DNA of 64,000 nucleotides, from NCBI GenBank assembly GCA_009773455.1, contig WSXU01000006.1, forward strand, positions 248,001 through 312,000, in the 5' to 3' direction. This document shows positions 1-64,000 of the stretch, piece after piece. The notes under the pieces were generated by a model that did not search any database, was not told the origin of the DNA, and was given only the letters and a program-made list of their open reading frames with translations. How positions within the stretch are numbered: position 1 is the first letter of the stretch; every line of letters starts with the position of its first letter. The translations under genes were made by a program, and so were the position numbers. Source of the stretch: Bacteroidota bacterium. Its GTDB lineage: Bacteria > Bacteroidota > Bacteroidia > Bacteroidales > Lentimicrobiaceae.

Positions 1-2256
1 CCTAACGGTGGTGAAAACTGGGTCAATGGGTCTGAAGTCAGTGTTTTATGGACATGTGAAAACGACTTTGATTATTATTCCATTGAATTCTCCTATGACA
101 ACGGGGCAAACTATTATGTACTGGATTATGTTTATGGCGAGGCCGGCACAAATGTAACTTCCTGGATTATCAATTATGCTGCTACAGATGAAGCCAAAAT
201 CCGGGTTTCCAATTACAGTGATCCATCAATTTCTGATGAAAGTGATGGAACCTTTTCTGTTGTCAATCCAACGTATTACATTTATAATCCATATGCAGGG
301 GCGGTATTTTACCAGAACAATGAAATCATCGTTCAATGGTATACCTCTAACAGTAACCCGACCAATGTTGAATTTTCATCAGATAACGGTTTAACCTGGG
401 TTCAGGTAGGAAACGGCATTTCAGGTGAAATCCATTATTTTGAAGCCCCGGTGGTAAATTCCAATCAGTGTGTTGTAAAAGTCTCTGATGCCACCAACCC
501 GGCTGATTTCAATCTGAGTCAGGTTTTTTCGGTGATTCCGGTTCCTGAACTGTCCCTGGTCAGTCCGAACGGTGGTGAAACCTGGAACTATGGTGAATTA
601 TCCTCTGTTTCCTGGACAGGAACGAACATCAGCCCATATGTTGATCTGGAAATTTCATCGGATGATGGTCAGACCTGGCAGTCATTCTGGTATGCAGAAA
701 GCTCCCCCACAGGTGGGAGCGCTATGGTAGAAACTCCTATGATAAATACGGAAACAGCCCGTATCAGGATATCCGATTATAATTACCCTGCCGCTTACGA
801 TATCAGTGATGCCGGCTTTACGATCAATGTGCCGCCGTTCATCATTTATTCTCCGACTGCCGGTAATACCTATTATACAGGTCAAACTTTGACAGTTTCA
901 TGGTTCACGGTTAATCCGGTGGTTACTGATATTGAGATATCGCTTGACAATGGCCTTAATTTTCAGACACTTGCAACCGATCTACCTTCAAATTCAGGCT
1001 ATTATGATGTTGTTTTACCATCTGCAGCCTCTGATAATTGTATAATAAAAATAGTAGACAGTAGTAACCCTGAATCCTATGCTTTGAGCCAGGTATTCAG
1101 GATCGTTGAGGCTCCTGTTCTCACATTGATCCAACCAAACGGTGGAGAATTATGGGACAATGACTCAACCTATACCATTGGCTGGACCTATACAGGTGAA
1201 GTTCCGGAATACACCTATCTTATGATAGATTTTTCAGCTGACAATGGAAACAGCTGGGAGAATATTGGTTTTCTTTATTACTATGAAAACGAAAATTCGT
1301 TCAGCTGGACTACTCCTGTGCAGACTTCAGATTCATGTCTGATAAGAATATCCGATTATTACTACCCGTACATTTCAGCGATGAGCCAGTCGGTATTCTC
1401 CATCAGTGAAATTCCTGAACTGGATATATGTATGGTCAGTGTTGATTCTGCTTCAGGTAAAAATGTTATTGTCTGGAATAAATCAGACAGCGATCTGATT
1501 TCAGAATATGTTATTCTGAAGGAAGGAAATGAGACTGACATTTATGAGGAAGTCGGCAGTGTTCCGTCGGATGCAGTATCAACATTCATTGATAACGGAT
1601 CCAATCCCAGGGAGAAAGCCACACGCTATAAACTGACTTTCCGCGACGCACAGGGAAATCTCTATGGAACCGGTTCCCTTCACCAGACGATTCACCTTTC
1701 CATCAGCCAGGGAGTTGGCAATACCTGGAACCTGAACTGGAATCCATACCTTGGTTTCCCGGTGAGTTCCTATAACATCTACCGTGGAAGTAATTCAGAA
1801 GACATGCAGCTTTTGGGAACTGTTTCGGGTAATTTTACCTCTTATACTGACCTCAATGCCCAGCCTGGTGTTGTTTACTATATGGTTGAAGTGATTAATC
1901 CCAATGATTGTAATCCTGAAGGGTTAAAATCAGGGAAATACAGCAGTTCAATTTCAAATATTGCGACCAATAATGCTCTTGGGATTGACAATAAACCAAA
2001 GCCCACTTCACTGAGTGTTTATCCCAATCCGGCAACGGATAGAATAAAGGTCATTTCAGGTGATCATCTGAAGGGAAACATGGTGCTGACAGTTGTGAAT
2101 TCGATGGGTAATGTTGTTTTCTCAGGGGAAATCACTAGTTCAGAACTCTCAAATGGGTATGATCTTATAACGGATAGACTTGCTCCCGGGCTTTATACAC
2201 TTCAGGTAACGGGCTCTGATTCGGTGGGTGCCGTCAGGTTCATAAGAACAAAATAA
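1..2256 (+). CDS. Secreted Ig-like repeat protein with T9SS sorting domain (5'-truncated)
   Basis: The reading frame is open from base 1, so the gene starts upstream of the window; 751 residues are visible. Seen: tandem modules of about 95 residues that open with PNGGE-W (visible residues 1, 189 and 379) alternating with diverged copies (YNPYAG, YSPTAG); each continues with an I-W strand and a 'S-DNG--W' motif. A fibronectin-like stretch follows (about 480-650), and the C-terminus has YPNPATD near residue 673 and ends in a basic residue, the layout of a T9SS type A sorting domain. Known: such repeat proteins are exported by T9SS and held on the surface or released. Inferred: adhesin or structural surface protein; no catalytic motif is visible. 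An intrinsic terminator follows 22 bp after the stop. Confidence 0.85.
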   Translation, partial: PNGGENWVNGSEVSVLWTCENDFDYYSIEFSYDNGANYYVLDYVYGEAGTNVTSWIINYAATDEAKIRVSNYSDPSISDESDGTFSVVNPTYYIYNPYAGAVFYQNNEIIVQWYTSNSNPTNVEFSSDNGLTWVQVGNGISGEIHYFEAPVVNSNQCVVKVSDATNPADFNLSQVFSVIPVPELSLVSPNGGETWNYGELSSVSWTGTNISPYVDLEISSDDGQTWQSFWYAESSPTGGSAMVETPMINTETARIRISDYNYPAAYDISDAGFTINVPPFIIYSPTAGNTYYTGQTLTVSWFTVNPVVTDIEISLDNGLNFQTLATDLPSNSGYYDVVLPSAASDNCIIKIVDSSNPESYALSQVFRIVEAPVLTLIQPNGGELWDNDSTYTIGWTYTGEVPEYTYLMIDFSADNGNSWENIGFLYYYENENSFSWTTPVQTSDSCLIRISDYYYPYISAMSQSVFSISEIPELDICMVSVDSASGKNVIVWNKSDSDLISEYVILKEGNETDIYEEVGSVPSDAVSTFIDNGSNPREKATRYKLTFRDAQGNLYGTGSLHQTIHLSISQGVGNTWNLNWNPYLGFPVSSYNIYRGSNSEDMQLLGTVSGNFTSYTDLNAQPGVVYYMVEVINPNDCNPEGLKSGKYSSSISNIATNNALGIDNKPKPTSLSVYPNPATDRIKVISGDHLKGNMVLTVVNSMGNVVFSGEITSSELSNGYDLITDRLAPGLYTLQVTGSDSVGAVRFIRTK

Positions 2257-2277
2257 CAGACAAGGTTTTAAGTTAAA

Positions 2278-2303
2278 GCCGGCATCAATGCCGGCTTTTT
2301 TTT
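2278..2303 (+). terminator. Intrinsic terminator after T9SS repeat protein
   Basis: A perfect stem GCCGGCA/TGCCGGC with a TCAA loop is followed by eight T. It lies 21 bp after the stop codon of the preceding gene. Confidence 0.9.
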
Positions 2304-2562
2304 ACTCTTATGTTGGTTTTCCTGCCTGTTTCCGGCCTCAGCAGCATATGTCCATTCTTCATGTGATGATATTTCAGGAAAATCCAATGATCATATTTTC
2401 GGGATTTATCCGGGTTTCTAATGCAAAAATCAATACATCACACAGTGCGCCGGAAAACAGTCAATACATATCTTGCAATCATAAAACCGGCAACCGGCTT
2501 ACCGGGAGTAATACACCTGCAAACTTATCATTACCTTCGTTGCGGAAAACAAGATACACATT
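2304..2562. other. Intergenic stretch without recognisable gene
   Basis: Together with the terminator this is a gap of 306 bp. Overlapping short reading frames cross it, but none has a signal peptide, a plausible promoter or protein-like composition. A weak -7-like TACCTTCG lies about 25 bp before the next gene without a matching -33 element. Confidence 0.5.
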
Positions 2563-3453
2563 ATGAACCTTCCATTAAACAAGCCCAGGATCTTCATGAT
2601 TCTGGCCGGATTACTTTTATTTTCTTTCCTCCCCTGCCGGAATGCATTTTCGCAACAGACCGAAAAACTGAAAGTGATGACATGGAACATCAGGCTCGAC
2701 ACGCCTGACGATGGAATCAATCAATGGCAATTCAGGAGAGATGCCCTGTGTCGTGAAATTATGCAGCGCAAACCTGATGTATTTGGCGTGCAGGAGGCAA
2801 AGTACAACCAGATGACCGATATGCGAAAAAGGCTGAAAGGGTATAAAAGTATCGGTGTTGGTCGGGATGATGGTAAAAAAGATGGTGAATTCAGCGCAGT
2901 CTTTTACAACAAAAAGATCGTAAAACCAGTTCGGTCGGGCACTTTCTGGTTATCAGAAACACCGGATGTACCCGGAAGTCGTGGCTGGGATGCCGCCTGC
3001 AACCGGATAGTTACCTGGGCTGAATTCCGGCAGAATGCCACAGGTAAACACTTCGTTATGCTGAATACCCATTTCGACCACATGGGTGAGGAAGCACGCG
3101 TACAAAGTGCGCTGCTGATCATCAGAAAACTAAAGGAAATAGCCGGGAAACTGCCCATTGTTCTCACCGGAGACCTGAATGTTACATCAAAACACAAAGC
3201 TTACAGGATCCTTACTTTTTCCGAAAATGAATACACCTTGTCAGATAGCCGCGTCAGGGCGGATGCTACCGTCACCGGACCTGATTTTTCATTTATTGGT
3301 TTTGATCCGGCTTTTACACCAACAGAATTGATTGATTTTATTATGGTTACCTGGGATTTCAAGGTTACTTCCAGTAAAATCTACGATTTCAGACCTGCCG
3401 GCAAATACCTTTCAGATCACCTTCCTGTCATTGCTGAACTTGAATTCAGGTAA
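2563..3453 (+). CDS. Secreted endonuclease/exonuclease/phosphatase family protein
   Basis: 296 residues. Seen: an N-terminal signal peptide (hydrophobic core about residues 10-24, cleavage after FSQQ); then the EEP-fold landmarks in order: TWNIRLD, GVQEA (metal-binding Glu), LTGDLNV (Asp/Asn pair) and a terminal YLSDHLPV (catalytic SDH). Known: this fold hydrolyses phosphodiester or phosphomonoester bonds (DNase I, sphingomyelinase, inositol phosphatase types); short secreted Bacteroidota members are common and their substrates mostly unknown. galM follows after 6 bp, so the two are probably co-transcribed. That neighbour would fit a periplasmic phosphodiesterase acting on a sugar-containing substrate, but this is only inference. 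Confidence 0.88.
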   Translation: MNLPLNKPRIFMILAGLLLFSFLPCRNAFSQQTEKLKVMTWNIRLDTPDDGINQWQFRRDALCREIMQRKPDVFGVQEAKYNQMTDMRKRLKGYKSIGVGRDDGKKDGEFSAVFYNKKIVKPVRSGTFWLSETPDVPGSRGWDAACNRIVTWAEFRQNATGKHFVMLNTHFDHMGEEARVQSALLIIRKLKEIAGKLPIVLTGDLNVTSKHKAYRILTFSENEYTLSDSRVRADATVTGPDFSFIGFDPAFTPTELIDFIMVTWDFKVTSSKIYDFRPAGKYLSDHLPVIAELEFR

Positions 3454-3459
3454 TTTAGT

Positions 3460-4521
3460 ATGAATATCAGCAAGGAAACTCTCCTCATCACTGAAAAGGG
3501 TGAAGTGGTTAATCTGTGTACCCTTGAAAACAACCATGGTATCAGGGTAAAAATCACCAATTACGGCGGAATTATAACACATATTTTCACCCCTGACCGT
3601 AATGGCAGGTCTGCCGATATTGTACTCGGACTGGAAAATACCAGGGATTATACCAATGCCCTTTACCGGGAATTTTGTCCCTATTTCGGTGCTACCATCG
3701 GACGGTACTGTAACCGAATCAGGGATGGCAAATTCCGGATAGGATCTGCTGATTACCACCTTGGTTCAAATGATGGTATTCACCACCTGCATGGAGGGCA
3801 CACAGGCTTTGACAAAGCGGTGTGGATGCCAGAGATAGGTCAGTCAGAAAATGCAGTTCAACTGATTCTTACACATTTCAGTCCGGATGGAGATGAGGGC
3901 TATCCCGGAAACCTCATGGCAAAGGTTATTTTCACCCTGACTCAGAATGATGAACTCATAACAGCCTACGAGTGTACGACCGATCAACCGACTCCGTTGA
4001 ATCTGACAAATCATGTTTATTTCAACCTGTCAGGCAATTTTAAGGGAGATATCCTTAACCATGAACTAAGCATCCGGGCAGGACAAATAACGGAAACTGA
4101 CCGGGAACTCATTCCTACCGGCCGGATATTACCGGTAGAAAACACCGTTTTTGATTTCAGGAAACCTTCGCTCCTGAAGGAGAAATTGCTGATGCATCAA
4201 GGCGGGTTTGACCAGAATTATGTGCTGGATGATTACTTGCCGGAATATTTAAAAATGGCTGCCAGGTTAAGTGAAACAAACTCGGGAAGGGTACTTGAAA
4301 TTTATACCACACAACCGGGTATTCAGCTGTTCACTTTACAGACTGATATTTATCCTCTTAAAATAAAGGGGAATTTGATTCCTGGACAGATTGCCGGACT
4401 GGCGCTGGAACTCCAGCATTTTCCGGATTCACCAAACCATACCGGATTCCCCGAAACACTGCTCAGTCCAGGGGAAGTATACAATCAGAAAACTGTTTAC
4501 AGGTTCTCAACAATGATTTAA
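3460..4521 (+). CDS. galM: Aldose 1-epimerase (mutarotase)
   Basis: 353 residues, the usual family length, without signal peptide, so cytoplasmic. Interconverts alpha and beta anomers of aldohexoses ahead of phosphorylation. Seen: the early Gly-rich NYGGIITHI, NDGIHHLHGG, the catalytic-His region TNHVYFNLSG (about residues 185-195) and the C-terminal LALELQHFPDSPNH with the general-base Glu. Starts 6 bp after the upstream phosphodiesterase-fold gene and ends 4 bp before the stop of the convergent beta-barrel gene, with no room for a separate terminator. Confidence 0.93.
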   Translation: MNISKETLLITEKGEVVNLCTLENNHGIRVKITNYGGIITHIFTPDRNGRSADIVLGLENTRDYTNALYREFCPYFGATIGRYCNRIRDGKFRIGSADYHLGSNDGIHHLHGGHTGFDKAVWMPEIGQSENAVQLILTHFSPDGDEGYPGNLMAKVIFTLTQNDELITAYECTTDQPTPLNLTNHVYFNLSGNFKGDILNHELSIRAGQITETDRELIPTGRILPVENTVFDFRKPSLLKEKLLMHQGGFDQNYVLDDYLPEYLKMAARLSETNSGRVLEIYTTQPGIQLFTLQTDIYPLKIKGNLIPGQIAGLALELQHFPDSPNHTGFPETLLSPGEVYNQKTVYRFSTMI

Positions 4522-4525
4522 GGCA

Positions 4526-5254
4526 TCAGAATACAAATAGTTTTGTCCGTTGCCCGCAACGTGAACTTACGAGGTAGCCGAAATCATAATTCATTTCAAT
4601 CACAAAAAGTACCCCAAGGTTATGGGTTGGATTTGATTCACCGGTATCTTTCAGTATCGGAAAATTTGCAGCGCTGCCTTCAGCGGTGGCCATGTCGTTA
4701 AACATATAATTAAACCTGAGCCCTGTAGCTACACCAAAATTATCGGTTCCGAAAATATAGCCCCCAAATCCGACAGCCATTCCAAAATTGCTTTTATTGA
4801 TCATTTTGGCCACATTTTCTTCCGTAAAGGCAGTACTTCCATTATCTGAAAATTTCACGGTTGAATAGGTTGACCATTGCGGTCCTATTTCAAAATAAGT
4901 GCCGTTGCGGTTGGTGCGGTACATCACCAGCATGTCAAGTCCGCCGAATGTGTATTCACGCAGATTTTCAGACCCTGTTGGACCATCGGCCGGTGTATAG
5001 GTAAAAGCCTGATTAAAGGTTGTTTTCATCACATCGAATGTGATCTGATGCTCCTGTATAAAGTTGAATCCAAGTTTTCCGCCAAAAGTGTATCCGGGCC
5101 TGAATTTGTGCACAATATCCTGGTTTTTAAATATCTGTGAATTGTACATAAAAGAACTGCCTATCCCTCCTTTTAGACCGATATCAAACCAGGTCTGGGA
5201 AAATGCTCCAAAAACAACAAGCTGCATCAGGGCCAATAATAAGAATCGTTTCAT
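4526..5254 (-). CDS. Outer-membrane beta-barrel protein (porin family)
   Basis: 242 residues with a signal peptide ending FGAFSQ. The mature part has alternating hydrophobic strands, Gly/Tyr/Phe-rich turns, and segments such as GLKGGIGSSF, YTFGGKLGFNF and GVATGLRFNYMF typical of the small PorT/OMP_b-brl family. It lacks a clean aromatic C-terminal beta-signal: after the strand VIEMNYDFGYL there are about 13 further polar residues, which is unusual and may reflect a late frame change or a natural extension. A -7-like TAAATTTG lies on the minus strand at 5275-5282. Substrate unknown. Confidence 0.75.
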   Translation of the reverse strand: MKRFLLLALMQLVVFGAFSQTWFDIGLKGGIGSSFMYNSQIFKNQDIVHKFRPGYTFGGKLGFNFIQEHQITFDVMKTTFNQAFTYTPADGPTGSENLREYTFGGLDMLVMYRTNRNGTYFEIGPQWSTYSTVKFSDNGSTAFTEENVAKMINKSNFGMAVGFGGYIFGTDNFGVATGLRFNYMFNDMATAEGSAANFPILKDTGESNPTHNLGVLFVIEMNYDFGYLVSSRCGQRTKLFVF

Positions 5255-5446
5255 ATTTATATGTATTGAAAAATCAAATTTACAAATTATAAACAGTTTT
5301 TAACGAAAAGCACTTTCAAATCGTGCCAAATATTTCAGATTGCCCCGTCAGGAAGTGAAATTGAATAAAAAAAAGGCGTAGGTTTGAGTCTTGAACTTTG
5401 TTTTACAGGAATTCTGCCATCATTTGCGTTTTAAAAAGTATACTTC

Positions 5447-8401
5447 ATGAACCTGTCCAGATCACTAGTTTCTTCGATTCTTCTTTTAACCCTTTCATTA
5501 AGTGTCAGCGCACAGCAATCCATTAATCCTGCTGATTTTGTGGATCCATTCATCGGCACCGGCGGACACGGACACACCTTTCCCGGGGCTACAGTACCTT
5601 TTGGCATGGTCCAGCTCAGTCCCGATACCCGTCTTGAAGGATGGGACGGATGCGGCGGCTACCACTACAGTGATGAATATGTCTATGGTTTCAGTCACAC
5701 ACACCTCAGCGGTACAGGCGTTCCCGATTACTGTGATGTATTGTTTATGCCTTTTACAGGCGCGGTCAGATGGAACAACGGATCAGACGGAACAAAAGGA
5801 TACCGGAGTCATTTCAGTCATGGCAGGGAGTCGGCCCATCCGGGTTTTTACAGTGTTTTTCTGGAAGATTACGGAATTGAGGCAGAATTAACCTCTACCA
5901 TAAGGGCCGGAATACACAGGTATACCTATCCGGTTGGTAAGAACCAATCTGTACTTGTTGATCTGGCCCATCGTGATAAGGTAACCGGTTCCTGGATCCG
6001 TGTTGTAAGTCCCTATGAAATTGAAGGTTACAGGGGATCGACCGGATGGGCAAGAGATCAGAAGGTCTACTTTGCTGCAAAATTCTCAAAACCCATCATA
6101 GCATCCGGGTTTGCCCTGACTGACTCTGTTGTCAATACCAACGGTTTTATCGAAGGGAAAAATGTCAAAGCCTGGCTCGGATTTGACGAGAAAGCTGGTC
6201 AGTCATTAACCATCAATGTGGCATTATCGGCTGTAAGTGTTGAAAATGCCAGAATGAACCTTGAAAGTGAAACTTCAGGCCTTGATTTCGATCAGATCAG
6301 GCAGGCAGCAGCATCTTTCTGGAACCGGGAACTGAGTAAAATTGATGTTAAGGGAGGTACAAAGGATCAGAAAACTGTTTTTTACACCGCATTGTATCAT
6401 ACCATGATCAGTCCGAACACCTATTCTGATGTTGACGGATCTTACCTGGGGCGTGATTTTAAGGTGCACAATGCCGGGAAATCAGGATATTACACTGTAT
6501 TCTCCCTATGGGATACCTACAGGGCACTGCATCCCCTTATGACCATCATCGACCGCAAGAGGACCGGTGACTTTATCAATACCTTCATACATCAGTACCA
6601 GCAAGGTGGGATGCTTCCGGTGTGGGAACTATCAGCCAATGAAACATGGTGTATGATTGGTTACCATGCAATACCGGTCATAGCCGATGCCTGGCTTAAG
6701 GGAATCAGGGATTTCGACGGTAATACCGCACTGGCAGCTATGGTAAACAGTGCCACAAAAGATATTTTCGGACTTGAACACTATAAGAAGTATGGTTTTA
6801 TACCTGCCGGACTTGAATCAGAATCTGTTTCAAAAACACTTGAGTACGCTTACGATGACTGGTGTATTGCCAGGATGGCATCAAGCCTTGGCCAGGACAG
6901 CCTGAGCAGAGTATTCAACATAAGGGCTCAGTCTTACAAACACCTTTTTGACCCGTCTACCGGCTTCATGAGAGCAAGGTTCAACGGCGGGTGGTTTAAA
7001 CCGTTCGACCCGGCAGAAGTGAACTTTAATTATACAGAAGCCAATTCATGGCAATACAGCTTCAGTGTTCCGCAGGACATGAACAATTTTATTATGTTGC
7101 ATGGCGGAAAGGATAAAACCGCTGAATTTCTGGACAGGCTCTTTTCTGTTTCATCCGAGACTACAGGGCGTGAGCAGTCAGACATCACGGGCCTGATCGG
7201 GCAATATGCCCATGGCAATGAACCCAGTCACCACATAGCATACCTCTATAATTACTTCGGAAAGGCATGGAAAACCCAGGAAAAAGTCAGTACTATAATG
7301 AAAGAATTCTATACGACCAGACCTGATGGACTCATCGGCAATGAGGACTGCGGGCAAATGTCGGCCTGGGCGGTTTTTAGCTCAATGGGGTTTTATCCGG
7401 TATGTCCGGGCAGTGAAGAATACGCCATAGGAAGTCCGGTTTTTGAAGAAACGGTCATTAACCTTGAAAATGGAAACAGCTTCAGGATCAAGGCGCTGAA
7501 TCTTTCCAGCGATAATATCTATATCAGGCAGGCCATTCTGAACAATAAAAAGATAAACAGAAGTTATCTGACCCATTCAGAGATCATGAGCGGCGGTGTA
7601 CTTGAACTGGTGATGGGGCCTGATCCTGAAAAATCCTTTGGAACAGGGGCCGGTAATGAACCTTCAACAGGCATTGATGGTGAGATTGTGCTTGCTGCAC
7701 CCGTGGCAGAACCATCCGACAGAATTTTCAGGAAAGAGGTAATGGTAAGCCTGACGGCTGAACCAGGTTCTGTGATAACCTATACCACCGATGGCTCAAA
7801 TCCGGGCCCGGAGTCAGAAGTTTACCATCTGCCCATCAGGATTACTGAAACCACTTCGTTGAAATTCACTGCGGCGAAACCCGGATTTATATCTCCATCA
7901 CCACAGGTATCCATCTACACTAAAATGCCTGAAAGCGTTGAGATCATCTCTGTTAGTGAGTATGCATCCCAGTATTCGGGCAGTGGCAGAAACAACATGA
8001 TTGACGGACTGAAAGGAAGCACTGACTTCAGACTGGGCGGCTGGCAAGGTTTTGAGGGGAAGGACGCTGAGGCTGTTGTCAGGTTAACCGATGACCGGAC
8101 AATCAGATCAATTTCTCTGGGCTGTTTCCAGGACATCAACTCATGGATTTTTTTCCCTGCATCAGTTGAATTATGGACCTCAGACGATGGTCTGAACTTT
8201 TCGAAAGCACGAGAACTTTTTAATGATTTTCCATCTGATAAATGGGGTTCTTATGTGAAGGAATTCACATTCGACAATCTGGACTTAAAGAACAGGTATA
8301 TAAAACTCAGGGCTGTAAATGCCGGGGTTTGTCCGGCATGGCATCCGGGGAACGGAAATCCGACCTGGATATTTACAGATGAAATAAGCATTGGTTTCTG
8401 A
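5447..8401 (+). CDS. GH92 alpha-mannosidase with CHB_HEX_C and F5/8-type C-terminal domains
   Basis: 984 residues with signal peptide (to SVSAQQ). Known: GH92 enzymes are calcium-dependent exo-alpha-mannosidases that trim N-glycan or yeast mannans. Seen: DPFIGTGGHGHTFPGA at the N-terminal beta-sandwich, GGYHYSD, ANETWCMIGYHAIPVIADA, GNEPSHHIAYLYNY, and GNEDCGQMSAW (about residues 631-641), which carries the carboxylates assigned as catalytic base in the family. After the catalytic part (about 1-740) come a chitobiase-like C-terminal domain (about 745-825, ITYTTDGSNPG) and a discoidin/F5-8-like carbohydrate-binding domain (about 830-984). No T9SS tail and no lipobox, so periplasmic. A class II aldolase-like gene follows after 19 bp, probably in the same transcript. 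Confidence 0.93.
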   Translation: MNLSRSLVSSILLLTLSLSVSAQQSINPADFVDPFIGTGGHGHTFPGATVPFGMVQLSPDTRLEGWDGCGGYHYSDEYVYGFSHTHLSGTGVPDYCDVLFMPFTGAVRWNNGSDGTKGYRSHFSHGRESAHPGFYSVFLEDYGIEAELTSTIRAGIHRYTYPVGKNQSVLVDLAHRDKVTGSWIRVVSPYEIEGYRGSTGWARDQKVYFAAKFSKPIIASGFALTDSVVNTNGFIEGKNVKAWLGFDEKAGQSLTINVALSAVSVENARMNLESETSGLDFDQIRQAAASFWNRELSKIDVKGGTKDQKTVFYTALYHTMISPNTYSDVDGSYLGRDFKVHNAGKSGYYTVFSLWDTYRALHPLMTIIDRKRTGDFINTFIHQYQQGGMLPVWELSANETWCMIGYHAIPVIADAWLKGIRDFDGNTALAAMVNSATKDIFGLEHYKKYGFIPAGLESESVSKTLEYAYDDWCIARMASSLGQDSLSRVFNIRAQSYKHLFDPSTGFMRARFNGGWFKPFDPAEVNFNYTEANSWQYSFSVPQDMNNFIMLHGGKDKTAEFLDRLFSVSSETTGREQSDITGLIGQYAHGNEPSHHIAYLYNYFGKAWKTQEKVSTIMKEFYTTRPDGLIGNEDCGQMSAWAVFSSMGFYPVCPGSEEYAIGSPVFEETVINLENGNSFRIKALNLSSDNIYIRQAILNNKKINRSYLTHSEIMSGGVLELVMGPDPEKSFGTGAGNEPSTGIDGEIVLAAPVAEPSDRIFRKEVMVSLTAEPGSVITYTTDGSNPGPESEVYHLPIRITETTSLKFTAAKPGFISPSPQVSIYTKMPESVEIISVSEYASQYSGSGRNNMIDGLKGSTDFRLGGWQGFEGKDAEAVVRLTDDRTIRSISLGCFQDINSWIFFPASVELWTSDDGLNFSKARELFNDFPSDKWGSYVKEFTFDNLDLKNRYIKLRAVNAGVCPAWHPGNGNPTWIFTDEISIGF

Positions 8402-8420
8402 AATAGATTATCTTCGGAGT

Positions 8421-9044
8421 ATGAATCCTGCGAATCCGGAAACATTTGTACAGTGGGCACGCGAATGTGGTAAGCTGGGGCTTGTCGGCTGCAGCAGCGG
8501 CAACCTTTCGCATCGGCCCGACAGAGATTCGATGCTGATCTCAGGCACCGGATCGTGGCTTTCGGACTTAGAAGTTGATCAGGTCGCTCACATCGACATC
8601 GAAGGTGTTGAGATATTCAATTCCACCAAACCTTCTGCTGAATTCCGGCTTCACCGCGAAATATACAGGAAACGGAAGGATATAGACACCATACTACATT
8701 TTCAGTCACCTTCTGCCACTACCATAGCTTGCATGGGTATGAAACCGGATTACAATGTCATCATAGAGATTCCTCTTTACATTGGTAAAATTGGACACAT
8801 ACCCTATATCGGGCCGGGGTCGCAAGAACTGGCCGATGCTGCCGGTGTTATAATGGCTGATGCAGACCTCGTGCAACTTGCCAATCATGGGCAGGTTGTT
8901 TGTGGAACAGGGTTCAGGGAAACCATACAAAAGGCGGTGTTTTTTGAACTTGCATGCACTATTCTGATAAAGAGTAATTTCAAGGCCATTCCATTATCTT
9001 CGGAAAATATAAAATTGCTGAGTCAATATTTACGAAAAAAATAA
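8421..9044 (+). CDS. Class II aldolase/adducin-family protein with altered zinc motif
   Basis: 207 residues from the ATG at 8421; a TTG ten codons earlier overlaps the GH92 stop and is less likely. Seen: GCSSGNLSHR, SGTGSWL, the Glu region SAEFRLHREIY, and LANHGQVV with the last zinc ligand. The usual His-x-His at the metal site reads His93-Phe-Gln95, so one of three ligands is changed to Gln. Known: relatives include L-fuculose-phosphate and L-rhamnulose-phosphate aldolases and ribulose-phosphate epimerases. Inferred: cytoplasmic sugar-phosphate aldolase or epimerase, perhaps with altered activity. Its place behind GH92 suggests sugar catabolism, but the substrate cannot be read from the sequence. 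Confidence 0.8.
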   Translation: MNPANPETFVQWARECGKLGLVGCSSGNLSHRPDRDSMLISGTGSWLSDLEVDQVAHIDIEGVEIFNSTKPSAEFRLHREIYRKRKDIDTILHFQSPSATTIACMGMKPDYNVIIEIPLYIGKIGHIPYIGPGSQELADAAGVIMADADLVQLANHGQVVCGTGFRETIQKAVFFELACTILIKSNFKAIPLSSENIKLLSQYLRKK

Positions 9045-9132
9045 TAAATTCACTTTCCCAAACGAACAACTGTCCGTTATCGTACGGAAATTATTATTTT
9101 TGATCGGAAACGAACAGAAAAATGAATCAAAA

Positions 9133-9164
9133 TTTGTTTAGATCAATTATCCTTTTTACTTTTA
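9133..9164 (+). promoter_or_regulatory. serA promoter
   Basis: TTTG (9133-9136), 20 bp, TACTTTTA (9157-9164): the Bacteroidota -33/-7 pattern with one mismatch in the -7. The start codon is 30 bp downstream. Upstream at 9073-9088 there is a short dyad TCCGT-N6-ACGGA flanked by two CGAACA copies, which might be an operator; support for that is weak. Confidence 0.6.
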
Positions 9165-9193
9165 TTGTGAATTTCTAAAAATTACTCCCAAAC

Positions 9194-10117
9194 ATGAAAA
9201 AAGTTCTTGTTGCTACCGACAAACCGTTTGCAAAAGTTGCAGTGGATGGAATCAGACAAATTGTAGAAAAAGCCGGATACGAGTTGATCCTGCTTGAGAA
9301 ATACACCGAGCAGTCTGACTTTGTTAAAGCGATCGAAAATGTTGATGCTGTGATTATCCGCAGCGACATTGCTGACCGGGCTGTTATTGAAGCCGGAAAA
9401 AATCTTAAGATCATTGTCCGTGCTGGTGCCGGATACGACAACATCGATCTGGCTGCTGCTACAGAGCATAAAGTAGTTGCCATGAATACACCCGGGCAAA
9501 ACTCAAATGCCGTTGCCGAACTTGCCATTGGAATGATGGTCTATATGGCAAGGAGTTGTTTTAACGGATCATCAGGAACTGAGCTGAAGGGTAAAACCCT
9601 GGGAATCCATGCATATGGCAATGTTGGGAAATACGTCGCAGCGATTGCTAAGGGATTTGGAATGGAAATCTTCGCTTATGACCCATTTGTATCTTCTGAG
9701 TCAATAGAAAAGGACGGAGTAAAACCACTGACCTCCGTTGAGGAATTATACAGCAAATGCCAATACATATCTCTTCATATCCCGGCAAATGCACAAACCA
9801 AAAAATCGATCGGGTTTGACCTTTTATCAAAGATGCCCAAGGGTGCAACCCTGGTGAACACAGCCAGAAAAGAAGTTATTGATGAGGACGGTTTGCTGAA
9901 AATATTTGCCGAAAGACCTGACTTCAAATATCTGAGCGATATTGAACCCGATTGTAAAGCAGAATTTGCAGAAAAATATGCCGGCAGATTCTTTTTTACA
10001 CCAAAGAAAATGGGGGCACAGACCTCTGAAGCCAATGTCAATGCAGGACTCGCTGCTGCAAGGCAGATTGTTGATTTTCTTGAAAATGGTGTAACCACAT
10101 TCCAGGTAAACAAATAA
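9194..10117 (+). CDS. serA: D-3-phosphoglycerate dehydrogenase, short ACT-less type
   Basis: 307 residues; oxidises 3-phosphoglycerate to 3-phosphohydroxypyruvate, the first step of serine synthesis (SerC at 50.9 kb does the next). Seen: substrate-side VRAGAGYDNID; Rossmann loop HAYGNVGKYVA in which the first Gly of GxGxxG is Ala; NTARKEVIDED with catalytic Arg; DIEPD with catalytic Glu. The position of the usual catalytic His (TPHxGA) reads TPKKMGA (Lys271/Lys272), and there is no C-terminal ACT domain. Known: a Lys in place of His without a regulatory domain is the type III enzyme described from Entamoeba and seen in Bacteroides relatives. Inferred: not subject to ACT-mediated serine feedback. 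Confidence 0.92.
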   Translation: MKKVLVATDKPFAKVAVDGIRQIVEKAGYELILLEKYTEQSDFVKAIENVDAVIIRSDIADRAVIEAGKNLKIIVRAGAGYDNIDLAAATEHKVVAMNTPGQNSNAVAELAIGMMVYMARSCFNGSSGTELKGKTLGIHAYGNVGKYVAAIAKGFGMEIFAYDPFVSSESIEKDGVKPLTSVEELYSKCQYISLHIPANAQTKKSIGFDLLSKMPKGATLVNTARKEVIDEDGLLKIFAERPDFKYLSDIEPDCKAEFAEKYAGRFFFTPKKMGAQTSEANVNAGLAAARQIVDFLENGVTTFQVNK

Positions 10118-10269
10118 TATCAAGGCCTGAACATTAACTTATGGATCTGTTTTTATCGGGTTCAGATTTATTGACCAATCATAACCAGCTATAGAAACCG
10201 GTGTTTCGGTAAGGCCGGATTATACAGAAACACCAGCTTAAGGAATATTAACCAACAAAACTTGTACAC

Positions 10270-10680
10270 ATGGATTCTGAACTCGAAAAAGCAGTAACAT
10301 TCTTCAGGTTTGAAGATTTGAGAATTTATCATAAGGCGCTTGATTATATCGAGTGGGTAACAAAAAAAACCGGGTTATTTCCCAATGATACCCAGGCAAG
10401 TATCGGAACCAGATTTAATCTATCAGCACAGGCAATAGCCCTCAATATTTCGGAAGGCTCTGCTAGGAACAAAAGCCAGTTTATCTATTATCTGAAGATG
10501 GCCAAGAGTGCCGTCAGGGAATGTGTGGTATTTACAACACTGGCAAACAAACTTGGTTACCTGAATGAACATGATGTAGAAGAATCGCGCGGACAGCTCA
10601 TGGAAATGACCAAGATGATCGGTGCCCTCATCGGTTCTCTTCAGCGCGCTACCGACCTTAATATGGAAGATCCTGATTAG
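10270..10680 (+). CDS. Four-helix bundle protein (23S rRNA IVS-type)
   Basis: 136 residues, nearly all helical by composition. Seen: RFEDLRIYHKALDYIEWV at the N-terminus and the family block LNISEGSARNKSQFIYYLKMAKSAVRE (about residues 58-85, cited here as family signature only). Known: the family was first seen as ORFs inside 23S rRNA intervening sequences and occurs as stand-alone genes throughout Bacteroidota; it forms oligomeric bundles of unknown function. It sits between serA and the DUF1015 gene with about 150-180 bp on either side and has its own terminator, so it looks like a separate unit inserted into a serine-related neighbourhood. Confidence 0.88.
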   Translation: MDSELEKAVTFFRFEDLRIYHKALDYIEWVTKKTGLFPNDTQASIGTRFNLSAQAIALNISEGSARNKSQFIYYLKMAKSAVRECVVFTTLANKLGYLNEHDVEESRGQLMEMTKMIGALIGSLQRATDLNMEDPD

Positions 10681-10701
10681 CTTTAACGGTCTGAAATTTT
10701 T

Positions 10702-10730
10702 TAACCTGAAAGCCTCAGGTTAGTTTTTTT
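10702..10730 (+). terminator. Intrinsic terminator after four-helix gene
   Basis: Stem TAACCTGA/TCAGGTTA with loop AAGCC, followed by G and seven T. It separates the four-helix gene from the DUF1015 transcript. Confidence 0.85.
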
Positions 10731-10748
10731 AGTTAGCATTTTATTCAA

Positions 10749-10814
10749 TACTTTTGCCTCATCCGGCAACCAGGTTGACTCCAGAAGCCTGATCTGCCGG
10801 ATGGATTGTTTTTT
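10749..10814 (+). promoter_or_regulatory. DUF1015 promoter with terminator-like leader hairpin
   Basis: A perfect -7 element TACTTTTG lies at 10749-10756; the -33 region is only T-rich. The expected transcript start (about 10762) falls on the first bases of a hairpin: CATCCGGCA (10760-10768) pairs with TGCCGGATG (10795-10803), and an inner CAGG/CCTG extends it. A T-rich run (GTTTTTT) follows from about 10808. The mRNA would thus begin with a 5' stem-loop of attenuator shape, about 45 bp before the start codon. Confidence 0.5.
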
Positions 10815-10859
10815 CTAACCGGCATTGTTTCTGAGATTCACTAACCAAAAAATATATAC

Positions 10860-12107
10860 ATGGCAATCCTTAAACCATTCAGGGGGCTGAGGCCTCCGAA
10901 GGAAATCTCACAAAAACTGGCTTCAAGACCTTATGATGTGCTTAATTCACAGGAAGCCAGAATTGAAGCTGAAGGAAATCCTTATTCATTGTTGCATATT
11001 ATCAAACCTGAAATCGACCTTCCGGCCGGAATTGATGAACATTTGCAGGAAGTCTATGACAAAGCCCGCGACAATTTTCAACAGTTCAGGGAGAAAGGGT
11101 GGCTTATCCAGGATGCTGAAGAATACCTGTATATCTATGCACAAACTATGAATGGAAAAACGCAGTATGGCATTGTTGGCTGTGCTGGCGTAGAGGATTA
11201 CCTGAACGGTATCATAAAAAAACATGAACTCACCCGGAAAGACAAGGAAGAAGACAGGATGAAACATGTACGCATCACCAATGCAAACATGGAACCGGTG
11301 TTTTTCACTTACCCGGCCGTTGCTGAAATTGATCAGATTGTCAAAGAGATCGTCACCGGCAATGAACCCGATTACGACTTTACTGCCGACGATGGTTTTG
11401 GGCATCATTTCTGGGTAATCAGGGATCTTTCTGTTGTAGGAAAGATTGTATCGCTTTTTGAAAAGGTACCGTGTACCTATGTTGCCGACGGTCACCACCG
11501 GACAGCAGCAGCAGCCCTGGTTGGCAATGAAAAGAAATTGAATAATCCCGGCCATACCGGTAAAGAAGAGTATAACTATTTTCTGGCGGTGCATTTCCCG
11601 TCGGATCAGCTCACCATTATTGATTACAACAGGGTTGTTAAAGACCTGAATGGTCTTTCGAAGGAACACTTTATGGGCAGCCTTGAGAAAGTTTTCGAAA
11701 TCACAGAAAAAGGTTCTGAAATCTATAAACCCGACCGTCTACACAATTTCAGTATGTACCATGACGGAAAATGGTATTCACTTATTGCCAGACAAGGCAC
11801 CTATAATGACAATGATCCGATTGGGGTACTCGATGTAACTGTACTGTCACAACTTGTTCTTGATAATATCCTGGGCATCACCGATCTCAGGACATCAAAA
11901 AGAATTGATTTCGTAGGTGGTATCCGGGGTCTTGGCGAGTTGAAGAGAAGGGTTGACAGCGGTGAAATGGCAGTTGCTTTTGCCCTTTATCCGGTTTCGC
12001 TGCAACAACTGATCGATATTGCTGATTCAGGTAATATCATGCCACCCAAGACTACCTGGTTTGAACCTAAGCTAAGAAGCGGACTGATTGTACATTCACT
12101 TGATTAA
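10860..12107 (+). CDS. DUF1015 family protein
   Basis: 415 residues, typical family length, cytoplasmic. Seen: FRGLRPPKE at the N-terminus, ASRPYDVLN, and the signature VADGHHRTAAAA (about residues 210-221), which suggests a nucleotide- or phosphate-binding catalytic loop; the C-terminus carries TWFEPKLRSGL. Known: DUF1015 genes often lie beside serA/serC in Bacteroidota and other bacteria, so a role linked to serine or phosphoserine has been suspected; I know of no firm biochemical assignment. Here serA is the second gene upstream, with a four-helix gene between. A 59-residue winged-helix-like gene follows after 10 bp, probably in the same transcript. Confidence 0.88.
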   Translation: MAILKPFRGLRPPKEISQKLASRPYDVLNSQEARIEAEGNPYSLLHIIKPEIDLPAGIDEHLQEVYDKARDNFQQFREKGWLIQDAEEYLYIYAQTMNGKTQYGIVGCAGVEDYLNGIIKKHELTRKDKEEDRMKHVRITNANMEPVFFTYPAVAEIDQIVKEIVTGNEPDYDFTADDGFGHHFWVIRDLSVVGKIVSLFEKVPCTYVADGHHRTAAAALVGNEKKLNNPGHTGKEEYNYFLAVHFPSDQLTIIDYNRVVKDLNGLSKEHFMGSLEKVFEITEKGSEIYKPDRLHNFSMYHDGKWYSLIARQGTYNDNDPIGVLDVTVLSQLVLDNILGITDLRTSKRIDFVGGIRGLGELKRRVDSGEMAVAFALYPVSLQQLIDIADSGNIMPPKTTWFEPKLRSGLIVHSLD

Positions 12108-12117
12108 ACAAAAACAT

Positions 12118-12297
12118 ATGGAAACAACCGAAAGAGTGTTCAAAGCAATGAGTGATGCCGGTAAGCCAATGAAAGCAGGAGAAATCGCAGAATTGACAGG
12201 AATTGATAAAAAGGATGTCGACAATGCCATTAAAAAACTCAAAAAAGAGGAGAAGATCGTTTCCCCGAAGGTTTGCTATTATGAACCAAAGAAATAA
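12118..12297 (+). CDS. Small helix-turn-helix protein
   Basis: 59 residues from the ATG at 12118, 10 bp after the DUF1015 stop. Seen: METTERVFKAM, then AGEIAELTGI-DKKDVDNAIKKLKKEEKIVSP, a compact winged-helix pattern (helix, turn, recognition helix, wing) with a charged surface. Known: tiny wHTH proteins of this sort are frequent in Bacteroidota. Inferred: DNA-binding, perhaps a regulator of the gene in front of it; no ligand domain is present. A bidirectional terminator follows directly. Confidence 0.75.
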   Translation: METTERVFKAMSDAGKPMKAGEIAELTGIDKKDVDNAIKKLKKEEKIVSPKVCYYEPKK

Positions 12298-12322
12298 AAA
12301 ACGGGGCTAAGCCCCGTTTTTT
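12296..12322. terminator. Bidirectional intrinsic terminator
   Basis: AAAAACGGGGC-TAA-GCCCCGTTTTT: A-run before and T-run after the stem, so it can end transcripts from both sides. It sits between the small HTH gene (plus) and the hybrid kinase (minus), whose stop codon overlaps its edge. Confidence 0.9.
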
Positions 12323-15188
12323 ATTTCTTCTTATCCAGGTATTTAGCCAGTACATTCATCAGCACATTGAACTTGACCGGCTTTGAAACATAGTCATCAC
12401 ATCCGGCATCACGGCTCTTATCAACTTCATCCTGAAAAGCATAAGCTGTCTGTGCAATCACCGGTAACATGGGCTTTCCCGACTTAATCTTCCGGGTAGC
12501 TTCATATCCATCCAGTTCCGGCATATTAACATCGATCAGTACAAGGTCTATGGATTCATCATTCAGGCTCATCTCTACCCCTGAATAGCCATCGGTTGCC
12601 CGCAGAAGTTTTAGCCCGGTTCTTGCCAGCGCTGCACTGATGTAGTTGAAATTTGAATCAACGTCTTCTACAACGAGCATGGTTTTATCGCTCCAGTCGA
12701 AAAAGAGTGGCCTATCCTTCAATTTTGATCCGGCATCTGCATTTGACTTTTCAGCAGGTTTATAAGGTATGGTAAAGTAGAATACAGAACCTTCTCCGGG
12801 AGTTGATTCAACCCATATTCTGCCACCAAGTAAACCGACTATGTGCTGCGATATGGCCAGGCCAAGCCCGGTTCCACCCTGATGGCGTTTACCATTGTTT
12901 TGTGCCTGACGGAACCTGTTGAAGATTATTTCCTGATTTTCCTCTGAGATTCCGATACCGGTATCGCGGACATAAAACAAAATATTTTCACCCTCTGCTT
13001 TGAAACCATAGGTAATAATACCCTGATTGGTAAATTTTACTGCATTGACAAGAAGGTTCGAAATTACCTGTCTTAATCTGAAGGGGTCGGTCAGAATTGT
13101 ATTACCATTGGGCAATTTAACATGCTCAACCAGAAGGGCTACCTCGGTTTTATATTTCCGCCGGATAAGATCAGTATAGGTTACATACAACTCATCCATA
13201 AGCTCATTCAGACTGTAGCTTTCATAAGTAACCATCAGCTGACCGGCTTCAATCTTGGCAATATCAATAATATCATCAATAAGATTCAGCAACGACTCAC
13301 CTGCATGGTTGATGTGCTGGATATACTCGGCTTTATCAGTTTCGGTTAAATGATCTTCGGTGAGCAGCGTCGAAAATCCGATGATCGAGTTCATGGGCGT
13401 CCGTATTTCATGGCTCATATTGGCCAGAAAGGCTGTTTTTAACCTGTCGGATTCTTCAGCTTTTTCTTTAGCTTCCTTGAACTGTTGCTGGATCTCCTCC
13501 CTTTGCGTTATATCACGGCTGATGGCCATGATGCCAAGAACATTTCCCTTCCTGTCATAAAACAATACTTTAACAGTATCCAGCAATCTTCTGCTGCCAT
13601 CGGGAAATACATTCCATTCTTCTGATCGGATCGGAATACGATCGCTCAGAATCTTTTTATCAAAGGTATGGTACAATTCAGCTGACTCAGCCGGAAAGAA
13701 ATCAAAGTCATTCCTGCCTATAATGTCCGGCTCTGTCCTTCCCAGGTAATTTGCAAAGGCGATATTGCAGCCAATATAATTACTGTGAACATCTTTGAAG
13801 AAGATAAAATCCGGAATAGAATCTATGAGGGATCTGAGCAGCGCCTGTTCTTTTTCCAATGCCTGTCGGGCATAGTCCCTTTCTGAAATGGTATTGTTAA
13901 CCGATTCGGCCAGATCGCGAAATTCTGAGAATGAGATTAATGCAGTATCCATCAGGTCGGTTTCGAGACTGGCTTTCCGGAAATTCCTTGTAAACCGGCT
14001 GAATTCCTTCTTCAGCCTGCCGGAGACTAGTCTGGCGACCAGAAATGCAAGCAAAAGGAATAGAAATGTAAACGATACCAATCTTAGGATCCACCCGTTT
14101 ACCCTTTCGTTCAGTGCTTTTTGTTTCCCGGCAATTTCATGTTCAATGTCGTGCTTGTAGAATCCGGCTCCAACAATCCAGCCCCAGTCTTTTACCGTAC
14201 TTATATAAGAAACCTTAGGTTCAAAATCTTTGGATGCCAGTTTAATGAACTGATATTCCAGAAATCCGGATCCGGAAGTTCGGGCTATCTGAATCTGTCG
14301 TTTATAAACATCTATCCAGTTTTTGTCACCTGAATTGTAAATTTCAATCGGCTGATCAGGTCTTGTACCATTGGTCAGCAATGCTTTTCCACCGGTTGTA
14401 TTGATGAAGATATATCCATCATTTCCATACCTGACATTAGATAACCATTCAAGCAGTTCGAGTTTTAGATCGCCTTCATAATTACTCAGAAAATCTTTGG
14501 AACCCAGGTACCAGTTTAACGGTGCAAATTTCCTGATATATGTGTATTTAAATATAGCGGAATCGCCGGCCTGATTCTGGATAGGAGCCCGATAAGTGAG
14601 AAAACCCTGATCCACCTCTTTCAATAAGGCTACTTCATTCCTGACCAGGTAATTGCCAAGGCTATCCTGTAAATCAAGACTGAGTCGGTCTTCAAATCCC
14701 CTGCTTCTTGGCAGCATTACGGATCTGCCATCAGTGGTATAGATAAAGACATCTCCCCTACCACCATTAAACCTGATTGGCCGGAGGGCATCCTTGATCA
14801 TTTTTTTGATTTCCGCATCCGACCTGGTTGATTTATTTTCCTCATAGATATTGTTGGCAATCGCCCATGCTTCATTCACCCTTGTCTTCAGCCCCAGTTT
14901 AATCTTATCCAACGATAGGGAGCGGTTGTATTCAATATACTCAATGGCCTTGTCCACTTCATTTTTGACAAGTTTTTTCTGGGCTTCAGTAAAGGAATTC
15001 CGAAGATTCTCAGACTCATCCCTGAATCTGGTTGACTGCCTGACAGCAGAAAAAATACCAAATATCAATACGGTGACAAATGACAGACCAATGATGCTTA
15101 AGGTAAGCAGTCCTACAAGGCTTCTGCCTCGTAAATTTTCAACGATTCCTGATGGTAGCTTCAATCTGATTGGCTCAATTAAAAACAC
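12321..15188 (-). CDS. Hybrid sensor histidine kinase (Cache-PAS-HisKA-HATPase-REC)
   Basis: 955 residues from a GTG; there is no ATG before the first membrane helix. Seen in order: TM1 about 23-49; a large extracytoplasmic part about 50-365 with two Cache-like cores (GGRGDVFIYTTDG about 142, YGNDGYIFINTTGG about 254); TM2 about 366-388; coiled linker; PAS about 450-563 (FIFFKDVHSNYIGCN); HisKA with MSHEIRTPMN (His593); HATPase with NLLVNAVKF, DTGIGIS and GGTGLGLAIS; receiver about 835-950 with Asp886 (LIDVNMPELDG) and Lys936. Known: such kinases sense small ligands and autophosphorylate on His, then Asp. No DNA-binding output is fused, so phosphate must pass to an unlinked partner. Ligand unknown. 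Confidence 0.93.
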   Translation of the reverse strand: MFLIEPIRLKLPSGIVENLRGRSLVGLLTLSIIGLSFVTVLIFGIFSAVRQSTRFRDESENLRNSFTEAQKKLVKNEVDKAIEYIEYNRSLSLDKIKLGLKTRVNEAWAIANNIYEENKSTRSDAEIKKMIKDALRPIRFNGGRGDVFIYTTDGRSVMLPRSRGFEDRLSLDLQDSLGNYLVRNEVALLKEVDQGFLTYRAPIQNQAGDSAIFKYTYIRKFAPLNWYLGSKDFLSNYEGDLKLELLEWLSNVRYGNDGYIFINTTGGKALLTNGTRPDQPIEIYNSGDKNWIDVYKRQIQIARTSGSGFLEYQFIKLASKDFEPKVSYISTVKDWGWIVGAGFYKHDIEHEIAGKQKALNERVNGWILRLVSFTFLFLLLAFLVARLVSGRLKKEFSRFTRNFRKASLETDLMDTALISFSEFRDLAESVNNTISERDYARQALEKEQALLRSLIDSIPDFIFFKDVHSNYIGCNIAFANYLGRTEPDIIGRNDFDFFPAESAELYHTFDKKILSDRIPIRSEEWNVFPDGSRRLLDTVKVLFYDRKGNVLGIMAISRDITQREEIQQQFKEAKEKAEESDRLKTAFLANMSHEIRTPMNSIIGFSTLLTEDHLTETDKAEYIQHINHAGESLLNLIDDIIDIAKIEAGQLMVTYESYSLNELMDELYVTYTDLIRRKYKTEVALLVEHVKLPNGNTILTDPFRLRQVISNLLVNAVKFTNQGIITYGFKAEGENILFYVRDTGIGISEENQEIIFNRFRQAQNNGKRHQGGTGLGLAISQHIVGLLGGRIWVESTPGEGSVFYFTIPYKPAEKSNADAGSKLKDRPLFFDWSDKTMLVVEDVDSNFNYISAALARTGLKLLRATDGYSGVEMSLNDESIDLVLIDVNMPELDGYEATRKIKSGKPMLPVIAQTAYAFQDEVDKSRDAGCDDYVSKPVKFNVLMNVLAKYLDKKK

Positions 15189-15341
15189 GAAAAAACAAGG
15201 ACCGTTAACAGGAACAGAACCCAGTTTAAGATTAAATCAACAACCGTTTATCCCTTTTTCCGCAATTAGTAACCCCTAACAAACATAGTAAAAATGTCAG
15301 GCCAATCAAAGAATAATTTCATTAAAAGTAACGGATGCAGA

Positions 15342-17201
15342 TCAGTAGGACATATATTCTTCAAATACAGCCTGTAAATATGATTTTCCTTCCCTGACAA
15401 TTGAGTCACGGTATTTTTCCGGCACAGAAACTTCGTTGAAATGCCTGACCCTTGCATCATAAACCACATGGCCGGCCGGCCTGATCCAGCCAAGGCCTTC
15501 CTCAAAAGAATAATAGGCAAATTCCGGGGAGTAAGGGTTAAACATATTCCGGCTCCAGTGAAACTCATGGGCATCTATATCCAGCTGATGAAGTAAAGTG
15601 GAAGCAATATCACACTGGTTAAAAAGCTTCGGATTCCTGGTACCTTTGAATTCAGGTTTGATGACATCACCGAAAAACAACAAAGGTATCTTATGGTAAA
15701 GCGGTGTTGTAAATGACCAGTTGCGGTAGGAATTATGGCTGTGGTCAGCTACTACAATAAACAACGTGTTTTTGTACCAGGGTTGCTTTTTTGCATTCCT
15801 GATAAACTCACCGATTGAACGATCGGTATAATAGGCAGAATTGATGTATGGTTTTTCATTCTCACCCCAGTCAAGTACATCCTCCATCGGCTGATCATAG
15901 GGTGAATGGGAACTCAGGGTAAACAGGGCTGAAAAGAAAGGCTGCTTTTCTTGATTCAGATCTTTTAACTGACGTGCCAGCGTAAATTCATCGTGAACCC
16001 CGAGTTTGCCCTTCTTTACATCATTGCCGAAATTTTCAAGTTCTGTGATCCGCTGGAATCCATTTTGCAGGATAAAACCCCGGATATTTCCATAAATCAG
16101 CTGACCTCCAAAGTAAAATGATGTGTTGTATCCCTGCCCGATGAGTTTCTGTGTAATTGTTGTGAGCTTTGAGAATTTATCCGGCTGAACAGTAATGGAT
16201 GAGATCGGATGCGCAGGAAATCCACCGAAGATGCTCGACATGGCCTGCTCACTCCGGGGACCAGTGGCCCATAAGCTTGTAAATAAAATGCCTTCCTTTT
16301 CCAACTGGTGAAATTCAGGTGTAATACCGGGTTCACCGCCAAGCGATTCAATCAGGTCGGCCGACCAGCTTTCCAGGATCAGCAGTACAATGTTTGGTCT
16401 CTGAGTAGTAAGAACAGCAATGGTACTGTCACGTTCTGTTCTAAAAATTTCCTGAATTGTTTTGCTGACCTCTTCATTACTATAAAATGCATAGGGATTT
16501 TTTCCAAAGTTCTTATAGTTCTCTATAACGCTGATAAAGAGGTTGAACCCTGAATTGACCGATGCCAGGTTCAGAATGTTATGGTGAGAGTAATAGGATT
16601 CACTCTGGTTAATGGGAATCTGCTGAACCCCTCCCCTCACCCCAATCAGCAACAATACCGGAGTGATCAGCGCAAAAGCCGCAATAAACAGGTAATTCCT
16701 GACGGCGTTCACAATATCCTTATAGAACCATTTTATATAAACCAGGTAACTGATGGTAAACTTAACCATAAACAATCCCAGCAAAGTGAAGAACAACCGG
16801 GTCGAAATGGTATCATAAACTTCTGTCGGGTTGCTCAGGTAGGTAAAAGCCTTGAAGGGAAGTTTCGTTTTCCATTCCGGATATATCCCCAGTTCAACCA
16901 CGGTCAGCAGGCAGAAAAGAAAAACTCCGATGAAAACATAAACCTTGTTCACTTTATTCAGCCACCGGGGACTATAAAATGATTGCACCAGCAGAATTAT
17001 AAAGGGAAAAATCAGGAAATAGCTTGCTGTTGAAAGGTCAAGATGAAGTGCATGCCAGTATGAAGCCATAGCTTCGCTGAATCCGATTCCTTCGACCATC
17101 AACAGATTATAATTGAACAGAAGAAAAACAGTTCTTGAAAAAGCAAAAAGTAACATCCAGAAAAGCAACTGTTTTAAAAAGGATAATAGTATTTGTCTCA
17201 T
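15342..17201 (-). CDS. LTA synthase/sulfatase-family membrane phosphotransferase
   Basis: 619 residues from the ATG at 17201. A TTG at 17240 overlaps a -7 element (TATTTTTG, 17238-17245 minus), so it cannot be the start. Seen: five N-terminal membrane helices (to about residue 190), then an alkaline-phosphatase-like domain: PNIVLLILESWSADLIES (metal-binding Glu), WATGPRSEQAMSS where Ser317 occupies the nucleophile position usually held by Thr, HDEFTLARQL and VVADHSHNS. Known: relatives are lipoteichoic acid synthases, OpgB phosphoglycerol transferases and phosphoethanolamine transferases. Gram-negative Bacteroidota have no LTA. Inferred: transfer of a phospho-alcohol group to an envelope glycan or lipid in the periplasm. 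Confidence 0.88.
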   Translation of the reverse strand: MRQILLSFLKQLLFWMLLFAFSRTVFLLFNYNLLMVEGIGFSEAMASYWHALHLDLSTASYFLIFPFIILLVQSFYSPRWLNKVNKVYVFIGVFLFCLLTVVELGIYPEWKTKLPFKAFTYLSNPTEVYDTISTRLFFTLLGLFMVKFTISYLVYIKWFYKDIVNAVRNYLFIAAFALITPVLLLIGVRGGVQQIPINQSESYYSHHNILNLASVNSGFNLFISVIENYKNFGKNPYAFYSNEEVSKTIQEIFRTERDSTIAVLTTQRPNIVLLILESWSADLIESLGGEPGITPEFHQLEKEGILFTSLWATGPRSEQAMSSIFGGFPAHPISSITVQPDKFSKLTTITQKLIGQGYNTSFYFGGQLIYGNIRGFILQNGFQRITELENFGNDVKKGKLGVHDEFTLARQLKDLNQEKQPFFSALFTLSSHSPYDQPMEDVLDWGENEKPYINSAYYTDRSIGEFIRNAKKQPWYKNTLFIVVADHSHNSYRNWSFTTPLYHKIPLLFFGDVIKPEFKGTRNPKLFNQCDIASTLLHQLDIDAHEFHWSRNMFNPYSPEFAYYSFEEGLGWIRPAGHVVYDARVRHFNEVSVPEKYRDSIVREGKSYLQAVFEEYMSY

Positions 17202-17296
17202 TATCAATAATTTAAATATTCCAATCAAAACGATTCGCAAAAATACTCAAAGTTTCAGTGGTAACAGAGGTTTAATAATTCCTTAACTGACTACAG

Positions 17297-17328
17297 TTGA
17301 ATTTCGTGGCTGAATATCCCTAATTTTG
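17297..17328 (+). promoter_or_regulatory. Promoter of the glycosyltransferase operon
   Basis: TTG (17297-17299), 21 bp, TAATTTTG (17321-17328), a full match to TTG-N19-21-TAnnTTTG. The expected start is near 17333, which fixes the GT39 start at the ATG 17356 and excludes the TTG at 17326. Confidence 0.75.
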
Positions 17329-17355
17329 CAGCAAAGCATCAACTGGTATTCTAAT

Positions 17356-18960
17356 ATGAACAGAATTTTGGACAAACTGAAGAATCATCCCGGGATTCTG
17401 TTGATTGCTGTTGCCCTGTTGCTGCCTTTTGCCCTGTTGCTGAACATTGGCCTGATGCCTCTCATCTCTGATGAACCTACAAGGGCCATTGTCACACTCG
17501 AAATGATTTTATCGGGGAATTATATCACACCGACCATAAACGGAGAATTCTATTATAACAAACCGCCCCTCTTTAACTGGATACTTGCTGGTTTTGTTCA
17601 GATTTCGGGGAAACAGGACGAATTCATTTTCAGACTACCTACTATAATTTCACTGGTACTCTCAGCATTTTCCATTTTCTTATTCTCACGCAAAGCACTT
17701 GGTAAATACGATGCTGTGATAGCTGCCCTGATGCTGGTGACTTCAGCCCGTATCCTTTTCTGGGATTCCTTTCAGGGATTGATAGATGTTACCTATGCCC
17801 TGATCACTTTCGGCTCCTTTGCCGCGCTGTATCATTTTTCAGAAGGAAAGAAATACCTGCTGATGTTCCTCTTCACCTATACCATGGCTGCAGCAGGTTA
17901 CCTGATGAAAGGGCTGCCATCCGTTGCCTTTCAGGGCATCAGCCTGCTCGCATGGATGATGCATGAGAAATCGTTCCGGAAATTGTTTACTTTTCAGCAC
18001 CTGGCCGGTATCGCAGTTTTTCTGCTGATTACCGGAACCTATTACTATGCCTATCTGCAGACAAACTCCCTTCAGGATGTATTTTCAACGCTGCTTGATC
18101 AGTCCAACAGAATCAACGACAAGGATGGTACCCCGCTAAGCTGGTTCAGCCATCTGTTTGTTTTCCCTTTTGAAATGGCTTACGAATTTGCTCCATGGAC
18201 ATTGCTGTTACTTCTGCTGTTTGACAGGGATGTGAGAAGACGAACCTTTGAGCAGAAATTCTTCCGTTATTGTCTGCTGATATTTTTGTCAAACATCATC
18301 ATATACTGGGTTTCGGCCGACATGAGGCCACGATACCTGTTCATGCTTTTCCCCCTGCTGTTTATCATTCTCACAAAAGCCTGGCGGGAAGCCCTGAGGC
18401 TTCAAACACGCATGTCAGGTTTCATTGGTTTGTTGTTCCTGCTGATGATTGTTGCGGCTTTACTTTCGCTGCTGATTTATCCATTCTGGAAAGAAACCAT
18501 GCATCTGCCCGGCATCGCAACTATCATCCCTGTCCTGTTCATTGTTACCGGTTTCTCTGTTTTTGCTGCGGTTAAGCTGCCACAGTTCAGAATATGGTTC
18601 CTGGTCATCGCGCTGCTTTCCGTCAGGATTGGATTCAATGCCTTTAATCTACCGGCCAGGTACAACTCATACCCGGATGCCGGATACCGACAGGGTGAAG
18701 TTACAACCGGCCGGCTTTCAAGAGGACACGATCTTTTTATCCTGGGCGATACCCCGTTCAACCACGATGCATCTTTCTATATTTCGCGTGAACGTGGCAG
18801 CATTGTCAGAAGGACCTGGGAAATATCCGATAAACGAACCTGTTATATCACCGATGAGAAAAATCTGGCTAATTTTGCAGACAAGTTAAGGAAGTATGAA
18901 GTTCTGCATAAATTCAGCATTAAATTAAATGAATCAAGACTTTACCTGATAAGAAGATAA
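17356..18960 (+). CDS. GT39-family (ArnT/PMT-like) lipid-linked sugar glycosyltransferase
   Basis: 534 residues. Seen: about 11-12 membrane helices; the first periplasmic loop holds SDEPTRAIVTLEM and the following GEFYYNKPPLFNWIL, the acidic and aromatic signature of the ArnT/PMT superfamily; then many hydrophobic segments and a soluble C-terminus (about 440-534). Known: GT39-type enzymes take a sugar from polyprenyl phosphate in the periplasm and move it to lipid A, LPS core or protein. It leads an operon with a polyprenyl-phosphate GT2, a flippase-like gene and a UDP-uronate epimerase (gaps 1, 1 and 2 bp). Inferred: final transferase of a glycolipid-decoration pathway, most like RgtA/B/C or ArnT. 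Confidence 0.85.
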   Translation: MNRILDKLKNHPGILLIAVALLLPFALLLNIGLMPLISDEPTRAIVTLEMILSGNYITPTINGEFYYNKPPLFNWILAGFVQISGKQDEFIFRLPTIISLVLSAFSIFLFSRKALGKYDAVIAALMLVTSARILFWDSFQGLIDVTYALITFGSFAALYHFSEGKKYLLMFLFTYTMAAAGYLMKGLPSVAFQGISLLAWMMHEKSFRKLFTFQHLAGIAVFLLITGTYYYAYLQTNSLQDVFSTLLDQSNRINDKDGTPLSWFSHLFVFPFEMAYEFAPWTLLLLLLFDRDVRRRTFEQKFFRYCLLIFLSNIIIYWVSADMRPRYLFMLFPLLFIILTKAWREALRLQTRMSGFIGLLFLLMIVAALLSLLIYPFWKETMHLPGIATIIPVLFIVTGFSVFAAVKLPQFRIWFLVIALLSVRIGFNAFNLPARYNSYPDAGYRQGEVTTGRLSRGHDLFILGDTPFNHDASFYISRERGSIVRRTWEISDKRTCYITDEKNLANFADKLRKYEVLHKFSIKLNESRLYLIRR

Positions 18961-18961
18961 G

Positions 18962-19906
18962 ATGAGTGATCCCAAATTATCAATAATAATCTGCGTTTAC
19001 AACGAGGAACCGAACATTAAGCCGCTGAATAAATGGATTAATGAATCGATCAAAGACATTGACTATGAAATCATATACGTGGATGATGGCTCCACCGACC
19101 GTACCCGTCAGGAGATTATCGCATTAAATGATCCCAGGGTTGTTCTGGTTGAATTCCGTAAAAACTACGGACAAAGTTCGGCATTGTACGCCGGAATTGA
19201 TCAGGCCCGGGGCGAATACCTGGTCACCATGGATGGAGACCTGCAGAACGACCCTTCAGATATTCACATGATGCTGAAACTGGCCGAGGATGAGGACTGG
19301 GACCTGGTTGCCGGTGTTAGAAAAAACAGGCAGGACGGTGTCTTCTTCCGTAAAATACCAAGTAAAATTGCGAATTCCATTATCCGTAACAGTACAGGTG
19401 TCCATATTAAAGACTATGGTTGTACACTGAAGGTTTTTAAAAGTGATCTGGCTAAAAATATCGGGTTGTATGGTGAACTCCACCGGTTTATTCCTGTGCT
19501 TGCCAGCCTTGAAGGAGCCAGAATCACCCAGGTTGATGTAAAACACCACGCCCGTGAGTTCGGGAAATCGAAATATGGCATCAACCGCACCTTTAAAGTG
19601 GTCAGCGACCTGCTGCTCATGCTGTTCTTCAAGAAATATATGAGCAAACCCATGCACCTTTTTGGTGGCCTCGGACTTTTATTTTTCATCATAGGAACCA
19701 TCATCAATACCTATTTTCTTATCCAGAAGATTCTAGGTCACGACATCTGGGGAAAACCGATGCTGTTGCTTGGAATCCTGCTGCTGATTGCCGGAATTCA
19801 GCTGATTACCGTAGGAATAATGTCGGATGTACTGATGCGTACCTATTACGAATCACAGAACAAACGTCCTTATAAAGTCCGGAAAATTCACACATTCAAA
19901 GGATAG
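18962..19906 (+). CDS. GT2 polyprenyl-phosphate glycosyltransferase (ArnC/RgtE/DPMS-like)
   Basis: 314 residues. Seen: SIIICVYNEEPNIKPL, YVDDGSTD, MDGDLQNDP (DxD metal/nucleotide-sugar site, about residues 92-100), the acceptor-side region GELHRFIPVLASLEG, REFGKSKYG, and two C-terminal membrane helices (about 228-250 and 262-288). Known: this architecture makes polyprenyl-phosphate sugars from nucleotide sugars on the cytoplasmic face (dolichol-P-mannose synthase, ArnC, RgtE, GtrB). It starts 1 bp after the GT39 stop. Inferred: charges undecaprenyl phosphate with the sugar that GT39 later transfers. Confidence 0.9.
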   Translation: MSDPKLSIIICVYNEEPNIKPLNKWINESIKDIDYEIIYVDDGSTDRTRQEIIALNDPRVVLVEFRKNYGQSSALYAGIDQARGEYLVTMDGDLQNDPSDIHMMLKLAEDEDWDLVAGVRKNRQDGVFFRKIPSKIANSIIRNSTGVHIKDYGCTLKVFKSDLAKNIGLYGELHRFIPVLASLEGARITQVDVKHHAREFGKSKYGINRTFKVVSDLLLMLFFKKYMSKPMHLFGGLGLLFFIIGTIINTYFLIQKILGHDIWGKPMLLLGILLLIAGIQLITVGIMSDVLMRTYYESQNKRPYKVRKIHTFKG

Positions 19907-19907
19907 C

Positions 19908-20795
19908 ATGCCCGGTTACCTCAAAGCATTTCTCAAGATTGCGCTATCCATAGCCGCCTTGTGGTATGTCTATACAAAAATAGACCTGAACGAGGTAATG
20001 CTGATCTTTGGTAGTGTAAGCTATCTGTGGCTGGTTGCTGCAGCCCTGCTGTTTATTCTTTCCAAAGTATTCTCCTCATTCAGGCTGAATCTGTTCTTCG
20101 CAGGCATCAGTTCAAGGTTGTCAGAGATAAGTAACCTCAGACTGTATCTGCTGGGGATGTATTACAATCTGTTTTTACCCGGAGGCATCGGCGGCGACGG
20201 ATATAAAATCTACCTCCTGAATAAGCAGTTTAAGGTAAAAGCCAAAAAACTTTTCTGGGCTGTTTTACTTGACAGGGTAAATGGTGTGCTTGCCCTTTTT
20301 GTTCTGGCTATGGCTCTTGCACCGTTTATCCCCATTCCTCAACTATATAAATACCTGGCAATTTCGCTGATCCCGGTTTCCGTTGTGGTTTATTATTCGG
20401 GCATACATTTCTTTTTCAAAGATTTTCGCAAAGGAATTCACAAGACAAACCTGCTTTCTCTCGCAGTCCAGCTTTCGCAGCTTATCTCCGCCTGGTTTAT
20501 TCTTTTTGCCAATCACAATACTGACAACACATTGTCATACCTTTTCCTTTTCCTGGTTTCATCCATTGTTGCCACCCTTCCCATCACCATCGGCGGTATA
20601 GGATCGCGCGAAATAACCTTTCTGTTTGGTGCTGAGGTCATGAACCTCGATGTGCACCAATCCATTGCCCTTAGTTTGCTGTTCTATGTGATCACTGCCC
20701 TTGTTTCGCTGGCAGGTATTTATTTCAGTCTTAACGGAAAGGCGCTCGACCTGCATCTGGCCGAAAATCAGCTCCCTACTGAAGAAACCAAATAA
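19908..20795 (+). CDS. LPG synthase TM-domain / flippase-like membrane protein
   Basis: 295 residues, about eight membrane helices. Seen: LYLLGMYYNLFLPGGIGGDGYKIYLL (family signature, about residues 78-100) and LPITIGGIGSREITF (about 225-240), the two conserved blocks of the LPG_synthase_TM/UPF0104 family. Known: members include the flippase part of MprF and proteins of polysaccharide clusters called 'flippase-like'. It starts 1 bp after the GT2 stop and ends 2 bp before the epimerase. Inferred: moves the polyprenyl-linked sugar across the inner membrane, the missing step between GT2 and GT39. Confidence 0.88.
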   Translation: MPGYLKAFLKIALSIAALWYVYTKIDLNEVMLIFGSVSYLWLVAAALLFILSKVFSSFRLNLFFAGISSRLSEISNLRLYLLGMYYNLFLPGGIGGDGYKIYLLNKQFKVKAKKLFWAVLLDRVNGVLALFVLAMALAPFIPIPQLYKYLAISLIPVSVVVYYSGIHFFFKDFRKGIHKTNLLSLAVQLSQLISAWFILFANHNTDNTLSYLFLFLVSSIVATLPITIGGIGSREITFLFGAEVMNLDVHQSIALSLLFYVITALVSLAGIYFSLNGKALDLHLAENQLPTEETK

Positions 20796-20797
20796 TT

Positions 20798-21745
20798 ATG
20801 AAAAAAGTCCTGATTACCGGAGCTGCCGGGTTTATAGGGTCTAATCTTGCTGCCAGGATGCTTTTGGAAGGCTTCCGGGTAACCGGATTGGATAATTTCG
20901 ATCAATTCTATGATCCCCGGATCAAAAGGAAGGCAGCGGAAAAACTGGCGGCCGTACCTGGTTTCCGGATGATCGAAGGTGATATCCGCGACTCTGAGTT
21001 GCTTGATGACCTTTTCAGTAATGAAAAACCCGATCTGGTGATCCATCTGGCTGCCCGGGCAGGGGTTAGGCCTTCTATAGCGGATCCGCAGTTATATTAT
21101 GACGTGAATGTGACCGGGACCCTCACACTGCTCGAAGCCATGCGAAAGGCAGGAATCAGGGAGTTGCTGTTTGCCTCCTCTTCTTCTGTTTATGGTAACA
21201 ATGAAAAAGTTCCCTTCTGCGAAAATGATCCGGTAGATAACCCCATTTCTCCCTATGCAGCCACCAAAAAGGCCGGTGAACTGCTTTGCTATACCTATCA
21301 TCATCTTCATCAATTCAATATTTTTTGCTTAAGGTTTTTTACTGTATACGGACCTGGACAACGCCCGGAAATGGCCATACAGCAGTTCGGACGGAAAATC
21401 ATGAACGGTGAGCCCATTACCCTTTTCGGGGATGGCAAAACCAGGAGGGATTATACATTTGTTGACGATATTACTGCCGGCATTATGGCTGCATCAGACA
21501 AACTTAAGGGATATGAAATCCTGAACCTCGGCAACAGCGATACCATTTCTCTTATCGATCTTGTTCACAACATCGAAGAAACCCTGGGTAAGAAAGCCAT
21601 CATCGAATGGCAACCCATGCAGCCGGGCGATGTTGATATAACATTTGCCGATATCTCAAAAGCAGGTTTGCTCCTCGGTTATCATCCCGGATATCCTGTT
21701 GATAAAGGCCTGAAGAAGATGTTCACCGATCAGGGGATGTGTTAA
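20798..21745 (+). CDS. NAD-dependent UDP-glucuronate 4-epimerase-like SDR
   Basis: 315 residues, extended SDR fold. Seen: TGAAGFIGSNLAARML (NAD loop), HLAARAGVRPSIADP, YYDVNVTGTLTLLEA, SSSSVYG, catalytic SPYAATKKAGE (Tyr-x3-Lys), RFFTVYGPGQRPEMA and DGKTRRDYTFVDDI. Known: the AARAGVR-S---P and YGP-QRP-MA pattern is typical of UDP-glucuronate 4-epimerases (CapI/Gla type), which make UDP-galacturonate. Inferred: supplies the sugar donor for the three preceding genes; other UDP-hexose or UDP-N-acetylhexosamine epimerase substrates cannot be excluded. Confidence 0.85.
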   Translation: MKKVLITGAAGFIGSNLAARMLLEGFRVTGLDNFDQFYDPRIKRKAAEKLAAVPGFRMIEGDIRDSELLDDLFSNEKPDLVIHLAARAGVRPSIADPQLYYDVNVTGTLTLLEAMRKAGIRELLFASSSSVYGNNEKVPFCENDPVDNPISPYAATKKAGELLCYTYHHLHQFNIFCLRFFTVYGPGQRPEMAIQQFGRKIMNGEPITLFGDGKTRRDYTFVDDITAGIMAASDKLKGYEILNLGNSDTISLIDLVHNIEETLGKKAIIEWQPMQPGDVDITFADISKAGLLLGYHPGYPVDKGLKKMFTDQGMC

Positions 21746-21862
21746 ACCCAATTTGATACCTTTACTGAATGCGGAAATCAGATTGTTTCCAACTCCGGAT
21801 TAACTGAAAAAAGAGCCTGAAAAATCAGGATCAGGAGCTGCGGGACAGACAGGAATGAACAT

Positions 21863-24800
21863 ATGAAGGGTTTGGTTTTAAAATCATACGACTATTTCTC
21901 AAACCACCGGCTGGTTATGTGGGTGGTGCTTTTGCTTGGTTTCGGTCTTCTGGCCGCAATGGCTTCCCGCATCTCCTTTGAGGAAGACATCAGCCGGATG
22001 CTCCAGATGGACAGCAAGACCCGCGAGTACCGGAAACTGATACAGAATACCCATCTTGTCGATAAACTGGTTATTTGTATTTCTGACCACTCCCCTTCCG
22101 GGAGTCCGGCTGAGGTTAAGATGGCTTATTGCGACAGCCTGGTCGGGCGGTTAAAAACAATTGACACCAGTCTGATCAGAAAAATCACACATACCCCCGA
22201 TAATTTCCCCTATTTTGATGTTTATGAAGCCTTGTTGAGGAATCTGCCATTCTTCATGGAGGAAAAGGATTACGCTGGTTTTGATTCGGTTTTCAATCCG
22301 GATAACATGCAACGCCATCTGATTCAGAAGACCAAGCAGCTCTCATCGCTGACAGGGATCATGATCCAGCGGACCCTGCCCCTTGATCCGGTCGGAATTT
22401 CAGATCCGGTAACCCTCCGGCTCAGGAAACTTGGCGATGCAACCGGCTATGAAATAATAAACGGGTACTTTTTTACCAAAGACAGGAAAAATCTTGTACT
22501 CTTTGTAGAACCTGCCAATCCGGCGAATGAAACCGGAAAAAATACAAGACTGATCAGAGCCATTGAAGGGTTTATTGAAGAACTGAGCCAGCATGAGTCA
22601 TTCAGCGACACTGAATGCAGCTATTATGGTGCCACGGCCATGTCGGTGGGGAATGCCAGGCAGATACAGCGTGATACCATCATCACACTGGGTGTGATGT
22701 GTTTTGTGCTTATCCTGCTCATCACCTCGGTCTTCCGCCGTAAAAGAACTCCGTTCATCATCTTCCTTCCTGTAGCTTTTGGCCTGGTGTTCTCACTAGC
22801 CTGTATTTCACTGATTGAAAAAAATATCTCCCTGATTGCCATCGGTGCTACGTCGGTATTGCTTGCTATTGCTGTGAACTATCCCATTCACATTCTGACG
22901 CACCGGTTGCAGGAAAACAACCTCCGGAAAGTCATCGGCGACCTGGTGGAACCCATGACCATCGGAAGCGCCACTACCATTGGCGGATTCATTTGCCTGC
23001 TGTTCGTAAAGGCTGAAATACTTCATGATTTCGGATTGCTTGGCGCCTTTGGACTCATCGGAGCTGTTATTTTCTCCCTGGTCTTTATGCCACATCTGAT
23101 TGGCCGGCAGGAAGGCAACGTATCGGGTCGATGGCTCGAAAGAACATCAAACATCCGGTTTGAATCAAACCCGTTTCTCATCTGGACTGTAATTCTCCTT
23201 ACACCGGTTTTTCTTTATTTTTCTCAGTTTATTCAATTCGACAGTGACCTGATGCACCTGAATTATGTGTCACCTCAACTCGAGAAGACTGAAAAAATTC
23301 TGCGGGGGAATGAAACCCGGAAACATCCTGTTTATGTTATTTCCTATGGCAAGAACTTCGAGGGGGCCGTGGCTTCGGCAGGCAACATCAAACGATTGTC
23401 CGATTCACTCAGCCGGTCAGGCCTGGACATCAGATACACAGGAGTCGGAGATTTCCTGATTTCAGAGAAAGAGCAGAAAATACGTCTGAACCGATGGAGA
23501 AATTACTTTACAAAAGAGAAAATAGCTGAGATTCAAACCAACCTGATTGCCTCGGGTAATTCAGCCGGCTTTAAGGAGTCAGCTTTCAGGAACTTCTACA
23601 CGACACTCAGTGCGCCTTCAGAAAGCATTGAAAGTGTAGATTATGAGCTCCTGAAAAATGTGTTCGGAAAAGAAACCGTGTCCGTCAATAAGGACTTGAC
23701 TACCATCGTTTCCGTGATGTCGATCCCGGCAGGATCCAGACCTGAAATAGAAAAGCTGCTGGGTTTTCAACCCGATGCCAGGATGCTCGACAATAAATAC
23801 CTCTCATCTCAACTGGCTGCAATTATAACAGATGATTTCAATTTTATCGCCCTGTTTACTTCTTTACTGGTATTTGTGGCATTGCTGCTGACTTACGGAC
23901 GGATTGAACTTGCCCTGGCTGCATTCCTACCGATGGTTGTTTCCTGGATATGGATACTCGGGCTGATGGGTCTTTTCAATATTCAGTTTAACATCGTCAA
24001 TATTATTCTCTCTACTTTCATTTTCGGTTTGGGTGATGATTACTGCATCTTCACCATGGATGGTCTGCTTCAGGGATACCGGAACAACAAAAAACAACTG
24101 CCGGTCATCCGGATGGGCATTGTGTTATCGGGACTCACCGCCTTCATCGGATTTGGGGTGATGATCATTGCCCGGCATCCCGCCCTTCAATCCATTGCCC
24201 TGGTTTCAGTCATCGGAATATCTTCGGTTCTGGTGATTTCACAGGTATTAATCCCATTGATTTTCAATACTTTCGTAACAAAACCGGTCAGTAAGGGTTA
24301 CACCCCGGTCACACTGGCGGCTTTTATCAGAACGATACCAGCTTATATCCTGGCCGGAGTATTCCTTCTTATTCTCAGTTTTGCAGGTTTTATCTTACCC
24401 GTCATCAATATTTCCGGCAAAAGACACGGGCGGAGGTTATTCAATCTGATGCTTGCTAAAGCAGCCTCCATACTGCTGTTTTTCCTTAGGCCTGTCAGAA
24501 GGATATATGCTGATCCCGGGAATCAGGGTTTGCCTGCCGGAATTGCAGTGGTTGCAGGTGAGCATTCTTTTACCGGTATGCTTGCCGTTCTTTCACTTGG
24601 CCCTTCAGTGATCATATATGCTGACAAAAACAGGCAGAAGCTGCCTTTGCCCTGCTTTCTGAGCAGGTGGGCCGGCCACTGTTATACAGCTGATATTGAC
24701 GATTTAAACATTGATATCATACAGCATAGTATATCGGTGGGTCAAACGGTAGTCATCATGACCGGATATCCGGCTACAGCCGATGGAATTGAAATATCAG

Positions 24801-25696
24801 TGACACCTCGGATAGCAGAACTAGCCCGCAAATTCAACATGGATATCATTCCGGTTTTGATCCATAATGGAAGTAACTGTCCCGTTGGTTTTACTGCAAC
24901 AACTGACATCCTTACCATAAAAGTCCTTGAAAGTCTGCGTCTCCCTGAATTGTCGGATAGAACAGTAAATGATAGATTATCAGAGACATTATTGCAGCTT
25001 TATAGTAATGAAATGCACCGGCTCACTGAAGACCTTGCTACACCCGGTAATTGCAAAAAGAGACTCATCAGCAGCTATATTTTCAAAGGGCCCGGCATAG
25101 AGCGGGCGATGAGATCGGTTTTAAAAACTGAAAATAATTTCGGGGCCATCAATGCCCTTGTCCCGGCCAGAGGTAATGTTGTGGTAACCGGCAGCGGTTA
25201 CGGGTTTTTGCCATTTATGCTGGCCTGTTACAGTCCTCACCGGGTGGTAACCGGCTATGAAGCAGACGCTGAAAAACACGAGATCGCAGTCAACGGCTAC
25301 AATCGGCCTGCTAACCTGTTTTTCCGTCATGAAATCATCGAAAAAGATCCACTTGTACCTGCCCGTTGCCTGATTCTCTGTAATCTGCTGAATGCCGGAA
25401 TCGGACAAGATAAATATCCGCTCATAGATGGTTATGTATCAACGGTTGGGCCGGAAGGAACCCTGATAATCTATAATACTCTTTCAGGAAATATCAGGCA
25501 AAACCTGCTCTTCCATATGCTCAGTCCGTTACTGCAACTTTTTCCTGAATATGCGCGGAAACGATCAGAACAATGCAAACTGCCCACAGCGGAACTGGCC
25601 GCAATTCTGGAGAAACTTGGCTTTGTTCCGGTACCTGGCAATCAGGAATCAGAGAAAACAGAAAGAATCCTTATTTATAAACGAAAACCGGTTTAA
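21863..25696 (+). CDS. Trifunctional MMPL transporter / acyltransferase-like / SAM methyltransferase
   Basis: 1277 residues. Seen: two RND/MMPL halves (about 1-430 and 480-815), each a periplasmic loop plus helices; a linker; a PlsC-like domain (about 825-1010); and a class I methyltransferase domain (about 1050-1277) with VVVTGSGYGFLPF (Gly1110-Gly1114). The PlsC part has lost its catalytic marks: the NHx4D motif reads EH901-SFTG-M906 without Asp, and no FPEG-like block follows. Known: this fusion is frequent in Bacteroidota, often near aryl-polyene/flexirubin or lipid genes. Inferred: exports or remodels an acyl-linked envelope lipid. It follows the epimerase by 117 bp and may share its pathway. 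Confidence 0.85.
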   Translation: MKGLVLKSYDYFSNHRLVMWVVLLLGFGLLAAMASRISFEEDISRMLQMDSKTREYRKLIQNTHLVDKLVICISDHSPSGSPAEVKMAYCDSLVGRLKTIDTSLIRKITHTPDNFPYFDVYEALLRNLPFFMEEKDYAGFDSVFNPDNMQRHLIQKTKQLSSLTGIMIQRTLPLDPVGISDPVTLRLRKLGDATGYEIINGYFFTKDRKNLVLFVEPANPANETGKNTRLIRAIEGFIEELSQHESFSDTECSYYGATAMSVGNARQIQRDTIITLGVMCFVLILLITSVFRRKRTPFIIFLPVAFGLVFSLACISLIEKNISLIAIGATSVLLAIAVNYPIHILTHRLQENNLRKVIGDLVEPMTIGSATTIGGFICLLFVKAEILHDFGLLGAFGLIGAVIFSLVFMPHLIGRQEGNVSGRWLERTSNIRFESNPFLIWTVILLTPVFLYFSQFIQFDSDLMHLNYVSPQLEKTEKILRGNETRKHPVYVISYGKNFEGAVASAGNIKRLSDSLSRSGLDIRYTGVGDFLISEKEQKIRLNRWRNYFTKEKIAEIQTNLIASGNSAGFKESAFRNFYTTLSAPSESIESVDYELLKNVFGKETVSVNKDLTTIVSVMSIPAGSRPEIEKLLGFQPDARMLDNKYLSSQLAAIITDDFNFIALFTSLLVFVALLLTYGRIELALAAFLPMVVSWIWILGLMGLFNIQFNIVNIILSTFIFGLGDDYCIFTMDGLLQGYRNNKKQLPVIRMGIVLSGLTAFIGFGVMIIARHPALQSIALVSVIGISSVLVISQVLIPLIFNTFVTKPVSKGYTPVTLAAFIRTIPAYILAGVFLLILSFAGFILPVINISGKRHGRRLFNLMLAKAASILLFFLRPVRRIYADPGNQGLPAGIAVVAGEHSFTGMLAVLSLGPSVIIYADKNRQKLPLPCFLSRWAGHCYTADIDDLNIDIIQHSISVGQTVVIMTGYPATADGIEISVTPRIAELARKFNMDIIPVLIHNGSNCPVGFTATTDILTIKVLESLRLPELSDRTVNDRLSETLLQLYSNEMHRLTEDLATPGNCKKRLISSYIFKGPGIERAMRSVLKTENNFGAINALVPARGNVVVTGSGYGFLPFMLACYSPHRVVTGYEADAEKHEIAVNGYNRPANLFFRHEIIEKDPLVPARCLILCNLLNAGIGQDKYPLIDGYVSTVGPEGTLIIYNTLSGNIRQNLLFHMLSPLLQLFPEYARKRSEQCKLPTAELAAILEKLGFVPVPGNQESEKTERILIYKRKPV

Positions 25697-25706
25697 ACCA
25701 GGTTTT
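25684..25706. terminator. Palindrome at MMPL stop, possible bidirectional terminator
   Basis: Near-perfect palindrome AAAACCGGTTT/AAACCAGGTTTT spanning the MMPL stop codon, 12 bp before the convergent lipoprotein stop. The T-runs are short (four), so terminator function is uncertain. Confidence 0.4.
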
Positions 25707-25717
25707 GAAAATCAGGG

Positions 25718-26569
25718 TTATTTTCCGGATCCACTAACCCTCAGGAATACCTGTGTGTTGTCACTGCCCAGGTTGCCGGTACTGCCGAATCCTGCTTCAG
25801 GATTGGGGGGAGTGAGACCCGCTACTGCCGGATCTGTTTGTACAGTTTCATAGACCATCCTGATATTATCTTCGTCAAAAAGACTGAAAATGCCTGAAAT
25901 GGTGGCCGTTACCGGGGCCGTCTGGCTGAGGGTAATCAGCCTGAACCCGGCAACCGGGCTTATGGATTGCTGGTAAGTTCCGGTCAGGACATTGTGGATG
26001 CCTCCGGTTGTAAAAGATTCAAACAGGTAAGTACCGTCAACACGGTATTTCATATAAACCGAATCAAAGCCAAACTGCTGATATACCGGTGAAAGGTTCT
26101 CCCCTACCGACACCCAGCCACCAATGATCCCGATATCGGTCAGGGCAATACCCAGCTGTTCGGTCTCTTTCATGGCCACCGAAGCTGAATTTACGATAGC
26201 CAGCGGGCCGGAAGGTTTCACCTGAAGGGTCTCGGTACCATCGGCCAATCCGTCCAGGTACAGGCGGATGGAGGCCCGGTTTTGTCCTGCGGTATGGTTT
26301 ACCCTGAAACTATCCAGCAAAGCACTGCCACCATTTAAGGATACAGAAAGATCATCGGTCCCGACAGGCATATTCAACACACCGCCCTTAAAAACGCCCT
26401 CCGAAAAGTCAATTGTAACTATTTCATTGTCATAACTCAGGCTGATCCCACTGAGCGTTGGGCCTGCAGGCACAGGCTCAGGATCGTTAGTGTCCTTTTT
26501 ATCATCACAGGATGACAGAAAAATCAGCAAACCAGAAATTAAGGGTAAAATTTTCAAATAGTTACGCAT
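25718..26569 (-). CDS. Lipoprotein of unknown function
   Basis: 283 residues. Seen: signal sequence with lipobox LSSC (Cys about residue 21) followed by DDKKD, the acidic post-Cys stretch that can direct surface exposure in Bacteroidota; then a beta-rich body with an Ig-like half (about 38-110, ISLSYDNEIVTIDFSEGVF) and a lipocalin-like half (about 150-283, IGGWVSVGEN, VDGTYLFESF, LTGTYQQS) that resembles the 'lipocalin-like/TTHB210' beta-sandwich lipoproteins. No catalytic motif. A minus-strand -7 element TATTTTTG lies at 26593-26600. Function unknown. Confidence 0.75.
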   Translation of the reverse strand: MRNYLKILPLISGLLIFLSSCDDKKDTNDPEPVPAGPTLSGISLSYDNEIVTIDFSEGVFKGGVLNMPVGTDDLSVSLNGGSALLDSFRVNHTAGQNRASIRLYLDGLADGTETLQVKPSGPLAIVNSASVAMKETEQLGIALTDIGIIGGWVSVGENLSPVYQQFGFDSVYMKYRVDGTYLFESFTTGGIHNVLTGTYQQSISPVAGFRLITLSQTAPVTATISGIFSLFDEDNIRMVYETVQTDPAVAGLTPPNPEAGFGSTGNLGSDNTQVFLRVSGSGK

Positions 26570-26720
26570 TGTTTTCAGTTATGATGTCATCACAAAAATA
26601 ATATTAAACAGCCTTCTCAGGAATTAAGTGAATACAATTCTTACCACTGCCGGCAGCCTGAAAACAAGAATCATGTTAGTGCTTTCCAGCAATTATCGTA
26701 ACAGCTTGCTAATAATTCCA

Positions 26721-26750
26721 TTGATATGGCTTCAAATTACTATAAATTTG
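26721..26750 (+). promoter_or_regulatory. yggS promoter
   Basis: TTG (26721-26723), 19 bp, TAAATTTG (26743-26750), a full match. The expected start is about 26756, so translation must begin at the ATG 26768 and not at the upstream ATG 26726, which lies inside the promoter. Confidence 0.75.
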
Positions 26751-26767
26751 CAGTACATCCCGTTACC

Positions 26768-27433
26768 ATGGAAATCCTGAACGAACACATCAACAACATT
26801 CTCAAACAGCTTCCGCCCGATGTTGTTATGGTGGCGGTGACCAAGACAAGGCCGGTTGATGTTCTGAAACAGGCTTACGACCTTGGTCTGCGCGATTTCG
26901 GCGAAAACCGGGTACAGGAAATGCTTGAGAAACAGCCAATCCTCCCGGCCGATATCCGCTGGCACCTCATTGGTCATCTGCAAACCAATAAGGTAAAGTT
27001 CATTGCACCTTTCGTGCACCTGATTCACAGCGTCGACAGCCTGAAACTGCTGGAAGAGATCAACAGACAGGCAGCCAGGCAAAACAGAACCATCGATTGC
27101 CTGTTGCAGATATACATCGCCACCGAAGAATCCAAGTTCGGACTCGATCAGTCTGAAGCAGAAGCGCTGCTGGAATCTGAGGTATATAAAACCATGACGA
27201 ACATCCGGATCTGCGGATTGATGGGAATGGCAACCTTTACCGACGATGTTTCGCTGGTCAGGAGGGAATTTGCCGGATTAAAATCGATGTTTGAAACTAT
27301 AAAACAGAAGTACTTCCGGCAGTCGGAATATTTCAACATCATTTCGATGGGCATGTCGGGCGATTACCTAACGGCCATAGAAGAAGGCAGTACCATGGTG
27401 AGGATAGGAACGGCACTGTTTGGTGAGAGGTAA
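26768..27433 (+). CDS. yggS: YggS/PLPBP-family pyridoxal phosphate homeostasis protein
   Basis: 221 residues from the ATG at 26768, chosen because a promoter covers the ATG 42 bp upstream. Seen: MVAVTKTRPVDVL with PLP-binding Lys26, DFGENRVQEM, WHLIGHLQTNK, HSVDSLKLLEEI, GLMGMATF and SMGMSGDYLTAIEEGSTMVRIGTALFGER at the end (family C-terminal block). Known: binds PLP without catalysing a reaction and balances vitamin B6 and amino-acid pools. Usual family length is 220-235, which supports the shorter start. Confidence 0.93.
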   Translation: MEILNEHINNILKQLPPDVVMVAVTKTRPVDVLKQAYDLGLRDFGENRVQEMLEKQPILPADIRWHLIGHLQTNKVKFIAPFVHLIHSVDSLKLLEEINRQAARQNRTIDCLLQIYIATEESKFGLDQSEAEALLESEVYKTMTNIRICGLMGMATFTDDVSLVRREFAGLKSMFETIKQKYFRQSEYFNIISMGMSGDYLTAIEEGSTMVRIGTALFGER

Positions 27434-27457
27434 TTTATAATTCGTTCACAGTAAAAC

Positions 27458-27513
27458 TTAACATTGATTTAACATTGGTTTAACTTTCAGGTAACGATGA
27501 GGCAATATTTTTG
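27458..27513 (+). promoter_or_regulatory. Pho-box-like operator and promoter
   Basis: Direct repeats in strict 11-bp register: TTAACAT (27458), TTAACAT (27469), TTAACTT (27480), and a weaker GTAACGA (27491). A -7 element TATTTTTG (27506-27513) begins 19 bp after the end of the third repeat, with no proper -33. Known: PhoB/OmpR-family regulators bind 7-bp repeats with 4-bp spacers and replace the upstream promoter element. The same arrangement and the same 19-bp distance occur in front of the lipoprotein/TonB-receptor operon at 34.1 kb. Confidence 0.65.
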
Positions 27514-27535
27514 CATCATCACAAAAAGATAAACC

Positions 27536-27886
27536 ATGAAAAAATTCATCAGAATAGCAGCTATTGCATCATTTACATTAGTGTTCAGCGCTTTAACCTT
27601 TGCTGAAGGAAAATCCACCAGCACTCCGGTAGCAACAGCCTCTGTCAGCGGACAGGTGCTTGACATCAATTCGGGCGAAGCCCTTGCAGGTGTTGCCGTT
27701 TCTGTTGAAGGAACCGATGTTAAAGTTTATACCGATCTTGACGGAAACTTTACCATCAAGGGCATTGAACCGGGAACCTACAATCTGATCCTCTCCATGA
27801 TCTCTTACAAAAACAGCCTTGTTGAAAATGTGAAACTTCAGGCCAACGAAACTGAAAGCATGAACGTTAAGCTTGATAATGAATAA
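27536..27886 (+). CDS. Secreted single CarboxypepD_reg-like domain protein
   Basis: 116 residues. Seen: signal peptide ending LTFAEG; then one beta-sandwich domain: SVSGQVLDINSGEALAGVAV, TDLDGNFTIKGIEPGTYNL, MISYKN, ending NVKLDNE. Known: this domain normally sits at the N-terminus of SusC-type TonB-dependent receptors or in carboxypeptidases; alone it has no enzymatic activity. Inferred: a free periplasmic copy could associate with an outer-membrane transporter. It shares its operator type with the TonB-receptor operon, which supports a joint regulon. A strong terminator follows. Confidence 0.8.
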   Translation: MKKFIRIAAIASFTLVFSALTFAEGKSTSTPVATASVSGQVLDINSGEALAGVAVSVEGTDVKVYTDLDGNFTIKGIEPGTYNLILSMISYKNSLVENVKLQANETESMNVKLDNE

Positions 27887-27915
27887 AATGTAGTGTGTTT
27901 GTATATAATTTCCGG

Positions 27916-27942
27916 GCCGTGTATTCAACACGGCTTTTTTTT
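27916..27942 (+). terminator. Intrinsic terminator
   Basis: GCCGTGT-ATTCA-ACACGGC followed by eight T, 29 bp after the preceding stop. Confidence 0.92.
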
Positions 27943-28161
27943 GCTTCCGGATAAAACGTTTGGTACTCAATTCCAGGAATTGATGAATCAGGTTCAGGAT
28001 TCCATATTTCATCATTCATTCATTCTTTCATTGCTAAAGGACTATGAACTATGCACCCTACTTCTGCAAAGCTTACTGCCTACTTTATAAGGGACGAAAG
28101 ACGTGGGACGTGGGACGATAAAGGCGAGGGCGCGACTGAGCGACTGAGCGAAAAAAGGCGA

Positions 28162-28207
28162 TAACTCCATAGGCTAGCAACTCATAACTCCATAGGCTAG
28201 CAACTCA
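28162..28207. repeat. 23-bp tandem duplication inside repeat unit 1
   Basis: Two identical 23-bp copies (28162-28184 and 28185-28207) beginning TAACTCCATAGGCTAG. Units 2 and 4 carry a single copy, so unit 1 has gained one by recent slippage or recombination. Confidence 0.9.
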
Positions 28208-28221
28208 ATCAGAACATAGAG

Positions 28222-28274
28222 GTACCTGATACTCCCTACTTAAATTGGGACTTGAGACGAGGGACGGGGGACGA
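28222..28274. repeat. 53-bp exact repeat, copy 1
   Basis: Identical over 53 bp to 28655-28707; runs from GTACCTGATACTCCC through the TTAAATTGGGACTTG linker to the GGGGGACGA heptads. Perfect identity implies recent duplication or conversion. Confidence 0.9.
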
Positions 28275-28423
28275 AACTGCCGACTGACTAGTGCCTACTG
28301 CTTACTTTATGAGAGACGAAGGACGTGGGACGATAAAGGCGAGGGCGCGACTGAGCGACTGAGCGAAAAAAGGCGATAACTCCATAGGCTAGCAACTCAA
28401 TCAGAACATAGAGGTACCTGATA

Positions 28424-28465
28424 CTCCCTAGTCCCTAGTCCCTAGTCCCTACTCCCTACTGCTTA
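28424..28465. repeat. Six-unit heptanucleotide array
   Basis: Six consecutive heptamers in register: CTCCCTA, three GTCCCTA, CTCCCTA and CTGCTTA. Confidence 0.9.
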
Positions 28466-28552
28466 CCCACCTCCGGCGGGCAAGCTGCCTACTGCCAACT
28501 CTTTACTTTATAAGGGACGAGGGACGGAGGACGGGGGACGATAAAGGCGATG

Positions 28553-28594
28553 GTTCGACAAGCTCACCAACAGGTTCGACAAGCTCACCAACAG
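28553..28594. repeat. 21-bp tandem repeat module, copy A
   Basis: Two perfect copies of a 21-bp unit starting GTTCGACAAGCTCACC. This module replaces the CGCGACTGAGC module found at the same place in units 1, 2 and 4. 21 bp is three heptads. Confidence 0.9.
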
Positions 28595-28654
28595 GTGCGA
28601 CGGAGCGAAAAAAGGCGAACACTCCTAATGAAAAACCTTCAATCGAATTTAGTA

Positions 28655-28707
28655 GTACCTGATACTCCCTACTTAAATTGGGACTTGAGACGAGGGACGG
28701 GGGACGA
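28655..28707. repeat. 53-bp exact repeat, copy 2
   Basis: Second copy of the 53-bp identity described at 28222-28274; here it links units 3 and 4. Confidence 0.9.
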
Positions 28708-28871
28708 TAAAAGCGAGGGCGCGACTGAGCGAAAAAAGGCGATAATTCCATAGGCTAGCCACTCAATCAGAACATGAAAGTACCTGCTACTCCCTACTGC
28801 TTACTGCTTACTGCCAACTTTTTAATGTACGAAAGACGAGGGACGGAGGACGTGGGACAATAAAGGCGATG

Positions 28872-28913
28872 GTTCGACAAGCTCACCAACAGGTTCGACA
28901 AGCTCACCAACAA
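28872..28913. repeat. 21-bp tandem repeat module, copy B
   Basis: Same two-copy 21-bp module as at 28553-28594, with the last base changed from G to A. It sits at the equivalent place in unit 5. Confidence 0.9.
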
Positions 28914-28984
28914 GTGCGACGGAGTGAAAAAAGGCAATAGCTCCATAGGCAAACCACTCAATCAGAACATAGAAGTACCTGATA

Positions 28985-29075
28985 CTCCCTACTCCCTATT
29001 CCCTACTCCCTACTCCTAACTCCCTACGTCAAACTGCTAACTATTAGTTATTATTTGTTAACTATTAACTAATAA
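28985..29075. repeat. Thirteen-unit decaying heptad array reaching into the MORN gene
   Basis: From 28985 the sequence divides exactly into heptamers: CTCCCTA twice, TTCCCTA, CTCCCTA, CTCCTAA, CTCCCTA, CGTCAAA, CTGCTAA, CTATTAG, TTATTAT, TTGTTAA, CTATTAA, CTAATAA. GC content drops along the array and the last units overlap the end of the minus-strand coding region (stop codon at 29069-29071). Confidence 0.75.
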
Positions 29076-29524
29076 GCTCTTTCCATCACCAGTGTTCCGG
29101 TTTCATCCCATTTTCGCCAGATACCGGAGCGGTTACCGGCAGTATAATGCATTTCATACAATAACCGGCCGGAGTTGTCCCAGACAAACCAATTGCCTTC
29201 CTTAACATCATCCTTATACCCGGCTTCAGCTGTTTTTACACCATTCTCATTCCAGGTCTCCCATTTGCCGGTCTTCTTACCCTCACTGTATTCACGGATC
29301 TCCTGAATTTTACCGTTTTCATAATACAGGGTCATTTTACCGTCAACCAGTCCGTTCTTTACCGATTGTTCAAGCATTATTTTACCACTGTCATAGTACT
29401 CAAGATTGGTGCCTGTGTAAAGCATCCCCTTTTTATAATACAAGCCATTCTCGTACTCAAGTTTCTGTGAGAAAACCGAGAAATAAGTCAGAATCAGCAA
29501 AGAAGTAATCAGTAGTTTTTTCAT
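29069..29524 (-). CDS. Secreted MORN-variant / YwqK-type repeat protein
   Basis: 151 residues with a signal peptide (to FSVFSQ). Seen: five to six repeats of about 22 residues with the pattern Y-nG---G-w--w-e-G (YENGKIQEIREYSEGKKTG, WNENGVKTAEAGYKDDVKEG, WDNSGRLLYEMHYTAG), typical of MORN_2/YwqK proteins. Known: often annotated as 'YwqK antitoxin', but in Bacteroidota these are secreted beta-repeat proteins without proven role; no toxin gene is adjacent. The final codons overlap the heptad array. Downstream of the TonB receptor by 167 bp on the same strand. Confidence 0.8.
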   Translation of the reverse strand: MKKLLITSLLILTYFSVFSQKLEYENGLYYKKGMLYTGTNLEYYDSGKIMLEQSVKNGLVDGKMTLYYENGKIQEIREYSEGKKTGKWETWNENGVKTAEAGYKDDVKEGNWFVWDNSGRLLYEMHYTAGNRSGIWRKWDETGTLVMERAY

Positions 29525-29691
29525 TTTTAAGGTTATTGGTGCTGCAAAACAGTCTGTTCATCTGATTGATTGTATAAAGATAATAAACCGTAATGAAAAA
29601 ATCAGTTCCACTTCCGGTATTTCATTTCACATTTCAGAATGATGATGTCAGCAGCATAATTAGTATTTGAATAATGATCACAATCAGGGTG

Positions 29692-32580
29692 TTAGAAAAA
29701 CTTATAGCTGATTCTAAGCTGAAAAGTCATCCCCTGGTTTAAACGTGTAAAGTAACGATCATCGGCCTGGTATGACATAAATACAGACTCTTTGCTGCTG
29801 TTGAGCAGGTTCTCAATCTTGATCCCGGCCTGAATCCGCTTTTCTTTTCCGAAACTCTTGTTGGTATTTAGGTTCAGGCTGTGAAAAGGTTTGGCATAAA
29901 TATCGGGCCTGTCGTTGATACCTACAAATTCCAGGGTCCGTCCCTGAACATTATAGTAAGCTCCGGCTTCGAACCCGCTCCAGAATCCTTTTTCGCCACC
30001 GTTGTATGCCAGACCGGCATTGATGATGTAGGGTGACTGTCCTGCCATATCCCTGTATTCCCTGATTTTCTCCCCGTTTCTGGCATTTTCAACCCTCGAG
30101 GCATACTCTGTCTCACTCAGCCTGATTCTGGAGGTGGTTAAAGTTACATTTGAAGTGAAGGTCACCCCTGAAAGCGCTGTGCTGAGTATATCAAGGTTCT
30201 TCCTGACTTCGAATTCGACTCCGGCAACCTGGCCATCACCTACATTCCTTGGCTGGAAGGCATTGGTGGTGGTGGCATACTGAACAATTTCAATCGGGTT
30301 CCTGAATGATTTGTAGAATCCACCCAGTGAAACTGTCTGGCCATTCGTGCCGAACAACTCCCATCTCAAATCAAAGTTCTGAATGTCGGTACTTCCCAGA
30401 TTTCCATCCCAATAGGTAATACCGGCCTGTGTATTGGCATCCGGGAACAATCCGCCGATAAAGGTGCGTCCGGTAATCGGATCTGAAATTTCAGCATAGG
30501 ACAACTCCCTGAACGATGGTCTGGCAATGGTTTTTGCATAGGAGGCCCTCAGATTTTGTGAACCTGAGAGATTATAGATGAGGTTCACCGTAGGGAACAG
30601 ATCAGAATTGTCAAGTACTTTTCCATTATCAAGCACATTGGTACCCAGCTGGTCCTGCCCTGTATACCGCTGCACAAATGTCTCACTCCTGATCCCGACA
30701 ATCGCTTTCAGGTGATTGAAGGGACTGAACTCGGCCGAGACATAAATGCCGGTGTTATGATTGTTGGCATCAAATTTATTTGGATTGTCAGGAATGAATG
30801 GGGCTTCATAGGTGGTGCCTTTACCGGCATTCTCTCCTGACGGCCATAAATTCTCAGGACTGAATATTTCATTGGGATCGCCGGTGAGAGACAGATTACG
30901 GATGTTGATGGCATAGTTGAGGATGCTGTAGCTGCGTTCCTTGTATATATAGGATCCTCCGAACATCACCCTTGCCTTTTCACCACGCAGTTTAAAATCC
31001 CTTGCAAAATGCATCTGGCTGACATAATTCTTTTCATCGAGATTTCTCCAGATGCGTTCAGGGAAACCCGACTCAGTGCTGATCGAATACATGCCATCGC
31101 GTACTTCATAGCGGGTGAAACGGATATCCGGATCCTCAATCCTTGAGAATGTCGGTGAGAACTTCCACTCGGCTTCCCACTTTTTAATGAAATACTTTCC
31201 GTTAACCAGGAAATTGGTCAGTGATCGCTGGCTGTATTCAAGGTTATGCTGCACTCCCTGAAAAACGGTGCCCTGGTTGGTTTTGCTATAGTCGAAAACC
31301 CCGGCTTTCGATTCCCCATTCTGCAGGTGCAGAATGTTGATCCTGTATTTTGATTTACCGGTTTTCAGGGCCAGACCTACCAGGCCACCGGCCAGGACAC
31401 TGTGTACGCCATAGTCGCCCGACTGAAGTTCCCTGGTTTCCATGGCATAATCGTTTGGATTGCTTGATATTCCATATCGACCGTATTCGGCATCCTCAAA
31501 AAATTCGGTATTCACTTTATAGGACAGGGCAACATTATATCCCCAGGTCAGTTTCTTACCAACCAGCTGATTCCCAAGTGAAATTCCCGCACTGTAATCC
31601 ATCATGCTGGTCTCTTTCATGGCAGCCATAACCGGATTGAAACCTTCCAGTATCTCACGGTAACGGATTCCTTTCGGACCATCCGGATTACCGACTACCT
31701 CAGAGAACTGCGGTATGTTTGTGACAGCCGGAATATCACGGGTACCATCATCAAAACCCAGAAAGTCAGTTTTACCTCCCTCATAAGTAAGATAATTGCT
31801 GTTAAAATGCATGGATGGATTGTATCCCATTGATACAGAAATATTTCCTGTTTTCATCTCAGGAAAATCCCTGGTTTCAATATCGATAACGCCACCTGTG
31901 AAATCAGCCGGCAAATGGGCGCTGAAAGATTTATGCACGATGATGTTATCAATCACATTGGTAGGGAACAAATCCATCTGTACCGTGTTCCTGTCGGGAT
32001 CCAGTCCGGGAATATCAACACCGTTCAGGGTTGTTTTTGTGTAACGGTCACCAAGGCCGCGTACATAAACATATTTGCCTCCTTCAACCGAAACGCCGGG
32101 CACCCTCTTCATCGACGATGCTGCATCTGAATCACCGATCCTCCTGAAATTGACCGCTGAAATACCGTCCATCAGTGTAGCAGACTTCTGTTTCATCGTC
32201 AGCATGGCAATTTCAGAATTGCGCACGACTTCTGCGGTGATCGTCACTTCGGACAATTCAATTTTAGCTTCTTTCAACCTGAGGTTATCGAGCAGGCTGA
32301 CCTCACCCGGCTTCACTTCAAGTCCTTTTATGTTAACGGTTTCATATGAAATGAATGAAACCCTGATGTTGTAATTTCCCGGAGCAACGCTGAGATTAAA
32401 TTTGCCGTCAAAATCGGTCATGGTGCCGGTGGTAGTCCCTTCAAGGAAAATGGTAACCCCCGGCAGGGATTCACCGGTTGAATTGTCGTAAACGGTTCCC
32501 CGGATAAATCCATTCTGGGCACTCAGTGTAAAGAATGAAAAAATTGAAATTACAATCAGTGTGAGTTTTCTTGGATGCAT
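29692..32580 (-). CDS. TonB-dependent outer-membrane receptor
   Basis: 962 residues. Seen: signal peptide (to TLSAQ); CarboxypepD_reg-like domain about 24-105 (GFIRGTVYDNSTGESLPGVTI); plug domain about 115-240 with SSMKRVPGVSVEGGKYVYVRGLGDRY and ADFTGGVIDIETRDFP; 22-strand barrel; terminal beta-signal RISYKFF. Known: this receptor branch takes up large or scarce nutrients with TonB energy; no SusD partner is present. The upstream gene is a beta-helix lipoprotein under a Pho-box-like operator, so the pair may serve in phosphate or phosphorylated-substrate acquisition (inference). An 11-bp intercistronic hairpin precedes it. Confidence 0.92.
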   Translation of the reverse strand: MHPRKLTLIVISIFSFFTLSAQNGFIRGTVYDNSTGESLPGVTIFLEGTTTGTMTDFDGKFNLSVAPGNYNIRVSFISYETVNIKGLEVKPGEVSLLDNLRLKEAKIELSEVTITAEVVRNSEIAMLTMKQKSATLMDGISAVNFRRIGDSDAASSMKRVPGVSVEGGKYVYVRGLGDRYTKTTLNGVDIPGLDPDRNTVQMDLFPTNVIDNIIVHKSFSAHLPADFTGGVIDIETRDFPEMKTGNISVSMGYNPSMHFNSNYLTYEGGKTDFLGFDDGTRDIPAVTNIPQFSEVVGNPDGPKGIRYREILEGFNPVMAAMKETSMMDYSAGISLGNQLVGKKLTWGYNVALSYKVNTEFFEDAEYGRYGISSNPNDYAMETRELQSGDYGVHSVLAGGLVGLALKTGKSKYRINILHLQNGESKAGVFDYSKTNQGTVFQGVQHNLEYSQRSLTNFLVNGKYFIKKWEAEWKFSPTFSRIEDPDIRFTRYEVRDGMYSISTESGFPERIWRNLDEKNYVSQMHFARDFKLRGEKARVMFGGSYIYKERSYSILNYAINIRNLSLTGDPNEIFSPENLWPSGENAGKGTTYEAPFIPDNPNKFDANNHNTGIYVSAEFSPFNHLKAIVGIRSETFVQRYTGQDQLGTNVLDNGKVLDNSDLFPTVNLIYNLSGSQNLRASYAKTIARPSFRELSYAEISDPITGRTFIGGLFPDANTQAGITYWDGNLGSTDIQNFDLRWELFGTNGQTVSLGGFYKSFRNPIEIVQYATTTNAFQPRNVGDGQVAGVEFEVRKNLDILSTALSGVTFTSNVTLTTSRIRLSETEYASRVENARNGEKIREYRDMAGQSPYIINAGLAYNGGEKGFWSGFEAGAYYNVQGRTLEFVGINDRPDIYAKPFHSLNLNTNKSFGKEKRIQAGIKIENLLNSSKESVFMSYQADDRYFTRLNQGMTFQLRISYKFF

Positions 32581-32616
32581 ATCAGTGTATTATGGTTCTG
32601 TTATTATCGAAATATA

Positions 32617-32643
32617 GCCCGCAGGTAGTTTTTACCTGCGGGC
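32617..32643 (-). promoter_or_regulatory. Intercistronic hairpin between lipoprotein and TonB receptor
   Basis: Perfect 11-bp inverted repeat GCCCGCAGGTA/TACCTGCGGGC around a 5-nt loop, 37 bp before the receptor start. There is no strong T-run on the minus strand (TATATTTCG follows), so it looks more like a partial terminator, processing site or mRNA stabiliser that sets the ratio of the two products. TATATTTC could also be a weak -7. Confidence 0.6.
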
Positions 32644-32671
32644 CAGTAAATGTTCATTCTGAAGCAATCAT

Positions 32672-34105
32672 TCAGAAATCAGTGAGTGCGCCTGAAACCG
32701 AAGCCCACGACCATGTAGCAAATTTCGTAACATCTGCCCCAACAGTATTTGCACCGGTGGTAACAGTAGTGACAAAAGCATCTGAACCGGCTTTGAAATA
32801 ATCGGTCACAATGCCTCCATCGGGTAACGTGGCCTGCAGATCGGATGCAACCAAAGCAACCGGGTTCAGGTCAAAATCCTGACCTGATTTTAATCCGAAA
32901 AAGTAGATACCTGACATTTCGACTATTGAATTGTCATCAAGATCAACCAATCCGTCAGCGATTCCGGCGTAAACAGTTCCGTTCTTCAGTATGTGCCCGG
33001 CTTCCATTGTTCCTTCAGGACCATCCAGCTCAAAGCACTCATCGCCCGGATTTACAACGATGAAATTATCCAGTGTTCCACCCCATGACTGATCGGTATC
33101 CACTGCATCGTCACCGGCATTCCAGATGATAACATTCTTAACATTAACCGTTCCGCCAAACCATTCGATGCCATCATCCTGATTGGCCACAACCTCAATG
33201 TTTTCGATGATTGTTCCCGATCCGACACCTCCAAGGGTAAGACCATTGATTTCATTTCCTTCTCCGATGTTGGCACCACCATGACGGATTGAAACAAATT
33301 TGATAACGCCTGAATTGTCGGTAGCATCGGAACCACCATACAATCCGTTCTGGTCTGAAGGGGGAATACCTTCAATCTGTACAGAAGCTGCATCGGCTGA
33401 GATGGGTGCATTGCCCAGGATGATAAGACCACCCCAGAGACCATTAAGGGTGGGATCAAGGTTCGGACTTGCAATGTTGCCAGGTAAAATTTCATCGGCA
33501 ACAGAAGTGAATATGATCGGAGATGATGCTGTTCCTTCGGCCATCAGTTTTCCACCTCTGGCAATAAGTAAAGCCGTGGCGTTTGCGCCTGTCCCAGCCT
33601 GGCCCTTTACAATAACACCCGGCTGAATTGTCAGGGTTACCCCTGAAACAACAGCGATGCGACTTTCAAGAACATATATCTTACCGGTTTCCCAGGTTGT
33701 ATTTGATGTGATATTTCCGTTTACATTTACCACAAGTTCCTCTTCAACAACACTGACTACAGCCGTTGCAGAACCAGTCTGATTCTTGCTGTCAGTAATA
33801 GTTAGTGTAACTGAACCTGCACCAATATTTGTCCCGGCAGTATATGTTACAACAACTGAACCAGAAGTTGACCCGGCTGTTCCGTTGGTCTTGATTGCTG
33901 CTGATCCGTTTGTTGCTGATACATCAGAAGTGCTGAATCCTCCTTCAGAAGTAAAATCAAAAGTGATGTCAATTTCAGTTCCTATAACAGCTGTGCTGTT
34001 AGCCGGAGCAGTTATTTCAGGGGATTTAAAAGATTCATCATCCTTTTTACAGGCAGTTAAAATTGCCAGTGTGGTGATAAATGAAAACAAAATAATTTTT
34101 TTCAT
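32672..34105 (-). CDS. Parallel beta-helix lipoprotein, TonB-receptor partner
   Basis: 477 residues from the ATG at 34105; the longer frame upstream lies across the promoter. Seen: signal with lipobox ILTAC (Cys about residue 17) followed by KKDDE; an Ig-like domain about 30-120 (ITAPANSTAVIGTEIDITF); then a beta-helix part about 130-477 with repeated I-F/V-G turns, GLWGGLIILGNAPIS, IEGIPPSDQNGLYGGSDATDNSG, GNEINGLTLGGVG, DDGIEWFGGTVNVKN, and a C-terminal TWSWASVSGAL. Known: lipoproteins of this kind recur beside TonB receptors of the type that follows. Inferred: surface-exposed binding partner of the receptor. It is the first gene of the operon. Confidence 0.8.
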   Translation of the reverse strand: MKKIILFSFITTLAILTACKKDDESFKSPEITAPANSTAVIGTEIDITFDFTSEGGFSTSDVSATNGSAAIKTNGTAGSTSGSVVVTYTAGTNIGAGSVTLTITDSKNQTGSATAVVSVVEEELVVNVNGNITSNTTWETGKIYVLESRIAVVSGVTLTIQPGVIVKGQAGTGANATALLIARGGKLMAEGTASSPIIFTSVADEILPGNIASPNLDPTLNGLWGGLIILGNAPISADAASVQIEGIPPSDQNGLYGGSDATDNSGVIKFVSIRHGGANIGEGNEINGLTLGGVGSGTIIENIEVVANQDDGIEWFGGTVNVKNVIIWNAGDDAVDTDQSWGGTLDNFIVVNPGDECFELDGPEGTMEAGHILKNGTVYAGIADGLVDLDDNSIVEMSGIYFFGLKSGQDFDLNPVALVASDLQATLPDGGIVTDYFKAGSDAFVTTVTTGANTVGADVTKFATWSWASVSGALTDF

Positions 34106-34134
34106 AACAATTTGATTTGGTTGATTGATGGCAG

Positions 34135-34201
34135 CAAAGTAACCGCAAGCATTCCACAACCAGATTAACTCATATTTAACATATCATTAAGTTAATGTTA
34201 A
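34135..34201 (-). promoter_or_regulatory. Pho-box-like operator and promoter of the receptor operon
   Basis: On the minus strand: TTAACAT (34195-34201), TTAATGA (34184-34190), TTAAATA (34173-34179), TTAATCT (34162-34168), four repeats in exact 11-bp register. A -7-like TTACTTTG (plus 34135-34142) starts 19 bp after the last repeat, the same distance as at 27.5 kb. The expected transcript start is about 24 bp before the ATG. The arrangement fits a PhoB-type activator replacing the -33 element. Confidence 0.65.
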
Positions 34202-34265
34202 GGATGAATGATTTTATATAACTCAGATAAGGAGCCAAATTTAGAGAAGCCAATTTTATATTATA

Positions 34266-34295
34266 TTGATAATAAATTAGTTAAAAATATATTTG
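34266..34295 (+). promoter_or_regulatory. Promoter in the 34.1-34.6 kb gap
   Basis: TTG (34266-34268), 19 bp, TATATTTG (34288-34295), a full match to the Bacteroidota pattern. It points right, away from the receptor operon, and lies 40 bp before a 52-codon reading frame. Confidence 0.65.
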
Positions 34296-34335
34296 TACTA
34301 AGATCAGCATCTGATTCACCTTAAAAAATAAATCC

Positions 34336-34494
34336 ATGGCAATGTCACACGCAGATTTTAGCGTCAATCTGAAGTTAATGTTAAGTGATGTATGGTTGAG
34401 ATTAACTTTTTTGCCGGTTCTGATTAGAATCAACTTGCTTTTTCATGGGCTCAGGAACCATGATGAGGAAAAAAACATTGCTCCATGTACTTAA
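34336..34494 (+). CDS. Possible small membrane protein (52 aa)
   Basis: ATG at 34336, TAA at 34492-34494. Seen: polar N-terminus (MAMSHADFSVN), a hydrophobic middle (DVWLRLTFLPVLIRINLLF, about residues 18-36) and a charged tail (HGLRNHDEEKN). A complete promoter ends 40 bp upstream, giving a leader of about 33 nt. Nothing in it is recognisable; the AT-rich context could produce such a frame by chance, or the transcript could simply be the long leader of the 34619 gene or a small RNA. The rest of the 513-bp gap holds no other gene. Confidence 0.3.
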   Translation: MAMSHADFSVNLKLMLSDVWLRLTFLPVLIRINLLFHGLRNHDEEKNIAPCT

Positions 34495-34618
34495 ACTGAC
34501 ATTACTTTTCAGGTTTCATTTCATTAATAAAAGTAACCGGAAGGTTTATTTCATGCAAAAAAATAAAAACATAACAGATTGAGTAAGACCGAATAGTAGT
34601 AAGCGTAAATTTGTAATT

Positions 34619-35422
34619 ATGAAATTGACCAATAATTTATCGATCACCATAAATTCAACTGCACTTTATCTGCTGTCGTACCTGTTTGTATTTTTTATCC
34701 ATCAGATATTCACCATATTATCGGCATTAATATTCAGTATCCCGGTTGAAATTGATTATACGAAAGTCAGTTTTCTCATTTACCGATATGCCTGGACTTT
34801 TGATTCAGTGAAAATCATTTACAGCACCGGGCCCGTGATCTGTATGATTCTTTCGATATTCATGCTGGTTGTAGCAGTCAGGTTTAAAGAATACGACGGA
34901 TTGCTCAAGATGTTTTTTCTCTGGGGGTTTGTACACAGCATTAACCTGTTTCTCGGTTCAGCCCTTGCCGGAGCTTTGTTGGGTGAAGGCTTCGGTCATG
35001 TTCTGATCTGGATGTTCATGCCCGATACGGGAAAGATGATCATCACGCTGCTCGGCCTTTTCAGCCTGGCAGCAGTTGGATTCGCCATTACCCGGCTATT
35101 CCTGCTTTCGGCCAATAGTTACTTCAACAAACAAGAGCCTTCTGAAAGGCCTGTATTCCTGTTTCACCAGGTACTCCTGCCCTTCCTTCTTGGTACTGTA
35201 ATTATAGCGGCTTTCCGTTTCCCTCTCAACTATTATGAAAGTCTGAGGCTGATCACTCCTTTAATGGTAATTCTCCCGGCTTTTCTCAACAGCGCCGGCT
35301 TCCCGGTTTTCTTCTTTGATGAGGACCCCAGGAAAATAAAAATAAGCAGCAGCCTGATAGCTGCTGCAATTATAATTCTGGTAATTTACAGAATAGGATT
35401 ACATTATCCTGTCAGGTTGTAG
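34619..35422 (+). CDS. Polytopic membrane protein of unknown function
   Basis: 267 residues, about seven membrane helices (e.g. residues 12-40, 66-85, 95-120, 130-160, 185-205, 218-235, 243-262). No family motif recognised; the loops GEGFGHVLIWMFMPDTGK and FFDEDPRK are the only polar landmarks. A -7 element TAAATTTG ends 5 bp before the ATG (34606-34613), so the mRNA may be almost leaderless, though the only TTG upstream is 24 bp away. Its stop codon abuts that of the convergent M14 gene with no gap (TAG then CTA). Confidence 0.7.
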   Translation: MKLTNNLSITINSTALYLLSYLFVFFIHQIFTILSALIFSIPVEIDYTKVSFLIYRYAWTFDSVKIIYSTGPVICMILSIFMLVVAVRFKEYDGLLKMFFLWGFVHSINLFLGSALAGALLGEGFGHVLIWMFMPDTGKMIITLLGLFSLAAVGFAITRLFLLSANSYFNKQEPSERPVFLFHQVLLPFLLGTVIIAAFRFPLNYYESLRLITPLMVILPAFLNSAGFPVFFFDEDPRKIKISSSLIAAAIIILVIYRIGLHYPVRL

Positions 35423-37729
35423 CTATTCAGCTATAATCTGCACCTTCCCCCTGACGACTCCTTTGTCAGTCCTGGCATTGATAAAATATGTACCGGGTTT
35501 GATCTCATGGGTAAAAATCTGAAGTACTTTTGAATCTGAATTTTCACGGTATACCAGCCTGCCTGAAAGGTCGCAGATGTCAATCTGTTGAATGGCTTCG
35601 CGTGATTCAACCACAAAACTACCATATCTGACGGGATTCGGATAGATCCTGACATTCCCTGGCTTATTTTCATGAATACCTACACCACTGTCGCATCGTA
35701 CAATGGCATTCCATCCTCCAAAATTATTGATGGCATCTGATGTAAATGAAAAGGTAACAGAACCGCCGGCAATACTTGAGAAGATATCTTCGGGAACTTC
35801 ACTTCCGCAAAGACTGGCCAGCAAGGGTGAGCCAATACCAGGTCCATCATAGATATTCAACACATCACTTGTACATCCTGAAGTATTCTCAAGATCAAAT
35901 GAAGAGAAACTGATGCGCATTACTTTCTCCGGGTCGGCTGATGTGAAAGTAGTTACAAGATTTTCACCTGAGGTATAATCAGCATCAGGGCCCTGACTAT
36001 CAAAGAAATTCGCATAACAGGTGGTCGGATTAAGGGTACCGATATAATAATCGGGGTTTACAGTGATGTAATCCTCCCTCACCAAAGTATTGCCTCCGAT
36101 AGAATTTGACACGTACAGACTGACATTGTATGTTCCCGGAACATTATAGATCACTGTTGGATTGGGCGCCGTAGAGGTGGCAATATTTCCCCCTTCAAAA
36201 GTCCAGAGCCTGCTGGTCGGGTTTCCCCCTGAAATGTCGGTAAACTGAACCGATCCTCCGGCATGTGTTGTCAGTGTATTGGCTGAAAATGCCGGGATCG
36301 CCGATCCGTTCCACAATTTTACATCACGGCGGATTGATTCCTTATCAGTAACCACAACATTGTGAATGGTTTTTGGCAAATAACCTTCGGCAAAAAATGT
36401 GAGATTATAGGTACCGGCCTTCAGCAGGCGGTGATAGTTCCCAACCGGCATCGATGAAAATACCATGGAACTGTCTTTGTCGAAATTACTGATGTATACC
36501 TGTGCCTCAAGTGGTTGATTGGTAATTGTGTCGGTAACAATTCCCCTGACACCATAGGTTACCTGCTCCATGTAATTGAGCATTGAGCGGTAATTGTAAT
36601 TCCAGTGATTGAGCAGCTGACTGGCAGGAATAAGTTTGACATCTGAAATCTCCATGGTTACTTCGCGGCATTGCTGGAAATAATTCATATAGTCCTGCCG
36701 GCCTCCGGTAATCCTGTACCACGCATAACCATTGGTAATTCCGTCATCGAATTCATTCATATAATTGCCCGGGCTGTGTGCCTGGCAGGTATCGGCATAT
36801 TCATGGCTGACAAATTGCCACCACTCATCATCAGCCGCAAACCGGCTCCAGGTATCCCAGGGATAGTTTATAACCTCAGTTCCTCCATGAAAGTTGGCGC
36901 TCATAACAAAATCACGCTCTTCGGCGAAATTCATGAAAGCGATTGTCTCCGGCTGCCAATCTTCCCCATCAGGATGAGGTCCATCTGCAGGATCATGGTA
37001 ATTCCGGTTCAGGTCAACATAATTGGCATTGTATCGCTGTGCCCCGTTGACAGAATTGTTACCTCCGGCATAAGTTCCGTCAGGGTTGGCCAGCGGATTG
37101 ATCCAGATATCTATGTTGTTGATCATATCCGTTATTCTCGGGATCTGATTATAATTTAACAACAAGTAATCAATGAGATGCAGAGTATTGACAAAACCAG
37201 TCAGTTCATCCCCGTGGATAGAAGATGTATACAGGAATTCCGGTTCATCTTCCTCCACATTCACATTATCGGAAATCCTAAGGGCCAGCAGTTTTCTTCC
37301 GCTCGGAAGCACTGCAATGGTATGCAGTGAGCAAATATCCGGATGAGCGGTAGCAAAGTCCTGCATAATCTGCACATAAGCCTCATAGGTTGGATAATAA
37401 TTCCATTCCAGTACTTCTCTCAGATCGGATGTCATCGGCGGATCAATCAGGGTACCGGGATGCCTCAGCAATATAAAGTTGCGCTCAATACCCTGTTGCA
37501 GTCTCAAAAATTGTTTTTTGCTGGCATAAGCAAAAACGGTATCGCCGCGGAGATTATCAATGCTGATGACTTTTGTCAGTATTCCTGCATCAATAGCTGA
37601 TCCGGGTAACGCAAAATAAATTTCACCTTTGCTACCAAAAACCTGGTCAGCATCAGCCTTCTTTAATGAAACCTGCGATGTTGCGCAAAGTATAATAAAC
37701 GAAAAAGCAATTGTAAAAAGAGTCTTCAT
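35423..37729 (-). CDS. Secreted M14 zinc carboxypeptidase with PKD, CUB and T9SS domains
   Basis: 768 residues from the ATG at 37729, which opens a clean signal peptide (to LCATSQ). Seen: M14 domain about 105-390 with zinc ligands HGDE (about 172), NPLANPDG, NFHGG, and catalytic Glu in TMEISD (about 359); a CarboxypepD_reg-like domain about 400-475; PKD domain about 480-560 (SFSANTLTTHAGGSVQF type); CUB-like domain about 575-690 with paired Cys (CYANFF, SGCTSD, SLCG); T9SS sorting tail with YPNPVRYG. Known: such enzymes remove C-terminal residues from peptides outside the cell. Inferred: extracellular protein degradation, together with the M1 peptidase at 41.7 kb. Confidence 0.92.
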   Translation of the reverse strand: MKTLFTIAFSFIILCATSQVSLKKADADQVFGSKGEIYFALPGSAIDAGILTKVISIDNLRGDTVFAYASKKQFLRLQQGIERNFILLRHPGTLIDPPMTSDLREVLEWNYYPTYEAYVQIMQDFATAHPDICSLHTIAVLPSGRKLLALRISDNVNVEEDEPEFLYTSSIHGDELTGFVNTLHLIDYLLLNYNQIPRITDMINNIDIWINPLANPDGTYAGGNNSVNGAQRYNANYVDLNRNYHDPADGPHPDGEDWQPETIAFMNFAEERDFVMSANFHGGTEVINYPWDTWSRFAADDEWWQFVSHEYADTCQAHSPGNYMNEFDDGITNGYAWYRITGGRQDYMNYFQQCREVTMEISDVKLIPASQLLNHWNYNYRSMLNYMEQVTYGVRGIVTDTITNQPLEAQVYISNFDKDSSMVFSSMPVGNYHRLLKAGTYNLTFFAEGYLPKTIHNVVVTDKESIRRDVKLWNGSAIPAFSANTLTTHAGGSVQFTDISGGNPTSRLWTFEGGNIATSTAPNPTVIYNVPGTYNVSLYVSNSIGGNTLVREDYITVNPDYYIGTLNPTTCYANFFDSQGPDADYTSGENLVTTFTSADPEKVMRISFSSFDLENTSGCTSDVLNIYDGPGIGSPLLASLCGSEVPEDIFSSIAGGSVTFSFTSDAINNFGGWNAIVRCDSGVGIHENKPGNVRIYPNPVRYGSFVVESREAIQQIDICDLSGRLVYRENSDSKVLQIFTHEIKPGTYFINARTDKGVVRGKVQIIAE

Positions 37730-37755
37730 TTTAGTTTTATCGTTGGTTGTTCTGA

Positions 37756-38655
37756 TTAGCATTCAATCCCCTTTTCCTTAAGATCGGCTATGAAGCCTGA
37801 TATAAGGCCCTGTGTGGCTTTGTTCACCTTAACCACAGGCAATCTGAGATTGTTGGGTACGAGTTTCATTACATCGAGAGCGGCTTTGATTCCACCGGGG
37901 CTGCCATCGGCAAAAAGCGAATCAATAAAGGGTAACAGCTGATAATGCAGCTTGCGGGCTTCTTCCAGATTTCCCTTCAGGGCAGCTTTGACCATTTTGG
38001 AGAATGTCAGCGGATAAGCATTGGCGACAACCGAAATTACACCATCGGCACCTGCTGCAATGAGCGGCATTGTGATAGCGTCGTCACCTGAAATTACCAT
38101 GAACCCCTTTGGTCTGTTCCTGATTATCTCCATGATCTGGCCAAAGTTTCCGGAGGCTTCTTTAACAGCTATGATGTTTTCGAACTCCCTGGCCAGTTCA
38201 AGGGTTGTTTCTGCCTTCATATTAACACTGGTTCGGCCGGGCACATTATAAAGAATGACCGGTACCGGACTGGCACTGGCAATGTGCTTATAATGCAGGT
38301 ATAATCCCCTCTGGGTTGGCTTGTTGTAATAGGGAGTAACGGATAAAATGGCATCAATTCCATCAAGATCACTGCTTCTGAGCTGATCAACCACTTCCTG
38401 TGTATTGTATCCCCCGATACCCTGAACGAGCGGCACCCGCTTGTTCACAATGTCTTTTACAAAACCAACCAATGCATTCTTTTCATCTTTCGAAAGCGTG
38501 GCTGCTTCACCTGTTGTGCCCAAAACAACCAGATAGTCAACACCATTGCTGACGGTATGTTCGATCAGCAATTCAAGTGAACCGAAATCAATGGTTCCCT
38601 GTTTATGGAAAGGTGTAACCAGGGCTACCCCGGTTCCGGATAATTTTGATGTCAT
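37756..38655 (-). CDS. dapA: 4-hydroxy-tetrahydrodipicolinate synthase
   Basis: 299 residues; condenses pyruvate with aspartate semialdehyde in the lysine/diaminopimelate pathway. Seen: GTTGEAATLSKDE (about 45-57), SVTPYYNKPTQRGLYLHYK, LYNVPGRTSVNM, and the Schiff-base Lys in IAVKEASGN (about 160-168), followed by SGDDA. Cytoplasmic TIM barrel of standard length. A DUF6913-like gene lies 51 bp upstream on the same strand; the M14 gene starts 26 bp downstream. Confidence 0.95.
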   Translation of the reverse strand: MTSKLSGTGVALVTPFHKQGTIDFGSLELLIEHTVSNGVDYLVVLGTTGEAATLSKDEKNALVGFVKDIVNKRVPLVQGIGGYNTQEVVDQLRSSDLDGIDAILSVTPYYNKPTQRGLYLHYKHIASASPVPVILYNVPGRTSVNMKAETTLELAREFENIIAVKEASGNFGQIMEIIRNRPKGFMVISGDDAITMPLIAAGADGVISVVANAYPLTFSKMVKAALKGNLEEARKLHYQLLPFIDSLFADGSPGGIKAALDVMKLVPNNLRLPVVKVNKATQGLISGFIADLKEKGIEC

Positions 38656-38706
38656 CGTTATGCTTTTATCATGATTAATAACTGGTTTTGTTCTGTGATA
38701 ACCCGG

Positions 38707-39285
38707 TCATTCTAATTTAAAGGCACTTGTATAATGAACAATTTGTCTGATCAGTTCGTCACTTTCAATCAGATTCCCGGTTTCAATCATCAGGTCGTAC
38801 GGCAGGCCTCCTTCACCCGATGAACGTCCAAGTTTAAATCCCGCCTTTGACAAGGTTGCAATATAATGAAGCGGAAAATCGTCTGAAGTGCCCAGGTCAA
38901 TGAGCATATCAAATTCATATTCAATGAATTTAGCTACAAAATCAACTTTAGGCCTGTAAAAGATATCCAGATGACCGGGCAGAATAATATCATAAGCAAG
39001 TTTTTGGGCATAATATGGTGGCAGTTTACGATAATCGTAAAAACCGATCACCTGAACACGCTTTCCCACTTCCTGAAGCTCTCTTGAGAACCTGCAAACC
39101 CTGTCATAATCAACCTCTGATTGCATATGAAAGAGTATACCGATTTCCCGGGTAGCTTCCAGGTTAACAGCTTTTCGCCTGCGGTACAGCTTCGCAGCTT
39201 CTTTATTAAGAAACCTTTTACCAAGCCTTATCCTTAAATTGGTGATGAATCCCAATGTAATTTTTTTTGTTGTTAAATAAAACAA
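38707..39285 (-). CDS. DUF6913-like conserved Bacteroidota protein
   Basis: 192 residues. The frame opens at a TTG and no ATG precedes the conserved part, so the exact start is uncertain. Seen: basic N-terminus (RKAVNLEATREIGILFH), a Rossmann-like alternation (VQVIGFYDYRKLP, FDMLIDLGTSDDFPLHYIATLSKAGFKLGR), the latter being the most distinctive block. I recall this family mainly as a neighbour of dapA in Bacteroidota; no function known. Probably co-transcribed with dapA. Confidence 0.75.
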   Translation of the reverse strand: MFYLTTKKITLGFITNLRIRLGKRFLNKEAAKLYRRRKAVNLEATREIGILFHMQSEVDYDRVCRFSRELQEVGKRVQVIGFYDYRKLPPYYAQKLAYDIILPGHLDIFYRPKVDFVAKFIEYEFDMLIDLGTSDDFPLHYIATLSKAGFKLGRSSGEGGLPYDLMIETGNLIESDELIRQIVHYTSAFKLE

Positions 39286-39394
39286 CCGGCTACCCCTGAT
39301 GCACCGGACCTGCCAGAAAAGGCACTATGACAATGAAGCCATAAAATTATAAAACAAAAGGAACTTTAAGCCTGCTTCATGAATATTTCTTACA

Positions 39395-39907
39395 TTATTT
39401 ATCCTGAATCAGGCAAGTGGTAATCTCACCGACGTACATCCTGTGATAGTCGTTCAGCGGATAATTTTTCTGAATAACAGGACTCAGAAATCCGTTAGGA
39501 TCCAGATCCTGGAAATATAACTTTTTGCATTCCAGGATAAGCCTGGATTCACTAAAGTAAATACTACCCGATTCGGTTTCAGCAGGAGTTAATCCGGTTT
39601 CCTTTGCTTTGTCAAAATCCCTGCCGCTGTTTGCACCGCAAAAACGCAACGCATTCCTGTATTTATGATCGAAAAAACAGCAGGTAAATGTATCGTTGGC
39701 TTCTAAAAACCCATAGGTATATCGTTGCGGTCTGACGAAAACAAACATCACCGGCTTGTTCCACAACATGCCGGATCCGCCCCAACTGGCTGTCATCGTG
39801 TTATAGGAGTCCCGGGTACCGGCTGTAATGAGCATCCATTGATTTCCGATCAGATCAATGGCGTTTTCCTGTATTCTGGCAGGGTCTGTTTTAATGAAGT
39901 TTATCAT
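39395..39907 (-). CDS. Flavin reductase-like domain protein
   Basis: 170 residues. Seen: LITAGTRDSYNTMTASWGG, VMFVFVRPQRYTYGFLEAN, FTCCFFDHKYRNALRFCGANSGRDFDK, and YHRMYVGEITTC: the split-barrel FMN-binding fold of the flavin reductase/DIM6-NTAB type. Known: relatives bind FMN tightly and act as NAD(P)H:flavin oxidoreductases or redox-linked FMN proteins. Its ATG overlaps the stop of the preceding peptide-binding lipoprotein (ATGA), so the two are translationally coupled. The reason for this pairing is not evident. Confidence 0.82.
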   Translation of the reverse strand: MINFIKTDPARIQENAIDLIGNQWMLITAGTRDSYNTMTASWGGSGMLWNKPVMFVFVRPQRYTYGFLEANDTFTCCFFDHKYRNALRFCGANSGRDFDKAKETGLTPAETESGSIYFSESRLILECKKLYFQDLDPNGFLSPVIQKNYPLNDYHRMYVGEITTCLIQDK

Positions 39908-41547
39908 TTTTCTGTCTTTTTAACCCTTTTGAGTTCGAGCAGATTCAGGGGATTACTTCCCAATCCGCTAATATTCCTGCGCGATAAACGCAGGACCTGA
40001 TCATAATACAGGACAATTACAGGAGCATCCTGCATTATGAGGCTATCCATAGCACGGTATATCCGGCTTCGATTGGATAGTTCATTCTCCATGCCTGCAG
40101 CATCATACAACCTGTCAAAAGCAGGATTACTATATTGGGTATAATTGGGCCCTTCAGGACTATGGTTCTGAGAATAAAACAAGGACAGATAATTCTCGGC
40201 ATCAGGGTAATCAGCAATCCATGAGCCCCTGAAAAACGGCACCCTGGCCTGGGCAATATTCTCACGTAAGGTCGCAGGAGGGCTTACATCAATTTTCATA
40301 TCAATTCCGATCTGACTCAGCTGACTCTGAATAAACTGGCAAAGATCAAGATAGGAGGCATTGGTTGACAGTGTGACCGGAGGCATTCCTTTTCCCATTG
40401 GGTAGCCAGCCTGTGAAAGTAACTGACGCGCCTTAACAGGATCATAATGATAACCGAACCCGGGATTTTCAGCAAAACCAGGCAATCCGGAAGGAATAAA
40501 CCCCTGTGTACCGGGATATCCAATTCCGTTGCGGAGATAGCGCATCATTCTTTTACGGTCAAACCCGTAGTTGATTGCCTGCCGCACTTCACGTTTCAGC
40601 AATGGGTTGTTTTTCATCACAGCATTATTCTTATCTGCAAGAATACCAAGATATTCTGTATTGAGATAGGGTTGACTTGACATCCTTATCCTGCCGGCAT
40701 ATTTAGGATTCAATCTACCGGAAGGTGTTAGAATTTCATCCTTATAGCTGGCATCCAGCCCGGAAATAAAGTCAAGATTACCTTTAACAAATTCCAGGAA
40801 TGCGGTCTGTTTATCGATGATAAACGAAACGGCAACAGCATCCAGATATGGCAGGCGATTCCCTTTTTCACTTTCAAAATAGCGATCGTTTTTTAACATC
40901 ACCAGTTTAACGCCTTCCTTCCAGAGTTTAAATCTGAAAGGTCCGGTACCAACCGGATTTGACCGGAATTCATCCCTGTAATACTCAACAGCCTCCCTGG
41001 GAACCACCGAGCAATACTGCATGCCGAGCATTCCCAGAAACGGAGGAAATCCTTTTTTTAATTTGATAATCAGCGTAGTATCATCAAAAGCAATAATATC
41101 GGGCTGTCCGTTGAGTTCACTCACAGGCCCCATAACCCATGCCCCGGGAGAAGCGATTTTTCTATCAGCAAGCCGATGCAGGCTGTAGACGAAATCCTCA
41201 GCCTTTACCCTCCGCCCCTTTCCTCCTGGAAATACAGGATTATCATGAAAAAAAACATCATTCCTGAGGAAAAATGTATATTCCTTTCCATCCTGGCTAA
41301 TTTTCCAGGTTCTGGCGATACAGGGCTTCACTAGAAGTGCTGTATCGAGCTGTATCAGGCCGTTAAACAACTGGTTTACAGCCCATATATTTGCCTGATT
41401 GCGGGCGAATACAGGGTCAAGGGATGTTATTCCGGCTGATTCGTTATACCTGAATACGGTCTTACCATCATCACCGGATTTATTCCTGAAACATGAGGAT
41501 GCTCCCAGCAAGATAATTAATATCAGCAATTTAATCGCCTTCTGCAT
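39904..41547 (-). CDS. Family 5 solute-binding lipoprotein (oligopeptide type)
   Basis: 547 residues from the ATG at 41547, which begins the signal peptide; lipobox ASSC (about Cys19). Seen: GITSLDPVFARNQANIWAVNQ, WKISQDGKEYTFFLRNDVFFHD (SBP_bac_5 signature), VGTGPFRF, EVRQAINYGFDRK, and ENYLSLFYSQNHSPEGPNYTQYSN near the C-terminus. Known: binds oligopeptides or other ligands for an ABC importer (DppA/OppA type). No permease or ATPase genes are adjacent, so an unlinked importer must serve it. A minus-strand -7 TATATTTG lies at 41565-41572. It is coupled to the flavin reductase gene by a 4-bp overlap. Confidence 0.9.
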   Translation of the reverse strand: MQKAIKLLILIILLGASSCFRNKSGDDGKTVFRYNESAGITSLDPVFARNQANIWAVNQLFNGLIQLDTALLVKPCIARTWKISQDGKEYTFFLRNDVFFHDNPVFPGGKGRRVKAEDFVYSLHRLADRKIASPGAWVMGPVSELNGQPDIIAFDDTTLIIKLKKGFPPFLGMLGMQYCSVVPREAVEYYRDEFRSNPVGTGPFRFKLWKEGVKLVMLKNDRYFESEKGNRLPYLDAVAVSFIIDKQTAFLEFVKGNLDFISGLDASYKDEILTPSGRLNPKYAGRIRMSSQPYLNTEYLGILADKNNAVMKNNPLLKREVRQAINYGFDRKRMMRYLRNGIGYPGTQGFIPSGLPGFAENPGFGYHYDPVKARQLLSQAGYPMGKGMPPVTLSTNASYLDLCQFIQSQLSQIGIDMKIDVSPPATLRENIAQARVPFFRGSWIADYPDAENYLSLFYSQNHSPEGPNYTQYSNPAFDRLYDAAGMENELSNRSRIYRAMDSLIMQDAPVIVLYYDQVLRLSRRNISGLGSNPLNLLELKRVKKTEK

Positions 41548-41642
41548 AGTAAATGTTCGTTGCACAAATATAATACTATTGAAGGTTTTCACTTCAGGAT
41601 TCTGAGATTGCCCACAGCCAGTGTTCTTTTATGTCTGCGCTG

Positions 41643-41672
41643 TTGTCATTAAAGAGTTTTGTACTACTTTTA
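41643..41672 (+). promoter_or_regulatory. Promoter of the M1 peptidase gene
   Basis: TTG (41643-41645), 19 bp, TACTTTTA (41665-41672), the same -7 variant as serA. The ATG 41695 is 22 bp downstream; a longer frame from 41659 would begin inside the promoter. Confidence 0.65.
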
Positions 41673-41694
41673 TCCCCTAAATGTTGATGAAATC

Positions 41695-43698
41695 ATGAAA
41701 AACAGATTACTTTCTTCACTTTTCCTGACACTTACCCTGCTCCTCTCCCTTCAGATGGTTGCCCAGGAAAACAATCAGTTACGTGGCAGTGAAATGTGCG
41801 CCAAAGGCAAACAGTTAAGGGCTGACCTTTCCTCTATTGGTCTGCGTTCCCCAAACTCTCCCCGTCATAAGTTTGATGTGTTGAACTATGACCTTGACCT
41901 TGATATTTTCCATTGCTATACCAGTCCATACCCACGCAGTTTTACCGGCTCATGCCTGATAACTTTCAGGGTCGACAGTACCCTGAATTCCGTTGAACTG
42001 GATGCCGATAATACTTCCCTTCAGATTGTTTCCGTCGGGATGAATGGAACATCATTCAGCCATGAGGATAATATTCTGACGGTCAGCCTTGACGGAACAT
42101 ACCACACCGGCGATACCGCCCATGTATTCCTGAGGTATAACCACCTGAATGTGATTGATTATGCCTTCAATGTTGGCAACGGATTCGTATTCACCGATTG
42201 TGAACCCGAAGGTGCCAGAAAATGGTTTCCCTGTTATGATAAACCTTCCGACAAGGCTACACTTAACCTCAGAGCCAAAGTGCCCCTGAATGTAAAGCTT
42301 GGATCAAATGGCAGCCTTGCAGATTCTGTTGTGGTTGCCGACTCTCTGTGGTATTCCTGGGTGAGTGTTGACCCTATATCGACATACCTGATGGTGATGA
42401 CCTCAAGGGTCAATTACAACCTCGATATTGTTTACTGGCATAATCCCGATAACCCATCTGACAGTATTCCCATGAGATTCTATTATAATCCGAATGAGAA
42501 TCCGGCTGCGATGGAACAAATGATCATTCCACTGACTGACTTCTATTATTCATTGTTTGGTGATCATCCCTTTGAGAAAAACGGCTTTGCATCATTGAAT
42601 CCACAGTTTCAATGGGGTGGAATGGAAAACCAGACCCTCACCAGCCTTTGTCAGGGTTGCTGGTATTCGAGTCTCATAGCCCATGAATTTGCTCATCAGT
42701 GGTTTGGGGATATGATCACCTGCGCCACCTGGGCCGATCTCTGGCTGAACGAAGGATTTGCAACCTATGTTGAAGCCCTGTGGACCGGCGAAGTTAGTGG
42801 TCAGCAGGCTTACATAGATGAACTGGAAGGTAATGCCGCGTATTACCTGTCAGCCAATCCCGGCTGGCCAATCTCTGACCCTGACTGGGCAACAAATCCT
42901 CCGGGAAACGACGTGCTTTTCAATTATGCGATAACCTACATGAAAGGCTCCTGTGTATTGTATATGTACCGCTATGTTGTAGGAGATGAGTTATTCTTCA
43001 GCAGTCTGTATGACTATGCGAATGATACGGAGAACTTCCGTTACCAGACAGCCACCATTCCCGATTTTATCGATAAAATGAACCAGTCAACCGGTCAGGA
43101 ATTGAACTGGTTCTTCGAGGAATGGCTGTATCAGCCGAATCATCCGGTATACGACAATAGCTATAGTTTCGAGAATATGGGCGGAGGATTGTGGAATGTT
43201 CATTTCTATACTGAGCAGGTACAGACGGGTGCTGACTTTTTCATTATGCCTGTTGAACTTAAGATCAGCTTCAGCGATGCAAGCGATACCATCGTACAGG
43301 TAATGAACGACATCAACGGACAGGGCTTTACTTTCCAGTTCGACAAGCACCCGGTAAGCCTTACTTTTGATCCGCACAACCAGATCATTCTGAAACAGGC
43401 AACTACGGTTGTTTCAACAGAAAACCAGGCAATTACAAGAACATTTCTGTATCAGCCGGAACCGAACCCGGCCGGTAATACCACAATCATTCCCTTTGAT
43501 CTTGCGAAAGCCGGAGATGTAAATATGATTGTGCGTGACCTCACCGGTAAACAATGCTATGCATCTCAGCTGAAAAACCTGGCAGCAGGTTCCCACAGGC
43601 ATAACATCAACCTGTCAGGATTCAGCAATGGTACCTACATTGTAACCATGGAAACATCCGGTGGTACAATGTCGGCCAAACTGATGGTAATAAAATAA
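41695..43698 (+). CDS. Secreted M1 aminopeptidase with T9SS tail
   Basis: 667 residues; signal peptide to MVAQ. Seen: N-terminal beta-domain, WGGMENQTL (GAMEN variant, about 306), HEFAHQWFGDMITC with HExxH about 329 and the third ligand in WLNEGFATYVEA 18 residues on, YMKGSCVLYMYR with the catalytic Tyr region, and C-terminal PEPNPAGNTTI as T9SS tail. Known: M1 metallopeptidases remove N-terminal residues; Bacteroidota secrete such forms. It lacks the long C-terminal helical domain of E. coli PepN and is shorter. Convergent with the quinone-reductase-like gene. Confidence 0.92.
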   Translation: MKNRLLSSLFLTLTLLLSLQMVAQENNQLRGSEMCAKGKQLRADLSSIGLRSPNSPRHKFDVLNYDLDLDIFHCYTSPYPRSFTGSCLITFRVDSTLNSVELDADNTSLQIVSVGMNGTSFSHEDNILTVSLDGTYHTGDTAHVFLRYNHLNVIDYAFNVGNGFVFTDCEPEGARKWFPCYDKPSDKATLNLRAKVPLNVKLGSNGSLADSVVVADSLWYSWVSVDPISTYLMVMTSRVNYNLDIVYWHNPDNPSDSIPMRFYYNPNENPAAMEQMIIPLTDFYYSLFGDHPFEKNGFASLNPQFQWGGMENQTLTSLCQGCWYSSLIAHEFAHQWFGDMITCATWADLWLNEGFATYVEALWTGEVSGQQAYIDELEGNAAYYLSANPGWPISDPDWATNPPGNDVLFNYAITYMKGSCVLYMYRYVVGDELFFSSLYDYANDTENFRYQTATIPDFIDKMNQSTGQELNWFFEEWLYQPNHPVYDNSYSFENMGGGLWNVHFYTEQVQTGADFFIMPVELKISFSDASDTIVQVMNDINGQGFTFQFDKHPVSLTFDPHNQIILKQATTVVSTENQAITRTFLYQPEPNPAGNTTIIPFDLAKAGDVNMIVRDLTGKQCYASQLKNLAAGSHRHNINLSGFSNGTYIVTMETSGGTMSAKLMVIK

Positions 43699-43739
43699 TG
43701 GTTGTTTTAGGAGAGAAATCCTGAATCCGGTAACGGCTT

Positions 43740-44318
43740 CTATTTCATCTTTCTTCCAAGATTTTCCACTTTGGAAATCCATTGTTCGCGTTTCTTTTCA
43801 GAAGAAATTCTGAGGGATCCAATGGTGGTAATACGCACCGGCCTGATGCCACAGAATCCGAGTATTCCGCGTTTCATGGCATTGTGTCCGGGACGCCGGT
43901 AAACCAGCCAGTAATACCAGGGTGGAGTATCCATTGTAACGATCACCCTGGCGGAACGTCCTTTCAGTAGTTTATCCCACAACAAACCGCCTTTGTGATA
44001 TTTAAATGCAAATCCGGGCAAAAAGGTCCGGTCAATAAAACCTTTCAGTAGTCCGGGAAAAGTTGACCACCAGTTGGGATATATAAATACAAGATGATCG
44101 GCCCAGGTAATGTCTTCCTGTGCCCTGATCAGGTCAGGCTCCAGTTCCTGGTTACCACGGTAGCCTTCACTGAAATTCAGATCGAATTGAAGTTTCCGGA
44201 GAACGATTTCCCTGATCTGAGCACCGGAAGCTAAGGCCCCCTTCACATAGGCTGCCCTGAGGGAATCGGAAAAAGTATCTTTAACAGGATGTCCGAGTAT
44301 GATCAGTATATTCTTCAT
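43740..44318 (-). CDS. NAD(P)H-dependent quinone reductase-like flavodoxin-fold protein
   Basis: 192 residues from the ATG at 44318 (MKNILIILGHP). Seen: the flavodoxin-type strand and loop LIILGHPVKDTFSDSLR, FIYPNWWSTFPGLLKGFIDRTFLPGFAFKY (NQO/MdaB/KefF signature) and TMDTPPWYYWLVYRRPGHN. Known: two-electron reduction of quinones using FAD/FMN; protects from redox stress. It lies 43 bp downstream of lon on the same strand and may share its transcript, which would fit a stress-response unit. Confidence 0.88.
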   Translation of the reverse strand: MKNILIILGHPVKDTFSDSLRAAYVKGALASGAQIREIVLRKLQFDLNFSEGYRGNQELEPDLIRAQEDITWADHLVFIYPNWWSTFPGLLKGFIDRTFLPGFAFKYHKGGLLWDKLLKGRSARVIVTMDTPPWYYWLVYRRPGHNAMKRGILGFCGIRPVRITTIGSLRISSEKKREQWISKVENLGRKMK

Positions 44319-44361
44319 CAGTAAATGGCCTGTTATGCGATCAGCATAAGGCTCCAAAATA

Positions 44362-46806
44362 TTAATAGTTAATTTTCAGATGATTACGATCCTTCTTATC
44401 GGTCAGTGCTATATTGATTACATCAATCATCTGATCAACATAATGAAAGTTCAGACCCTGAAGGTAAACAGGTTTGATTTCCTCTATGTCTTTCTGATTT
44501 TCGGATGGAAGGATAATATCTTTTACTCCGGACCTGCGTGCTGCAAGGATCTTCTCCTTGATACCGCCAACAGGCAGCACCTTACCCCGTAAGGTTATTT
44601 CACCAGTCATGGCTAGTTTGGGTTTTACCAACCGCTGGGTAAAAGCGGAAGCAAGTGCTGTAAACATGGTAATCCCGGCTGAAGGACCATCTTTGGGCGT
44701 TGCTCCCTCAGGGATATGAATGTGAACATTCCATTTCTCAAAAACAGAAGGATCAAGATTCAGCTGGTGACTGTGTGCTTTCAGGTATTCATAAGCCAGT
44801 GTGGCCGATTCCTTCATCACATCACCCAGATTACCGGTTACACCCATGGTGCCTTTACCATGACTGAGGCTGGTTTCAACATATAATATTTCCCCTCCTA
44901 CCGGTGTCCAGGCCAATCCGGTAACGACACCTGTTGCATGGGGTGCAGCATCGTTTTCATGATGATATTTTACATGGCCGAGTATTTTGTTCAGATCTTT
45001 TTCATCAACCTCTAGGTTGTATTTCTCTCCGGTTACAATGAATCTGGCCTGATGCCTTATTATTTTGGCAATCTGTTTTTCAAGCAATCGCACCCCGGAT
45101 TCGCGGGTGTACCCGTCGACGATCTTTTCAATGATTTTTTTAGGAAATGAAAGCTGCTCAGCCTTTACACCATGTTCTTTCAACTGTTTCGGGACCAGGT
45201 GTCTCCGTGCAATCTCCAGTTTTTCTTCCAGCAGATAGCCGGTTATTTCAATGATCTCCATCCTGTCGCGCAGGGCAGGATGAATGGTATTGATGTTGTT
45301 GGCTGTGGCGATAAACATCACCTTTGAAAGATCATACTCCAGTTCAACAAAATTATCGTAAAAGGTGCTGTTCTGTTCCGGATCCAGCACTTCAAGCAGG
45401 GCTGCCGCAGGGTCGCCGTTGATGTTGGCCCCGATTACCTTATCAATCTCATCAAGAACAAATACCGGGTTGGAAGCTTTGGCTTTACGGATGCTCTGAA
45501 GAACCCTGCCCGGCATGGCGCCTATATAGGTCTTGCGATGCCCGCGGATTTCAGCCTCATCGCGCAATCCACCAAGCGACATCCTGATGTAGTTCCTGTT
45601 TACAGCTTCAGCTACCGATTTACCAAGCGATGTCTTTCCGACGCCCGGGGGTCCGTAAAGACAAAGTATCGGCGATTTCATATCCCCTTTTAACTTGAGA
45701 ACTGCCAGATATTCTATAATGCGGTCTTTCACAGTGCCAAGACCATAATGATCCCTGTCGAGCACTTTCTGAGCCCTGTTGAGGTCAAAGTTATCAATGG
45801 TGCATTCATTCCACGGCAGATCGATCAGTACCTGCATATAGTTCAGCTGCATCGAATACTCCATGGCAGCCGGATTCATTCTTTGAAGTTTGCCGAGTTC
45901 CTTTTCAAAAACTTCGGCAACATTCTGATTCCACTTTTTTTTGCCGGCTTTTGCTTTTAAATCCTCTATATCCTGTGTATGCGGATTGTCGCCGAGTTCT
46001 TCCTGAATAGTTTTCAACTGCTGGTTCAGCAGGTAATCACGTTGCTGCTTATCCAGGTCTATCTTTACTTTGCTCTGAATCTGATTCTTAAGCTCAATAA
46101 TCTGTAACTCCTTTGTAAGAAGTCCCAACACAGTGTTCGCCCGTTCGAGCAAATCATCAATGGCTAAAAGCATTTGTTTCTCTTCCAACGATATATTGAG
46201 ATTGGAGGAGATGAAATTTACCAGAAAAACAGGACTTTCAATATTCCTGATGGCAAAGACAGAATCGGAAGGAAGATTGGGTGACAGATTGATGATCTGA
46301 ACCGCCAGATCTTTAATGGAAGACATCAGGGCATTGAATCTCTTGTCTTTGATCATTTGTTTCTGATTGCCAAATTGCTGTACGCTGGCAATGAAATAAG
46401 GATCTTCCTGAAGCATCTGCATCATCCTGAAACGTTTCTTTCCCTGGATGATGGCCGTTGTACTGCCGTCAGGCATCTGCAGAAGTTTGATGATGTAGGC
46501 AATGGTACCGATTTCATTCAGATCACTAAATGAAGGATCTTCAATCTCTACATCTTTCTGAGCAACAGCACCTATAATCCTGTCACCTTTGTAAAAATCC
46601 TTAATCAACCGGATCGATTTATCCCTTCCAACGGTAATGGGTATAACAACACCTGGAAACAGCACAGTATTCCTTAAAGGCAGTATAGGAAGTGTATCCG
46701 GAACAATCTCGGCATTCATTTGCTCTTCATCTTCTGATGAAAGTAGCGGAATAAATTCAGTTTCATTCTCTATCAGGTCAGTAAGCCTGATTCCTTCATT
46801 CGTCAT
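44362..46806 (-). CDS. lon: ATP-dependent Lon protease
   Basis: 814 residues, standard LonA length. Seen: N-terminal substrate domain ([19 protein letters not shown]), coiled coil, AAA+ module with Walker [14 protein letters not shown] (about 384), Walker [10 protein letters not shown] and sensor regions, and protease domain with [11 protein letters not shown] (catalytic Ser about 707) and [12 protein letters not shown] (catalytic Lys about 750). Degrades misfolded and regulatory proteins. An exact 18-bp inverted repeat lies 16 bp before the ATG and may be an operator. A quinone-reductase-like gene follows. Confidence 0.97.
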
Positions 46807-46821
46807 AATAGTTATCTTAAA

Positions 46822-46839
46822 CCTGACAAATGTGTCAGG
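46822..46839 (-). promoter_or_regulatory. Inverted repeat in the lon leader, possible operator
   Basis: CCTGACA-N4-TGTCAGG, a perfect 7+4+7 dyad 16 bp upstream of the lon start codon. It does not match CIRCE. Without a T-run it is unlikely to be a terminator; it may bind a repressor or form a hairpin near the ribosome-binding region. Confidence 0.5.
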
Positions 46840-46901
46840 GTGTCATATTCGTTAATTCAACATTCGGGCAGTTGTAATGTCAAAATTCATGCCGACAGCA
46901 C

Positions 46902-46938
46902 AAAAAATAAAAAAACCGGTACTTTGTTGTAGTACCGG
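46902..46938 (-). terminator. Intrinsic terminator of the GlmU-like gene
   Basis: On the minus strand CCGGTACT-ACAACAA-AGTACCGG followed by seven T and further T-rich sequence, 25 bp after the stop codon. Confidence 0.88.
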
Positions 46939-46963
46939 ATAAACAAGTGTTGGATTGAAAAGT

Positions 46964-48139
46964 TTACATTCTTCGGTAGTTATGGGTGAGATTGTAAACA
47001 TCCTCGATCAGTTGGGCATCAGTATCTGTAAATTCCAGATTTCTGCGTTTATACATACCCCTGGCCACTTCAATGGCTTTACGTGGCTGAAAAGTGGTGA
47101 AACCCGCAACACCACCCCATTTGAAGGACGAAATAAAATTACGCTGGAAGCCCGAGCCAAAGATGTTGGAACTGACACCTACCACTGTTCCTGTGTTGAA
47201 CATGGTATTGATTCCACATTTGGAATGATCACCCATGATCAGGCCACAGAACTGCTGACCGGTATCAATGAACGCTTCATCAGGATAATTCCAGAGTTTT
47301 ACAGTATCGTAGGTATTTTTGAGATTTGAAGTATTGGTATCAGCCCCAAGGTTACACCATTCAGCAATAACCGAATGTCCCAGGAATCCATCGTGTGCTT
47401 TATTGGAATAGCCGAAAATTACAGAATTATTAACTTCACCGCCTACTTTAGAATAGGGTCCGATGGTGGTTGCGCCATAAATTTTGGCAGCCATTTTCGT
47501 TTGGGCATAATCGCACAATGCAACCGGTCCCCGGATATTGGTTCCCTCCATAACAACAGCATCCTTACCGATATAGATCGGTCCTTCTGAGGCATTCAGG
47601 GTAGATACCAGTATTTCGGCTCCTTCCTCGATGAAGATTTTTTCCGGAGCAACTGCAAAGCAATGTGAAGGAATTGCTTTTGATTTCCTTCCTTTTGTTA
47701 ATAACTCAAAATCAGCGCTGATGGCCTCCCCGTTTTTTGTAAATACATCCCAGGTATTGAAAATTTCGAGGTAATCGGCTTCAGTTTCAATTTCTTCGAT
47801 GGCCCCTGACTGAACTTCAAAATCCTTTTCATTCAGGAACATGGCTATCACGGTATCACCCTTCACAAGTGCCTGCCCAGGTTTGAGTTTCCCGATCTCT
47901 TTTACTAGATCGTCATTGGGGCAGATGGCCCCGTTAATAATGACATTATCTTTTTCCTTTACCAGTGGATACCTGGCAGCCAGATATTCTTCAGTAAGCG
48001 TTGAAGTTTTGCATTTGAGATATTTCTCCCATTTTTCGCGTATCGTAAGTATACCAAAACGGATATCTGCAACAGGCCTCAGAAAAGTCAGCGGCAAAAG
48101 GTTATTTCTTCTTGCTTCGTCAAAAAGAACATAGTTCAT
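46964..48139 (-). CDS. GlmU-like sugar nucleotidyltransferase with left-handed beta-helix
   Basis: 391 residues. Seen: N-terminal FDEARRNNLLPLTFLRPVADIRFGILTIREKW (typical of the Bacteroidota GlmU-family variant), then hexapeptide repeats from about 190 to 340 (ILVSTLNASEGPIYIGKDAVVMEGTNIRGPVALC) and GDHSKCGINTMFNTGTVVG. The classical nucleotide loop GxGTRM is absent, so the N-terminal half is a reduced nucleotidyltransferase fold. Known: annotated as putative UDP-N-acetylglucosamine diphosphorylase/acetyltransferase. Inferred: nucleotide-sugar or acetyltransferase role in envelope synthesis; catalytic competence is uncertain. A minus-strand -7 TATTTTTG lies at 48174-48181. Confidence 0.85.
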   Translation of the reverse strand: MNYVLFDEARRNNLLPLTFLRPVADIRFGILTIREKWEKYLKCKTSTLTEEYLAARYPLVKEKDNVIINGAICPNDDLVKEIGKLKPGQALVKGDTVIAMFLNEKDFEVQSGAIEEIETEADYLEIFNTWDVFTKNGEAISADFELLTKGRKSKAIPSHCFAVAPEKIFIEEGAEILVSTLNASEGPIYIGKDAVVMEGTNIRGPVALCDYAQTKMAAKIYGATTIGPYSKVGGEVNNSVIFGYSNKAHDGFLGHSVIAEWCNLGADTNTSNLKNTYDTVKLWNYPDEAFIDTGQQFCGLIMGDHSKCGINTMFNTGTVVGVSSNIFGSGFQRNFISSFKWGGVAGFTTFQPRKAIEVARGMYKRRNLEFTDTDAQLIEDVYNLTHNYRRM

Positions 48140-48180
48140 ATAGTCTGAATTTTGTTTGTATTGCTGAATAGCTCAAAAAT

Positions 48181-48214
48181 AAATAAAAAAGCCCTTCAGG
48201 AATAAAGGGCTTTT
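48181..48214 (-). terminator. Intrinsic terminator of rpmE2
   Basis: AAGCCCTT/AAGGGCTT with an 8-nt loop, followed on the minus strand by TTTTTATTT. Its far edge overlaps the -7 element of the downstream GlmU-like gene. Confidence 0.88.
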
Positions 48215-48248
48215 CAAATCTTATTAACAGCAGATTGCTGATAACTTG

Positions 48249-48518
48249 TTATGCTTTGTTGCGGTTCTCGAAATGCTTCTGATATTTTGTCTTGAATTTA
48301 TCAACGCGTCCGGCTGTATCAATAAGTTTAATCTTACCGGTATAAAAAGGATGCGATGTATTTGAAATTTCAAGCTTAATCAGCGGATATTCCTTTCCGT
48401 CTTCCCAAACAATGGTATCTTTCGTGGCTACGGTTGACTTGGTCATGAAGACGTAATCGTTCGACATGTCTTTGAAAACCACCAGTCTGTAATCTTTGGG
48501 ATGAATGTCTTTTTTCAT
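48249..48518 (-). CDS. rpmE2: 50S ribosomal protein L31, type B (zinc-independent)
   Basis: 89 residues. Seen: [21 protein letters not shown], the TKSTV block, [12 protein letters not shown] and a basic C-terminus. The zinc-binding Cys residues of the C+ form are absent, which identifies type B. In many bacteria the C- form is induced under zinc shortage; in Bacteroidota it is often the only L31. It has a full promoter and a 5' leader of about 90 nt with a hairpin. Confidence 0.96.
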
Positions 48519-48539
48519 GATTCAGTTATTTTGTATTTA

Positions 48540-48565
48540 ATCCCGGCTGACAATAAGGTCGGGAT
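48540..48565 (-). promoter_or_regulatory. Hairpin in the rpmE2 leader
   Basis: ATCCC and GGGAT arms with inner GAC/GTC around AATAAG and a small bulge, 22 bp before the rpmE2 start. It could be a ribosomal-protein leader for autoregulation; support is only the dyad and its position. Confidence 0.4.
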
Positions 48566-48615
48566 GAATTCTTAAAATCAATATGTTAATATGAAACCCA
48601 TCGTTTTGGGGACTG

Positions 48616-48646
48616 CAAAAGTAAAAACATTTTTCGAATTCACAAA
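48616..48646 (-). promoter_or_regulatory. rpmE2 promoter
   Basis: On the minus strand TTTG (48643-48646), 19 bp, TACTTTTG (48616-48623), a complete consensus match. Transcript start expected near 48609. Confidence 0.8.
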
Positions 48647-48689
48647 AAAATCTATACGATATTTTATTAACAGGCATTCCGTCTGCACT

Positions 48690-49727
48690 TCATATTGCGG
48701 ACAGGAATCCTGAAATGGCCGCTGAATTATAAAAGAGCCTGTCTTCCTCCTTCACTGTTCCATTTATCAGTGCCTGATGAAGCGAATTATTTCCACCAAC
48801 CGGTTTCGTTATATCTTCATTACTGACAGGCTTTCCCTCCAGGAGCAACTTATAATGAGAATAGGTCACAACAGCTGTTTTTCCGGTGTGTTCGAGGTCT
48901 GGTGTCAGTAATATAAAGCCATTGTCAAGGTGCTGGATCCCATTGATCAGAAAAATGGATTTGTGATATTCGTAATGGTTAAAATACCTGTGATTGTTTG
49001 AATTTGCATTAAAATGTTCCATGGCAGCGAACAGGTCATTGAAATTATAATCTTCAGGAACCCTCAGGGATTTCAGGCTGTAAAACGATCTTCCGTAATA
49101 CCTGCAGATATCTTCTGCCACATGAATCAGCCTGCCTTTACTTTCATCACCTGTCAATGTGACAGTACATCCTCTGAAAGACAACATCAGATTTGGTTTA
49201 CGCGACAAATAAGCAGCCGCAGTCTTATTCTCAAAAGCATTGATGCCTATCAGACCGTCATAGGGAGGCAGATTTCCTTCAATTAAAATGATGCTTTTCT
49301 GCAGTCGCCCATCAACTTTTCCGAAACAGGCCAACAAACATTCAAAAGCTTTTTTTGAGTCGGGCGGCAATTTTACAACACACCTGAATCCATGAACAGC
49401 TGCAAAAAGTATTTCACCCATTCCTTCAAAAGGAGCTCCGGGATTTATAACAAATGCAATGGTCTTGTCATTGTCAGGTATAGCATCCGGTAATATATGT
49501 TTTAAACCTGCTCTCAGTCCGGTCCTGAGCACTTCAAGTGAACTCAGCACATTCCCGTGCGTGAACCAGGGATTGTCCTGTTTAAAACATCCAACCGGAT
49601 CATCTTTACCTGCGCTATCCTCTTTAAAACTATTTGCTTCATAATCAGCAAAAGTCCCGATCAGTTTCCCGGTTTCATCAGAAAGTGCTTCTGTTATTAA
49701 ATCAGCATTGAAATTTTGGTTGCTCAT
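48690..49727 (-). CDS. Acyl-CoA reductase (LuxC-like)
   Basis: 345 residues from the ATG at 49727, 14-18 nt after the expected transcript start. Seen: GNVLSSLEVLRTGLRAGLKHILPD, FVINPGAPFEGMGEILFAAVHGF, NLMLSFRGCTVTLTGDE and AEDICRYYGRSFYSLKSLRVPEDYNF (the Cys-containing block is usual for the family). Known: LuxC-family enzymes reduce acyl-CoA or acyl-enzyme to aldehyde; in Bacteroidota a stand-alone homologue commonly sits near serC, substrate unknown. Divergent from the 49830 gene with interlocked promoters. Confidence 0.82.
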   Translation of the reverse strand: MSNQNFNADLITEALSDETGKLIGTFADYEANSFKEDSAGKDDPVGCFKQDNPWFTHGNVLSSLEVLRTGLRAGLKHILPDAIPDNDKTIAFVINPGAPFEGMGEILFAAVHGFRCVVKLPPDSKKAFECLLACFGKVDGRLQKSIILIEGNLPPYDGLIGINAFENKTAAAYLSRKPNLMLSFRGCTVTLTGDESKGRLIHVAEDICRYYGRSFYSLKSLRVPEDYNFNDLFAAMEHFNANSNNHRYFNHYEYHKSIFLINGIQHLDNGFILLTPDLEHTGKTAVVTYSHYKLLLEGKPVSNEDITKPVGGNNSLHQALINGTVKEEDRLFYNSAAISGFLSAI

Positions 49728-49747
49728 CAGGTTGTATTGTATCTTTG
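49715..49747 (+). promoter_or_regulatory. Promoter of the 49830 gene
   Basis: TTTG (49715-49718), 21 bp, TATCTTTG (49740-49747), full match. It overlaps the start codon of the divergent acyl-CoA reductase gene. Confidence 0.7.
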
Positions 49748-49750
49748 ATG

Positions 49751-49781
49751 CAAAGTTAAATTTAATCGTGCCAACTGCCAA
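49751..49781 (-). promoter_or_regulatory. Promoter of the acyl-CoA reductase gene
   Basis: On the minus strand TTG (49779-49781), 20 bp, TAACTTTG (49751-49758), full match. Its -7 faces the -7 of the plus-strand promoter with only 3 bp (ATG) between them. Confidence 0.75.
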
Positions 49782-49829
49782 TCATTCATCAACAGATGAT
49801 CGGTGAACAACATTGAAAACACTTTAAAG

Positions 49830-50756
49830 ATGCGCAGAATAGCCTGTATAATAATTCTGATTGCCATTTCCATTCATTCAGGTGCTCAGGAGAATCTCAC
49901 TGTGCAGGCAATTAACCCCCTTGTTCAATTGCTCGACAGCATTCATAAGGTTAAAGATGATTCAGTAAGGTTGCAGCTGAATATTGAGTTTAATAAAAAA
50001 ATATGGGCCATTGCTGTGAATAACCCTGAGGGGGGTGGAATACCGGACTCTCTAAGGATTAGCAATGTAATATCCGAAGATGGCAATGTGCGGATCCTCA
50101 GCTGGAATATACAGCAGAATTCAGGCGAGAATATTTATGCAGGGCTCATCATCAACAGACAATTGAATTCAGTGATCCCGCTCGGGATGAAAAAATCAGA
50201 ACCTGCCTTGTCAGACGGGAAAATATACCGGGATGGTGACTGGCCATCAGGAATCATCTACAAAATCATTCAGCGCAGATTCAACAAACAGACAAGTTAC
50301 ACCCTGCTCTCCTGGGATGGTTTTGACAGAAGAATTACGCGAAAATCGATTGAATCGCTGTCGTTTGATGAACAGGGTAAAGCCGTGTTCGGCGCCCCTG
50401 TTTTCAAGATCAAAGAAGGCATCCGCAACAGGATTGTGAACGAGTATTCATCATCAGCATCTTTCTCCATGCAGTATAACAGGCAGAAAGTAACGCTTTC
50501 AGGTGTGCGCAGATCACAGAGGAACATCGATGATGAAATGATTGTGCTTGACAGGCTGATCCCCCTGAACGAAGATCTGAAGGGCCAGCGCTGGGCTTAT
50601 GTACCGGCTGGTAATACCTATGATGCTTATATTTATTTTGAAGGATACTGGACCCTGACTGAAGATATCACCGCGAGGAACAAACCTTCGGGCAAAACAG
50701 CAGGTAAAACTACAAAAAACACAGAGCTGGATCTTCTTCCACCTGCAAAAAAGTAA
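49830..50756 (+). CDS. Conserved secreted protein of unknown function
   Basis: 308 residues from the ATG at 49830; a GTG at 49803 would add nine polar residues before the signal peptide. Seen: signal peptide to HSGAQ; a helical first part (LVQLLDSIHKVKDDSVRLQLNIEF); a beta-rich part with VRILSWNIQQNSGENIYAGLI, YTLLSWDGFDRRITRKSIESL, FNKQTSY, and DRLIPLNEDLKGQRWAYVPAGNTYDAY near the end; low-complexity Lys/Thr tail. I recall similar proteins in Bacteroidota only as hypothetical. Located between the LuxC-like and serC genes; function unknown. Confidence 0.78.
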   Translation: MRRIACIIILIAISIHSGAQENLTVQAINPLVQLLDSIHKVKDDSVRLQLNIEFNKKIWAIAVNNPEGGGIPDSLRISNVISEDGNVRILSWNIQQNSGENIYAGLIINRQLNSVIPLGMKKSEPALSDGKIYRDGDWPSGIIYKIIQRRFNKQTSYTLLSWDGFDRRITRKSIESLSFDEQGKAVFGAPVFKIKEGIRNRIVNEYSSSASFSMQYNRQKVTLSGVRRSQRNIDDEMIVLDRLIPLNEDLKGQRWAYVPAGNTYDAYIYFEGYWTLTEDITARNKPSGKTAGKTTKNTELDLLPPAKK

Positions 50757-50824
50757 TAGTTTTACTATCGTAAATCATTGATATACTTCAATATAGCAAT
50801 ATTTTCAAAATGATGGAAGTTTGC

Positions 50825-50854
50825 TTTGCAGCTATATAAAACTTTATACCTTTG
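50825..50854 (+). promoter_or_regulatory. serC promoter
   Basis: TTTG (50825-50828), 18 bp, TACCTTTG (50847-50854). The -7 is perfect and the spacer is one base short of the usual 19-21. Leader of about 60 nt. Confidence 0.65.
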
Positions 50855-50921
50855 TTGGGATTTTCGTCATAAAAATGAATACAGGATTATAAAATCTTAA
50901 ATCAAAAAAATCAACAACACC

Positions 50922-51992
50922 ATGAAAAAGCACAATTTCAATGCCGGTCCCTCCATCCTGCCTCAGGTGGCCATCGAAAACACGGCAAAAGCAGTTCTTG
51001 ACCTGAATGGAATCGGCATGTCCATTCTTGAAATCTCTCACCGCAGTAAGGATTTTCAGGCTGTTATTGACGAGGCTGTTGCACTTTTCAAAGAATTGCT
51101 CAACATCCCCGAGGGCTATCAGGTTTTGTTTCTCGGTGGAGGTGCCAGTCTTCAGTTTTGCATGGTGCCATTCAACCTGATGAACAAGAAAACCGCCTAT
51201 CTCGAAACCGGTGTTTGGGCCAAGAAAGCCGCGAAAGAAGCAAAGTTCTTCGGCGATGTTGATATTGTGGCTTCATCTGCTGACAAAAATTTCTCATACA
51301 TTCCGAAGGGCTATACCATTCCGGCGGATGCTGATTATTTCCACATCACCACCAATAATACCATCTATGGAACCGAAATCCGCACTGACATCAACAGCCC
51401 GGTTCCCCTGATTGCTGATATGTCATCAGATATCCTCAGCCGCCCTGTTGATGTTTCAAAATATGCCCTGATCTACGGCGGCGCCCAGAAGAACCTCGGA
51501 CCTGCAGGCGTCACTTTTGTTATTGTTCGCGAAGACATTCTCGGTAAAAATGAGCGACCCATACCAACCATGCTCGACTATCGCACACACATTAAAGAAG
51601 GCTCCATGTTCAATACCCCTCCGTGTCTCCCCATTTTCACTGTTAAAGAAACACTGAAATGGATTAAAAGCATCGGTGGTGTCAGGGAAATGGAGAAAAT
51701 AAATATTGAAAAAGCAGGTCTTCTTTATGATGCAATCGACAGAAGCAAAATCTTTGTTGGTACTGCAGAAAAGGATTCCCGCTCCCTGATGAACATCTGT
51801 TTTGTCATGAAAGAAGAATACAAAGACAAAGAGGATGCATTTATGGAATTTGCCAAAGGCCGGGGAATGATCGGAATTAAAGGTCACCGTTCAGTGGGTG
51901 GTTTCAGGGCATCAACCTACAATGCCCTTCCGATGGAAAGTGTGCATGCATTGATTGAATGCATGGAAGAATTTGAGAAACTGAACGCATAG
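50922..51992 (+). CDS. serC: Phosphoserine aminotransferase
   Basis: 356 residues, class V aminotransferase. Converts 3-phosphohydroxypyruvate and glutamate to phosphoserine. Seen: [10 protein letters not shown] at the N-terminus, [21 protein letters not shown], and the PLP-Lys in [13 protein letters not shown] (about 186-198), [11 protein letters not shown] and [17 protein letters not shown]. It is monocistronic here, with its own promoter and a strong terminator; serA lies 41 kb away, although serC and serA are often adjacent in Bacteroidota. Confidence 0.96.
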
Positions 51993-52007
51993 TATAGCGT
52001 ATTTCGG

Positions 52008-52043
52008 AAAGAGCAGCCGGTTTTGTTTCCGGCTGCTCTTTTT
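52008..52043 (+). terminator. serC terminator
   Basis: AAAGAGCAGCCGG/CCGGCTGCTCTTT, a 13-bp perfect stem with an 8-nt loop followed by five T in total. Confidence 0.95.
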
Positions 52044-52077
52044 CATTTACACCGGTTATCAGTTAATAAAACAGGCA

Positions 52078-52107
52078 TTTATAATACAATCCGATTCGGT
52101 ATCTTTG
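52078..52107 (+). promoter_or_regulatory. aat-guaD promoter
   Basis: TATCTTTG (52100-52107) is a perfect -7. The -33 is a weaker TTTA (52078-52081) at 18 bp. The start at the ATG 52129 follows; a TTG at 52105 lies inside the -7. Confidence 0.6.
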
Positions 52108-52128
52108 TTTCAGAGATTCAGTAAAATC

Positions 52129-52833
52129 ATGCCAGGCAACAAAAGGGTCGTTTATCTGAAGGATGATGAATCCTTTCCTCCGGTTTCAGAAAGCCTGGCC
52201 GATGGTCTGCTTGCAGCTGGCGGCGACCTGGGTGAAAAGAGGCTCTTAACAGCCTATAAAAGCGGAATTTTCCCCTGGTATGATGAATATTCACCCATTC
52301 TCTGGTACTCACCAAAACGAAGATGTATTTTCAGGCCTGATGGTTTTATAGTTTCTCACAGCCTGAAGCAAAAACTCAACAATCAGGTGTTTACCTTTAC
52401 AATGGATCAGAATTTCGCTGAAGTAATCACAGCATGCGCACATACCAGACGAAAACAGGAAGACGGAACATGGATTCTGCCGGAAATGATATACGCATAT
52501 ACCCAGCTGCATAAAAGCGGATATGCGCATTCTGTTGAAGTGTGGCACAAGGGTAACCTCGCCGGTGGCTTGTATGGGGTTTCCATGGGAAAAGCGTTTT
52601 TCGGAGAATCAATGTTTCACAAGGTTACCGATGCATCCAAAGCTGCATTGCATTATCTTTGCAACTGGCTTCTCAGAAATGGTTTCCATTTTATCGATGC
52701 ACAAATGGAAACCAGGCACCTTGTCAGCCTTGGTGCATTTACCGTCAGCAGGGACATTTATCTGAAAATGCTGAACGAAGCTATGGAGCATACAACTTTA
52801 AAAGGACCATGGAAAAACATCCAGAGCCCATGA
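52129..52833 (+). CDS. aat: Leucyl/phenylalanyl-tRNA-protein transferase
   Basis: 234 residues. Transfers Leu or Phe from aminoacyl-tRNA to N-terminal Arg/Lys, marking proteins for ClpS/ClpAP degradation. Seen: FPPVSESLADGLLAAGGDL, YKSGIFPWYDEYSPILWYSPKRR (family block), YTQLHKSGYAHSVEVW, GGLYGVSMGKAFFGESMFH, and HFIDAQMETRHLVSLGA. The ATG 52129 is chosen because the upstream TTG falls within the -7 element. Its stop overlaps the next start (ATGA), so guaD is coupled to it. Confidence 0.95.
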   Translation: MPGNKRVVYLKDDESFPPVSESLADGLLAAGGDLGEKRLLTAYKSGIFPWYDEYSPILWYSPKRRCIFRPDGFIVSHSLKQKLNNQVFTFTMDQNFAEVITACAHTRRKQEDGTWILPEMIYAYTQLHKSGYAHSVEVWHKGNLAGGLYGVSMGKAFFGESMFHKVTDASKAALHYLCNWLLRNGFHFIDAQMETRHLVSLGAFTVSRDIYLKMLNEAMEHTTLKGPWKNIQSP

Positions 52834-53306
52834 CTGAAGATCAGAAGAAATATATGGCTGAAGCAATTCAGCTTGCCCGGCAAAATATAACCAGCGGAAA
52901 CGGAGGCCCTTTCGGAGCAGTGATTGTCAAGGATGGAAAGATTATAGCAAAAGGGAGCAATCATGTAACAACATGGAATGATCCTACCGCCCATGCAGAA
53001 GTCGTTGCGATCAGGGAAGCCTGCAACTCACTCGGCAGTTTTCAGCTTGACGGATGCGAGATATACACATCCTGTGAACCATGCCCGATGTGCCTGGGAG
53101 CCATTTACTGGGCCAGACCCGATAAAGTATATTTCGCTGCAGGAAAAGAAGATGCCGCCGATGCCGGATTCGATGATCATTTTATCTACAGGGAGCTCGA
53201 TCTTCATCCTTCCAGGCGTTCAATCCCTGCCACACAGATAATGCGTGATGAAGCGGTGGATGTTTTTGAAAATTGGAAAAAATCTGACTTAAAAGTACCT
53301 TACTAA
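52830..53306 (+). CDS. guaD: Guanine deaminase (CDA-fold)
   Basis: 158 residues from the ATG at 52830, which overlaps the aat stop as ATGA; a longer start at 52809 is possible. Seen: GGPFGAVIVKDGKIIAKG, NDPTAHAEVVAIR with zinc His and catalytic Glu (about 55-57), TSCEPCPMCLGAIYWARPDKVYFAA with two zinc Cys (about 83-88), AGFDDHFIYREL. Known: the full-length resemblance to Bacillus GuaD, including AGFDD-FIY-E near the C-terminus, supports guanine to xanthine deamination rather than tRNA adenosine deamination. Confidence 0.9.
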   Translation: MTEDQKKYMAEAIQLARQNITSGNGGPFGAVIVKDGKIIAKGSNHVTTWNDPTAHAEVVAIREACNSLGSFQLDGCEIYTSCEPCPMCLGAIYWARPDKVYFAAGKEDAADAGFDDHFIYRELDLHPSRRSIPATQIMRDEAVDVFENWKKSDLKVPY

Positions 53307-53322
53307 TTAAAAATTTTGAATA

Positions 53323-53700
53323 ATGGCTTTTGAAATCACAGGAAAACTGATCGACAGATTTGAAACCCAGAATGTTTCAGATAAGTTTAAAAAACGCGAA
53401 TTTGTCATTGAATACCGCGACAATCCCAATATGAGTTTTGCAGAAATGCTCAAGTTCCAGCTTACCCAGGACCGTTGCAACCTGATTGATGCCTATACGA
53501 TCGGACAGGACATTAAAGTTTCATTCAACCTGAAGGGACGCCGGTGGGAAAAAGACGGAAATGTCAATTACTTTACCAATCTCGAAGCATGGAAAGTTGA
53601 AAATGCTTCAGGATCCGCCCCTGCTACAGGTAATAACCTTCCTGAAATCAGCGCTTTACCTGACCTGACAGAGGATGCTTCGAACGATCTTCCATTCTGA
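53323..53700 (+). CDS. DUF3127 family protein
   Basis: 125 residues. Seen: MAFEITGKLIDRFETQNVSDKFKKREFVIEY, QLTQDRCNLIDAYTIGQDIKVSFNLKGRRWEKDGNVNYFTNLEAWKVE: an OB-fold-like beta arrangement, then an acidic tail (DLTEDASNDLPF). Known: DUF3127 is almost restricted to Bacteroidota. The OB-like body and acidic, Pro-Phe-ending tail resemble single-stranded DNA-binding proteins, whose tail recruits partners; a role in DNA metabolism is inference. It lies 16 bp after guaD, probably in the same transcript. Confidence 0.88.
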   Translation: MAFEITGKLIDRFETQNVSDKFKKREFVIEYRDNPNMSFAEMLKFQLTQDRCNLIDAYTIGQDIKVSFNLKGRRWEKDGNVNYFTNLEAWKVENASGSAPATGNNLPEISALPDLTEDASNDLPF

Positions 53701-53830
53701 TCTGCACCCGGAATAATCCAAATCTAAAGTAACTGCTGTTTGTGGTTTCCTGATGACCTGACGGTATACATCCATCACTATTTCAGATGATGTAATTGTA
53801 AAACAGACGGAAAAAACGGAAAACACTGAA

Positions 53831-55747
53831 TTAAACCATATCAAGGCTGAAGCTGAATACACTTCCTTTGCCTGGTGTGCTTTGTGCAGTTATCTTTGAC
53901 TTGTGGATATTCATAAACTCCTGGCAAAGAATAAGACCCAAACCGGTACCGGTTTCATTGTTTGTACCCGGATTCTTAAGGTTACCATCAATCTTGAATA
54001 AACGGGAAAGCTCATCCTGATCAAGCCCAACTCCGGTATCAGAAACACTTAGGTTGGCCTTGCCGTTCACTGTGCTGCAACTTACTGTTACAGAACCACC
54101 ATTGGGGGTAAACTTGATTGCGTTGCTCAGCAGGTTCCTGAGTACGGTGGAGAGCATATTCTTATCTGCTTTTACAACAACATCTTTGGTAAAGTCGGTA
54201 TAAAGCGATAATTGCTTGTTTTCAGCAGCAGTTCTCACAAGATCAATTGAGAAATCAACAATTTCAAGCAGATTAACCGGTTCAGGGTTGAAATCAATGC
54301 GGCCTGACTGTGCTCTGGACCAGGTTAACAGGTTGTCGAGCAACGAATAAATATGCTGACTCGATTGCCTGATAATTCCCAGGTAGGACCTTTTCTCCTG
54401 GTCGGTTATTTCATCAAATTCGGTGTATGCCAGATCTGCAAAGCCAAGCAGTGAAGTAAACGGATTTTTCAGATCGTGGGCTATGATCGAAAGGAAACGG
54501 TCCTTGGTCAGTATCAGCTGTTCCAGTTCCGACTTCTGGTCTTCGATCAACTGGTTTGTTTCCTGGAGGTCATTGGCCGATCTGGCTTTGAAATAATAGC
54601 GTTTGAAGAAAATACCCAGTAAAACAATGATTACAACAAGTGCTGAAATAAGTGCAATCCTTGAATTCTGGTCCCGTTCCAGCCTGAGCGATTGCTCAAG
54701 GTTTTCGCGCAGGAGCCGTTCACTGTCAAGTTCCTTCCGACCGACTTCGAATCTGGTCTGAACGTTGTTAATCTGGCTGGCCAGCTGTTCGTTATACAGG
54801 CTGTCCTTGAGTCTGGAATAGACTTCCAGGAAATTGTAGGCCAGCACAGGCTGATTCAGGCTCATTGATACTCTAGAAAGTTCAGCATAAGCCTCCATTG
54901 TAAGTTTCCTGAGGCCAAGTTTCCGGGCCAGTGTAATACCGCCTTCTATAGCCCTGTAAGCTTCCGGTTTTCTTCCGGTCTTGAAATAAACAGAGCCCAG
55001 TGAAATCTGGGCAGTTGCAACATATTCTGAATTTCCGGTTTCACGGGCCATGATGAAGGCTTTGTCAAGGAATGCTTCAGCCTGGATCATATCCCCCTTG
55101 TTGAGATAAAGAATTCCCAGGTTTGTGTAAACCGCTATTAGTGAAGCACTGTTGATTTTCCTGGTAACATCCTGCGATTCTTCATAATTCTTCCTGGTCT
55201 TGTCAATGGCACCCGTTTTATCACCCAGAACACCAAGGTTGAGATAGGAGGCTTCCATTCCCTGCTGACTGTTCTGCTCTTCCAGGATGATCAGTGAACG
55301 CTGGTAGAATTCGATGGATTTATCGGGTCTTTTTAACTCATTGTAGATATAACCGAGGTTGATACAACTATTGGCTACCTGGGGATACATCCTGTTTTTC
55401 TCAAAAAATTCTTTGGCGAGCAGCCCATGCCGTGCAGCTTCTTCAAAATTGCGGACAACACTGTAAACCATCCCCAGACTGTACTGGGCATTGGACCATG
55501 AAACTGAATCCCTGTTGGTTAAATGGGTGTTGACTTCCTGATTCAGATATTGAATGGTTGCAACATAGTCACCCGATTCAAAAGATAATCGGGTTAGCTG
55601 CTTCAATACAGAAGCCCTCATCACAGGGTCGGCTGTTTTCTCAAGCAATTGCCTGAGACTGTCAGCCTTCTGCTGTGAATTGGCACTGCCTGATGCCAAC
55701 AATACAGCAGTTAAACCCACGATCAGGGTCATTCTTATAATTTTCAT
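53831..55747 (-). CDS. TPR sensor histidine kinase
   Basis: 638 residues from the ATG at 55747. Seen: signal peptide/first helix to about 25; seven or so TPRs about 45-330 (e.g. NSCINLGYIYNELKRPDKSIEFYQRSL, AVYTNLGILYLNKGDMIQAEAFLDKAF); coiled coil; one membrane helix about 365-385; HisKA with IIAHDLKNPFTSLLGFADL (His about 423); HATPase with NLLSNAIKFTPNGG, DTGVGLDQDE and GTGLGLILCQEF. Known: periplasmic TPR kinases are common in Bacteroidota and their signals are mostly unknown. No receiver domain and no adjacent response regulator. Confidence 0.93.
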   Translation of the reverse strand: MKIIRMTLIVGLTAVLLASGSANSQQKADSLRQLLEKTADPVMRASVLKQLTRLSFESGDYVATIQYLNQEVNTHLTNRDSVSWSNAQYSLGMVYSVVRNFEEAARHGLLAKEFFEKNRMYPQVANSCINLGYIYNELKRPDKSIEFYQRSLIILEEQNSQQGMEASYLNLGVLGDKTGAIDKTRKNYEESQDVTRKINSASLIAVYTNLGILYLNKGDMIQAEAFLDKAFIMARETGNSEYVATAQISLGSVYFKTGRKPEAYRAIEGGITLARKLGLRKLTMEAYAELSRVSMSLNQPVLAYNFLEVYSRLKDSLYNEQLASQINNVQTRFEVGRKELDSERLLRENLEQSLRLERDQNSRIALISALVVIIVLLGIFFKRYYFKARSANDLQETNQLIEDQKSELEQLILTKDRFLSIIAHDLKNPFTSLLGFADLAYTEFDEITDQEKRSYLGIIRQSSQHIYSLLDNLLTWSRAQSGRIDFNPEPVNLLEIVDFSIDLVRTAAENKQLSLYTDFTKDVVVKADKNMLSTVLRNLLSNAIKFTPNGGSVTVSCSTVNGKANLSVSDTGVGLDQDELSRLFKIDGNLKNPGTNNETGTGLGLILCQEFMNIHKSKITAQSTPGKGSVFSFSLDMV

Positions 55748-55789
55748 TCCGGTAGCTAAAAAGTCAACCAAATTAGCGATTTTGTAATA

Positions 55790-56848
55790 TTATTTTACTT
55801 TTTTTTCGAACGGGTGTTCATTATTAAAATCAGGCAGGTAATTTGAATTACTTTCCAAATCCTGGATCCATCCATGATGAAGTCCTAGTCTTTCCAGTTC
55901 TTCAGTTACCGTAAAATATTCTTCATCGGTCAGCGAACGGCCCAAAAAAGGATGACCCTTAACCGCTGGCATCGGATGATACTGCGACATAAGGGAAACA
56001 TGAATCTTTGGCGAAAGCTCGCTTGAGATAAAACGAAGTACGTTAAGGCTGTTTTCGACTTGTCCGGGAATAACAAGATGCCTGATAATCAAACCACTGA
56101 TAGCCTGACCATCATCATCGGTAATCAGGGGGGCACCCTTTTGCCTGAACATTTCTTTTATAGCCTTTTCAGCCACTTCGGGATAATCCCGAGCATCCGA
56201 CAGCCCCCCGGCAAGTTCCGGATCAGAATATTTGAAATCCGGAATATAAACGTCAATTATGCCCTCAAGGTTTCGTAAAACCTCAACTTTCTCATAAGCA
56301 TTTGTATTATAGACAATTACAGGGTTTCTTCCGGTGTTGCGTATGGCATCGATGATGATCAGCATCTGGGGTACCATATGTGAAGGTGAAACAAACCCCA
56401 CTGCTTTACACCCATCATCCAGAAAACGACCTATCTGAGCCACAACTTCAGGCAAGCTCCATTCCCTGTGAATGATATCTTCAGAATTAGAGCTTATCTG
56501 GCAGTTCTGGCAATAAATACATTGCAGGTTACACCGGCTGAAGAATACATTGCAGATACCCGATGGCCCTCCGACGGAAGGCTCCTCTCCATGGTGTATG
56601 CAAATCGATGCTATTTCAAACCCTGCCCCGGCATTACAATAGCCACGTTTCCCTGAATACCGGTTTGATCGGCAGTGGCGGGGACAAACCGTGCATTTTG
56701 TCAACACGGTCGGATCGGTTTTAGTTAACCCAGTTTCAGATAGTCTCATCAAGCAATGCTGTAACTTATCGAAAACAGGCCATCGGCCTGCCTTCTCAGT
56801 TGTCAAATATTTATTTATATTAATTGTAAAAGTAACTGCATCAACCAT
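55790..56848 (-). CDS. Radical SAM protein, PflX-like
   Basis: 352 residues. Seen: a Cys-rich N-terminus (CTVCPRHCRSNRYSGKRGYC, about 52-71) that may hold an extra cluster; radical SAM CNLQCIYCQNC (about 107); GFVSPSHMVPQML; IVYNTNAYEKVEVLR; IDVYIPDFKYSDPELAGGLS; IRHLVIPGQVENSLNVL; SLMSQYHPMPAV. Known: this matches the PflX/COG1313 group related to glycyl-radical activases, without known target. The TPR kinase gene follows after 42 bp on the same strand. Confidence 0.88.
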   Translation of the reverse strand: MVDAVTFTININKYLTTEKAGRWPVFDKLQHCLMRLSETGLTKTDPTVLTKCTVCPRHCRSNRYSGKRGYCNAGAGFEIASICIHHGEEPSVGGPSGICNVFFSRCNLQCIYCQNCQISSNSEDIIHREWSLPEVVAQIGRFLDDGCKAVGFVSPSHMVPQMLIIIDAIRNTGRNPVIVYNTNAYEKVEVLRNLEGIIDVYIPDFKYSDPELAGGLSDARDYPEVAEKAIKEMFRQKGAPLITDDDGQAISGLIIRHLVIPGQVENSLNVLRFISSELSPKIHVSLMSQYHPMPAVKGHPFLGRSLTDEEYFTVTEELERLGLHHGWIQDLESNSNYLPDFNNEHPFEKKVK

Positions 56849-57396
56849 TTTTTTTACCCTGAAGCCCAGAATTCACCTTTTGCCCAGTTTTAACAATCCC
56901 AATTCTGATGAATGAAAGGAACATGAATATCTCCTCAATTCAGATTTTTAAAAAGCAGTGTAAAATAATCTCACCATTACTGTAAATAAAATATACAGTT
57001 ATTTCCGGCAGTTCATATAAAAATATCCCGAAAGGGATAACTAAAATGAAATGACTTTTTTTTGTTATTGGTCAGCCCGGAGAAAACGTATCCTGTTATT
57101 TATCAAACTTTTAATAATAGTTATTGAAACCGGCATAACTTTCAACTGAAAAACAAAAATAGACTAATTTTCACAATAATTGATCAATAGTTGCGCACCG
57201 GTTATAATGTTTTGCCGGCTAATACAAATATTATGGACGCCTAAAAAGTCAGGCAGGAAAACGGCATTTCTGAAATATTTGATCATCTACTGTCTGTTTC
57301 TGAAAATCGTCATATATTTGGTTGGTTTGGGAACATGAACCATCGACTCCGGGATAGTGCTACGTAATGAATTTTTCACCCGTGAATATTGAGATT
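56849..57396. other. AT-rich 548-bp intergenic region
   Basis: No credible gene. Contains a small dyad TACTGTA-N-TACAGTTA near 56980-57000, a hairpin TATCCC-GAAA-GGGATA at 57024-57039 that has a T-run on the minus strand only, and a -7 element TATATTTG at 57313-57320 without matching -33, which may serve the 57397 gene. Confidence 0.5.
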
Positions 57397-58719
57397 ATGA
57401 AAAAAGTCCGGTTACTATTTACAATTGTGGCATTCGGCTGTCTGTATTCCGTCAATATAGCTTTCGCCCAATGGGAAACCGTAATGACCGATATAATTCC
57501 TTCCGGGATTTACATTTCGCCGGATTATGACAGGGACAGAACCCTCTTTGTTCTGGACAACAGCAGGGTGCTATGGCGTAGCACCAATGAAGGCTTCACC
57601 TGGACAAAGTCACTCGTCGCACAAGACATGTCCACACCGGAATTCCTGCGCTTTGAGATGTCCGATGAATTTTCGGCCGATGGTACAGCATTTATTATAA
57701 AAAAAAATGGAGAGGTGCTAAAAACGGTTGATTCAGGGACTACCTGGAACCTTCTGACTGACATTCCATCCAAAATTACTGATATAGCCAGCAGGCCGGT
57801 AACTGATCAGTTTAAATACACTTACGCCCTGACAGCAATTGGCGGTCCTGAAGATCTTTTTGCTACTGAGAACTTCTGGGAATCCTGGAATCTTGTTCAA
57901 AATGTGGCTGTTCAGTCCGATGGGTATCCTGAATTAAAGATTTCATCCGAAGCTGCTTCAGCTGAGATCATTGCCATACTCGCTGAAAATGAAATCCTTT
58001 TATCAACTGATGGCGGAAAGAATTTTTATAATTCATTCAACCAGGGGTTTGAAACCGCATTCAGCGATTTAGCTTTTTCTCCGTCTTTTTCGCAAGACAG
58101 TACACTCTATGTTTCTGACTGGAAAAATGTGTGGATAAATCACCATGCCGGAAATCCTCTTACATGGACAAAATCGGAACTTCAGATGGAGAGTATGCCG
58201 GTAAAACTGGCCATAGCACCTTCTGCACAAAATAACCTGACTGTATATGCTACTTCAGCTGAAAAAGTCGTCAAACGATCTTTTGACGGCGGAACTTCAT
58301 GGGAAAATTTTGGCAGTCCTCTGAATATGACCACATCCCAGATTGCTGTCACTGAAGATGCGCCTTATATTGTTTTCCTGGGAATTGTAAACGATGACCT
58401 TACCTCAGGGAAACTACTCAAATCGGAATTGATCAATGGAGCTTACGATATTCAATCATTACAAAGTGTGAAGTGTTACCCAAATCCTGCAACCGGTGAA
58501 ACAATGCTGGAATTCACTGTTCAGAAACCAGGCAATATCACCCTGACAATATTTGATGTTCTTGGAAACACGTTAAGTAGCCGGAATCTTGGAATATTCT
58601 CTACCGGCCGTCAGGCAGCAAGGATATCACTTACCGGAGATCTGGCCATCACTGGATTATATTTTTGCCGGTTGCAATCCGGGGAGGAATCACATACTGT
58701 AAAACTGGCCGTAAAATAA
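57397..58719 (+). CDS. Secreted BNR/Ycf48-like beta-propeller protein with T9SS tail
   Basis: 440 residues from the ATG at 57397, where the signal peptide begins (to IAFAQ). An ATG ten codons upstream is also possible. Seen: repeated 'S-D-G-TW' motifs (RSTNEGFTWTKS, TVDSGTTWNLL, STDGGKNFYNS, SFDGGTSWENF), each an Asp-box-like blade; C-terminal CYPNPATGETMLEF and FCRLQSGEESHTVKLAVK as T9SS sorting domain. Known: sortilin/BNR-type propellers bind glycans or proteins; no sialidase catalytic set is visible. Inferred: surface or secreted binding protein. Confidence 0.85.
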   Translation: MKKVRLLFTIVAFGCLYSVNIAFAQWETVMTDIIPSGIYISPDYDRDRTLFVLDNSRVLWRSTNEGFTWTKSLVAQDMSTPEFLRFEMSDEFSADGTAFIIKKNGEVLKTVDSGTTWNLLTDIPSKITDIASRPVTDQFKYTYALTAIGGPEDLFATENFWESWNLVQNVAVQSDGYPELKISSEAASAEIIAILAENEILLSTDGGKNFYNSFNQGFETAFSDLAFSPSFSQDSTLYVSDWKNVWINHHAGNPLTWTKSELQMESMPVKLAIAPSAQNNLTVYATSAEKVVKRSFDGGTSWENFGSPLNMTTSQIAVTEDAPYIVFLGIVNDDLTSGKLLKSELINGAYDIQSLQSVKCYPNPATGETMLEFTVQKPGNITLTIFDVLGNTLSSRNLGIFSTGRQAARISLTGDLAITGLYFCRLQSGEESHTVKLAVK

Positions 58720-58784
58720 TCCGGAAAAATTTCCTGAGCCCGGTCAACGCTTTTCATTATCAGTGTAAACCTATCAAAGATTAA

Positions 58785-60392
58785 ATGTTTCTCATGAATT
58801 ATTTCTCAAGGCTCTCTTTACAAATTTGCATAATCTGCTTCGCCATGCCGGTTACCGGGAAAGGGCAAACCATAATGATCCAGGGAGATCAAACCGGCAT
58901 ACTGGAAGCGGACACAATTATGATTACCGGAAATGTTAATGTTCCGGCAGGTGAAACACTTATCATTCAACCCGGAACGACTGTAATTTCCACGGGATTT
59001 TATGGCATCAATGTCGGGGGGACCCTCAGGGCTGAAGGAAATGAAAATAACTGGATCACATTTACTGTGGCTGATACAGCAGGATTTTATAATCTGAACG
59101 ACAGCCGCGGAGGGTGGAACGGTATTCATTTCATTTCAACAGACCCGGCCGGCGATTCATCCCTGTTCATTCATTGCACTTTTAAATATGGAAAGGCTTT
59201 CGGCGACTCACTCGTGAAAATGGGAGGAATCTTCAACATCAGAAATTTTAGCAAAATCAGAATATCCGGTTGTGAATTCAGCCATAACAAAGCGGTTTTT
59301 TGGGGAGGAGCTGTTTTTGCGGAATTAAGCGACCTGAAAATTGAGAATTCAGAATTTACAGACAATTTTTGTGGCACTCCCGGCCCCCCTTATGGGTATG
59401 GTGGAGCCGTATGTCTCAGATATTCCGGTGCTGATATGACCGGCTGCAGGTTTTACGGGAACAGTTCAACTGGTATTGGAGGAGCGGCATCTTTTGAGTA
59501 TTCCGATGTTTTGCTTTCTTCCGGTATATTTCAGGACAATTATAGCGGGCTGGGTGGCGCCCTGGGTTACCTCAGGTCAAACCCTGACAAGCCGGTTTCA
59601 GATAACCTTTTCACCGGCAACTCTTCACTTTTCTTTGGTGGAGCAATTTCATGCAACAAGGCGAATCCCTCATTTATAAATAATACCATTACTGGCAATT
59701 ATTCCATTTCATACGGAGGCGGGTTTTATTGCAACGACAGTGCTGCTCCAGTACTGATCAATACAATTTTGTTTGGAAATTTTGCCCCTGAAGGAGAGCA
59801 GGTGTACATTTGGGATGTGAACTCGGCCCCTTCATTTTATTATTGCAATGTACAGGGAGATTCCGCTGCATTTGGCGGCACCGGAGGGATTGGTTTCAAT
59901 TCACCCTATATGAACAATACCGACACTTTACCTTTATTTTCAGGGATCTACCCTTTCCCTTACGCTCTTTCTGACAATTCACCCTGCATCAACGCGGGCA
60001 ATCCCGACACAACAGGTTTGATGCTTCCCGAATCAGATCTTGCAGGAAATATCCGGATTATTGGCAATATCATCGATCAGGGTTGTTATGAAAACCAGTC
60101 TGGTTTAACAGCAACAGGCAAGTTAAATAAGGATTTGAGGATTCTCTGTTATCCGAATCCATTTCATGAAAAAGTCACGGTAATATTTCCGAGCGGATAC
60201 TATGGAAATTGCTCGGTCAGCATTTCTGATCTGTCAGGCAGGATGGTTTTCAGTTCATCATCACTGCAGGGCAACAGCTTTATTTGGACTCCTGATACAG
60301 ATGAAATTTCAGGACTCAGACCGGGTATGTACTGTGTCACTGTTACTGCCGGAAACCGAAAAGGATCAGCTTCAGTTCTGCATATAAAATAG
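58785..60392 (+). CDS. Secreted right-handed beta-helix protein with T9SS tail
   Basis: 535 residues; ATG 58785 or 58794, signal peptide to GKGQ. Seen: repeated turns of the pectate-lyase-like helix (GTLRAEGNENNWITF, FSKIRISGCEFSHNKAVFWGGAVFAE, SEFTDNF, DMTGCRFYGNSSTGIGGAASFE, FINNTITGNYSISYGGGFYC), an end cap with SPCINAGNPDTTG, then CYPNPFHEKVTVIF and a terminal beta region as T9SS tail. Known: such choice-of-anchor/beta-helix proteins may bind or cut polysaccharide; no catalytic residues can be assigned. It follows the propeller gene by 65 bp and may be co-transcribed. Confidence 0.87.
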   Translation: MFLMNYFSRLSLQICIICFAMPVTGKGQTIMIQGDQTGILEADTIMITGNVNVPAGETLIIQPGTTVISTGFYGINVGGTLRAEGNENNWITFTVADTAGFYNLNDSRGGWNGIHFISTDPAGDSSLFIHCTFKYGKAFGDSLVKMGGIFNIRNFSKIRISGCEFSHNKAVFWGGAVFAELSDLKIENSEFTDNFCGTPGPPYGYGGAVCLRYSGADMTGCRFYGNSSTGIGGAASFEYSDVLLSSGIFQDNYSGLGGALGYLRSNPDKPVSDNLFTGNSSLFFGGAISCNKANPSFINNTITGNYSISYGGGFYCNDSAAPVLINTILFGNFAPEGEQVYIWDVNSAPSFYYCNVQGDSAAFGGTGGIGFNSPYMNNTDTLPLFSGIYPFPYALSDNSPCINAGNPDTTGLMLPESDLAGNIRIIGNIIDQGCYENQSGLTATGKLNKDLRILCYPNPFHEKVTVIFPSGYYGNCSVSISDLSGRMVFSSSSLQGNSFIWTPDTDEISGLRPGMYCVTVTAGNRKGSASVLHIK

Positions 60393-60542
60393 ATTGACCG
60401 GAAGGCAGGAACCTTACTGATCCAAATTTACCTTTTTAATCATTTATTAATTATTTAATTGATATTTAACAGGTTAAGCATGTTGCAATATTAAATAAAC
60501 AGTAACACTTACATCTTTATAACAATTTTTCAAATTCATATG

Positions 60543-60585
60543 ATTGATGTTGATTTTTTTTTAATTTTACGTCATTAACATCAAT
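60543..60585. promoter_or_regulatory. Inverted repeat before the ROK gene, possible operator
   Basis: ATTGATGTT (60543-60551) and AACATCAAT (60577-60585), a 9-bp dyad with a 25-bp AT-rich centre that includes a -7-like TAATTTTA (60562-60569). It ends 8 bp before the ROK start. Candidate site for autoregulation. Confidence 0.45.
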
Positions 60586-60593
60586 TCTGGTAT

Positions 60594-61823
60594 ATGACGG
60601 GAACAACCTACCTTTTCAAGACAAGAAAAAGTGAAGAGCCGGTAAAGAACAATTTCCTCAGAAAAATTGCGCTCAAACAGTCCATTGTTAAAGAGCTTTA
60701 TCAGCACGGTGAGCTGTCTATCTTCAGGCTCAGTCAGACAATAAAGATGAGCACGCCCACCATTACCAGGGCCGTCGAAGAGCTGATAGAAGAGCAACTG
60801 ATCAGGGAGGTTGGAATAGGTGAATCCACAGGCGGGCGTCGTCCCAGTCTTTTCGGTATTAACCCTTCTTCAAGATATGTTCTTGGTATTGACCTTGAGC
60901 GTTATTTTGTAAGAATGGGTATATTTGATTTTGCAAATCAGCCTGTCTCTGAAATTCATGAATTGAATGAAGGGCTGGATACCCATCCCGATATTCTTCA
61001 GTTTATTGCTGAAAAGGTCAGTGAACTGATGGAAGCCTATGGCATCGATGAGAACAAAATGCTTGGCATCGGAATTTCGCTGCCTGGTCTGATTGATGTT
61101 AAAACAGGGCTTTCCTATACCTATCTCAACAGTGGCCGGCCAGCGGCAGAGATTCTCAGCGAAAAGACTGGATTTCCTGTTTTCATCGAGCATGATACCA
61201 GGGCCATGGCCTGGGGTGAGCAGGCCTTCGGCCTGGCCCGCGGACATCAGAATGTACTGTGCATGAATGTCGGGAGTGGAATTGGTCTGAGCATGATCCT
61301 CAACGGCAAGCTGTACCTGGGTCATTCCGGTTATTCAGGCGAATTCGGCCACATTCAGATTGAACCCAACGGGCAATTATGTCATTGCGGTAAAATTGGC
61401 TGCATTGAAACACTGGCTTCCGGTAAATCAATGGTAGCCAAAGCAAGACGCGAAATCGCCGGAGGAGCAATCTCCCAGATCAGCAGTATGCTGGAGGGAG
61501 ATCCTTCAAAACTTAATATCAGAATGATCATGGAAGCGGCAAGGAAAGGCGACCAGTTTGCCATCGATTTGCTTGCAAAAATCGGCGAAGCCCTGGGCAA
61601 AGGGCTGGCCATGCTGATACACCTCTTCAATCCGGAACTGATTATCATAGGTGGTGAAATGTCAAGAGCTGCCGACTACCTTATCTCACCAATAGAAAGC
61701 AACCTGAACGTCTATACAATATCAAGGATCAGAAGGGATGCCAGAATCGTTGCCTCTAACCTCGGTGATAATGCCCGGCTGATGGGAACCGTTGCACTGG
61801 TGATGAACCGGATTTTTACCTGA
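60594..61823 (+). CDS. ROK-family transcriptional regulator
   Basis: 409 residues. Seen: N-terminal winged HTH about 20-85 (ELSIFRLSQTIKMSTPTITRAVEELIEEQL), then the ROK fold: VLGIDLERYFVRMGIFD, GIGISLPGLID, EHDTRAMAWGEQAFG, NVGSGIGLSMILNG, GEFGHIQIEPNGQLCHCGKIGCIE (His plus CxCGxxGC zinc site, about 250-270), FNPELIIIGGEMS. The length and HTH place it with NagC/XylR-type repressors rather than sugar kinases. It precedes a sugar transporter and nucleotidyltransferase; ligand probably a hexose or N-acetylhexosamine derivative (inference). Confidence 0.92.
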   Translation: MTGTTYLFKTRKSEEPVKNNFLRKIALKQSIVKELYQHGELSIFRLSQTIKMSTPTITRAVEELIEEQLIREVGIGESTGGRRPSLFGINPSSRYVLGIDLERYFVRMGIFDFANQPVSEIHELNEGLDTHPDILQFIAEKVSELMEAYGIDENKMLGIGISLPGLIDVKTGLSYTYLNSGRPAAEILSEKTGFPVFIEHDTRAMAWGEQAFGLARGHQNVLCMNVGSGIGLSMILNGKLYLGHSGYSGEFGHIQIEPNGQLCHCGKIGCIETLASGKSMVAKARREIAGGAISQISSMLEGDPSKLNIRMIMEAARKGDQFAIDLLAKIGEALGKGLAMLIHLFNPELIIIGGEMSRAADYLISPIESNLNVYTISRIRRDARIVASNLGDNARLMGTVALVMNRIFT

Positions 61824-62023
61824 TTTCCGGGAAAAACATGATCCGGTATTCCGGTATTTGTAACCACGCCCCTATTGTCCGATGTGGGCATTAACCGGAT
61901 TGAACTCCGGCATATCAGTGGTTTGATGACATTTTTCACATTTTTTCTTAATTGCCATTTTAAAATACATTTCAAATCCGGAATGTCAGATTTAAAAAAT
62001 CACACCTAACAAAAATTACTTTT

Positions 62024-63295
62024 ATGCAGGCTGATTCCAGTACCATCAACGAACGCAGGTCCTATATCACATCAATCAGTATTATCGGTGCGCTTTTTTT
62101 TATTTTCGGATTCGTCACATGGTTAAACGGTACGCTGATACCTTTTTTGAAAATTGCCTGTGAACTCAGCAATCTGCAGGCGTATCTGGTGACCTTTGCC
62201 TTCTATATCTCCTATCTGGTAATGGCTCCGCCATCCTCCTGGGTACTGCATAAAATCGGGTTCAAAAACGGAATGGCTGCCGGACTTGGGGTCATGGCCA
62301 TCGGTTCACTCGTTTTCATCCCTGCCTCATATACACGTGACTTCAGCCTGTTTCTTGCAGGGTTGTTTATCCAGGGCTCCGGACTTGCGTTGCTTCAAAC
62401 AGCCTCAAATCCATATATTACCATTATAGGTCCACGTGAGTCAGCGGCAAAGAGAATAGCCATCATGGGTATCTGCAACAAGGTAGCAGGAACCATAAGC
62501 CCCATCATTCTTGGCGCTTTGATCCTTCAGGGAGCCAATGAGTTAATGGAAAGTGCAAAACTGATGACCGGCCCGGAAAAAACAATCATCCTTGACAACC
62601 TGGCCCAAAGAGTTATACTTCCCTATGTTATCATGGCCATCGTACTTGTCCTTCTGGCCTTTATGATTCGTTATGCCCACCTTCCGGAAGTGGATACCGA
62701 TAACGAAGAAACGGTAACAGCCAACCGGAATTCAAAGAAAACAGCATGGTATCAGTTCCCACATCTCATCCTTGGGTTCATCACACTTTTTCTGTATGTC
62801 GGCGTGGAAGTAATGGCTGGAGATACCATTGCTCTCTATGGAAAATCACTGGGCATCTCGCTCGATCAGTCACGTTATTTTACCAGTCTTACCCTGATTT
62901 CAATGGTAGTTGGTTATATCATTGGCATTATAACCATACCCAGAATAATCAGACAGGATAAAGCGCTTGCGTTTTCGGCCATTCTGGGTGTATTATTTAC
63001 ACTCGCCGCATTGTTTACTAGCGGATTTACCAGTGTAGTCTGTATTGCATTGCTGGGTCTTGCCAACGCCATGATGTGGCCTTCAATCTGGCCCCTGGCA
63101 ATAGCTGACCTGGGCAGATTTACGAAGGCAGGCTCAGCCCTGCTCATCATGGGCATCGCCGGAGGCGCCCTGATTCCGCTGCTCTATGGTTCACTGGTTG
63201 ATGTTATCGGCAATCAGCAGGCATACTGGATCATGATTCCGTTTTATATTTTTATACTTTATTATGCCCTGGCAGGGCATAAAATAAGAACTTAA
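62024..63295 (+). CDS. Sugar MFS transporter (FucP/GluP type)
   Basis: 423 residues, 12 membrane helices. Seen: IIGALFFIFGFVTWLNGTLIPFLK (first helix of the FHS family), SYLVMAPPSSWVL, GLALLQTASNPYITIIGP, FLYVGVEVMAGDTI, GLANAMMWPSIWPLAI. Known: FHS members are proton symporters for L-fucose, glucose/galactose, mannose or N-acetylglucosamine. It lies 200 bp after the ROK gene and 13 bp before the nucleotidyltransferase, so transporter and enzyme are one transcript. Substrate cannot be fixed by sequence alone. Confidence 0.92.
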   Translation: MQADSSTINERRSYITSISIIGALFFIFGFVTWLNGTLIPFLKIACELSNLQAYLVTFAFYISYLVMAPPSSWVLHKIGFKNGMAAGLGVMAIGSLVFIPASYTRDFSLFLAGLFIQGSGLALLQTASNPYITIIGPRESAAKRIAIMGICNKVAGTISPIILGALILQGANELMESAKLMTGPEKTIILDNLAQRVILPYVIMAIVLVLLAFMIRYAHLPEVDTDNEETVTANRNSKKTAWYQFPHLILGFITLFLYVGVEVMAGDTIALYGKSLGISLDQSRYFTSLTLISMVVGYIIGIITIPRIIRQDKALAFSAILGVLFTLAALFTSGFTSVVCIALLGLANAMMWPSIWPLAIADLGRFTKAGSALLIMGIAGGALIPLLYGSLVDVIGNQQAYWIMIPFYIFILYYALAGHKIRT

Positions 63296-63308
63296 CAACC
63301 TGATTTTT

Positions 63309-64000
63309 ATGAGACCGACTTTAGTTATTCTTGCAGCTGGCATGGGAAGCCGTTATGGCGGATTAAAACAGGTAGACCCCATCGGGCCTTCCGGCGAAAC
63401 AATCCTCGATTATTCCGTATATGATGCCATCAGGGCAGGATTTGGAAAGGTAGTTTTTGTTATCCGAAGGGATATTGAAAAAGATTTCAGGGAATTGTTC
63501 ATCGACCGGTTCAGGAAACATATTGAGATTGATTGGGTTTTTCAGGAAACCGGCAATTTACCTGATGGATTTTCTGCACCTGAGGGAAGAACCAAACCCT
63601 GGGGAACCGGCCACGCAGTGCTCATGGCTGCCGGAAAGGTAAAAGAGCCATTTGCCGTGATTAATGCGGATGATTTTTACGGATATGATGCTTTTAAAAC
63701 ACTGTCAGACTATTTTGGTTCCCAGGAAAAAACCGGAAGCAACAACTATGCGATGGTTGCCTACGAATTGCAAAATACACTGTCTGATTTCGGTACGGTT
63801 TCACGTGGGGTTTGCATCGCAGATGAAAATGGCTGGTTAAAGAGTGTTACAGAGAGAACGCAGATTGAGAGAATCGGTGAAACAATTGTTTACCGCGAAC
63901 CATCGGGAAACGAAGTTCAACTGACCGATAAGACTCCTGTTTCCATGAATTTCTGGGGATTTACTCCAGGATTCTTTCAACACCTTGAAGAACAATTTAT
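63309..64000 (+). CDS. Sugar-1-phosphate nucleotidyltransferase family protein (3'-truncated)
   Basis: The first 230 codons; the gene runs past the window end. Seen: TLVILAAGMGSRYGGLKQVDPIGPSGETILDYS (nucleotide-binding GxGxRxGGxKQ loop, about 8-20), FVIRRDIEKDF, WGTGHAVLMAA and VINADDFYG (metal-binding DD). Known: this MobA-like/NTP_transferase group in Bacteroidota is often followed by an aminoglycoside-phosphotransferase-like kinase of the NahK type. Inferred: makes a nucleotide sugar from the sugar taken up by the adjacent transporter. The downstream neighbour is outside the window. Confidence 0.88.
   Translation, partial: MRPTLVILAAGMGSRYGGLKQVDPIGPSGETILDYSVYDAIRAGFGKVVFVIRRDIEKDFRELFIDRFRKHIEIDWVFQETGNLPDGFSAPEGRTKPWGTGHAVLMAAGKVKEPFAVINADDFYGYDAFKTLSDYFGSQEKTGSNNYAMVAYELQNTLSDFGTVSRGVCIADENGWLKSVTERTQIERIGETIVYREPSGNEVQLTDKTPVSMNFWGFTPGFFQHLEEQF

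Follow-up and report, generated by a model that had tools for sequence, protein, structure and literature searches.

Cyanobacterial STRR sequences (short tandemly repeated repetitive sequences) consist of degenerate contiguous heptamers, with words of the CCCCAAC, TTGGTCA and CAACAGT types. REP and REPIN elements are also short intergenic repeats, which carry palindromes and go together with RAYT transposases. Heptamer repeats of the GGGNATC and GGGGA(C/T)T types are described for Xanthomonas and Nostoc in the excerpts of Rehm et al. 2015 (PMC4692102) used here, and the portions of MacGregor 2015 (PMC4679880) used here report TAACTGA direct repeats in Beggiatoaceae, Cyanobacteria and five Bacteroidetes, together with intergenic heptamer assemblages in some Bacteroidetes whose relatives have shorter, repeat-free gaps. 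The cause of the dominance of heptamers among long simple repeats in many bacteria is unsettled; a polymerase-contact hypothesis has been put forward (Mrazek 2007, as cited in the excerpted text of PMC4679880 and PMC4692102).

Here we analyzed a repeat cluster in a 64-kb window, that is, the whole stretch of DNA from position 248,001 to 312,000 of contig WSXU01000006.1 of a Bacteroidota bacterium of the Lentimicrobiaceae (GCA_009773455.1). The cluster lies inside this 316-kb contig of a 4.81-Mb draft genome of 159 contigs, and by most of the features tested its sequence appears to belong with the intergenic bacterial heptanucleotide repeats. Positions given below are those of the window.

Anatomy and seven-base phase of the cluster

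The left neighbour of the cluster (27536-27886, + strand) encodes a 116-aa protein with a CarboxypepD_reg-like domain (Pfam PF13715, E 5.6e-19) and the right neighbour (29069-29524, - strand) a 151-aa MORN_2 repeat protein (Pfam PF07661, E 3.3e-16). Both genes turn their 3' ends to the cluster across a convergent gap of 1182 bp, in which the repeats occupy 28076-29026. A terminator-like hairpin of the left gene lies outside the cluster at 27914-27936 (+ strand; one found versus 1.3 expected in shuffles), and hairpins with a T run were seen by eye at the corresponding place in relatives, for example in loci L184 and L186. An 82-aa open reading frame within the repeats (28503-28751, - strand) was rejected as a gene, as it is without a Pfam match and reads as non-coding repeat, and an Rfam search of 27400-29700 returned no match at E <= 1, that is, no known structured RNA.

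A sequence-only reading of the window had described heptad arrays, an AT-rich linker heptamer and a longer body at this place, and all of these are present. The cluster consists of six (NGGGACG)n arrays, hereafter G arrays, and in each case a single AT-rich heptamer stands before the G array and one or more C words (CTNCYTA or a variant of it) before that heptamer. The same reading had counted five units of about 145-225 bp; there are indeed five bodies, of 83-125 bp and starting with ATAAAGG or ATAAAAG, but they are entered from five of the six G arrays and the units are not equal. It had also put the number of heptamers at about 5-9, whereas the G arrays alone hold 3-5 NGGGACG words each, some of them degenerate.

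All the following features are on the + strand. By word-by-word reading, the cluster opens with the C word CTGCCTA (28076-28082), the linker CTTTATA (28083-28089), G array 1 with four words of the NGGGACG type (28090-28117) and body 1, of type A (28118-28231), in which a CTCCATAGGCTAG stretch is tandemly doubled with a unit of 23 bp. The C word CTCCCTA (28232-28238) and the linker CTTAAAT (28239-28245) lead to the four words of G array 2 (28246-28273), which exits into AAA and then C words, without a body; the proposed unit order ending in ATAAAGG fails at this array. The C array behind it (four words, 28277-28304) is shifted in register by 3, the length of the AAA, and is followed by the linker CTTTATG (28305-28311), G array 3 (three words, 28312-28332) and body 2, of type A (28333-28423). 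Ahead of the fourth G array the C words form a stretch of six, including a GTCCCTA variant (28424-28465), and one of three (28485-28505), with a short palindrome CCCACC...GGCGGG nested between them (28466-28480, no strand assigned). The linker CTTTATA (28506-28512) then joins them to the four words of G array 4 (28513-28540), behind which lies body 3, of type B, with 21-bp GGTTCGACAAGCTCACCAACA repeats (28541-28664). A second CTCCCTA (28665-28671) and a second CTTAAAT linker (28672-28678) precede G array 5 (four words, 28679-28706) and body 4, of type A (28707-28789). Lastly, a C array of four words (28790-28817), the linker CTTTTTA (28818-28824) and the five degenerate words of G array 6 (28825-28859) are followed by body 5, with a type B front and a type A back (28860-28984), and by the last C array, six words (28985-29026) that appear as TAGGGAG when the right neighbour's coding strand is read and that lie 42 bp from the stop codon end of this gene.

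The autocorrelation check called for by the earlier reading places the cluster far above shuffled sequence. Identity at lag 7 was 0.404 over 28071-29075, compared with 0.257 ± 0.014 (mean and sd) and a maximum of 0.305 in 500 dinucleotide-block shuffles, and among 243 further stretches of 1005 bp taken, with overlaps, from the 64 kb, the highest value was 0.296. TRF reported period 7 at 28425-28458 and 28983-29027. Tandem units of exactly 7 bp are in this way more frequent than chance would give, as is characteristic of bacterial heptanucleotide repeats.

The six C-to-G junctions of the cluster, with linkers at 28083, 28239, 28305, 28506, 28672 and 28818, are all in exact 7-bp phase (our script gave a residue of 3 at 28239 and 28672, from an overlapping CTACTTA; read word by word, both are in phase). 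The linker and G array at 28239-28273 are identical to those at 28672-28706, and those at 28083, 28305 and 28506 are alike. The six junctions are therefore related copies and do not amount to six independent trials of the phase. Furthermore, counted from ATAAA(A/G)G, the C words that follow the bodies lie at distances of 2, 0, 5, 6 and 6 modulo 7, so that the phase is lost across four of the five bodies. Elsewhere in the genome, eight similar C-to-G junctions were compared, seven by script and the eighth (C34:90544) by hand. Three of them are in phase (two on contig C122 and C34:93460) and five are off by one base, two on C148 and one on C120 being one base longer and those on C53 and at C34:90544 one base shorter. 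The claim that the phase never slips is accordingly right for the C-to-G junctions within the cluster and wrong at four of the five bodies, at the AAA exit and at five of the eight outside junctions.

Dispersal in the genome and occurrence in relatives

The sequence-only reading held that a single occurrence without relatives would mark the cluster as a local slippage product. In the genome-wide search relatives of the heptad arrays were found. TCCYTA repeated three times, with one mismatch, had 187 matches in the 4.81-Mb genome and its reversed control none, and three G words with up to three mismatches had 41 matches versus 19 for the control, so that the loosest G-word matches are partly due to chance. 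BLASTN of the cluster against its own genome gave 70 matches at E <= 10, the cluster itself included. The body motif fared differently: CTCCATAGGCTAG has three exact matches in the genome, but all within the cluster.

The order C array, linker, G array and A-rich exit recurs at five further loci, on C34 (two junctions), C122 at 24.5k (two), C148 (two), C120 and C53, with linkers of CTTTTCC-, CTTTTTC- or CTTCTCC-like sequence, and a locus on C122 at 9.1k has a G array followed by C words. With the window, C148:115.8k, C122:24.5k, C122:9.1k, C34, C53 and C120, this makes seven loci where C and G arrays stand together, and at all seven both word types are on one strand. Such agreement in order and strand is more regular than two independent repeat classes need, so that a mobile step, in which one ancestral compound was copied to the various loci, may have been involved. 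Among the array sites examined, which were taken from the matches listed and form part of the whole set, 21 of 23 lie between called ORFs (two of them sharing 3 and 10 bp with the end of a gene) and two overlap an ORF of uncertain reality. Dispersal over many loci, mainly outside genes, is likewise a feature of heptanucleotide repeats.

The other four bodies align to body 2 at 78-89% identity. As a query the body had no match outside its own genome among 295 genomes of the order, with two candidates scored per genome, and within its own genome its matches were seven pieces that lie in the cluster, besides a weak one of 41 bp on C68; as far as searched, this long sequence appears to be confined to the cluster locus. 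Its front (AAAGGCGA..GCGAAAAAAGGCGA) resembles stretches on C68, on C5 and in the relative G017, and a 21-bp TTCGACAAGCTCACC element also occurs on C19, C5, C49 and C144, so that the body combines, as a mosaic, short repeats known from other intergenic places with a stretch specific to this locus.

Several other short repeats were met in the same loci. The 21-bp GGTTCGACAAGCTCACCAACA repeat is in tandem in two bodies (28552-28601 and 28871-28920) and occurs elsewhere at L146 (C49), L163 (C144), L165 (C5) and L182 (C19). Of 40 own-genome loci retrieved, nine contain a palindrome of the form CCC(G/A)CC-N3..5-GG(C/T)GGG, and each of these nine also has C words, at up to 120 bp from the palindrome in eight loci (often 0-23 bp) and at 3 kb in L157; the sites near C-word arrays are 28466-28480 and those in L143, L144, L145, L148, L150, L153, L155 and L160. 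These palindromes look like REP-type inserts. An additional heptad class, (AACTAAC)n, shares loci with C-word arrays (L143, L151, L152, L160 and L167), and yet another, (TAAATCG)n, was met by the loose G-word scan in L168, L166 and at L152:4914 and was left out of the G-array counts. In addition, L147 (C49:169.8-170.3k) was seen by eye to hold a longer tandem repeat, with a unit of about 170-190 bp and GGGACGAGGGACG-like stretches.

Across 19 genus genomes, the C pattern had 187 matches in its own genome, 11 in G017, 3 in G018, 1 in G007 and none in the other 15, while the reversed control matched in three genomes (in 1, 2 and 1 places). Judging from these counts, 187 against 11, 3, 1 or none, the repeats look like a young burst, from which step size, growth direction and gene-end preference could be read. 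Together with empty syntenic sites, the presence of any match in four of the 19 genomes gives the sporadic occurrence that is typical of heptanucleotide repeats.

The locus of the MORN gene was found in 14 relatives, at 49-66% identity. In seven genus relatives the CarboxypepD_reg-like and MORN_2 genes form the same convergent pair, with gaps, measured between alignment ends, of 229, 231, 253, 291, 469, 638 and 724 bp versus the 1182 bp of the cluster. In L195 and L197 the two genes run in the same direction, in L185 the contig ends, and in L187, L188, L189 and L193 the partner gene is absent from the fetched flank. Runs of three C or G words around the MORN gene numbered ten at the own locus and were found in none of the 14 relatives' loci. 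By eye, L190 (genome G015) carries a (TTAAGG)n hexamer array in the syntenic convergent gap, a site that has gained a different simple repeat, and the closest relative (L184) resembles the own locus in a short stretch of the AACTATT type next to the MORN gene. In the genus relative G018, locus L094 shows by eye C words followed by G words in the opposite orientation, so that the order of the compound is not universal.

Further afield, four exact C words occurred in 6 of 395 phylum genomes, the own one included (reversed control, 9), and three exact G words in 5 of 395, again with the own one (reversed control, 3). Since the control counts are similar, arrays built from other heptads occur about as often in these genomes. 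The strict junction pattern, which as an exact pattern misses diverged junctions, was found in the own genome alone (3 places) among 198 genomes, and its reversed control in 14 of the 198. In the genome collection, TACTTT N{1,9} GGGACG N GGGACG matched 19 contigs, of which six were inspected: L114 and L119 (Bacteroidales, in near-same context) have a T-rich stretch, an in-phase G array and C-like words, with no C array in front, L105 (Bacteroidetes) has a G array at a spacing one longer, and the other three look like chance. Among the four further phylum genomes with G words, one has an array that starts directly at the stop of an open frame (L218), and two have arrays that by eye continue in a 7-bp step with changed words (L216 and L217, genomes G291 and G333); the changes run from GGGACGA to GTGCTGA and from ACGAGTT to ACTAGGT to ACGAGGG. 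Compound arrays in which words change while the phase holds offer a direct test of 7-bp slippage.

Origin of the cluster and possible roles at gene ends

We consider it probable that the cluster originated by lineage-specific growth of heptanucleotide repeats, through slippage and local duplication, and that it has been tolerated between convergent genes. Two heptanucleotide classes, the C words CTNCYTA and the G words NGGGACG, joined by an AT-rich heptamer, would have arisen and spread in this genome, and at the cluster site repeated duplication would then have multiplied a compound that measures about 200 bp and is made up of a C array, a linker, a G array and a body. Array lengths would change by whole 7-bp units, by replication slippage or unequal recombination, and such whole-unit gain and loss would keep the register where the words change. 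The body brings together short repeats that also stand between other genes of this genome and a stretch specific to the locus, and the whole would be tolerated thanks to its position, which is beyond the stop codons of two genes that converge. The anatomy of the cluster, its dispersal, its occurrence in few genomes of the genus and the empty syntenic sites of relatives are observations; we infer that slippage and duplication were the process and that the cluster lacks a selected function, being probably for the most part a by-product of DNA copying errors.

For the position of the arrays relative to genes we relied, in place of annotation, on ORFs that we called greedily with a minimum of 100 aa. 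For the window this scoring takes a spurious 140-aa ORF as left neighbour and gives a distance to the right gene of 258 instead of 42 bp, since the strict word failed to catch the last array. One of the 23 own-genome array sites (L167) lies at a contig end without a 3'-side gene, leaving 22. The gene on the side to which CTCCTTA points presents its stop-codon end in 14 of these 22; taken by itself, this share does not reach significance. The arrays close to a gene are suggestive: of the 11 that lie at most 40 bp from the gene to the 3' side of CTCCTTA, 10 are at a stop-codon end and one at a start, and on the opposite side 0 of 23 arrays are within 40 bp of a gene. For the C words such a position has a simple explanation: read as TAAGGAG or TAGGGAG, their arrays have stop codons in every frame within 21 nt, so that a C array running into the end of a gene this way round causes little damage; the argument covers the C words and leaves out the G words. 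TAAGGAG also contains AAGGAG, a Shine-Dalgarno-like word; in Bacteroidota, where Shine-Dalgarno pairing is little used, TAAGGAG arrays might be harmless for that reason.

The preference of the near arrays for stop codons could mean a role in 3' ends. Under this explanation, which we regard as rather unlikely, the arrays would be 3'-end structures, RNA hairpins or quadruplexes, that end transcription or protect the mRNA of the adjoining genes. It would agree with the G-rich strand being the coding strand at the 10 of 11 near arrays and with a like preference reported for the G-rich heptads of Xanthomonas and Nostoc in the excerpts of Rehm et al. 2015 (PMC4692102). Folding supports it at one place. 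Compared with dinucleotide shuffles, the six window junctions had z values on the + strand of -0.34, -1.49, -0.15, -2.91, -0.53 and +0.71, and the stretch 28415-28545, which joins G array 4 to the C words of 28424-28505, was alone in a clear excess and is the sole clearly stable fold among them (z -2.91 on the + and -3.54 on the - strand); over both strands the others ranged between -1.49 and +1.86. Eight C-to-G junctions outside the window gave +1.12, +0.37, -0.77, -0.56, +1.20, -0.64, -1.80 and -0.96, the one on C53 being borderline (z -1.80, 9 of 200 shuffles as good), and two G-to-C stretches gave -1.66 and -0.07. Against permuted heptads, junction J4 was equalled by 0 of 200 permutations, J1 by 9 of 200 and each of the remaining four by 83-136 of 200. 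The stepped hairpin that the sequence-only reading had thought possible, with the AT-rich heptamer as its closure, is therefore unsupported as a general feature, with one of 14 C-to-G junctions clearly above shuffles, and the 13 without a clear excess argue equally against a 3'-end role. The hairpin was also rejected as the cause of the phase: besides the lack of a clear fold excess in 13 of 14 junctions, slipping the G arm in silico by -3 to +3 nt at three of the six junctions changed the energy by at most 1.3 kcal/mol, so that a hairpin would not select for phase.

Quadruplexes and terminators lead to a similar weighing. Two G3N1-7 motifs, at 28433 and 28987 on the minus strand and derived from C arrays, speak for a 3'-end role, but the + strand has none and none of the six window G arrays matches the motif, and we rejected the G-quadruplex as a common property of the G arrays of the window. 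A search for intrinsic terminators (GC-rich hairpin and U run) found none within the cluster and one outside, at 27914, and no U tract follows the sole good hairpin on the minus strand. The absence of heptad arrays around the MORN gene in all 14 relatives' loci examined also argues against a 3'-end role.

It is improbable, in our estimate, that the compound is a miniature mobile element of the REPIN or MITE kind, moved in trans, for example by a Y1 (RAYT-like) transposase. The genome has nine matches to Y1_Tnp (PF01797), both word types share a strand at seven loci, an inverted repeat CTTTAT...ATAAAG surrounds G arrays 1, 3 and 4, and short CCCGCC-GGCGGG palindromes lie near many C arrays. On the other hand, the six Y1_Tnp loci examined of the nine contain neither heptad arrays nor CCCGCC palindromes, the body was found at the cluster locus alone (with few candidates scored per genome), boundaries and linkers vary, and no target duplication was seen by eye. 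Additionally, no phage or plasmid record matched at E <= 1e-5 with the BLAST low-complexity filter on. In viral contigs, 23 matches to a 14-base pattern of the body word were taken as chance.

We give equally little credence to the idea that the ordered compound of C words, a T-rich heptamer, G words and an A-rich exit, with both word types on one strand, is a selected or copied heptad-phased 3'-end element, planted behind stop codons in this lineage and kept in register by a process with a 7-base step, for example a polymerase or a single-strand binding protein with a 7-nt footprint. Lastly, a misassembly of repeats from several organisms is very improbable: the draft has 159 contigs and several arrays stand at contig ends (C40, C19, C120, C29), as repeats breaking the assembly would give, but the cluster is inside a 316-kb contig, its flanking gene order is kept in seven genus relatives, and the word types recur on many contigs.

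Comparison with known repeat systems

The kinship to heptanucleotide repeats suggested by the sequence-only reading was borne out by the 7-bp units, the dispersal over the genome and the sporadic occurrence. In the open PMC literature, full-text searches with 12-mers and with heptanucleotide-repeat topics found no description of these repeats, the 12-mer matches being judged to come from primers, aptamers and similarly unrelated work; the words, the ordered same-strand compound with its AT-rich heptamer and the nested palindromes were not found in the literature so searched.

The words of the cyanobacterial STRR types named above differ from the C and G words of the cluster. With REP and REPIN elements the repeats share their short intergenic nature, the palindromes near some of the arrays and the presence of Y1 transposases in the genome, but they have no conserved palindromic ends and no linkage to the six Y1 genes examined.

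The TAACTGA repeats, as presented in the excerpted text of MacGregor 2015 (PMC4679880), are similar in being intergenic heptamer arrays with shorter, repeat-free gaps in relatives, and the (AACTAAC)n class of our loci resembles them. The word in the cluster is another one, however, and in Beggiatoaceae the repeats are mostly just before start codons, whereas the nearest arrays here are mostly at stops.

The heptads of Xanthomonas and Nostoc are comparable in several respects. In the excerpts of Rehm et al. 2015 (PMC4692102) they are tandem units of 7 bp that contain a run of G, are dispersed in the genome and mostly intergenic, and form some inverted pairs, as do the repeats here. Their preference for the coding strand in the first 50 bp after a stop codon (0-50 bp) may have a counterpart in our arrays, of which 10 of 11 within 40 bp of the 3'-side gene and 14 of 22 over all distances are at a stop-codon end. 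Unlike those quadruplex heptads, the G arrays of the window fail the motif of four G3 runs on the + strand. The repeats described here also differ from those in the excerpts in their words and in the joining of two word classes into ordered compounds with an AT-rich heptamer between them.
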